A stretch of 33,496 nucleotides of DNA from Streptomyces flaveolus. Lineage in GTDB: Bacteria > Actinomycetota > Actinomycetes > Streptomycetales > Streptomycetaceae. Location: NCBI RefSeq assembly GCF_000716535.1, contig NZ_JNWV01000060.1:1-33496 (forward strand), written 5' to 3'. A program made the translations under genes and the position numbers. Below, in pieces: positions 1-33,496 of this stretch (position 1 is its first letter; each line of letters begins with the position of its first letter). The notes under the pieces were generated by a model, which was not told where the DNA came from, ran no database searches, and saw nothing but the letters and a program-made list of their open reading frames with translations.

Positions 1-38
1 CGCTGTCCGACTACCGCCTGTTCGCCTTCCCGGCCTGA
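1..38 (+). CDS. C-terminal end of a GNAT-like acetyltransferase (partial at window edge)
   Basis: The last 11 codons, read from base 3, are LSDYRLFAFPA followed by TGA. They resemble the end of the complete GNAT protein at 7353-8195, which closes with PVSDYRIVAP. This suggests the window begins at the 3' end of another acetyltransferase of the same subfamily. The gene body lies outside the window, so the match rests on about five shared residues and is tentative. Confidence 0.45.
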   Translation, partial: LSDYRLFAFPA

Positions 39-1040
39 ACTGCCGCGCGCCGCGTCCGCAGACGGCGTCGTCATGGACCGACGGGCGGTCCGAGAGGCAT
101 GACTCGGCGCCTCCTCACAGGACCGCTTCGCGGGCCTGCGGACGACGCGCGTCACCGGCGCGGCGGCGCTGCCGCCCACTGCCGGAAGACAGTGCAAGCG
201 CGTCGGTGTCACAGATCCACTCGGTGCGCGGTCAAAGTGGGAGAACGCTGTAAACCCAACGTTGGCATACGGTGTGAAGTCACCGAAACCTGTCGAGGAT
301 TCCAGTGAACTCCGTACGTCACTCCAAGCTGTGGACCGCTCGCAGGCGCCCCGATGCGCGCTGATCCAACTCGGCCAGGTCCCAGGTATCCCCGTCCCGG
401 GGACCGTCTTCCTGAGCCGTGTCACGCTACCGGCGTCTCCCGCACATGCAGGAGGCGCCCCCGGCGTCGCATGGCCGTCATCGCGGTCGTTTCGCGGGTG
501 CGGTGCTTTGTGCAGACCTCGCCCGCAGCCATGCCGCCAGATGACGCCAGCCCGAGGTGCCTGGCTGTCGCCCGGAGGCGCCGAAGCGTTCCGGGCGACA
601 GCCCTGAAGGTCCTTCGGCCGTGCATAGCCGCCGCCCCACCTGACCGGATGCATCCCGCTGCGAGGTCGGCCCTTCACGATCCGACGTCCGGGCCGGCAG
701 CTGGCTTCCGTGATCCCGCCGAGTGCCGACCCGCCGACTGCGACAGCACAGGCGGGACGCGCATTGCCCCCGCTCGGGCCCCGGTGGGCGCCCAGGGTCA
801 CCCGCACCGTCCCGGACGGGCGAGCCATCCGGCGCGAGTACCCCGTCTCCCACCAGGCCCGCACCCAGCCCTTCGGGCCGACCGCGACCGGGCCGACATC
901 GGCACGGACCCCTCCTTATGCTGGGCGCGCAGGTCGAGATGGTTTCGTAGCGGTAGGTGAAACAGGTGCCGCCGGGCCGCGGGCATTCCTCCAGATCAGT
1001 GTGGGCCCACGTGCCCGCATCGCTGCCCGACAGCCCATTG
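39..1040. other. About 1 kb with no supportable gene
   Basis: Several long frames are open on both strands, which is normal at this GC content. None has a ribosome binding site, a recognisable motif or a consistent third-position bias. The longest minus-strand frame (422-1063) is rich in Arg, Gly and Pro and matches nothing I recognise. It may be decayed coding DNA. Confidence 0.5.
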
Positions 1041-1044
1041 AGCA

Positions 1045-1068
1045 TATAGATTATAAGTGACATCTATC
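1045..1068 (+). promoter_or_regulatory. Operator-like imperfect inverted repeat upstream of the hydrolase
   Basis: TATAGATT, an 8-base spacer, then CATCTATC; the inner ATAGAT/ATCTAT bases are symmetric. It lies about 80 bases before the hydrolase start at 1149. The right arm and its downstream bases (TGACATCTATCACGTGGACG, 1058-1077) recur exactly at 7154-7173 in front of the GNAT gene, where the repeat is perfect with the same 8-base spacer. The local AT richness is unusual for this window. Inferred to bind a dimeric regulator shared by both promoters. Confidence 0.6.
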
Positions 1069-1148
1069 ACGTGGACGCTGTGCGGTGACGGCCGACATGA
1101 TGGGCCCGCACATCATGCCCAACGCATCACCTGCCCTACGAGGTTCGA

Positions 1149-1844
1149 ATGACCCTGCCGTCGCTGTTGCTGGTGCCCGGAGCGTGGCACAAGCCCGAGC
1201 ATCTGCAACTCCTCATCGACGACCTGCCCGGCATCGACGTCCACACCGTCGCCCTCACCTCGTGTGGTGACGATCCCAAGACGCTGGGCGACATGTACTC
1301 CGACGCGGCCGCCATCAGAGCCGCGGTCGAGGCGATCGGCGGGCCCGTGGTCGTCGTCGCGCACTCATACGGAGGCGTCCCCACCACCCAGGCACTCGCC
1401 GATGCGCCCAACGTCAAGAGCATCGTCTACCTCGCCGCGTTCCAGCTCGACGCGGGGGACTCCCTGCTGTCGAGTGCGGGTGGCGCCCCGCCGCTTTGGT
1501 GGGAGTTCCACCGGCAGGAAAACGTCGGCGACTTCCTGACCGTCGCGAACCCGGTCGACCTGTTCTACGGCGACGTGGACAAAAGTGTTGCCGAGAAGGC
1601 GGCGGCAGCCCTGGGCTACCAGTCCTACGCCGCCACCACCCAGAAGCTGACAGCGGTCGCCTGGCAGACGATTCCGAGCACCTACATCATCTGCGAAGCA
1701 GACGGCGCCATCCCGCCCTTCGTCCAGGAGCTCTTCGCGAAGCGCGCCGACAGGACGCTGCGACTGAACAGTTCGCACTCGCCCTTCCTGTCGCAGCCCT
1801 CCGCACTCGCACAGCTCATCAGGCACGAACTCAGCCTGCATTGA
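1149..1844 (+). CDS. Alpha/beta hydrolase, EstC-like esterase
   Basis: A 231-residue cytoplasmic alpha/beta-hydrolase of the short EstC/salicylate-esterase-like group. The nucleophile elbow AHSYGG places the catalytic Ser at residue 73. The likely acid is Asp185 (EADGAIP) and the base His210 (SSHSPF). The N-terminal LLVPGAWH holds the oxyanion-hole region of the family. Length is typical. The ATG follows ACGAGGTTCGA, a weak ribosome site. A palindromic operator lies at 1045-1068, so expression is probably controlled together with the GNAT gene at 7353. Substrate cannot be told from sequence; an ester or small aromatic or lactone compound is the family norm. Confidence 0.9.
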   Translation: MTLPSLLLVPGAWHKPEHLQLLIDDLPGIDVHTVALTSCGDDPKTLGDMYSDAAAIRAAVEAIGGPVVVVAHSYGGVPTTQALADAPNVKSIVYLAAFQLDAGDSLLSSAGGAPPLWWEFHRQENVGDFLTVANPVDLFYGDVDKSVAEKAAAALGYQSYAATTQKLTAVAWQTIPSTYIICEADGAIPPFVQELFAKRADRTLRLNSSHSPFLSQPSALAQLIRHELSLH

Positions 1845-1982
1845 ACCGGCCGGCACCGCCTGCGGCCAAAGAGCCCGGCCGCCCCAACCGCCCTTCCGTC
1901 GCGTCTGCTGCTGCCGGCGGGCCCTCAACCGCTTCCGGCTCCGCGCATTTCCGACCGTCGGGTAAGCGGGAGACGTACTCTC

Positions 1983-2260
1983 GTGACCTGGTTCATTACG
2001 GACAAGCCAGAAGTGTTTCGCTTCGAGGCGGGGGAACTTCACGCCCCACGTCCCGACCTGCACACCATGCTGCTGTCCGGACTCGGCACGATCGAGCAGC
2101 TGCGGGCCGGGGGTAACCCCCGCCCACGGTGCTGGGCTGGTGGCGGGAGCCGGATGAGACGGCGACGACAGCCGCGTTCGTGTGGATGCCACCGCGCCGC
2201 AGTGGAATGCTCGTACGACTCCGGATCACCAACCGATTCCGCCGCTCCAACGGCACCAGC
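1983..2260 (+). pseudogene. Decayed N-terminal part of a GNAT acetyltransferase
   Basis: The frame from 1983 reads MTWFITDKPEVFRFEAGE and continues to about 2110 through RPDLHTMLLSGL. It clearly parallels the intact protein at 7353 (MAWSVTDSPEVFRSAAES, then RPDLHTMLLSGL). Similarity then moves to another frame (PPTVLGWWREPDE, then AAFVWMPP, 2120-2200), matching PPTCLGWWRDADG and AFVWTPP of the intact copy. At least one frame break lies near 2110-2125. The acetyl-CoA-binding half is absent, so this is a fragment. DNA identity is high around RPDLHTMLL. Confidence 0.75.
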
Positions 2261-2443
2261 TCGGACGTCACTGGTCGGCGCTCTTCCGGAGGGCACCACC
2301 GTCAGCGGCCCAGCAGTTCCGCGCATGATCGCGGACAGCTTGTGGAGCAGGCCCCCACCTCAGGCGCGCTCTTCGCCTCACGATCGCTTTTCTCCCCGTC
2401 CGGCATCCTGTCGGCGTCACAGCACCTCGAAAGTGGAGTTCAC

Positions 2444-3235
2444 ATGGATCCCAAGTCCCTCGCTTCCCAGGCGGATGCGGCCGCGTACGCTTTCGGGTCG
2501 GCGATGGAGAGGCTGGTGAGCGTCGTGCCCGGCGCCACCGGGCGTAGCGGCTCCCACGGCACTCTCCTCGCCCTCACTCGCTCGCAGATACCCGCTCTGA
2601 ACGTCGTGATGAGCACGGTGAAGGAACCCGACGCGGGGGAGATCGCAGACTTGGCCGCCGTGGCCGCCGCGGAGGCGGGCCGCAGCGGATTCCCCTGGAG
2701 TATCCGCCTGCGCGGCGGCCCGGACGAGGCGATGACGCGCAAGGCCAGTGAGTACGGACTGACTGGCAGGTCCGAGCAGCCCTTCATGGTGCTGCCGCTG
2801 AAGGACGCGTCCGCGCTCCCGCCGGAGACCGGACAGGTGCGGGTGCGCGCCCTGAGCGGTGACGAGTACAACGACTTCGCCGAGGTGCTGGCCGCGGGGT
2901 TCGGCGCGCCTGCGGTGATCATCTCCAGCCTGTACACGCCGGCTGTTCTGGACGCGCAGGGGATCACCGCCTACGTGGCCGAGGCTGACGGGGTCGCCGT
3001 AGCCGCGGGTCTGGGGGTCGTGGTAGGAGGCCACCTCGGCGTCATCAACGTCGCCACGACGCCGCAACACCGTAGAAAGGGGCACGCCCGAGTCATGGTC
3101 GAAAGGATTCTGCAGGACGGCAGGGCCTCTGGCGCGCACACGGCCTACCTCCACGCGACCGATGAGGCAGTCGGTCTTTTCGAGAGCCTCGGCTTCCGCA
3201 CCGCGGAAACGTGGACATCGTTGATCGGGACCTGA
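2444..3235 (+). CDS. GNAT family N-acetyltransferase
   Basis: A 263-residue protein whose last third is a GNAT fold. INVATTPQHRRKGHARVMVERIL holds the acetyl-CoA pyrophosphate loop (Q-x-x-R-x-G-H/A form, about residue 210), and the final FESLGFRTAETWT matches the family end. The N-terminal half is less conserved and probably a degenerate second GNAT half. ATG 2444 is chosen because GTGGAG lies 6-11 bases upstream and the frame further upstream is the neighbouring acetyltransferase remnant. A perfect 10-bp stem (3269-3294) follows the stop. Acceptor substrate unknown. Confidence 0.85.
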   Translation: MDPKSLASQADAAAYAFGSAMERLVSVVPGATGRSGSHGTLLALTRSQIPALNVVMSTVKEPDAGEIADLAAVAAAEAGRSGFPWSIRLRGGPDEAMTRKASEYGLTGRSEQPFMVLPLKDASALPPETGQVRVRALSGDEYNDFAEVLAAGFGAPAVIISSLYTPAVLDAQGITAYVAEADGVAVAAGLGVVVGGHLGVINVATTPQHRRKGHARVMVERILQDGRASGAHTAYLHATDEAVGLFESLGFRTAETWTSLIGT

Positions 3236-3268
3236 TCGCCGCCTCTTCGGTGTCGTGAGACGCGGCGG

Positions 3269-3294
3269 CGTGGGCGTCACCGACGACGCCCACG
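3269..3294 (+). terminator. Hairpin terminator after the GNAT gene
   Basis: CGTGGGCGTC, a 6-base loop ACCGAC, then GACGCCCACG: a perfect 10-bp GC-rich stem starting 34 bases after the stop at 3235. No T-run follows, which is common in Streptomyces. Confidence 0.65.
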
Positions 3295-3380
3295 GTGCCG
3301 GATGCCGAACCGACGAGGTATCCGCAAGCGGCCGACCGCATGTCTCGTTCCCCCTGTGAGCAAGGGCCTTACTGGCTCTA

Positions 3381-3400
3381 ACTGATCATTTCAGAATGAG
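3381..3400 (+). repeat. Left terminal inverted repeat of the IS5-type element
   Basis: ACTGATCATTTCAGAATGAG; the exact reverse complement is at 3969-3988. Similarity between the ends continues inward with a few mismatches. Confidence 0.85.
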
Positions 3401-3450
3401 TTTGGCTCTGAGGCTAGGCAGTTGGGCTGGCAGGCGGCAGAGTCCTGCGG

Positions 3451-3980
3451 GTGTCGGATGATCTTGTGCCGGAGAACGCCGCGGTCGACGGCTCGCACAT
3501 CCGGGCCCTCAAAGGGGGGCTCACATCGGACCTTCGCCGGTCGACCGCGGCCCGCCGGGGCAGCAAGCACCACCTGATCACAGACCGGCACGAAACGCCC
3601 CTTGCGGTGTCGGTGAGCAGCGGAAACCGTCACGACGTCACCCAGCTCATGCCCCTGCTGGACGCGATCGCCCGCATCCGCGGCCTGGTGGGCAGGCCAC
3701 GTCACCGACCACGGCGGCCGCTCGCCGACCGCGGCACGACTACGACAAGTACCGGCGGCTCCTTTGCGCTCGCGGCATCATGCCGAAGACCGCCCGCAAG
3801 GGCATCGCCCACGGATCCGGCCGGGCAAGACCAGGTGGGTCGTCGAGCGAACCTTCGCCTGGCTCCACAGTTCAAACGCCTGCGGATCCGCTACGAGATA
3901 CGAGCCGACCTCCACCTCGGACTACTCCAACTCGCCGGCGGCATCATCTGCTTGAGACGACTCCGAACCTCATTCTGAAA
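3451..3980 (+). pseudogene. IS5-family transposase remnant
   Basis: The reading frame starts inside the DDE domain: AVDGSHIRALKGG carries the first catalytic Asp, followed by KHHLITDRHETPLAVSVSSGNRHD and LMPLLDAI, all typical of actinobacterial IS5 transposases. After about 3690 the similarity moves between frames: GIMPKTARKGIAHGSG and RWVVERTFAWLH lie in one frame, while the final RLRIRYEIRADLH and LLQLAGGIICLRRL return to the first. The N-terminal DNA-binding region is deleted. At least two frame breaks make the gene dead. Confidence 0.8.
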
Positions 3981-4205
3981 TGATCAGTAAGGACAGCCCC
4001 GACTGCCGCAGGCCCTCCAACTTGCCACGACCGGCAGAGGACGTACAGACAGTGGGCAGGTCTCCGTACCGCTGCCTCGGAAGCCGCCTGAGTTGACGAG
4101 GGCCTGCCTGATCACCGTGACCTCAGCGGGCATGCAGCGGCGGATTCGTTTGCCGGCGGCGCCTGGAAAAGCATGGCAGGCAAGATCCCCGACAGCGTCA
4201 GGCAC

Positions 4206-4640
4206 TCAGTGCCCACCATCACGGCGGACCCGCTTTCGACGGCCGGGTGACACCGCCTGCCGTGTTCTGAGACACCACCGATGCCACGCCCGGGAGTGTG
4301 CCGGTGGACGACCTTCTCGGGGTCCATCTCCGCTGCGGCCACGGCCAGGTCCAGGAGCGCGCAGCCGGGAGGGGCAGACGTTGCGAAGGATCAGGCGTAG
4401 CCACGCACCCGCGGACCCCGGTTGCCGCACGTCGGCGATGTGCCGGAAGGCGATGAGCGGCGCCTCCTGTACGGCGTCCTCCGTGTCGGGCCGGTTGCCC
4501 AGCATGCTCAGCGCCACGGCGTGCATACCGGCCCGGTGTCGTTCGACAGCGCGCCGACCGCGGCGACGTCACCGTCGCGCGCGATACGCAGGAGCTGGGC
4601 GTCGGTCCGGTCGCTGGTCAGGGCGGCTTTCGAAGGCAAA
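4206..4640 (-). pseudogene. Decayed ECF-type RNA polymerase sigma factor
   Basis: On the minus strand, TSDRTDAQLLRIARDGDVAA (frame 1, about 4560-4640) followed by MHAVALSMLGNRPDTEDAVQEA and FRHIADVRQPGSAGAWLRLI (frame 2, 4526 downward) form a clear sigma region 2. DPEKVVHRHTP (frame 3, near 4320) fits the linker to region 4 in this group. The recognisable region 4 helix-turn-helix is missing and at least two frame changes are needed. It lies next to the broken TetR gene on the same strand. Sequence from 3990 to 4205 is probably more of the same decayed gene, but nothing there is diagnostic. Confidence 0.7.
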
Positions 4641-4739
4641 GAGATCTGGGGTGAATACCTTGTTTCGTCCTGCTGGGGACGGAGCCGGTCCCGGATCGGC
4701 CGCGGCGTGCGTGAGCGCTGTCCGGTCCCCTATGCGGCA

Positions 4740-5347
4740 TCAGGTGGGTTTCCCGCCACCGCCTGGCCTTCGGCCGTCATCGGCCCGATGGCCTTCGACG
4801 GCCTGTGTCGCGGCTTGTACAGCCGCGTGGAGGATCTGCTCCGACAAGACAGTTCCCGTTGTGGCGCGAGCGAGCAGTATGCCGCCCATGCGGGTGGCCA
4901 GGGCCGCCAGACCGGCATCCCCGGGTGCGATCCATGCCGCCATCTCCTGGATGCCGTCGGCGTAGGTCTTCCGGTGCTCGGGCTGACGCGCCGTGTCGCC
5001 GACGAAGCCGGCCGCAGGGCAGCCGCTGCCAGGGTTGTCGCGATGCTCGACGGATAGGTAGGTAGGACTCGACCAGCGACCTCCACGCCGCTTCGTGCCT
5101 GCCGGCGTCCTGGTCCAAGGACACCAGGTATCGGATGCTGTCGGTAAGGCCTTTTGGCCATCGCCTCGTCGACGAGCGCGGATTTCGAGGCGAACTGCTT
5201 GTAGAAGCCGCCCTGGGTGAGACCGATCGACTGCATCACGTCGATGATGCCGACCTCGGCGACACCCTTCTCACGTATCAGGCGGGAGGCGGCATCCACC
5301 CCCCGCTCCCGGTTAGCCTTCGCTTCTGCTTGTGAGACGCGGCCCAT
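4740..5347 (-). pseudogene. TetR-family regulator inactivated by two small insertions
   Basis: The start (ATG at 5347) reads MGRVSQAEAKANRERGVDAA and then a TetR helix-turn-helix (VAEVGIIDVMQSIGLTQGGFYKQF) ending ALVDEAMAK. The rest is spread over two other frames. Removing one A from the AAAA run (minus-strand sense, near 5152-5156) gives GLTDSIRYLVSLDQDAGR. Removing one CTAC unit from a tandem copy (near 5053-5065) gives SYLSVEHRDNPGSGCPAAGF and then EMAAWIAPGDAGLAAL through to a stop at 4740. The repaired protein of about 200 residues has the usual TetR length. The damage is small, so inactivation is recent, or the sequence is wrong at those points. Confidence 0.8.
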
Positions 5348-5437
5348 CCCTCACCCTGCCTGGCCTCGGCAGTCACCTGACATGTCGCCATCCGCGATGA
5401 CGGCACCGGTACCCCGCCCGGAGGCCGAACGATCGTA

Positions 5438-5454
5438 CCCGGTTCCGAACCGGG
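5438..5454. promoter_or_regulatory. Near-perfect palindrome upstream of the tetR remnant
   Basis: CCCGGTTC-c-GAACCGGG, an 8+1+8 inverted repeat, about 90 bases upstream of the TetR start and 150 bases after the LLM stop. It could be the TetR autoregulatory operator or part of a terminator for the LLM gene. No T-run follows. Confidence 0.45.
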
Positions 5455-5601
5455 GGACTTCTCCCGACCAGTTCCGTCAGCCATCATGGCCAGCCTGCCA
5501 CGGCAGGAGCGCGTGGGGCGTTTCCGGGGCGATCCACCCCGTATCGCCGGGTTCCGGAGTCCGGGCCGCGGGCGCTCCGTCAGTGACACCCCTGCACGCC
5601 G

Positions 5602-6519
5602 TCAACCCGCGCGCACCCCCTCGATGAACCGGCCGGCCATATCGGTGCGCTCCTCCAGGGTGAGGGGGCTCTGCCCGAGGTCGATGAACAGTTCGTGCAC
5701 ACCCGCTTCGGCCGCCGCCCGGGCGTAGTCGATGTACTGCTCCAGCGTTCCGGCGTCCGGAATCCGCTCCGGCTCGGCTTTCTCTGCGGTCAACGCGGGG
5801 TTGACCCGCAGTGCCATGCGCAGGGTGGAGGGGTCCCGTCCCGCATCCTCCGCCTCATGAAGAATGGTCGCCCACAGTCCCGTGAGATATAGCAGCGGCA
5901 TGGCCACGGGCAACCAGCCGGCGGCGCGCCGGGCGACCCTGCGCAGGCCTGCCGCCGTGAAAGCCGCGAGCAGGACGGGCGGGCCGGGACGCTGGTGGGG
6001 CTTCAACCCGACGACGGTCTCCGGGATGGTGAACAGCGGCCCCTGGTGGGCGTAGATGTCGTGGGTCCAGTACCCGTGGAGGATGTCGAGCGTCTCGTCG
6101 AGCCGCCCGCCCCTGCCTTGCCAGGGCACGTCCACCGCCGCGTACTCGTCAGGCATCCAGCCCAGACCAAGACCGACGTCCAGACGCCCGCCGGTGAGCA
6201 CGTCGAGCGTGGTCAGGGAGCGGGCCAGCATCAGGGGCGGCTGCCACAGGGCATTCAGCGTGCTGGTCCCCAGGCGGACCCGTTCGGTGTGCGCGGCGGC
6301 GAGCGTCATGGACAGCAAAGGGTCGAGGTGCCTCTCGTAGGCCCTGGGCATCACGCCGTCACCGACCGGATACGGCGCGCTGGGGGAGGTGGGGGCGAGA
6401 ACGCGGTCTCCCGTCCAGAGGGAGTCGTACCCCAGTTCCTCGGCGGAGCGGCTGACGCCGACGACGCCCTCTGCGGTCGCGTCCGGACCGAAGGTCGGCA
6501 GGGCCAGGCCTATGCGCAT
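5602..6519 (-). CDS. LLM class flavin-dependent oxidoreductase (F420-type subfamily)
   Basis: A 305-residue luciferase-like monooxygenase domain protein. It opens MRIGLALPTFGPDAT, has SAEELGYDSLWTGDRV, then LGTSTLNALWQPPLMLARSL and DVGLGLGWMPDEYAAVDVPW, the normal order of the TIM-barrel flavin-binding family often linked to coenzyme F420. ATG 6519 is preceded by GAGAGAAT, and the family start fits there; an in-frame start 19 codons upstream has no family support. It lies downstream of the DUF1330 gene on the same strand (150-base gap) and upstream of the broken tetR gene, so the three may once have formed one regulated unit. Substrate unknown. Confidence 0.88.
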   Translation of the reverse strand: MRIGLALPTFGPDATAEGVVGVSRSAEELGYDSLWTGDRVLAPTSPSAPYPVGDGVMPRAYERHLDPLLSMTLAAAHTERVRLGTSTLNALWQPPLMLARSLTTLDVLTGGRLDVGLGLGWMPDEYAAVDVPWQGRGGRLDETLDILHGYWTHDIYAHQGPLFTIPETVVGLKPHQRPGPPVLLAAFTAAGLRRVARRAAGWLPVAMPLLYLTGLWATILHEAEDAGRDPSTLRMALRVNPALTAEKAEPERIPDAGTLEQYIDYARAAAEAGVHELFIDLGQSPLTLEERTDMAGRFIEGVRAG

Positions 6520-6669
6520 GGGATTCTCTCTCGTCCAGTGGCGTGGATGGCCGGCGGCCAGCGGCGGCCCCCGCACCGCGCTGGGCCTCTCGGGTCCCCG
6601 ACGCGGGTGCTACCGCGATGGCAGTCGCCGGTGTCGGCTGTGGCGTGCGAGGCCTGCGCCTCCCGGCGC

Positions 6670-7035
6670 TCAGCCCTGGGAAGCGGATGCCGCCTGGATG
6701 GCCGCCCTGACCTGCTGTGCGAATCCTCGGACGGTGTAACCCTCAGGAAGGCTGTCGATCAGCACGATGTCGGAGATCGCGTTATTGAGGCGGAGGGGCA
6801 GGATCGCCTGGTACTCCGCCGAGTTGTACCAGGCGTCGACGGCAGCGCGGTCGGGGAACTCCATGAGGACGACCAGGCCTGGCCACGCTCCCTCCACAAC
6901 GCTGACCTCGCCGTTGGCGAGCCACTTGCCGCCGTAGGGTTTCACGGTGGCCTCAACTTGTTCGAGGTAGGACAGTCCAGCTTCGTTCGGGACGTCACCG
7001 GGGATGCGGAGGTGGTTGATCAGGTACGTGCTCAT
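6670..7035 (-). CDS. DUF1330 domain protein
   Basis: A 121-residue protein of the dimeric alpha+beta barrel DUF1330 family: YLINHLRIPGDVP, then YLEQVEATVKPYGGKWLANG, VVEGAWPGLVVLMEFPDRAA and WYNSAEYQAILPLR. These proteins are small, cytoplasmic and of unknown function, often beside oxidoreductases, as here. ATG 7035 is chosen over an upstream in-frame ATG (7056) because AAGGA lies 6-10 bases before it. Its promoter region (7036-7352) is shared with the divergent GNAT gene and carries two palindromes. Confidence 0.85.
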   Translation of the reverse strand: MSTYLINHLRIPGDVPNEAGLSYLEQVEATVKPYGGKWLANGEVSVVEGAWPGLVVLMEFPDRAAVDAWYNSAEYQAILPLRLNNAISDIVLIDSLPEGYTVRGFAQQVRAAIQAASASQG

Positions 7036-7089
7036 GTCGGTCCTTCCGGGTTGCACTGCTGGCTCATGGGCTTCGTTCGAATCCTTTTA

Positions 7090-7105
7090 GATTACGAGCA
7101 TAATC
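7090..7105. promoter_or_regulatory. Inverted repeat upstream of the DUF1330 gene
   Basis: GATTA-cgagca-TAATC, an AT-rich perfect 5-bp repeat with a 6-base spacer in the divergent promoter region, about 55 bases from the DUF1330 start. It shares TAGATTA with the hydrolase promoter site (1047-1053 and 7088-7094). It may overlap the minus-strand promoter. Confidence 0.4.
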
Positions 7106-7140
7106 GTAGGCTCGGCATGTCGGCGCCGCCACCGGAGCCA

Positions 7141-7164
7141 GATAGATGCTCTATGACATCTATC
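7141..7164 (+). promoter_or_regulatory. Perfect operator-like inverted repeat between DUF1330 and GNAT genes
   Basis: GATAGATG, an 8-base spacer, then CATCTATC: a perfect 8-bp inverted repeat. A 20-base stretch that includes the right arm (7154-7173) is identical at 1058-1077 upstream of the hydrolase. The geometry of 8-8-8 suits a dimeric regulator such as a TetR, MarR or HxlR type. The broken TetR at 4740-5347 is one candidate regulator. Confidence 0.65.
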
Positions 7165-7352
7165 ACGTGGACGTCCGGCGGCAGGAGCTGGACGATGGGC
7201 GCGTAAGCCGCCCGCACCGTTCCTGCGCCACCGGATCCCGGACGCGGCCGCACGAACGCATGTGTTGCGGCATCGCGGAACCGCGACGGAGTTCTCCGGC
7301 GCCGTGCCGTCCGCCGCCCCTCCCTCTCACCGGCAAGAGGAGACTTGAATCG

Positions 7353-8195
7353 ATGGCATGGTCTGTTACCGACAGTCCCGAGGTGTTCCGGTCCGCGGCG
7401 GAATCCTTCGTTTCCGCGCGTCCCGACCTGCACACCATGCTGCTCTCCGGGCTCGACTCGATCGAGCGTCTGCAGTCCAGGGGTACGACGCCGCCCACGT
7501 GCCTGGGATGGTGGCGTGACGCGGACGGGGCCCCGACGACGGGCGCGTTCGTATGGACTCCCCCCCATCTGCTGACCGCGAGTAGCCTTTCCCGGGCCGC
7601 GGCGACGGGCCTGACCCGGTTGCTGTCCACCGACGCCCACCCGTGCACCGGGCTGCTGGCCGACGAAGCGTCGGTCCGCGCCTTCTCCGAGGCCTGGGAA
7701 GCAACGACGGGCACGGCCCCGAGCGACGGACCGCGTCTTCGCCTCCACCGCCTTGAACAGCTCGTGCCGCCTGGCGTCGCCCCGCCGGGTGCACCGCGGG
7801 TGGCGACCTGGGACGACCGGCCTCTTCTCCACGACTGGTGCACCCGCTTCGTGGCGGAAGCCGGCCCGCTCGGAGCCGATCTCGACAGGTTCGTCGACGA
7901 GCGGATCACTCAGGGCGGCTGGCGGTTGTGGATGGTCGCGGGCGAACCGGTGGCCATCGCAGCGATGACCACCCTCGTGGCCGCCACCGCCCGCGTCACC
8001 CCGGTGTATGTGTCGCCCCACCACCGCGGACGAGGCTACGGTGCCGCCGTCACCGCAGCCGTTTCCCAGGCCGCGCGGGATGCTGGCGCGGAGCACGTCC
8101 TGCTCTTCACCGACCTTTCAAACCCGACCAGCAACCGCCTGTACCAGCGCATCGGCTACCGGCCTGTCTCGGACTACCGCATCGTGGCGCCCTGA
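7353..8195 (+). CDS. GNAT family N-acetyltransferase
   Basis: A 280-residue protein with a C-terminal GNAT domain. TPVYVSPHHRGRGYGAAVTA contains the acetyl-CoA loop R-G-R-G-Y-G (about residue 226), and SNRLYQRIGYRPVSDYRI is the standard family ending. The N-terminal 140 residues (PEVFRSAAESF, RPDLHTMLLSGL, CLGWWRDADG, AFVWTPP) are a variable half found in this acetyltransferase subgroup. The ATG follows AAGAGGAGA at 7335-7343. The 5' leader contains the operator at 7141-7164. A fragment of a paralogue lies at 1983-2260 and perhaps the end of a third at 1-38. Substrate unknown. Confidence 0.9.
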   Translation: MAWSVTDSPEVFRSAAESFVSARPDLHTMLLSGLDSIERLQSRGTTPPTCLGWWRDADGAPTTGAFVWTPPHLLTASSLSRAAATGLTRLLSTDAHPCTGLLADEASVRAFSEAWEATTGTAPSDGPRLRLHRLEQLVPPGVAPPGAPRVATWDDRPLLHDWCTRFVAEAGPLGADLDRFVDERITQGGWRLWMVAGEPVAIAAMTTLVAATARVTPVYVSPHHRGRGYGAAVTAAVSQAARDAGAEHVLLFTDLSNPTSNRLYQRIGYRPVSDYRIVAP

Positions 8196-8381
8196 CGGCT
8201 CCTGACGAAGACCTGGCACGCGAGGCCGCGCCGCAGCCGCCCCGCAGGCCCGGCGGCAGACGACACGGGTCAGGCACGGGCCTCGCATCTCCGGGAAAGG
8301 CAGTGCGCCTCCTGAGTCACACGGGAAACATCTGAGACACCATCAGGACCTGTCAAGGGTGTCCCGCGGACATCTCGTCAC

Positions 8382-9020
8382 CTATGTCCTGAGCACCGGG
8401 AACGCGAAGTCCGGCGCCCGCGCGATCCGCTCCTCGACGACGTCACACCGCCGGTACCTGTGCGACCTCCTCGTCCAGGACGTCCTCTTCGGCGCGCAGC
8501 GCACGCTCTCTCTGATCGTGTGAACGCCGTCCTGATCGTGGACGGAGAAGGCCCGGTCGCGTCGGCTGACCGGCAGGGTGCTGACCGCCCACGACCCGAA
8601 AGACATTGTGTTTCGCACCCGGGGAAAATGAGCGTGTCCGGCCTCGCGCGGCTGCTCCGCCGGAGCACGGTGGTTGTGCGAGTCACCGATGTACAGGTCA
8701 CCGGACGAAGCGACGGCCACGCTGTAGGGGTAGTAGAGCCGCTCGCCCACCCCCGGGCCTCCGTCGGCGATGTATCCGGCGACGCCGTTGCCGGCGACGG
8801 TGGTGAGGATGCCGTTGGGCGCCACCTTGCGCACCCGATGGTTGTTCTGGTCGGCGATGTAGAGGTTGCCCTCCCTGTCCACCGCCACCCCGTAGGGGTA
8901 CTGGAGCTTGGTGCCGACAGCGGGGCCGCCGTCCACGACGAAACCCGCTTCGCCGTTTCCAGCGGCCGTGATGATCGTGCCGTCTGGGAAGGCCGCCGTG
9001 GCCGAAGACGTGGGTGCCAT
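8382..9020 (-). CDS. NHL-repeat protein, probably truncated
   Basis: ATG 9020 follows a strong AGGAGG. Residues 11-118 hold two full NHL beta-propeller blades and part of a third: DGTIITAAGNGEAGFVVDGG with YPYGVAVDREGNLYIADQNN and HRVRKV, then a repeat ending DLYIGDSHNHR. After residue 118 the repeat pattern stops abruptly and 94 unrelated, Arg-rich residues follow to the stop. A propeller needs five or six blades, so the gene has probably lost its 3' end and reads into foreign sequence. The family usually mediates protein or ligand binding. The small membrane-protein gene upstream is on the same strand. Confidence 0.6.
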   Translation of the reverse strand: MAPTSSATAAFPDGTIITAAGNGEAGFVVDGGPAVGTKLQYPYGVAVDREGNLYIADQNNHRVRKVAPNGILTTVAGNGVAGYIADGGPGVGERLYYPYSVAVASSGDLYIGDSHNHRAPAEQPREAGHAHFPRVRNTMSFGSWAVSTLPVSRRDRAFSVHDQDGVHTIRESVRCAPKRTSWTRRSHRYRRCDVVEERIARAPDFAFPVLRT

Positions 9021-9198
9021 AACTGTTCCTCCTGTGGTGGTACCGGGCGCGGCGCCCAGCCGGTGTTCCGGCGGGGCGGGCGCGCCTCGGGGTTTTGACA
9101 GCCGCGCTCGGTGTGCTCGACGCGCGGAACATGAACGGGATGCCGAGTGCGCGGGAGGCGACCGCGGTGACCTGGTGCGGCAGCCTGGGCCGACCAGC

Positions 9199-9468
9199 TC
9201 AGGAGACTCCAGCCTGGACGCCGGCCGCGACCCGCTTGCCGGGCAGCCGGACTGCCGGCCACTCCGGTGCGATGTAGACAAGACGGTCGGCGAGGTGCGC
9301 ATCGGTCCGGCGCCGCGGCAGCAGCTTGCACACCGACACCCCGGCCATGACCAGGGTGGTGGCCGCCACCACCGCCGCCAGGGTGTCGAAGCCAGAGCGA
9401 CGCCGGCACGCGAGCGCGGACGCCCCGCCCGCTCCCAGAGCACCGGCCAGTGGTACGCCTGCGTACAC
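9199..9468 (-). CDS. Small membrane protein of unknown function
   Basis: An 89-residue frame starting at GTG 9468, with GGGAG five bases upstream. It has two hydrophobic segments: about residues 2-20 (YAGVPLAGALGAGGASALA) and 27-49 (DTLAAVVAATTLVMAGVSV), separated by CRRRSGF. A tail containing RRRTDAHLADRLVYIAPEWP follows. No family recognised. It precedes the NHL gene by about 180 bases, so the two may be cotranscribed. The ribosome site and TM pattern support a real gene; lack of a family leaves doubt. Confidence 0.5.
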   Translation of the reverse strand: MYAGVPLAGALGAGGASALACRRRSGFDTLAAVVAATTLVMAGVSVCKLLPRRRTDAHLADRLVYIAPEWPAVRLPGKRVAAGVQAGVS

Positions 9469-9621
9469 AGATCTCCCGTCTCTTCTCCCGCTTGTCCTCA
9501 CGCGCCGGTACCGGGGCAGCGCATATCGGCGAGGACGGCGCCTAGGGGAGCCCGCCCCGGCCGCGGCGCGGTCCCGGTGCGGTGCGGCGATGCCGGTGGA
9601 GCGCACCACGATGGGCGGTGC

Positions 9622-9668
9622 GGTGCGGTGCGGCGGTGGCGCGGGACCGATGCGCGCCGCACCGCACC
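9622..9668. repeat. Long GC-rich hairpin in a gene-poor stretch
   Basis: GGTGCGGTGCGGCG at 9622-9635 pairs perfectly with CGCCGCACCGCACC at 9655-9668, with a 19-base loop. It sits in low-complexity GGTGC-type repeats. The whole of 9469-10036 shows no supportable gene; a short plus-strand frame ending at 9833 (VRIEGLAHADGLQLGTYRID) could be a decayed C-terminus. The hairpin may act as a terminator for either flank. Confidence 0.45.
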
Positions 9669-10036
9669 ACCGCCTTCCGGGGCGTCCTACACGACGTTCG
9701 AACCGGCCGGTGCGGGGTGCGCATCGAGGGCCTGGCCCACGCCGACGGCCTGCAGCTGGGCACCTACCGCATCGACGATCCGGGACGCCTCTTCCGCACC
9801 GTCGGTGCCAACTGCGCACCGCGGTACCTGTAGCGCAATGGCACCGCTGCCTGGGATACCGTGAACACCGGTCAACAGCGGACCGGATCAGGCGGGACAG
9901 AGCCCCGGAGTGCCCCGTTCACACACTCCGAACGGGAGGGTTGCGCCCTGATGAGAACATGCGAAGCGGCATCGGCCCTGTGGATTCGCAGTTTCCCGTG
10001 GGCCCGTCGGGCTTGGAAGGCGTGTCGAGACCGCGT

Positions 10037-10050
10037 GTGACACAGGTCAC
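10037..10050. promoter_or_regulatory. Crp-like palindrome upstream of the sigma gene
   Basis: GTGACACAGGTCAC: perfect GTGAC/GTCAC arms. It fits the GTG-N6-GNCAC form that I recall reported for Streptomyces Crp. It lies 49 bases before the sigma factor start, a position where it could act on the operon promoter. The assignment is by pattern only. Confidence 0.4.
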
Positions 10051-10098
10051 GGGAAGTCGGTGTGGGGTGCCGGACAGCTCATTGAGGTGAGTATCCAT

Positions 10099-10779
10099 AT
10101 GCGTACCCGGGTACGGGCCGGGGATTCGAGCGCGTTCGCCGAGCTCTTCGACAGCTACGCCCGCGCGGTCTACAACCATGCCTTTCGGCTGACCGCCGAC
10201 TGGTCGGTGGCCGAGGACGTGATGGCGGCGACCTTCTTGGAGGCGTGGCGGCTGCGGGACAGGGTCGAGCCTGAGGGCGGCTCCCTGCGGCCCTGGCTGC
10301 TGGGCATCGCCACCAACACGGCGCGCAATCACTACCGGAGCAACCGGCGCTACCGTGCGGCGGCGGGCGCCGCCGCGGCGGCCGAGCTGTCGGTGGCCGA
10401 CCACGCCGACGAAGTTGCCGACCGGGTCGATGACCGGCGGCGGCTCGCGACGGCTCTGACCGCGCTCACCGCGCTGCGCAGACCAGAGCGCGAGGTCATC
10501 ACCCTGTGTCTCGGGGAGGGCCTGGACTATGAGGCCGCCGCTCAGGCGCTGGGGATTCCGGTCGGAACGGTGGCCTCCCGGCTCTCCCGAGCCCGTAAGA
10601 AGCTGCGTGCGCTGGCCGCCGAGGCGGAATCGGCGCGCCTCTTTGCCGAACCGGTCGGCGCGGCAGCCGGCACGACGGGCAGGAAAGTCCGCGGGAATCG
10701 GGAAGTCGGTCGGCTCGACCGACAGATAAGAGGCGATCACACAAACGCGATCCGGCCCGCACAGGAAGGAAACCGATGA
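10099..10779 (+). CDS. ECF-type RNA polymerase sigma factor
   Basis: A 226-residue sigma-70 family protein. Region 2 spans about residues 12-86 (FAELFDSYARAVYNHAFRLT, AEDVMAATFLEAWRL, LRPWLLGIATNTARNHYR). Region 4 spans about 117-172 (LRRPEREVITLCLGEGLDYE, LGIPVGTVASRLSRARKKLR). A 50-residue Arg-rich tail follows region 4. ATG 10099 is chosen for GAGGTGAG 8-15 bases upstream; an in-frame ATG at 10060 lacks a site. Its stop overlaps the next start (ATGA), so it is coupled to the CU044_5270 gene, whose product may act as its membrane partner or anti-sigma factor. Confidence 0.92.
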   Translation: MRTRVRAGDSSAFAELFDSYARAVYNHAFRLTADWSVAEDVMAATFLEAWRLRDRVEPEGGSLRPWLLGIATNTARNHYRSNRRYRAAAGAAAAAELSVADHADEVADRVDDRRRLATALTALTALRRPEREVITLCLGEGLDYEAAAQALGIPVGTVASRLSRARKKLRALAAEAESARLFAEPVGAAAGTTGRKVRGNREVGRLDRQIRGDHTNAIRPAQEGNR

Positions 10780-11873
10780 ACGCGGACACGTCCCGGCACA
10801 ACCCGGCCGATTGGGATGAGAGCGCAGAGTTCCTGTCCCGGACGGCGCGTGACCTGCCTGCGGGCCGTCACGAGTTCCACAAGGAGCGTCTGATGGCCCA
10901 GATCCACGACATGCAGCGGGAAGAGCACACGGCGGCGGCGGTCCCCGCGAGGGCAGGACGGTTGCGGCTGCCGCGTCCGGCGATCGTGCTGCCCGTCGTG
11001 GCGGCGGCCGTGGCGGGGGTGGCCGTCGCCGGGAGCTCGATGACCGGCGGTGACGGAGCCGAGGACGGGGGCGTCTCCACCGGGTCGGCCCTGACCACGC
11101 AGGTCGGCGCCGCGACCACCAAGGGTGTGCCTCAGTTGCTCGACCAGATCTCGCTGGCGGCAGCCGACGTGTCCCACCCGGACGTCAAGCCCGGCCAGTA
11201 CATCTACATCGACTCGAAGACGGCCGACACCTTCGTGAAGACCGTCGACGACAAGAGCAGCCTGGCCAGCCACGAGCTGCACCGCCGGCAGGTGTGGATG
11301 TCCCCGGACGGCACCAAGGGATGGCTAATCGACCCCGCGGTCAACCGGAGTTCCGAAGGTGAGACCTTGAGCCTTCCCGACGAGCAGGGCAACACGCCGA
11401 AGGCGTACCTGAACAGCCCCTCGTACGACTATCTGGCCAAACTCACCACCGACCCCGACGCGTTGCTGGCCAAGATCTACAAGGAGACGAAGGGACACGG
11501 CAACTCCCCGGACCAGGAGGCGTTCACCACGATCGGGGACCTGCTGGGCGAGAGCTACCCGCCGGCAAACCTGTACCCGGCACTGTTCAAGGCGGCTGAG
11601 AAGATCCCGGGTGTCGTCGTGGTGAACGACGCGGTGGACGCGGTGGGCCGGCGCGGCGTGGCGGTGGCCAGGCTCGACGAGACCAGCGGTCAGCGCGAGG
11701 AATGGATCTTCGACAAGCGAACCCATGTCTTCCTCGGCGAGCGCAGCGTCCAGGTACGGAAGGGCACCGGTGAGGATGCCCTGATCAAGCCCGGCACGGT
11801 GCTCTACACCAGCGCCATCATGAACCGGGCCGTCGTCGACGGCATCAAGCAGACCCCTTCGCAGGCCGGCTGA
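10776..11873 (+). CDS. CU044_5270 family membrane-anchored protein
   Basis: A 365-residue protein with a cytoplasmic N-terminus (MNADTSRHNPADWDESAEFL), one transmembrane helix at about 69-87 (AIVLPVVAAAVAGVAVAG) and a long extracytoplasmic domain. This is the standard form of the CU044_5270 family, which is encoded directly after ECF sigma genes in Streptomyces. YIYIDSKTADT, VWMSPDGTKGWLIDP and YTSAIMNRAVVDGIKQT are typical. The domain resembles LolA/LppX-like folds of envelope sensors. The start overlaps the sigma stop by four bases. Anti-sigma or signal-sensing function is inferred from position. Confidence 0.85.
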   Translation: MNADTSRHNPADWDESAEFLSRTARDLPAGRHEFHKERLMAQIHDMQREEHTAAAVPARAGRLRLPRPAIVLPVVAAAVAGVAVAGSSMTGGDGAEDGGVSTGSALTTQVGAATTKGVPQLLDQISLAAADVSHPDVKPGQYIYIDSKTADTFVKTVDDKSSLASHELHRRQVWMSPDGTKGWLIDPAVNRSSEGETLSLPDEQGNTPKAYLNSPSYDYLAKLTTDPDALLAKIYKETKGHGNSPDQEAFTTIGDLLGESYPPANLYPALFKAAEKIPGVVVVNDAVDAVGRRGVAVARLDETSGQREEWIFDKRTHVFLGERSVQVRKGTGEDALIKPGTVLYTSAIMNRAVVDGIKQTPSQAG

Positions 11874-12013
11874 CACGGCCTGGAGGTCGTCAGGTGGACA
11901 CGGTCGCATTGCCGTAGTCCGAACAACCCTTCCCCAGAGGACCTGTTGCGGCAATCCCGCCTGCCTGGCGACGCATGCCCCCTGGAACGGATGCGTCAGG
12001 AACGAGGAGCACA

Positions 12014-12982
12014 TTGAGCAGCGAGAAAAGCGGCCGGAGCAAAGACGTGTGGACAAGATCCGCGATCGAGGCGTACGCCGTGGGCAAGAGGCATCGGCGG
12101 GGTTGGGCGCTGAAGGACTGCTCCTTCCGGCTGCCGGCGGGCCGGATCTGCGGTCTGGTGGGCCCCAACGGCGCAGGGAAGACGACCCTGATGGGGATAG
12201 CGGCCGACCTCGTCGATCCGACCACCGGCAGCGTACGGGTGTTCGGCGCAGTCCCCGGTTCCGAGGAGGCCCACCGCCGCACGGCGTTCCTCGCCCAGGA
12301 CAAGCCGCTCTACAGGCGCTTCACCGTGGCCGAGACGCTGCGTCTGGGGCGGGAGCTGAACCCGGGATGGGACCAGCGGGCCGCCGAGAACATCGTCCGG
12401 GCGGGCAATGTGCCCTTCGAGGCGCGGATCGGCACCCTGTCCGGTGGGCAGCGCACCCGCGTCGCCTTCGCTGTCGCCTTCGGCAAGCGCCCCGACCTGC
12501 TGATGCTCGACGAGCCGATGTCCGACCTCGACCCGCTGGTGCGCCATGAACTCATGGGCGCACTGATGGCCGAGGCCGCTGAGCACGGCACCACCGTGCT
12601 GATGTCCACCCATATGCTCGCCGAACTGGAGAACGTCTGCGACTACCTGCTCGTCATCGCCGACGGCGGCCTGCGGCTCGCCGGTGAGGTGGACGAACTC
12701 CGCACCGCCCACGCCCGGTTGACCGCCACCTTCAAGGAGAGCGGCCCCGCCGGGGCGGGCACGTCCCTGGCGCGTCACACCGTCGTGGAGTCCCGCACCG
12801 ACGGGCATCGGATCACCGCGCTGGTACGCCCGGCCGGACCGGTCGACGCCGTCTGGCAGTCCGAAACCCCCGGCCTGGAGGAACTCCTGCTCGCCTATCT
12901 CCGCTCCCCGCAGGTGCCGCCCTTGATCACCGCCGAGTCACGGGTCGCCGACCGGGACCTCGCGAAGGCGGTGGCGGCATGA
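12014..12982 (+). CDS. ABC transporter ATP-binding protein
   Basis: A 322-residue ABC ATPase. Walker A GPNGAGKTT is at 50-58, the signature LSGGQ near 141-145, Walker B LLMLDEP near 162-168, and a switch His in STHM. TTG 12014 is preferred because GAGGAG lies 5-10 bases upstream (12004-12009) and the family N-terminus fits; a longer ATG frame from 11975 has no ribosome site. The C-terminal 100 residues are the regulatory tail of export-type ATPases. Its end overlaps the permease start by four bases. It belongs to the same operon as the sigma factor after a 140-base gap. Confidence 0.92.
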   Translation: MSSEKSGRSKDVWTRSAIEAYAVGKRHRRGWALKDCSFRLPAGRICGLVGPNGAGKTTLMGIAADLVDPTTGSVRVFGAVPGSEEAHRRTAFLAQDKPLYRRFTVAETLRLGRELNPGWDQRAAENIVRAGNVPFEARIGTLSGGQRTRVAFAVAFGKRPDLLMLDEPMSDLDPLVRHELMGALMAEAAEHGTTVLMSTHMLAELENVCDYLLVIADGGLRLAGEVDELRTAHARLTATFKESGPAGAGTSLARHTVVESRTDGHRITALVRPAGPVDAVWQSETPGLEELLLAYLRSPQVPPLITAESRVADRDLAKAVAA

Positions 12983-13971
12983 CCGGCGCCCGGACCTCCC
13001 CGGCCGGTACCGGCCGGGTGCACCGCGGTCCGCGCCTGGGCGGTCTCAACTGGCTGGTCTGGCGCCAGCACCGGGCCGCCTTCTGGACCCTCATCGGCGG
13101 TACGGTCATCGCCGCCGGCTGGATGGTCTACCAGCGCATGGGGATGATGGACACCCTCCACGCCCTCGGATGGCCCCACCCGAAGTCGGACGACTGGGAC
13201 AGGCGCGTCGGCAACGGCGCGCTGACGATGGCCGGATACGGCCTCGGTTTCCTCCCCGTCCTGATCGGTGTCTTCATCGGCGCCCCGCTCATCGCCGGGG
13301 ACCTGGAGAACGGCACCGCAAAGCTGGTCACCTCGCAGTCCGTGAGCCGCATCCGGTGGATCGCCACCAAGCTCGGCGTCACCGTCCTGGTGGTCCTCCT
13401 GGGCACGGTCGTGCTCTCCCAGGTGTTCGGCTGGTGGTGGTCCCCGGTCAGGGACCGGCCCAACTTCATGCCGTGGACCGAAGGCACCGTCTTCGACAAC
13501 ACCGGGCCGGTGCTGACCGCGCTCACCCTGTTCACCCTGGTCGGCGGCGTCGCGATCGGCATGGTGCTGCGCCGCACCCTGCTCTCCATGGTCGTCACCT
13601 TCGGCTTCGCGGTCACCGTGCAGATCCTCTGGTCGCACTTCCGGCTGCAGCTCGGCAACCCCGTCAGCCTGACCACCCACACGGGCGTCATGAAGTCCAG
13701 CCCGAGCGTGCCCAGCAGCGCCTTCGAAGTCGACACCTGGTTCACCACCGCTTCCGGGAAGCTCTACGGCTGGGGCACCTGCGTCACCGGGTCGACGGAG
13801 AAGTCGCAGCAGGCCTGTCTGGACAAGAAGGGCATCGTGGGCTGGCGGGTCGACTACCTCCCCTTCTCCCAGCTGTCCTCCATGCAGTGGTTCGGTGCAT
13901 CCGTCCTGCTGACCCTGAGCGTCGCGGTCACCGCGTTCATCTTCGTCTGGGGCCGCAAGCGCGTCGCCTGA
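12979..13971 (+). CDS. ABC transporter permease
   Basis: A 330-residue integral membrane protein with six predicted helices: about 33-51, 86-105, 132-150, 178-196, 201-218 and 305-325. A long extracytoplasmic loop lies between the fifth and sixth. The second segment is followed by APLIAGDLENGTAKLVTSQS, the hallmark of ABC-2 type permeases. The ATGA overlap couples it to the ATPase. Together they form an exporter, substrate unknown, perhaps a toxic compound or peptide sensed by the upstream sigma pair. Confidence 0.9.
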   Translation: MTGARTSPAGTGRVHRGPRLGGLNWLVWRQHRAAFWTLIGGTVIAAGWMVYQRMGMMDTLHALGWPHPKSDDWDRRVGNGALTMAGYGLGFLPVLIGVFIGAPLIAGDLENGTAKLVTSQSVSRIRWIATKLGVTVLVVLLGTVVLSQVFGWWWSPVRDRPNFMPWTEGTVFDNTGPVLTALTLFTLVGGVAIGMVLRRTLLSMVVTFGFAVTVQILWSHFRLQLGNPVSLTTHTGVMKSSPSVPSSAFEVDTWFTTASGKLYGWGTCVTGSTEKSQQACLDKKGIVGWRVDYLPFSQLSSMQWFGASVLLTLSVAVTAFIFVWGRKRVA

Positions 13972-14182
13972 CGTACGCCAGTGGGCGCCACCCAACGTCC
14001 CGCGAGTCCTCCAGCCTCCCGCGGACACCCGGCGTCACCCCTGGCCCCGCGATGCGCCTCCCCCGGCAGGCGCACGAAGATCTGGACGGCGGGCAGCTGC
14101 GGGAGCTGTCGGAGCAAGAGCACCAGCTCACCTTTGCTCTGGCCTGGCAGGCGGGCCAGGACAAGACCGCGAAGGCGGCTGC

Positions 14183-14442
14183 CTATCGCGCCAGGTACTG
14201 CAGTTCGCTCTCGTACAGCTCGGCCGGGTCGAATCCCATGCCGGTGAAGTGGCTTGCCAGTTCCAGGGAGACGATGCCGTGCGGGCGGGGGTCCGGAAGC
14301 GCAGGGCGGCCGGGGGTGCGGGGTGGTCGGCGGCCCACTGCCGGTGCTCGGCCAGGTGGGCCTCCAGGCGGGCGTCGGCGTGGCTGTCGTCCGGGTTCTG
14401 CGCGGCTGTGCCGGCCGGGCGGTGTCGAGGAGGGCGCGCCAT
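14183..14442 (-). pseudogene. Short unknown gene broken by one missing base
   Basis: On the minus strand the frame from ATG 14442 runs MARPPRHRPAG through LEAHLAEHRQWAADHP and PAALRF. Coherent sequence then continues in another frame as DPRPHGIVSLELASHFTGMG, FDPAELYESELQYLAR and a stop at 14183. One extra G in CCGG(G)ACC near 14289 would join them into an 86-residue protein whose length is an exact multiple of three. The family was not recognised. Flanking DNA (13972-14182 and 14443-14668) shows nothing else. Confidence 0.4.
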
Positions 14443-14668
14443 GGGGCTGAAGACGATCTCCGGCAAGTTCACGTACAAGGTGGGCAACGTGGATCGCTGG
14501 GAGTCCAACTAGGCCTGCCCAGCGCTGGCGGTCACGTTAGTGCCGTCCGCTCCGCTGGTCGTGAGACGTCAGGGTCTGTCACGGTCCGAGCTTGATGAGC
14601 ATGCGCCAGAATGCTCAGCCAAGTGTCGCTGTTCGGCTACCCGCCCCGTTTCGACCTGTTCACGGCTG

Positions 14669-16501
14669 TTACAGAAGGTCCCCCTCTGCGTCGACGTACC
14701 CGAACGCGTTGGCCATGTGCGCCAGAGCCTCCCGCAGAAGGTGCTGACGCTCTCGCCGGTCCATGGCGGGTGCGGCCGTGACGGTGACGGCCATCTGCGG
14801 CCTGGGGCCGTTGTCGTTGGGGCCCAGCGGCGACAGGTCGACGAGCGTGTCCAGGACCGGCAGGACGCCGTTGTCGGCGGGCTGTTCGCACGTCATCCGC
14901 AGTTCCGTGGTGGGCGGGGCGGCCCATGACAGCTCGGCCGGGTCGCCGACGACGTCGGGCAGCAGTTCGGCTGCCGTCTCCCAGGCGGCGAGCAGTACGG
15001 CCTGAATCTCGTCGAAGCCCAACCGCGTGTGCCCACCGGGCCCGAGGGCCGCGGCCCACGCGTCCGGGTTCTCGATCAGGACGTCCGCGCAGGCGATCAC
15101 GGTGGACTCCATAGCGGTGGGCAGGGCGAGCATGATGGAGGTCTTCACGGCTGGGTCGCCGTCCGGTCCGGTGATCGTGCACGTGTAGCTCAGGGAGCGG
15201 GACGAGTTGCCGAAAGGCCCGCGCTCCCAGCGAGCGGCGGGAAGCTCCGCACCCCGGCGCCGGGACAGCATCGTCACCGCACCGGCCACAGCGCTGTACG
15301 GAAGTTGCTGCTCAAGCAGCCTGCGCCGGGCTGTGGTGACCTCCAGCGCGCCCGGGTGGGCCCAGGGCAGGTTCACCAGGGCGCGCAAGCGCAGCGCCAG
15401 CGTCTGACCGGCGGTCCCGACCTCTGCCGACCGGCCCTGGTCCAGGCCGAACCGAGGAAGCGGCTGCCACCGCCACACGCCTCGGCCCGAACACGACAGT
15501 CGGCCCGAACCCCATGACCCGCCGTCGAGGTCGACGCTCCGAGCGTCGGCCGGGATCACCCACGGGGTGTCCGAGTCGGCGGGAAGGTGGGGGAAGCCGA
15601 TGGCGGCGAGCGGGTCCTGACCTCCTGGGGCACGCCGCCCGGCTTCGACGATGGCCTGCCAGACGGGCGCGGCGACGGCGACCGGGGGTCGGCCGGGCAC
15701 CAGGCACAGCACCCATCCCGGCTCGCCGTCGACCTCGTGGTGCAGATCCTGCAGAGCAGCCGGGCCCTGCGCCCACGCCTCTCCTGCCGGCTGTCCGAGG
15801 CCCGCGTCGGCCAGCTGCGCGTAGGCCGCACGCATCTCCCGCTCGCGGTCGGGCAGGCCCTGCCCCACCCGCAGCCGGCTGTCCGGCCCGGCTTCAGAGA
15901 CGGCCTGCCGCACGAGCTCGGTGAGGGCCTGAGCGGTGGGCATGCCAGAGACCCGGACACCGGCGGAGAGCAGCTGCTGTATCTCGGGCCGCGGCAGCCA
16001 GTGGGTGCTGTCGCCGTCCCGTATCGGCACGGCGACCGTGTCCGTGCGTGGAGAACCAGGCTTGCCCACCGGCGCCGGCACGACGAACAACGTGCCAGCG
16101 GCCTGCTCGGGGACGTAGATGAACATCACCCGCTCGCTGTCCGCACCGGACCATCCGACGCGCACTCCGCGTGGAGCTGGGGTGATCCACTGACGGATCA
16201 GCTTGCGGATCTGGTCCACGTTCACTGCGGCCGGGTCGAGGCCGACGATGCGGTCCAGGACCTCTTCGTCATGCTCGAGTCGGGTGGCGATGCCGATGAC
16301 GATGAGTCCGCCGCCCCCGTTGGCGAACGCCGCAACGTCCTTGGCGAGTTCCTCGACCGCCTTGGCGTCCGCCAGCTGGTACGGACCGCCCTTCGCATCG
16401 AGCCACTGCGTCTCGCGCAGTTCGAGCAGGGCGACCGGCTCATTGCCGTCCAGCACGGCCAGCGCGCTCTTCAGATCCTTCACCACCCCGGCAGTATCCA
16501 C
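14669..16501 (-). CDS. Large AlbA_2 (Schlafen-type) domain protein
   Basis: An intact 610-residue protein. The N-terminus carries an AlbA_2/Schlafen core: LELRETQWLDAKGGPYQL (27-44) with the conserved acidic/Lys pattern, then ELAKDVAAFANGGGGLIVIG (51-70), and VGLDPAAVNVDQIRKLI. AlbA_2 proteins bind nucleic acid and some are nucleases. Residues 150-610 match no family I know, with Trp/Pro-rich patches. ATG 16501 lies inside the sequence following the truncated SDR gene. No clear ribosome site is seen, so a nearby start is possible. It stands alone, without an obvious operon partner. A defence or regulatory role is an inference. Confidence 0.8.
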   Translation of the reverse strand: MDTAGVVKDLKSALAVLDGNEPVALLELRETQWLDAKGGPYQLADAKAVEELAKDVAAFANGGGGLIVIGIATRLEHDEEVLDRIVGLDPAAVNVDQIRKLIRQWITPAPRGVRVGWSGADSERVMFIYVPEQAAGTLFVVPAPVGKPGSPRTDTVAVPIRDGDSTHWLPRPEIQQLLSAGVRVSGMPTAQALTELVRQAVSEAGPDSRLRVGQGLPDREREMRAAYAQLADAGLGQPAGEAWAQGPAALQDLHHEVDGEPGWVLCLVPGRPPVAVAAPVWQAIVEAGRRAPGGQDPLAAIGFPHLPADSDTPWVIPADARSVDLDGGSWGSGRLSCSGRGVWRWQPLPRFGLDQGRSAEVGTAGQTLALRLRALVNLPWAHPGALEVTTARRRLLEQQLPYSAVAGAVTMLSRRRGAELPAARWERGPFGNSSRSLSYTCTITGPDGDPAVKTSIMLALPTAMESTVIACADVLIENPDAWAAALGPGGHTRLGFDEIQAVLLAAWETAAELLPDVVGDPAELSWAAPPTTELRMTCEQPADNGVLPVLDTLVDLSPLGPNDNGPRPQMAVTVTAAPAMDRRERQHLLREALAHMANAFGYVDAEGDLL

Positions 16502-16677
16502 CGGCGCTTCCGTCGCTCGCCGCCAAGTTGCACAAGCGCACCGGCACCCCTACATGCGTGAGGGGGCACCGGCTCACCTATCCATTTGCTCGAGCACGAC
16601 GTCGACGGTGAGGGCGAACCTGGGCCGGGTGGTACGGCCAGTGCCTCGCGCCGCCTGAAGGGTGCACTCGCTGCTGC

Positions 16678-17166
16678 TCCCCGTGGAGCCAACTCCCGGG
16701 CGAGGGACTTGGTCAGCCCGTTCACCGCGGACTTGGCGGCGACGTAGTGGGCCATGAAGGGCTGGCCGGAATGGGCGCTCGACGAGGAGATGTTGACGAT
16801 CCGCCCCCAACGGTCCTCCCACATGTACTGCAGCACCGACTCGCAGTGGTACACCCCGTTGAGGTTGATGTCCACGACACGCTGCCACTCCTCGAAGGAC
16901 AGTTTCGAGAACCTGGTGGGGCCGCCCTTGCCAGCCGCGTTGACCAGCACGGAGACCGGGCGGTAGCGGTCGCGCACCGCGTCCGTCGCCTTGTCCACTT
17001 GCGCACGGTCGGTGAGGTCGACGATCAGCCCGTGGCGTTCCTCGGTCGGCGTGATGTCGAACAGGGCCACGTTGAGGCCGTCGGCGGCGAGCCGCCGCAC
17101 GATCGCCCGGCCGATGCCGGAGGCCCCGCCGGTGACGATGGCCGTCCGTTTCGACGGGGTGCTCAT
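16678..17166 (-). pseudogene. Short-chain dehydrogenase, 3' end lost
   Basis: Residues 1-163 are a normal classical SDR: cofactor loop TGGASGIG (12-19), NAAG (76-79), the Ser run NISSSSAHSG (125-134), catalytic YVAAK (141-145) and KSLARELAPRG (153-163). Homology stops there; the open frame runs on to 16480 as unrelated Arg/Pro-rich sequence overlapping the AlbA_2 start. The missing part, about 85-90 residues, includes substrate-binding helices, so the product is unlikely to work. The truncation point near 16678 marks a rearrangement junction. Confidence 0.8.
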
Positions 17167-17180
17167 ACGAACGTCCCGCA

Positions 17181-17354
17181 GCGCCCCCCGAAGACGTCAG
17201 AGAGTGGCGCGCGATCGTGCAGATGTGTGTCGAGCGCGAGCGCGCTCTGCTCGAGCGACTCCCCACCTACCGCACAAGCTGGCGGGACACCGCTGACAGG
17301 CTGATCCAGGCGATCATGGCCGTGTATCGGCCCGCTCATGCGGCGGAACCTTGA
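17181..17354 (+). pseudogene. C-terminal fragment of an unrecognised gene
   Basis: A plus-strand frame reads APPEDVREWRAIVQMCVERE, then RALLERLPTYRTSWRDTADR and LIQAIMAVYRP to a stop at 17352-17354. The third-position GC is strong and the sequence looks helical, like the tail of a regulator. No start is visible: its 5' end meets the SDR start at about 17170, so it was cut by rearrangement. Function unknown. Confidence 0.4.
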
Positions 17355-17355
17355 T

Positions 17356-17467
17356 CGGATGGACGGTGTCGAAGAGCAGGCCGGCGACAGCGTCTTCCTC
17401 GGCTCGGACGTCGCGAGCTTCGTCAACGGCGTCGTGCTGCCGGTCGACGATGCCTGGACCGTCGTCC
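17356..17467 (+). pseudogene. C-terminal fragment of a short-chain dehydrogenase
   Basis: DRMDGVEEQAGDSVFLGSDV then ASFVNGVVLPVDDAWTVV is the standard SDR ending (usually ASF-x-NG-x-x-LPVDGGW; here GGW has become DAW). It continues into meaningless sequence rather than a stop. It lies on the opposite strand to the SDR N-terminal piece at 16678-17166. They may be halves of one gene split by an inversion, or two genes. The following 17468-17864 contains no supportable gene. Confidence 0.65.
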
Positions 17468-17864
17468 GACGTTCTCCGATCACTCGTCCAGACGCCCGTC
17501 CTGCGGATCCCGGTCTGCGGAGCGCCGCGAGTCCCGCGTGCTGCGAGCGACGACCGGTCCGTCGGGTCGGTGTTCCGATATCAGGTGCGTGCTCCACTCC
17601 TGCGCGCCGCCCTCGCCGCGCTGGCTCGTCCTGGCCTGAAGCAACCCCCTGTGCCGTGGCCGGTGGAATCCGGCCCCCGCAGGCTTCTTCGCCCCGGTGG
17701 TCATCCTCAGGTAGGAGAACGGCGTCGTCGTTCCGCACTAGGACGGTCCCCCGTCTGCTGCTCAGCCACGAGGGCCAGGTCACCGCACTGGCACGATGCT
17801 CCGGCAGCACCTGTAAGGGCAGCCTTGGTACTCACCTGAGAACAGACTTGGAGAGACCTTTCTC

Positions 17865-20096
17865 GTGGCTACCTTCCTGTACCGACTGGGCCGAACCGCC
17901 TTCCGGCGGCGTTGGCTGGTGACTTTGTTGTGGGCGGTGGTCCTGGGCTGTGTCGGTCTCGGCGCCGTCAAGGGCCCGACCGCGAGTGACGACGGCACGT
18001 CGTTCATGCCCGGCATAGAGGCCCAGAAGGCGTTCGACCTGATCGGTGAGCGGTTCCCTGGCTCCGACGCCAATGGTGCCAGCGCCCGCATCGTCTTCAT
18101 CGCCCCCGCTGGGGAGAAGGTGACGGCAGACGACAACCGTGCCGCCATCGACGAGCTGGTGTCCTCGGTCGCCGAGGGTGCTCAGGTGGACAGTGCCGTC
18201 GACCCCTTCGAGGCCCACGCGGTCAGCAAGGACGCCTCGACCGCGTACGCAACGGTCACCTACAAGGTCAAGGCCGACGACCTGACCGACACCAGTAAGG
18301 GCGGCCTCGAGAAGGCCATCGAGGAGGCTCGTGACTCGGGGCTCACGGTGGAAGTGGGCGGCACCGCTCTTGCCTCGCAGCCGGCCGCAGGGGGTTCGGC
18401 CGAGGCGATCGGCATCGCCCTCGCCGCCGTCGTCCTGCTGATCACCTTCGGCTCCCTGGCCGCGGCCGGGCTGCCGCTGCTCACCGCCGTCATCGGCGTC
18501 GGTGTCAGCATGTGCGCGATCCTTGCCCTCGGTAGCGCCCTGGGACTGTCCATGACCACCGGCACGCTCGCCTCGATGCTCGGACTCGCGGTCGGCATCG
18601 ACTACGCCCTCTTCGTCGTCTCCCGTTACCGCGAGGAGCGTGCGAACGGTCGCGACCCGCAGGAAGCGGCAGGACTCGCGGTCGGCACGGCCGGCTCCGC
18701 CGTGGTCTTCGCCGGTCTGACCGTGATCATCGCGCTCGCCGGCCTGTCCGTGGTCGGCGTGCCGATGCTGACCAAGATGGGCCTGTGTGCCGCCGGAGCG
18801 GTCGCCATCGGCGTCCTGGTAGCCCTGACCCTGGTACCCGCCCTGCTTGGCATGTGGGCGAATGCCGTCCTTTCCCGGAAGGTCCGCAAGGCCGGTAAGC
18901 GGGGCGGCAAAGCCCAGCATCCTCTCGAGTCCGCCGCCAATGGCGGCACCCGTTGGGCTCGCTTCGTGATGAGGCGGCCCGTGGCGGTCCTTCTGCTGGG
19001 TGTGGCCGGTCTGGGGGTCTTGGCCCTGCCCGCCGCTCAGTTGGAGATGGGCATGCCCGGCGATGAGGCGAAGCCCACGTCGTCCACTGAGCGGCGTGCT
19101 TACGACGCGTTGGCCGACAGCTTCGGTGCGGGCTTCAACGGCCCGCTGACCATCGTCGCGGACGTCAAGGGAGCCGCGGACCCGCAGGCGGCCGTGGCGA
19201 CGATGGCCGAGCAGATCAAGGACACCGACGGCGTCGTGTCCGTTACGCCCCCGCGGTTCAACGAAGCCGGGGACGCCGCACTCTTCTCCGCGGTGCCGGC
19301 CACCGGCCCGAACGAGGAGGCCACGAAGAACATCGTTCAGACCATCCGGGCGGAGCGGTCCAAGCTGGAGGCGGATACCGGCGCGACATTCGAGGTCACC
19401 GGCAGCACTGCGATGAACATCGACGTCGCACAGGCCCTTCAGGACGCCCTGGTGCCCTACCTGGCCGTCATCGTGCTGCTGTCCCTGCTGCTCCTCCTGG
19501 TGGTCTTCCGGTCCATACTCGTGCCCGTCAAGGCGGCTCTCGGATTCCTGCTGTCGGTACTGGCCTCGCTCGGGACGGTCGTCGCGGTCTTCCAATGGGG
19601 CTGGGGCGCCGAACTGCTGGGAGTGGAACAGACCGGCCCGATCATGAGCCTCATGCCGATCTTCCTGGTGGGCATCGTGTTCGGCCTGGCCATGGACTAC
19701 GAGATCTTCCTCGTCTCCCGCATGCGCGAGGCGTACGTCCACGGTGAGAGCCCCGGCCAGGCCGTGCGCTTCCGGCACAGCGCCCGCGTGGTCGTCGCCG
19801 CCGCCGTGATCATGATGGCGGTGTTCTCCGGCTTCATCGGGTCCGGAGAGTCCATGATCAAGACGATCGGGTTCGGTCTCGCTGTCGCGGTCCTCTTCGA
19901 CGCCTTCGTCGTCCGCATGACCCTGGTGCCCGCCGTACTCGCCCTGCTGGGCGACAAGGCATGGTGGCTGCCCCGGTGGCTCGACAAGGCGCTTCCCCGA
20001 GTCGACGTCGAGGGCGCCGGACTCACCTCACAGGCCCAGTCGCCGGCCCCGAGGAGCGCTGAGGCTCATCCGCGGGAGTCGGCCCGCACGTTCTAA
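17865..20096 (+). CDS. MMPL/RND family membrane transporter
   Basis: A 743-residue protein with the double RND layout. A first helix (RWLVTLLWAVVLGCVGLG) leads to an extracytoplasmic domain, then five helices. The second half repeats this after RFVMRRPVAVLLLGVAGLG. The paired GxDY signatures are present: VGIDYALFVVSRYREE near 243-258 and LAMDYEIFLVSRMREA near 609-624. Proton-motive export of lipids or small molecules is the family role. GTG 17865 follows GGAGAG at 17849-17854. Length and frame are normal with no defects. No linked regulator is seen; the upstream 400 bases are decayed. Confidence 0.93.
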   Translation: MATFLYRLGRTAFRRRWLVTLLWAVVLGCVGLGAVKGPTASDDGTSFMPGIEAQKAFDLIGERFPGSDANGASARIVFIAPAGEKVTADDNRAAIDELVSSVAEGAQVDSAVDPFEAHAVSKDASTAYATVTYKVKADDLTDTSKGGLEKAIEEARDSGLTVEVGGTALASQPAAGGSAEAIGIALAAVVLLITFGSLAAAGLPLLTAVIGVGVSMCAILALGSALGLSMTTGTLASMLGLAVGIDYALFVVSRYREERANGRDPQEAAGLAVGTAGSAVVFAGLTVIIALAGLSVVGVPMLTKMGLCAAGAVAIGVLVALTLVPALLGMWANAVLSRKVRKAGKRGGKAQHPLESAANGGTRWARFVMRRPVAVLLLGVAGLGVLALPAAQLEMGMPGDEAKPTSSTERRAYDALADSFGAGFNGPLTIVADVKGAADPQAAVATMAEQIKDTDGVVSVTPPRFNEAGDAALFSAVPATGPNEEATKNIVQTIRAERSKLEADTGATFEVTGSTAMNIDVAQALQDALVPYLAVIVLLSLLLLLVVFRSILVPVKAALGFLLSVLASLGTVVAVFQWGWGAELLGVEQTGPIMSLMPIFLVGIVFGLAMDYEIFLVSRMREAYVHGESPGQAVRFRHSARVVVAAAVIMMAVFSGFIGSGESMIKTIGFGLAVAVLFDAFVVRMTLVPAVLALLGDKAWWLPRWLDKALPRVDVEGAGLTSQAQSPAPRSAEAHPRESARTF

Positions 20097-20122
20097 GACG
20101 AAGCACGCTCAGACGCGCCGCA

Positions 20123-20209
20123 GTGCCGTGCGACCCCGAGCCCTCGGACGCCGACCGGCATCGCCGCAGCTGGTACGAACAGCTCCGCAAAGACCTACGG
20201 CGCTGGTGA
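20123..20209 (+). CDS. Possible tiny gene or 3' remnant
   Basis: A GTG frame of 28 codons: VPCDPEPSDADRHRRSWYEQ then LRKDLRRW. The stop is at 20207-20209, 33 bases before the next small frame at 20243. The charged helical ending looks like a real C-terminus, so it may be the remnant of a longer gene. No family or ribosome site recognised. Confidence 0.25.
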   Translation: MPCDPEPSDADRHRRSWYEQLRKDLRRW

Positions 20210-20387
20210 ACAGTTCCTGCCCCCACGCTCCGAAGGGCGACCATGCTCCGCGACGCCACCCATTCCCAGCTCTCCGGCCACTTCGACCGCTGGATCGGCC
20301 CGCTGTGCGGCGTTTGGCCCGATGGCCACGACGACTGGTGCACCGTCCTCGGCACCGCGCAAGATCGCCTGCAGCCGGTTCTGCGCC

Positions 20388-20434
20388 TGTCGACGGTCAC
20401 GTATTTCCCCAGGTCGAACGTCACGTAATTCCCC
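20388..20434 (+). repeat. Left end of the IS21 element: tip plus two repeat units
   Basis: Unit one GGTCACGTATTTCCCC (20395-20410) and unit two GTCACGTAATTCCCC (20420-20434), in the same orientation as the reverse complement of the right-end units. Confidence 0.8.
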
Positions 20435-20508
20435 AGCTCCTCGGTTGAACGGCACCCGAGCCGAGGCCCGTGCCGTGGGCAGGGAACCGCCCTGGCAGAC
20501 TTCGCCGC

Positions 20509-21051
20509 ATGGGATTGTTCAAGCGAGGCGGAAAGCCGGAAAGCGCCCCGCAGGGCCCCGACCCGGAGGGGCTGAGCACGCTGCTCCTGCAGGGCGAAGA
20601 CATGATCGACCAGCTGGCCCGCGCGCACATGTCCTGGGGACTCGGCTCGGCGGACCGGTGGGGGCTCGACCAGCGAACTGGTGTCATCACCTGGACATTC
20701 CCTGACAAGACCGCCACCGCCCCAGCGCAGATCCTCAGCAGCTGGAGTCCTTCGTCGTCCTCATGGCGGTGGGCATGGGCCAACGAGAGCATCCTTCCCG
20801 AGATGAGCCGCGACGCCCGCGCTGTTCGTGACTGGGCCGAGGCCCACGGCCACGATGCTCTCGCGGCGCCGGAGGTCGATGCCGACGAGCAGACGGCAGG
20901 TACTCTCGCGGCTCTGGCCGTCCGGATCACCAAGGCGGCGGGCTTCTATCGTGGCCCCGGCGCGAGGTCGATCGCGATCATCACGTTCGGACCCGTCACC
21001 TTGACCGCCCAGGACGGCAGCACGTCAACCTTCAAGATCGATATCGAATAG
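20509..21051 (+). CDS. DUF6882-like passenger protein inside the IS21 element
   Basis: A 180-residue protein, MGLFKRGGKPES then LARAHMSWGLGSADRWGLDQ, TWTFPDKTATAPAQILSSWS, PSSSSWRWAWANESI and a C-terminal ITFGPVTLTAQDGS. The core W-to-WAWAN block fits DUF6882, a family of unknown function in actinobacteria. No TM segment or signal peptide. The frame could start at 20470, but the family-like beginning is at 20509; neither has a strong ribosome site. It lies wholly between the IS ends, convergent with istB, and shares a hairpin terminator with it. It is therefore carried as cargo; whether it aids the element or host is unknown. Confidence 0.75.
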   Translation: MGLFKRGGKPESAPQGPDPEGLSTLLLQGEDMIDQLARAHMSWGLGSADRWGLDQRTGVITWTFPDKTATAPAQILSSWSPSSSSWRWAWANESILPEMSRDARAVRDWAEAHGHDALAAPEVDADEQTAGTLAALAVRITKAAGFYRGPGARSIAIITFGPVTLTAQDGSTSTFKIDIE

Positions 21052-21078
21052 CAGCTGTTGCCGGGAACGATGGCCCGG

Positions 21079-21102
21079 TGCCTGGCCTCGTGCGGCCAGG
21101 CA
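21079..21102. terminator. Bidirectional hairpin between passenger gene and istB
   Basis: TGCCTGGCC, a 6-base loop, then GGCCAGGCA: a perfect 9-bp stem between two convergent stops (21051 and 21129). Confidence 0.7.
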
Positions 21103-21128
21103 ACTCGGCAGCGCCCGGGCTCAGCGGA

Positions 21129-21896
21129 TCAGATCGGTTTGTCCTGCTTCTCGGTGGGGCCCTTCGGTCGCTTGTTGAGCCGGTAGCTGGGGCCGTTCAT
21201 GATGACTTGATGGCTGGCGTTGATCAGCCGGTCCAGCAGTGACTCGGCGACGACCGGGTTCGGAAAGAGGGGATACCAGTCGTTGGGTGCCCTGTTGCTC
21301 GTGATGATCAGGGACCGGCCCTGTCGTTCGGAGACGAGTTCGTAGAGGTCATCGGCCTGGGACGCGGTCAGCTGGCGCATGGCGAAGTCGTCGAGGATGA
21401 GCAGGTCGAGGCGGATGAGTTCGCGCATGCGTTTGTCCCAGGTGCGGTCCGCGTGGCCGCCGGCGAGTTCGGCGAGGATGCGGCTGGTCTTGGTGAAGCG
21501 GACGTTGGCGCCCTGGCGGACGGCCTGGTGGCCGAGGGCCTGGGCGACGTGTGTCTTCCCGACCCCGACGGGCCCGAACAGAATGACGGACTCGCCGGAG
21601 TGGAGCCATCGCAGGGCGGAGAGGTCGCGGATCTGGGCGGCGGGCAGTTTCGGGGAGGCGGCGAAGGCGAAGCCCTCCAAGGTGGCCTGCTGCTCGAACT
21701 TCGCTCTGCGCAGGCGCCGTTCGAGAGCGACGGACTCGCGGCGGGTGATCTCGTCCTGGCAGAAGACCTGGAGGAAGTCGAGGTGCCCGAGCTCGCCCTT
21801 CTGGGCCTGGGTGAGGCGGGCGTCGAGGGTTTCCAGCATGCCGGACAGTCGCAGTGTCTTCAGCGACTCGCGCAGGGCGGTGGTCATCACGCTCAC
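21129..21896 (-). CDS. istB: IS21 helper ATPase IstB
   Basis: A 255-residue AAA+ ATPase of the DnaC/IstB family. Walker A is GPVGVGKTH, Walker B LLILDDFAM, then SLIITSNRAPNDWYPLF (sensor region) and a terminal AVAESLLDRLINASH-like arginine-finger region. It promotes target capture and strand transfer by IstA. GTG 21896 overlaps the istA stop (GTGA), so translation is coupled. Frame is intact. Confidence 0.93.
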   Translation of the reverse strand: MSVMTTALRESLKTLRLSGMLETLDARLTQAQKGELGHLDFLQVFCQDEITRRESVALERRLRRAKFEQQATLEGFAFAASPKLPAAQIRDLSALRWLHSGESVILFGPVGVGKTHVAQALGHQAVRQGANVRFTKTSRILAELAGGHADRTWDKRMRELIRLDLLILDDFAMRQLTASQADDLYELVSERQGRSLIITSNRAPNDWYPLFPNPVVAESLLDRLINASHQVIMNGPSYRLNKRPKGPTEKQDKPI

Positions 21897-23514
21897 CGGT
21901 CGGCCTCCTCAGCATCGACGTCGGCGTGACCCTGGTCGTCGTGAACCTCGCCGGGGATCTGCGGGGGGATGGTGGCGGCGAACAGGCCCTCGGGGCCGTG
22001 AAGGAAGGCCGCGGCTCCGGCGTCGCCGGTCTCCGGTTCGGGGTCGGTTTCGGTGCCGGCGACCAGGATGCCCTTGACCGTCCGGTAGGACGGATCACCG
22101 ACCGCGACCGCCTTCGCGCAGGCGGCTTCGAGCCTGGTGTCGCCGTACTTCTTCCGAAGCCCAGGACCCCTTGGGCGGCGCGGAGCCGGTAGAGGGCGTT
22201 GACCTCGAGCAGTTGGTCGATCACCTGCCGGCAGGCGTCCCCGACCTGCGAGGCTTGGCCGCGGCACCAGATGGGCGTGCGCATCTGGAAGGCGATCTTC
22301 TCAGGCGGATAGTCATCCTTGTCGGTGCGTTTTCCCTGCTCAAGTGCCGCGTGCGTCTTGACCAGCTCGCCCTCGTGGAAGACCTGCACCATCGTGGCGG
22401 TGGAGCGGACATCGACACGGCGGCCGATCAGCTTCCAGGGCACCGAGTAGAGGGTGCGGCCGACCTTGATGTGGATGTCCGGGCCGACGGTGGCCTGTGA
22501 CCATCTGGCCAGCACGAACGGCTCCTCGTGCAGCGGCAGCAGGGCCTTGGCCTCCACCGCCTCGAACACGGACAGTGGCTTCGCCCCGTCCAGCGGCCGG
22601 CACTGCCGCTGACCTGCGACGTTCGTGGCCCAGAGCAGGGCCTCGGCCTGCATGTGCTCCAGCGAGGTGAACGTCCGGCCGCTCCAGAACGAGTCACGGA
22701 CGTAGGGCATGGGCCGCTCGACCCGTGGCTTGTCCTTCGGCTTCGACGCCCGTGCCGGATCCACCAACGTCCCGTAGTAGGAGGCAAGTTCGGCATACGA
22801 CCGGTTGATCTTCGGGTCGTAGAGGTCCGGCTTGTCGACCCCGGTCTTGAGGTTGTCCGGCACCAGGCGACGCGGGACGCCGCCGAAGAAGCGGAAGGCT
22901 TCCGCGTGTGCGAGGGTCCAGGCGTGCTGGTCCATGTGCGTCACGGGGCGGACGAACATGTGCCGCGAGGCTGGCAGCACCATCACGAACGCCCAGATCC
23001 GGTGCCGCTTCCCGCTGGTGGGGTTGATCCACTGCCCCAGGAAGCCGTAGTCGATCTGGGCCTCCGAGCCCGGCTCGACGTCATCCCGCAGCACCGTTAC
23101 CTTCGAGCGGGCCGCCTCGTCGGGCAGGTTCTCATGCACCCAGCGGCGGAACGTCGTGAGTGACACCCTCAACTTGCCCTCGTCGCGGAGCCGTTGGTGG
23201 ATCGTGGTGACCGTCGTGGTCTTCAGCAGTTCCTTGACGTAGTCGCGGTGCGGCTCGATCTCGCCCCACCTGACCTGGTTCAGCTTCCGGCTCGTGAGCT
23301 CGGGGAACCAGCTCTTGAGCAGCTTGGCCCAGTCCGCCTCGCTCATGGGCGGCCCGCCTGGGGTGATCCTCGCCTTCTCCGCCGGCGCCAGGTACTTCCT
23401 GATCGTCTTGCGGTCCACTCCCAGCGAGGCGGACACCTGGCTCTTGGACCGGCCCGCGTACCATTGCACGTAGATCTCGACGATGTCGACCACGGTGAAC
23501 GTTCTCCTTGCCAT
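21893..23514 (-). pseudogene. istA: IS21 transposase IstA with a single frame break
   Basis: From ATG 23514 it has the N-terminal helix-turn-helix (IVEIYVQWYAGRSKSQVSAS, VDRKTIRKYL). The DDE integrase core follows (GSEAQIDYGFLGQW, RRLVPDNLKTGVDKPDLYDP and the ELASYYG region), then the C-terminal barrel (YSVPWKLIGRRVDVRSTATM). After LRAAQGVLG the frame goes wrong; LRKKYGDTRLEAACAKAVAV and the proper ending lie in another frame. One missing C near 22159 (GGC(C)TTCGG) explains it: repaired, the gene is 540 residues and ends in the GTGA overlap with istB. If the break is real, the element cannot transpose alone. Confidence 0.88.
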
Positions 23515-23720
23515 CCGGTGCGTCCGTCGGCCTCTCGGCTCGCGGATCGAGGGCCTGCGACGCTCCGAGAGGCCCAGACCCTCAACCCGGGCACCGGCAT
23601 GCCCATGGGGAACCCGGCCGATTCGCAAGGAAGAACCAATCCATGATCAAACCACTCGAAACAGGGAACATCACCCCAGTTCGAGCATGGTCGGCGGCAC
23701 CATCGATGGTCGGCGCCCCA

Positions 23721-23800
23721 GTGGGGAATCGTGACCACAGGGGTGGGGAATTACGTGGCGCTGATCATGCGGATCGTGGGGAATTACGTGACCGCCGACA
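23721..23800 (+). repeat. Right end of the IS21 element: three repeat units and tip
   Basis: GTGGGGAATCGTGAC (23721-23735, shortened), GTGGGGAATTACGTGG (23743-23758) and GTGGGGAATTACGTGACC (23776-23793), followed by GCCGACA ending at 23800. These are transposase-binding repeats; the three-unit end is asymmetric to the two-unit left end. Confidence 0.8.
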
Positions 23801-24116
23801 TGCGACCCTCCGAGGCCGACCCCTACCGACGTGTTGCGCACCTGCTTGCGCGAGCGTCCGCAAGCACCGGAGGAGATTCGGAGAACGCCGACTCCGCCCT
23901 GGAAGCCCTCGGTGCCGCAGAGGCGATCGCCGGCCAGGCCCGTATCACGGCCGGCCAGGAGTGACTTGTCGGGCTCGGTTCGGCCAACGCGGCTGCTGCC
24001 AGCCGCTGCTGGCAGCGAAACCGTTACGTCGGCTGGCGGTTGGAAGGTGCGATGCGAGGCGTAGAGGAGAATGGGCAAGGCACGGAACGCTTGCGCCGCC
24101 GGTGAGGAGAAGAACG

Positions 24117-24411
24117 TTGGATCTGCAGGCCGGTGTAGGCGTCTACCAGTTCGTTCGCGACCGACAGGACGATCTCCGGGACGAACAACACCCGGATGGC
24201 CACGACGCGTACGTCCAGCCCCGACGCGACGCCCACGAGCTCAGCCAGGAGTTCGCTACTGCGGCTCCAAGCGGGCACCACCGATGAGGCCCGCCGCCTA
24301 CTCGACGCGCTCATGGCCATGGCCGACCAGTGGAAGAGCCACCCTGACTTCCCCGCCGTAACCCGCGCCGTCCGCGCTGTGCACGACGCGGACACCACAG
24401 CGGAACGGTGA
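24117..24411 (+). pseudogene. Small unknown gene, apparently frameshifted
   Basis: TTG 24117 with GAGGAG seven bases upstream starts LDLQAGVGVYQFVRDRQDDL, then HPDGHDAYVQPRRDAHELSQ. Near 24246 the coherent sequence changes frame to LLRLQAGTTDEARRLLDALM, AMADQWKSHPDFPAVTRAVR and a stop at 24409-24411. Third-position GC stays high in both halves. One extra base would explain it. If no error is present, the first frame ends at 24287 as a 56-residue protein. Family not recognised. Its end overlaps the next start (GTGA). Confidence 0.4.
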
Positions 24412-24479
24412 TCACGAAGGGCTTTTGGTTTCTCACGTCGGGCGCGGTCGTCGTCATGCTGCTCCTCACGCCCTGGTGA
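24408..24479 (+). CDS. 23-residue single-helix membrane peptide
   Basis: VITKGFWFLTSGAVVVMLLL followed by TPW: nearly all one hydrophobic helix. GTG 24408 overlaps the previous stop by four bases (GTGA), and its own stop overlaps the next GTG in the same way. The two consecutive overlaps argue for translation as a coupled set. Confidence 0.4.
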   Translation: MITKGFWFLTSGAVVVMLLLTPW

Positions 24480-24622
24480 TCCGCCGTCGTGTCACTCCAT
24501 GGACAGTGGGGTGGCTGGCCATCCTGCTGGCCTCCATCGCCATGATGGCCCTGCTGGGTCTGACGGCACACCTCACCGCTACGGATGGCCGGCCGGCGCT
24601 CGTCGATGACCCGGATTCCTGA
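24476..24622 (+). CDS. 48-residue membrane protein
   Basis: VIRRRVTPWTVGWLAILLAS, then IAMMALLGLTAHLT and an acidic tail ending DDPDS. One transmembrane helix at about residues 10-34 with a basic cytoplasmic start (RRR). GTG 24476 overlaps the previous stop. A longer frame from ATG 24425 exists but lacks the coupled arrangement. Function unknown. Confidence 0.45.
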   Translation: MIRRRVTPWTVGWLAILLASIAMMALLGLTAHLTATDGRPALVDDPDS

Positions 24623-24654
24623 CTCGGTACGGACCGCGTGAAGAGCCTGCTCGA

Positions 24655-25020
24655 TCAGCTCGTCCAGGTCTTGATCTGAGCGGCGACCTCCCGCACCGGG
24701 AGACCGTCCCGGGCGGCACGGGCCAGCGGGAGAACGGTGTCCAGGCCAGGGCCCACCGGCATCCCGCACGCCGACAGGTAGGCCGCGGTCACCGTGGCCG
24801 CGAACAGCAGATTCCGCATCTCCAGGCTCGGGTTTCTCGCCAGCTCGCACAGCAGCGCCGCAGCCTTGTGATGAGGTTCGGGGTAGACCTCGTGGTCAAG
24901 GATCTCCGCCCGGTGACGTGCTTCCGCCGCTACGGGGACGCCGTAGTCGACGACCTGGGGGTCTCCCGGAATCTGCTGCGCCACTGCCAGGATCCACGCG
25001 AGGTCGATGCGAAGGTTCAC
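24655..25020 (-). CDS. Fic/Doc-like toxin of a toxin-antitoxin pair
   Basis: A 121-residue protein, MNLRIDLAWILAVAQQIPGD at the start, then DYGVPVAAEARHRAEI, AALLCELARNPSLEMRNLLF and AATVTAAYLSACGMPVGP. This matches the short actinobacterial proteins usually annotated as Fic family toxins. The catalytic Fic motif HPFx(D/E)GNGR is not present; only the Asn-x-x-Phe-Ala part near residues 71-75 resembles it. It may therefore act by binding rather than AMP or phosphate transfer. GTG 25020 overlaps the antitoxin stop (GTGA), as usual for such pairs. Confidence 0.7.
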   Translation of the reverse strand: MNLRIDLAWILAVAQQIPGDPQVVDYGVPVAAEARHRAEILDHEVYPEPHHKAAALLCELARNPSLEMRNLLFAATVTAAYLSACGMPVGPGLDTVLPLARAARDGLPVREVAAQIKTWTS

Positions 25021-25280
25021 GCGGCGTCCCTCGGTGCCGTCTCCGCCGGGGCGTCTGGGAGACCGGGGTACCGGTCCTCACCGACTTCCGCATCGAACAC
25101 GTCCGTGTACGCGGCCAGGAACGATGCAGCGCCGGCCATGAAGGCCGCGCGGGACTGATTCACGTCCGCCTCGATCAGGTCGGCCACGTACCCCTGCAAG
25201 CTCAGGCCCCGGCGCTTGGCCCGGTCCTCGGCGGCCGCCCTGACGGCGTCGTCCAGCCGGATATTCGTCTGCTTTGCCAT
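25017..25280 (-). CDS. Ribbon-helix-helix antitoxin
   Basis: An 87-residue protein: MAKQTNIRLDDAVRAAAEDR, then AKRRGLSLQGYVADLIEADV form a ribbon-helix-helix DNA-binding domain (residues 1-45). A C-terminal tail (AAFMAGAASFLAAYTDVFDA) likely binds and blocks the toxin. ATG 25280 is chosen because the RHH strand begins right there and GGTGGG precedes it; an ATG 12 codons earlier is less likely. It lies upstream of the toxin with a 4-base overlap and near a palindrome that may be its autoregulatory site. Confidence 0.75.
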   Translation of the reverse strand: MAKQTNIRLDDAVRAAAEDRAKRRGLSLQGYVADLIEADVNQSRAAFMAGAASFLAAYTDVFDAEVGEDRYPGLPDAPAETAPRDAA

Positions 25281-25291
25281 ACCCACCAGCA

Positions 25292-25301
25292 TAGCTAGCT
25301 A
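25292..25301. promoter_or_regulatory. Palindrome in the toxin-antitoxin promoter
   Basis: TAGCTAGCTA, a perfect 10-base palindrome 11 bases before the antitoxin start; related CTAG cores occur at 25314-25318. A short AT-rich palindrome fits an RHH repressor site. The minus-strand promoter probably overlaps it. Confidence 0.4.
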
Positions 25302-25396
25302 CTGATACCGTCGACTAGCATTCGCATAGGGTCCGGTGCCGCGGCGAGATCGCCTATCGGGCGGCCGGGAAGGCCAGCAGGCCCTGGGAAACCGGG

Positions 25397-26025
25397 ATAC
25401 GCAACTTCCGCCACTTGGTCAACGACTTCCCTGCCCACGCGGTGATCGTCGGCGAGAACGGTGTCGATCCGCTTGGTCCTCGACCCGTTTCTGTCCGACG
25501 CACGGCGCATGCTGCGCGAAGAGGACATCTGGGAAGGCCATCCCGCAGGCCTGGCGGGCGGAGCTGAAGTGACCATCGCGGTTGAGCTGCGAGGCTTCGA
25601 CGACGATGTTGACGCCAAGAGCGTCCTGTCCAGCGCCGCAGTGCTTCGATCCCTATGTAGCCCGGCTGACCTACCGCTTCGCCCCTCGAACGGAGGTAGC
25701 AACCGGCGACGGATCCCAGGTGCAGCCCACCAGCCGGCCGCTGACCGCGAAGGACTACGACGTCGTTGTCTTCGCTGGCGAGCGCGAGACCAACGACGTA
25801 CGCGCCATCCGCCGCGAAGTGGCCCTGCGCGTCCTGCCAGCCCTGCGCGACGCCGAGGCAGACCAGCACAACTGGCGGCGCAGTCCCATGCGGGATCTCC
25901 TCGAACGACTGCCCCTGGACCCGGTGAACCTGGAAGCCACCGCCTCGGCGATCGCCCCCGCTGTCAACCAGCTCACCAAGGACAACAACGTCGCCAAGCT
26001 GGTGCTCTCCGTATCGGACCGGACT
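25397..26025 (+). pseudogene. OLD-family ATPase/nuclease remnant, Walker A deleted
   Basis: IRNFRHLVNDFPAHAVIVGENGV is the start of an OLD-type AAA nuclease, where the Walker A Gly-Lys-Ser should follow. Instead, another frame begins at once with IRLVLDPFLSDARRMLREED, IWEG and EVTIAVELRGFDDDVDAKSV. About 23 or 26 bases holding the P-loop are gone. A second break near 25642 moves to FDPYVARLTYRFAPRTEVAT, then PLTAKDYDVVVFAGERETND, RREVALRVLPALRDAEADQH and VNQLTKDNNVAKLV. No TOPRIM domain follows. The true start is not visible; homology begins about 25397. Function, by family, would be phage defence. Confidence 0.65.
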
Positions 26026-26169
26026 GCCGGGGTGCGTCGTGCCTGCACCGGTCTCCCGGTCGCGCGCTGGGCTGCCTGCCGTCGGCCGGGTCCGCGCGGG
26101 TCGCGGCCGGCGCTGTGCCCGGCGGCTCGGCTCGCTGCAGCGCTGGGGTTGGGCCTGCGCCCGGCGGCC

Positions 26170-26424
26170 CGCGTGATGCCGCTCGCCTCCGTCTCGCTCG
26201 GGATCATCCCGTTCACCGCCCAGCGCACCGTGTGGCCCCTGGAAGCGTTCTACGTCCACGACGACACCACGGCCGTGGTCGAGACGCTGACAGCGGAGAT
26301 CAAGGTGACGCAGCCGCGCGACGTCGCAGACTACGCCAAGGCGTTCGCCGGACTCGCGGAGATGGCCGTCTACGGCGCCGCGGCCCGCGCCCTCATCCAG
26401 GCCGCGATCGACGCCCTGGAGTGA
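26170..26424 (+). pseudogene. C-terminal DUF5753 piece of a helix-turn-helix regulator
   Basis: ASVSLGIIPFTAQRTVWPLE, AFYVHDDTTAVVETLTAEIK then VADYAKAFAGLAEMAVYGAA and RALIQAAIDALE is the end of a DUF5753 protein, the C-terminal domain of XRE-type (Scr1/WhiJ-like) regulators in Streptomyces. The N-terminal HTH is missing. In frame, this piece is joined to the OLD remnant, giving a chimeric 280-codon frame (25582-26424). The adjacent small gene and DUF6415 gene are usual neighbours of such regulators, so the regulator was probably complete before the OLD fragment replaced its 5' part. Confidence 0.65.
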
Positions 26425-26449
26425 AGTTCCGCAATTACCCGCAATCTCG

Positions 26450-26479
26450 TTGAGAACCGAGCGGCGGTCTCCGTAGCGT
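26450..26479 (+). promoter_or_regulatory. Candidate sigma-HrdB-type promoter
   Basis: TTGAGA at 26450-26455, an 18-base spacer, TAGCGT at 26474-26479, about 40 bases before the start at 26521. Resemblance to the -35/-10 consensus is fair (TTGAC-like, TAGnnT). Confidence 0.45.
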
Positions 26480-26520
26480 TGAACGACACCGACACACCCA
26501 TCACACGGAGGCGGTGCCCC

Positions 26521-26709
26521 ATGAGCGCACCCACACTCACCGGCCCCCAGCCGGAAGACCGCGGCCTCCAGCCGTCCGCCTTCAGCCGACCTTCCCCGGC
26601 GCTGATCGCCCGCGCCGACCGCGGCTACGCCCGCTTCCTCGCCGTCCAGGCCCTGGCCGCCGCCACCGGCGACCACGACCAGGACGACGACGCGGCGGGC
26701 GCCCGATGA
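26521..26709 (+). CDS. Small conserved-type protein upstream of DUF6415
   Basis: A 62-residue protein: MSAPTLTGPQPEDRGLQPSA, then ALIARADRGYARFLAVQALA, AATGD and an acidic tail DHDQDDDAA. GGAGGCGG lies 7-14 bases before the ATG. The stop overlaps the next start (ATGA). Small proteins with a RADRGYARFLA-like core commonly lie between DUF5753 regulators and DUF6415 genes in Streptomyces; I do not know their function. Confidence 0.65.
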   Translation: MSAPTLTGPQPEDRGLQPSAFSRPSPALIARADRGYARFLAVQALAAATGDHDQDDDAAGAR

Positions 26710-27083
26710 GCGACACCCACGCCGTGCTCCACGACCCCGATGGCCTGATCGAGGCCGAACCGCGCCCCCTACGAGGCACTCGTCACCGCCGTCCTCGCGT
26801 GGAAAGACCCGGACCTCGCACGCCGCGACTACGAACAGATCGCCCTCCAGCTCACCGGGCACGCCCGCGCGGTCGCCGCCGACGTCCGACGTCTCGCCGC
26901 CGCCCTGCCCAAGAGCGACGGCCGCGGCGCCCTCGCCGAAGTCGTCCTCCGGGAAGCCGACGGCCGCCTGTCCGCCCCGCTCAAGGGCACCGCCCGCTTC
27001 CAGAACCGCGCCCGCCTCGTCCAGGCCCGGCCCTCTACACCCGGCTGGACCGCCTCACCGAACCCGCCCCGGCCGCCACGTAG
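26706..27083 (+). pseudogene. DUF6415-like gene with two opposing frame breaks
   Basis: The frame begins MSDTHAVLHDPDGLIEAEP and ends ALYTRLDRLTEPAPAAT, both sensible. The 80 or so residues between are Arg/Pro-rich nonsense. The coherent middle lies in another frame: APYEALVTAVLAWKDPDLAR, RDYEQIALQLTGHARAVAAD, VRRLAAALPKSDGRGALAEV, LREADGRLSAPL and GTARFQNRARLVQA, matching DUF6415 (PF19979-type natural-product-associated proteins; accession recalled, not checked). A one-base gain near 26768 and a one-base loss near 27028 explain it. The frame stays open throughout, so a scrambled protein could be made. Confidence 0.65.
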
Positions 27084-27106
27084 CCCGACGGCCCGGTGGG
27101 TCGGGC
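27083..27106 (+). terminator. Hairpin after the DUF6415 gene
   Basis: GCCCGAC, a 10-base loop, GTCGGGC: perfect 7-bp stem beginning at the stop codon. Confidence 0.5.
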
Positions 27107-27192
27107 ACCCTTGAGAACGCTGCGTCCGCGCCCGGAGACGCAAAGCAGCTACGCCTCGTCTCCTTCTTCGTCGGGGCGATCGAGGTCCTGGT

Positions 27193-27701
27193 TCAACCGG
27201 GCCGATGAGACGTCCGGCCGAAGACATCGAGGGAGCCGGGGCTGGCCAAATGCAGCCCGGTCCGGCGCAGCGCCTCACGGCGAAGGCGCTCCGCAAACCG
27301 CCTGGTGAGCTCGCCGCGCAGACGCACACGCGTCGTCTCGAACGCGCTGGCGTGCACGTTCCGATATCGGTGCGAGCGTACATAGTGGAGGACGACCAGG
27401 TCGCGGAGCGTCTCGACGTGCAGGGGATCGGTGAACGGGGCGCCGGCATGCACGGCCACGAGCGCCGCGGGGGCCCGTGTCTCCACCGAGCCCACAGAGC
27501 CTCGACAGAAGCGGAATCGACCGCAACGAAGTCCTCGGCCAAGCCGCACGCCCGTGTGCCCTTCAGCTTGTTCCGGCGCTCCGGGTTGCACACGTCGACG
27601 GGCAACAGCTGCCAGCCGGCTCCTCCCGAACCAGGCATCGTGAACTGCCGGAGGAGGACCTGGGAAGCGAGGTGCTGCCGGCCTGTGCGCGCTGCCTTCA
27701 C
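27193..27701 (-). pseudogene. DUF4238-like gene with one frame break
   Basis: From GTG 27701: VKAARTGRQHLASQVLLRQF, then NPERRNKLKGTRACGLAEDF and VAVDSASVEALWAR in one frame. ETRAPAALVAVHAGAPFTDP, LHVETLRDLVVLHYVRSHRY and RNVHASAFETTRVRLRGELT run on to a stop at 27193 in another. The R-x-H-x-x-S-Q-x-L-L-x-x-F start and the VxLHYVRS segment fit DUF4238, a family of unknown function seen near defence genes. One missing G in CGG(G)TGG near 27474 joins the halves into a 169-residue protein, a length exactly divisible by three. No strong ribosome site. Confidence 0.55.
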
Positions 27702-28056
27702 GTGTCAGATTCTGGCAACTGTCCAGCCTCGGTGGGTACGAATTATCAGGGCATCGGGAGGCGAGATCAGCAGAATCCCGGCCCGTCCCCTGTCGGCGCA
27801 CCGGGCGCGGCAAGACTGTCTGCTATGCGGGGTCTCCGGCGATGGTCGATGTCTCCGCGAAGAGACGGGTGGCTGGCCCGAAGTCCCCGAGCTCGATCGC
27901 GAGCAGGGCGCGTACGAAGGTGGACAGGTCGGCGGAGCCAGCTGGACTCGTGGATCCTGGACCGGTCGGCTCAGGCAGGAATTCGATGTCGGTGGGGGCC
28001 CGTAGGCTTCAAGCTAGGGCTGCAGCAACAGGCAGCGTGGGGGAAGGGACAGGGAC

Positions 28057-31000
28057 TTGACGACGGTGCGCCCCACGCATCTCACGGAACGGGTCGGCGT
28101 TAGCTTGGTCAGCCTCCAGGTGGTGTCAGAGCTGGGATGGCTGTTTCGTGAGCAGGAGACCAGCGATGTCGGAATCGACGCACAGCTGGAGGTCGTGCTC
28201 GGCGCGAGCATGAGCCCGGGTACCTCCGGGAAGTCGACTGGCCGACTGCTGGCCGTGCAGATCAAGTCCGGGCCTAGCCAGTTCGCCGGCGCGGCCGATG
28301 GCGGTTGGTGGTATCCCTGCGACGCCGCGCATGTCGAGTACTGGACGAGCCACTCGCTGCCGGTCGTCGTCATGCTGGTCGACACGGGAACCCGCAGCGT
28401 CTACTGGCAGCACGTCAATCTCACGACGTGGTGTCCACGGGCAAGCACTTCAAGATCTTCGTCCCCGCGGCCCAGCAGCTCGATACGGCCAACGCCGACG
28501 CGCTGGCCGCTCCGGCCCGCTCTAAACAGGGCGCCGACCCCGTCACCGAGGCCGCCGATCGTCTGCCGGCGGAAACCCGTCTTCGGCTCCTCAAGGCCCA
28601 CCGTGCCGGGCGGGCCTACGCGGCGCCGCTGGCCTTGCTCCTCGCCGACTCCGATCCCGCCCACGCCGTGCGCGTACTGCTCACCTCACCCCCTCCCTGG
28701 CTGACGAAAGCCGACACCGCGCACATGGAGGACGTTTGGAGGATCACCGCCTCTTACGCCGTCAGCCACGAACTGGGCATGCCGACGGTGAGCGCGCTGG
28801 AGCGGGCCGCCGCCGTATCCGCCGACAGCCGGGGCCGCCTCCTCACTTTGGCTGCACTGGCGGCCGCCTACCAGGGAAGTCCTCAGGCGGTGTCACTGGC
28901 CGACCAGGCCGGGGAAGAAGGCGACACCCTTCTCCTGGCCGTCGTCCGGGCGGTGATCGACTCCCCGCAACGGATGCCCGAACACGTACCCGACGTCGTG
29001 CAGCAGGCTCTGGCCGCCGGAGACCCGGCCGCCACCGCCGACGCCAACGTCCTGCGCTTCACGGCCCACTGCCACGTCACCGCGGGCCGCCACGACGAAG
29101 GCGAGGCCGTGCTCGAAAGGGCGCTGCGCCTCACGCCCGGCGATCCTGACATACAGGCCGAACTTGCACGGTGCCTCCTGTACCGCAACGCGGTCGGGGC
29201 TCCCCGGCAGGCCTTCCTCGACATCGGCCGGGCCATGCGTCTGGCGTCGGCCGCGAGCGCCGAGTACCGGCGCTGGCGGGGCCCGAGTATTCGGGCGGCG
29301 CGCGTCCTGCTTGATGCCCGTGTCATGGCCGGCGACATCACTGCCGCCATCGGGACAGCGTTGGCCGAACCTGAGGGGGACGCGCAGGATCCGGAGACCT
29401 TCAGCCAGGAACTTCTGGTCGAGGCGGTCCGGGTGGCCAGCCAGGCCGGTCAGGAGGAACAAGCTGCCACCCTCGCCGAGAGCGTGACCGGCGAGGGCGA
29501 CCGGCTGCAGTTGCTGGCCCACATGTGCGACGCCGCGGCGGGCAGCAGCCGGGAGGCGCGCATCGCCGCCTGGGAAGCCGCGGCTGCCGGCGCAGGCAGC
29601 GAAGACCAGCGCGCCATGGCCGCCTACGCCCTGGCCGGTCTCGGGGTGTGGCCCGTTCCCCACCTGGAGCGCCTGCACGCTGAAGGCGCCCTCGCCGAAG
29701 CGCTCTACCCACCCGCTGGGCGACGGCCGACGCTGCGCGTGGTGACGACGCAGCTGCCGTCCGGCGCCTTCGCCACTGGGAGTCTCGAAGTGTCGTGGCA
29801 GCGGCGGGGCTGGTCGTCCAGTACGACAAGCAGGGCGAGCACGCCCTGGCGGCGGAGGCCGCCGAGCGGGCGGGTCGGCGCTTCGGCGACACCTCGCTCC
29901 GGGCCCTTGCCGTCGACCTGTGGGAACGGGCCGGCGACCGGGAACGGGCCCGGATCGCCGCGCTGACCCTGGTGTCCCGCCCCCTCCTGCCCGACCGAAT
30001 GCGTGGCCGCCTGCGGCGCGCCCTCGTCCAGTGGGCCGGGGAGCGCGGGGACTGGGGCGACATGGAGGACCATGCACTGGCCGGGCTGGCCAAGGAGGCG
30101 GGCATCGACCACGTGATGGCCGCCGAAGGAGTCGGCCGCGCGCTGCCGTCCCCGGCTATGGACTTCGCGTGGGCGGCCATCCACGCCCAGGTGAGGAACA
30201 GCAGCCTCGAGACCGCGCGCGACACCCTGACCCGGTTCGCGCCCCAGGTCCGCAACGAGCAGGACGCGCGGGCCTGGCTCACGCTGACCCGTTGGTCAGG
30301 TTGGACCCCGGCGCTCGCCGAAACAGCACTCGGCCTGGCCGAACACTTCCAGCCGACGGACACCGAACTCTCCGCGCTCCTCACCGCGGCTGTCCTTGCC
30401 GCGACCGGAGAGCCACCGCAGCCCGTTGGCGACGTCAACGGATCCGCCTCCGCCCTGGAGGGGGAGACGCGGCACGCACTTGAGCTGCCCGAGCCGCTGC
30501 GCGAACGCCTGATACGCCTCCTGGCCGAGCTGCCTCCGAGTGCGGTGCTGACCCCTGTCACAGGCGGCGCGCACGGACTCGCACGACGCCTCGAACAGAC
30601 CCTGGGGCGCCGCGAAGTGCTCCTGGAGGCGACGGCCAGCGGGGTACGCGCCGGACAGCTCCCCGCCGACATGCTTGCCGCAGTGGCGCAACAGCCCGTC
30701 ACCCTGACCCTTCTCCAGCGCGCGGCCGGCGTTTTCCCCGCAGGGAGCACCGACCCCGTGCACACCGCCGCCGAGCGGAAGGCCGTGCACGAAGCGCTCG
30801 GCCGGACCGCCGTCGTCGACGTCACGGCTTTGGCACTGACCGCCTTCCTGCCCGGACGCCTCGGCGAGATGAGGGCGGCTTTCGCGACCACACCGTCCCC
30901 CACCGCCGTGTGTGGCGACGTACTCAACACCTGCTACAGCCTGCGCGAGACGGAACGGTCGGCCGGCGTGCTCGGCGTACGGGGCGGCCGACCCTTCATC

Positions 31001-31888
31001 GCCGCGTACACCGACCAGGACCGGCAGGAGATCCGGCGCCTCGCCACCGCTCTCTCCCCGGCCGTCCCCGGTCTCCAGCCGGTCGAAGTGCCCGACCTCA
31101 CCGAGGTCCGCCGCAGGTTGAGCATCTCAGGCCCGACCGACGACTCGGTTGACGCCTGGCTATCCGCCGCCCAGCTCGCCTTGGACATAGGCGCACCACT
31201 GTGGTGCGATGACGCGTTCCTACGGAGCCAGCTGATCGCAGAGGGCATCCCCACGTTCGGATCGCTCGCCCTGCTGCACGTCCTCACCGAGCACGACGAC
31301 TACCCCGAGTTCACCGCCGACCGCCTGGACGAGGACCTCCGCGTCCTGCTGACGTCCCAGGTGGTCGATCTGCCCGTCACCCTGGCCCTCCTCGCCGAGA
31401 CCGCCGCCGCCGACGGCTGGAAGGCGGGTCCCGCCGCCGCACCCTTCAGCCGTCCCCACCTGTGGGAGACCGCAGGAGGCCTTCCCCTTTGGACCGCGGC
31501 CGCCGAGCAGGTGTGGACCCACGCCCCCGGCGAACTCGGTGGCTGGGTCCGCGTCGCGGCCCACGGGGCGACAGTACGGGCTCAACCCGCCCACCTGCTC
31601 CGAGCCATCCTCCTCCTAAGCATCGAAACCCTTCTCGCTGTCGGCATCGGTCCGCAGTCGGCGCACGAGGTAGAACGCGCCGCGCTCGACGCGCTGGGCA
31701 CTGCCGTCCGGGCCGTGCAACGAATTCACGAGGTGACCGAGCAGCCGGTCCCCGTCCTCCCCAACCCCACCGACCAGGAATTCCGAGGACTCCTGCGCGC
31801 GGGACTGCGACGGGCGTTGACGGCACGCCGCTTCTCGGCTGCTCTGGCGACCGCCATCGTCGATGAAGCCGTACCGCTGGAGACGTGA
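28057..31888 (+). pseudogene. Giant DUF4365-TPR-PIN-like protein with two frame breaks
   Basis: TTG 28057 has AAGGG eight bases upstream. Residues 1-124 are a DUF4365 nuclease-like domain: SELGWLFREQETSDVGIDAQ (24-43), then LAVQIKSG (65-72), giving the E...D...Q-x-K pattern of the PD-(D/E)XK fold. After NLTT the next frame supplies VSTGKHFKIFVPAAQQLD. About 700 residues of helical, TPR-like repeats follow (for example AGRHDEGEAVLERALRLTPG). Near 29786 the frame changes again (VAAAGLVVQYDKQGEHALAA). The last 370 residues include a PIN-like core: AVVDVTALALTAFLPG, ALDIGAPLWCDDAFLRSQLI and GIPTFGSLALLHVL. One added G at each break (near 28429 and 29786) gives exactly 1,278 codons. Intact it would be a two-nuclease-domain cytoplasmic protein, probably for defence. 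Confidence 0.7.
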
Positions 31889-32075
31889 CCGCAGAGGGCC
31901 CATGCCCCCCATTTCAGCCCGACGTCGGCGAGCGCGACGAGCTTTTCGATGGTCAGCTTGGCCCGGCGGCCTCTTGCTGTTGGACAGGAAACTACCCCGA
32001 GTTCCACCTCCGACCGTCCGGCAACGCCTCTACGTGCCCATGGGGACCGTCACAGAGCCTCGTGCTGGCCCTCTA
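31889..32075 (-). pseudogene. Scrap of a helicase-associated (HA) domain
   Basis: On the minus strand GHVEALPDGRRWNSG and FLSNSKR, followed in another frame by GRRAKLTIEKLVALADVGLK and W, resemble the repeated helicase-associated module (GxxLSNxRRRxxKLT...LxxLGLxW) at the C-terminus of large Streptomyces DEAD/DEAH helicases. Only one partial repeat is left and it is frameshifted. From 32076 to 32650 no gene can be supported; a plus-strand 52-codon frame at 32371 (MADKRPPGTLGVDPDW) lacks a ribosome site. Confidence 0.4.
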
Positions 32076-32650
32076 CGTCAGGGCGGCAGCCCCTGTTGAA
32101 GGCGCTCACGGGCGCCGTGGACGGCTCTGCGGACGCGCCCGGTCCCACCGGGGCCGGAGCCGCGGTTCGGGCGTTGGACCCTGGGCCAGGGCTCGGCGCC
32201 TCGGCCGGCGGCCGCCGACTTCCTGGAACCTGCTCGGACGCCGCTGACGCAGTCCTGAACGGGGCCGGGGGTGAGGCCCTCTCCCCGCCATGTGGTGATC
32301 GGTCGATCATGCCGGGAGGAGACCGGAAAAAGTCAGAGCGTGGATGTGTTGGTCCCATTACGATCCGCGGATGGCTGACAAGCGCCCGCCGGGCACTCTG
32401 GGTGTTGACCCTGATTGGGTGATCTTTCGGTCGTGGGTGGGTGTGGGTCCGGTGTTGGTCCTGTTTGTCCTGTGCTCGTCGCGTTGCTGTGACGGTGGCC
32501 TGCAGGTGGATGGATGCTACGCAGGTTGATTGGGTGCAGGCCTGTTGTCTGTGCAGGTCGGCTGCCGCGCCGTAAGACAGTAGGGGGCTTCGCTGTGGGC
32601 AATGGGGGCTGCCCAGGCTGATCCGACTGCGGTGGTGTAGAGATGCACCT

Positions 32651-33439
32651 ATGTCCCGCAGTTTGTTCGAACGTATCCGTAAGGTGCCTGACGAGGTCAT
32701 GGACCCACGCTTCCGTTTTGTGCGTGATGACCACATACCTCAAGCCACTCGACGTTTGATGGATGAGACCTTCGTGACCTTCCAGGGCGCCGACCGCAGC
32801 TTCGCCCGTGAGTTCCAGACGGGTGGCTTCTCGCCTCGGGTCCTTGAGCTGGCTCTGTTCGCCGCGCTGCAGGAACAGGGGCATGTCCTGGAACGCCCCG
32901 GTGGCGCGCCCGACTTCCTCATTGGAGGGCCGCATCCGGTGGCTGTCGAGGCCACCACCAGCAATCCTGCCCAGTCCACGCCTGCCGCCGATCTCGATCC
33001 GCCCAAGGGTTCCCATCCTCTTGTTCCCAAAGACCTGGAGGACGCGGAGAACGAGTTCGTGCTGCAGTGCGCCAAGGCCCTGCGCCGCAAGCTCGAGAAG
33101 CGGGATGCCCAGGGACGCAGCTACTGGGAACAGCCGCACACCCAGGACCGGCCGTTCGTAATCGCTCTGGAGTCCTTCCATCATCTCAGTGCCCTGTTCC
33201 ATACCGTTGCGCCGCTGGCCAGCTATCTTTACGGGCGCAGGGACGTGGCCACGCGTGACGAGCACAGCACTCTTGTCCTGACCAGTGAGGAGATCACGGA
33301 GCACCGGCACAAAGACACCGTCATCCCCAGCGGTCTATTCACCCGGCCTGAGGCTGCGCACCTGTCGGCCGTGGTCTTCTCCAACAGCGCCACGGTTGGT
33401 CACGTCCGCTGGAGTGGTGTATCGACGGCCACTCGGTGA
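32651..33439 (+). CDS. PD-(D/E)XK-like unknown protein, probably cut short
   Basis: A 262-residue frame. FSPRVLELALFAALQEQGHV, ERPGGAPDFLIGG then PHPVAVEATTSNP gives E...PDF...E-x-T, spaced like the active site of the restriction-endonuclease fold, with Thr where Lys is usual. Later blocks are LEDAENEFVLQCAKALRRKL, PFVIALESFHHLSALFH and VVFSNSATVGHVRWSG. The end SGVSTATR looks abnormal and a minus-strand frame starts ending just beyond, so the natural C-terminus was probably removed. No ribosome site; a TAGAGA box at 32637 suggests a leaderless transcript. Third-position GC is lower than in neighbours, pointing to transfer. Confidence 0.6.
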   Translation: MSRSLFERIRKVPDEVMDPRFRFVRDDHIPQATRRLMDETFVTFQGADRSFAREFQTGGFSPRVLELALFAALQEQGHVLERPGGAPDFLIGGPHPVAVEATTSNPAQSTPAADLDPPKGSHPLVPKDLEDAENEFVLQCAKALRRKLEKRDAQGRSYWEQPHTQDRPFVIALESFHHLSALFHTVAPLASYLYGRRDVATRDEHSTLVLTSEEITEHRHKDTVIPSGLFTRPEAAHLSAVVFSNSATVGHVRWSGVSTATR

Positions 33440-33452
33440 TCTCGTTTTGAGG

Positions 33453-33496
33453 CTATGCGGTGAGTTCGGTGGGCAGGACGGTGTCGTCGGTTTCTG
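33453..33496 (-). CDS. C-terminal end of a minus-strand gene, possibly a transposase (partial)
   Basis: ETDDTVLPTELTA then TAG (stop at 33453-33455), read from the window edge. It begins 14 bases after the apparently truncated frame at 32651-33439. A mobile element that ended the neighbouring gene would fit, but 13 residues cannot prove it. Confidence 0.3.
   Translation of the reverse strand, partial: ETDDTVLPTELTA

Follow-up and report, generated by a model that had tools for sequence, protein, structure and literature searches.

In this work we have examined a gene at positions 28057-31888 of a 33,496-nucleotide stretch of Streptomyces flaveolus DNA (the window). With a probability of roughly 0.55, we read it as a broken gene for a DREN-TPR-PIN protein that stands alone, belongs to a branch of the PF20698 conflict family with its TPR-PIN core and would probably bring about abortive infection by DREN and PIN cleavage. 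Put simply, the protein probably serves self-defence against viruses. In the gene, the DUF4365 head, the long scaffold of TPR repeats and the PIN domain at the C-terminus (Pfam PF20698) are spread over three reading frames as follows.

28057..28431, + strand: first piece, frame 1; DUF4365/DREN-like PD-(D/E)XK head (PF14280; alignment to DREN-APAZ 9jsb)
28426..28434, + strand: first break, where frame 1 gives way to frame 3 (comparison with relatives P0011 and P0007)
28428..29714, + strand: second piece, frame 3; first part of the TPR superhelix (P0011 residues 122-550, 90%; TPR_14)
29705..29714, + strand: second break, where frame 3 gives way to frame 2 (comparison with P0011 and P0007)
29705..31888, + strand: third piece, frame 2; remaining TPR, helical linker, PIN and helical tail (P0011 residues 548-1275, 87%)
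30491..30796, + strand: helical linker between TPR and PIN, third-piece residues 233-334, the expected GreA/B-C site (predicted helices)
30812..31294, + strand: PIN domain, end approximate (PF20698; P0011 residues 917-1057)
nucleotides 30818, 30917, 31208 and 31211, + strand: acidic PIN positions D342, D375, D472 and D473 of the third piece

The Pfam matches follow this order, with DUF4365 (PF14280) at the head (E 1.8e-24, 86.8 bits against a cut-off of 24.3), TPR_14 in the middle (E 2e-5) and PF20698, 'PIN-TPR-GreABC', at the C-terminus (E 1.1e-6, 29.4 bits against a cut-off of 27.8). The second piece lies within an open frame spanning 28305-29966, and the open frame listed for the third begins at 29795. 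A first-pass annotation of the DNA had proposed that DUF4365, TPR and PIN parts belong to one polypeptide, and the layout is borne out by these matches and by 19 one-frame relatives of 1255-1310 aa which have both Pfam domains, DUF4365 and PF20698; the motifs it had quoted, VVDVTAL, WCDDAFLR and GIPTFGSLALL, are indeed at the C-terminal end. Because both domains sit together in the 19 one-frame relatives, a chance fusion or a pair of adjoining genes can be rejected. The annotation had named homologues that are always encoded as separate genes as the outcome that would speak against it; what we found is a conserved fusion.

The two frame breaks are real relative to the one-frame proteins. The S. 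nogalater relative P0007 aligns in three pieces in three frames, residues 1-121 with 28066-28428 in frame 1 (96.7% identity), residues 122-548 with 28428-29708 in frame 3 (95.1%) and residues 550-1274 with 29711-31885 in frame 2 (96.0%), and alignment with P0011 splits the gene into the same three pieces. Programmed frameshifting is a needless explanation since P0007, at 95-97% identity, is a single open frame. The breaks represent either recent decay or an assembly error. That both are sequencing or assembly errors, the gene being intact in the living strain, has somewhat less than an even chance in our estimate. It is favoured by the draft state of the assembly (232 contigs), by the 95-97% identity of all three pieces to P0007 and by the small number of departures from the family, the pieces differing at 5 of 299 otherwise invariant columns where 18 of the 19 one-frame relatives range from 0 to 10 and P0021 reaches 41. 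Against it, incomplete members are common: in genomes G261 and G295 the matches are confined to the C-terminal part of the core, and seven of 26 proteins (P0001-P0026) have no DUF4365 or no PF20698 match, short contigs accounting for some of these.

Unbroken copies are present in related soil bacteria. PF20698 is rare and patchy, being found in two of 296 genomes of the phylum, one of them the window's own. P0011 and P0021 match this profile well (E 2.6e-9 and 1.2e-13), and the match is weak in distant members, with 19.6 bits for L035 and 26.0 for P0047, both below the cut-off of 27.8. A scan of genome contigs with the window piece alone as query found no relative. With alignment A2 as query the contig scan gave 12 loci. 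Two of these, L011 and L020, overlap identically and so represent a single full-length gene cut by contig ends; the other ten match in the head region only. Six genomes matched in the genus search, of which we dropped G190 (24 bits) and G269 (21 bits) as probable chance matches; by eye, the frames of G190 at the matched place have no family resemblance. No plasmid record covers 80% of P0011, the DUF4365 form, but a relative with the same core and another head sits on a mobilizable Arthrobacter plasmid. Among viral contigs, no relative was confirmed in two scans, each based on two short patterns. In a tree of the core, the DUF4365-headed proteins, distant ones included, form one clade (support 99/99), so head and core appear to have stayed together.

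New here is the kinship of the head with DREN, the nuclease of SPARDA short-Argonaute systems, whose catalytic D-Q-K it keeps. The head aligns to the solved DREN-APAZ structure 9jsb (E 3.5e-9), its own catalytic D41, Q68 and K70 corresponding to the catalytic residues D41, Q60 and K62 of NbaDREN (PMC12205087), and the DUF4365 proteins 9qbq and 9qbp are homologous as well. Of the residues singled out by the first-pass annotation, D37, D41, Q68 and K70 do not vary in any of the 30 aligned heads, including that of the window (residues are numbered from the TTG at 28057, and P0007 residue 1 is matched at 28066), whereas E25 is E in just 9 of the 30; an invariant acidic neighbour is E45 (30/30). 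D38, Q65 and K67 are likewise invariant in all 19 one-frame relatives. The PD-(D/E)XK assignment of the N-terminus holds by homology to the solved DREN and DUF4365 structures, but not from its own predicted fold: residues 1-138 of the full-length model have a plausible order of strands and helices, at a pLDDT below 50. According to the published accounts, NbaDREN alone is a monomer with no detectable activity and becomes active as a tetramer on a filament (PMC12205087), and the DUF4365-APAZ/Ago complex degrades DNA non-specifically, an activity lost in a QK mutant (PMC10810196).

At the other end, the PIN positions D342, D375, D472 and D473 are aspartate in all 46 rows of alignment A5, and the corresponding D919, D952, D1050 and D1051 are invariant in 19 of 19 one-frame relatives; judging from PIN families, metal-binding residues are presumably among them. 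In a second alignment (n=13), E stands at the first position in L035 and at the second in P0027. Could the PIN domain be only a structural part or a sensor that binds RNA without cleaving it, with DREN as the sole effector, or the reverse? We regard this as improbable. The glutamate at the first position in L035 speaks for it, as do relatives that have this core behind heads in which no nuclease family was recognised, and the idea sits poorly with the four aspartates kept throughout A5. A structure search with the model of the window's C-terminal part (Foldseek and VIA-align) returned, among the matches listed, chiefly helical-repeat chains and no PIN chain, an absence that carries no weight since such repeat chains filled the lists; a single match had E below 0.001, and at least a fifth of those in the VIA list cover only model residues 1-256. 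In two other, unrelated-looking systems, PIN catalytic residues are described as required for phage defence, and one of these systems is a single protein without an antitoxin (PMC13092281).

Between these ends, AlphaFold2 gave a model of the window's own 697 residues of the third piece (mean pLDDT 88.9, pTM 0.82), and the predicted model of relative L011 contains a long TPR superhelix. The Foldseek matches listed for the latter are chiefly TPR proteins, which we take them to be from their names. The linker, where GreA/B-C was expected, is helical in the window model (233-245, 258-285, 291-298, 302-307 and 321-334), with only a two-residue bridge at 314-315. No match to PF01272 (GreA/B-C) appeared in 12 core proteins at Pfam E-values up to 10 or 5 (L005 and P0029 are the same protein), and hhalign comparison of 16 Gre proteins of the window's order with four core alignments gave probabilities of 0.1-1.0%, where two helicases that carry a Gre tail, used as controls from outside the TPR-PIN family, reached 96.8 and 98.0%. 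Neither Pfam nor profile comparison nor the predicted fold revealed the GreA/B-C domain which defines the published system, and this observation is new here. The core may contain a strongly diverged copy. Since the head is DREN-related and no GreA/B-C was found, we have named the protein a GreA/B-C-less, DREN-headed variant.

The first-pass annotation also placed the gene in defence-gene surroundings, and this stands in part, in that some neighbours are defence-like, among them a Gabija GajA-like stretch and a PD-T7-1-like frame. Ten neighbours of relatives gave no recognised defence family (Pfam, E 1e-5). No neighbour gene is shared at E 1e-6 among the window, L020, L035, L036, L008 and L043, in a comparison that used a simple gene caller and covered only the upstream side of L020 and little upstream sequence of L008 and L035; this lack of a common neighbour fits a one-gene device.

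How might such a protein work? In the unbroken relatives, the chain at rest is probably inactive. The TPR superhelix may bind an invader or damage cue and gather several chains, whereupon the assembled DUF4365/DREN heads would degrade DNA non-specifically, as in SPARDA, where the monomer is inactive and the tetramer active, and the PIN tail would cleave RNA, so that death or dormancy of the cell would precede phage release. Abortive infection by such oligomerisation-triggered DREN and PIN cleavage is the likely function. The link to SPARDA, whose activation by tetramerisation has been solved, makes the hypothesis concrete: if the heads are multimerised, loss of DNA is to be expected. In the open-licence literature we found no data on phage challenge, biochemistry or expression for the DREN-TPR-PIN family. 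The earlier proposal of an anti-phage sensor-effector with a nuclease at each end agrees with the conserved layout and with some of the neighbours, except that the order of domains had already been described. Only tentatively do we suggest a one-protein immune receptor with neither an NTPase nor RNA-polymerase binding, in which the TPR superhelix would be the invader receptor, assembly would activate the DNA- and RNA-cutting ends and DREN would work under a protein-sensing scaffold. If this is true, the DREN effector of guide-dependent SPARDA also serves a protein-sensing scaffold.

Two other mechanisms compete with cleavage triggered by oligomerisation, and both seem unlikely to us. Kaur et al. 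place the protein on a virus-hijacked RNA polymerase, where the PIN domain would cut the transcript as it is extruded and the nuclease at the N-terminus would act as a suicidal back-up. The shared PIN family, the TPR scaffold, the variable heads and the stand-alone gene all accord with what is described there (PMC8195603), but the polymerase-binding GreA/B-C was found neither by Pfam nor by hhalign and its place is predicted to be helical. The published prediction rests on docking of GreA/B-C to RNA polymerase, and it becomes testable with a clade that retains TPR and PIN, lacks a detectable GreA/B-C and bears a head related to DREN, an effector known from experiment. Does TPR-PIN work without the polymerase, or has the docking part been missed? 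The other candidate, to which we give no better odds, is a restriction-like device whose DUF4365 head recognises invading DNA by its modification state or structure and cuts it selectively, while the PIN degrades the invader's transcripts and the host survives. The PD-(D/E)XK active-site residues kept in DUF4365 are in its favour, and no antitoxin or immunity gene is common to the compared loci. Yet the proteins scanned by Pfam have no specificity domain or methylase, and the characterised DUF4365-APAZ complex, in the account given of it, cuts non-specifically once activated (PMC10810196).

Among known proteins, there is a likeness to short DUF4365 proteins (L012 and L013 of 313 aa; L017, L038 and L039 of about 320-340 aa), which have the head and are much too short for the TPR-PIN core; L012 and L013 are 59% and 48% identical to P0011, and DUF4365 is the single significant Pfam match of L012. 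SPARDA (DREN-APAZ or DUF4365-APAZ) shares the DUF4365/DREN head, down to its D, Q and K, whereas the window protein has TPR-PIN in place of APAZ. Membership of SPARDA can be ruled out on this ground: of the 429 positions of the PADLOC profile Aga_REase-PNTD1-PNTD2, only 12-148, the nuclease part of the profile, match P0011, and we take PNTD to be the APAZ part. No Argonaute or PIWI match was found among 20 window frames scanned by Pfam. Other-headed PF20698 proteins (P0029-P0046, P0048-P0052, L043, L046 and P0053) have the same core of TPR, linker, PIN and tail and differ at the N-terminus, which has no Pfam match in the four scanned (P0029, P0046, P0048 and P0052) and is a DUF4062 head in P0053, which also has an HTH. 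One core is found behind DUF4365, DUF4062 or an N-terminus with no Pfam match, and the variable N-terminal effector of the published family is present.

A further close relation is to the TPR-GreA/B-C-PIN conflict system, of which PF20698 is the PIN (PMC8195603). The first-pass annotation knew of no named system with this order, and here it was mistaken: Kaur et al. predicted in 2021 a core of TPR, GreA/B-C and PIN with exchangeable N-terminal effectors, REase heads among them (PMC8195603). The name DUF4365 or DREN does not occur in the main text of that paper, and such a head may be in its tables, as the text lists REase heads. The two have in common a PF20698 PIN on the C-terminal side, a preceding TPR, an exchangeable N-terminal effector and a stand-alone gene, and the window family is set apart by the lack of a detectable GreA/B-C and by its DUF4365/DREN head.

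We examined a gene at positions 28057 to 31888 of the window, on contig C60 of a host genome of 10.35 Mb in 232 contigs, whose open-frame listing gave three consecutive frames:

28057-28704, + strand: first frame, DUF4365 (Pfam, E 1.8e-24)
28305-29966, + strand: second frame, TPR (Pfam, E 2e-5)
29795-31888, + strand: third frame, PF20698, 'PIN domain associated with the TPR-GreAB-C-PIN system' (Pfam, E 1.1e-6, above cut-off)

The named proteins closest to it in the protein search were from Streptomyces. Residues 1-121, 122-548 and 550-1274 of P0007, an unbroken protein of S. nogalater, cover the three pieces end to end with identities of 96.7, 95.1 and 96.0%. Because the pieces align in this way with one-frame proteins, the first-pass annotation was right to propose one gene with this domain order and two breaks. 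It had also named five head residues; D37, D41, Q68 and K70 are conserved in 30 of 30 aligned heads, but E25 in only nine. E45 is conserved in all 30 as well, the window's head included. Is the gene decaying? The window copy differs at 5 of 299 otherwise invariant columns, and 18 of 19 one-frame relatives show 0-10 departures (P0021 has 41). Since the window's count lies within the range of one-frame relatives, the sequence comparison would be compatible with an assembly error as well as with decay that set in very recently.

When the C-terminal piece was the query, just two proteins were listed, as full-length relatives lie outside the length range of that search; a four-sequence alignment used as query gave 27. 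Both Pfam domains are present in 19 of these (P0003-P0021, 1255-1310 aa), the head is absent from P0001 and P0002, five (P0022-P0026) have the head with PF20698 unmatched, and P0027 has a different head, with a weak bDLD3 row only (E 0.084, under cut-off). Across the 19, head D38, E42, Q65 and K67 and PIN D919, D952, D1050 and D1051 are invariant. There are also distant one-frame versions, L035 (1261 aa), L036 (1216 aa) and P0047 (1200 aa). Compared with the unbroken P0011, L035 is 31% identical across residues 4-1138, and L036 31% across residues 6-667, matching again across 861-1203. In a Pfam scan of L035 and P0047, DUF4365 was strong and PF20698 below cut-off (19.6 and 26.0 bits); the PIN motifs of all three line up with other members. 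The DUF4365-headed P0022-P0026 terminate before or within the PIN, and by eye the tails of P0025 and P0026 seem out of frame, which suggests repeated decay.

The same core of TPR, linker, PIN and tail also carries other heads, in P0029-P0046, P0048-P0052, L043, L046 (on a mobilizable Arthrobacter plasmid) and P0053, whose head is DUF4062 plus HTH. The N-termini of the four other-headed relatives scanned besides P0053 had no Pfam match. At L046 5186-8760, the genes annotated beside the relative encode a DUF1016 N-terminal protein, a PDDEXK nuclease and an ATP-binding protein. In a tree of C-terminal core parts (a chosen subset of 29 rows without the window: 14 DUF4365, 13 other, one DUF4062, one unknown), the DUF4365 rows are grouped by a single branch (support 99/99, recovered in 99% of 200 bootstrap trees); shuffling gave a mean of 10 changes. 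The joins of long branches, including that of L035, are possibly false.

The AlphaFold2 model of the window's own third piece, made with 45 relatives (mean pLDDT 88.9, pTM 0.82), consists of TPR helices (1-204), a helical linker (233-334), an alpha/beta stretch with the PF20698 motifs and a helical tail. All 46 rows of the core alignment A5 have D at the four acidic PIN positions; a second alignment (13 rows) has E at the first position in L035 and at the second in P0027, which is D in A5. A 1200-aa fragment of the relative L011 (mean pLDDT 68.7) was predicted with a confident TPR superhelix at about residues 139-764, the head, linker and PIN being poorly predicted. Helical-repeat proteins filled the structure searches; support for the PIN fold therefore comes from Pfam and the published assignment.

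At the sensitivity used, the family is rare: of 296 genomes sampled across the phylum, two contained PF20698, the window's being one. In that genome there is a single PF20698 place, plus a further DUF4365 place. Among 392 genomes of the genus, six gave a match to the third piece; one of them is the window's genome, and two are probably chance matches. Of the four convincing members, the window's copy counted, three look incomplete. G261 matched only P0029 residues 836-1212, with two TGA inside the stretch, and G295 only residues 866-1212. Six core loci with flanks uneven in length had no shared neighbour gene. The partial copies in G261 and G295 and other features of the window are:

L009 9148-10278, - strand: partial PF20698-core copy
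L010 8777-9817, - strand: partial PF20698-core copy
14669-16501, - strand: frame of 610 aa carrying a Schlafen AlbA_2 domain (E 5.7e-7), without a PADLOC match at E 0.1
21129-23628, - strand: IS21 element, IstB helper ATPase and IS21 transposase
25582-26424, + strand: Gabija GajA-like stretch then DUF5753 (PADLOC PDLC00070, E 2.1e-25, covering just profile positions 103-222 of 596); apparently a remnant or a wrongly joined frame
32651-33439, + strand: PD-T7-1-like frame (PADLOC E 3.2e-54, profile 114-347 of 452; also PD-T7-5, 6.3e-32), about 760 bases beyond the gene; another partial defence-like gene

How might such a protein work? The first piece matches the solved DUF4365 proteins 9qbp and 9qbq and the DREN-APAZ structure 9jsb (E 1e-6 to 5e-6), and the profile of the 19 matches 9jsb at E 3.5e-9. 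The catalytic residues described for NbaDREN, D41, Q60 and K62 (PMC12205087), align onto window D41, Q68 and K70. That paper describes DREN by itself as a monomer with undetectable activity and as an active tetramer on the Argonaute filament; a DUF4365-APAZ/Ago complex is described as degrading DNA non-specifically, and a QK mutant as not doing so (PMC10810196). From the anatomy and conservation found here we infer a trigger, assembly, catalysis and phage defence: the TPR would sense, chains would assemble, the assembled DREN heads would act on DNA and the PIN would cut RNA. The anatomy leads us to favour a one-protein abortive device. Related DUF4365 heads also occur on the short proteins L012 and L013, and L017 (9953-10915), L038 (5747-6739) and L039 (8500-9522, - strand) form a conserved short DUF4365 family (about 320-340 aa, mutual identity 63-70%), too short to hold the TPR-PIN core. 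A neighbour of L039 (6682-7563) resembles window 25720-26424 (39%).

Could the gene belong to the TPR-GreA/B-C-PIN conflict system? As described by Kaur et al. 2021 (PMC8195603), this combines constant TPR, GreA/B-C and PIN with either EAD10 or one of 13 effectors at the N-terminus, the DNases 'REase, HNH' among them; its genes mostly stand alone, and its predicted action is on hijacked RNA polymerase. DUF4365 does not occur in the main text of that article. PF01272 gave no row in 12 core proteins (two being the same protein) at an E limit of 10 or 5, where HMMER filters discard most weak rows. With hhalign, 16 Gre proteins against A5, the A5 linker, A2 and A4 reached probabilities of 0.3, 1.0, 0.1 and 0.1%; the controls, two helicases with Gre tails outside the published system, reached 96.8 and 98.0%. 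In the AlphaFold2 model the place of GreA/B-C is helical with a two-residue bridge. The 1795- and 2032-aa proteins at L063 (4452-9839, - strand) and L064 (917-7015, + strand), which resemble helicases by eye, carry a Gre domain at the C-terminus: large proteins from the same order that employ GreA/B-C in another way. The defining GreA/B-C being undetected in the window's family, in contrast to the published system, we therefore do not file it as a strict member; the TPR-PIN core is common to both, and the gene is a variant on that core.
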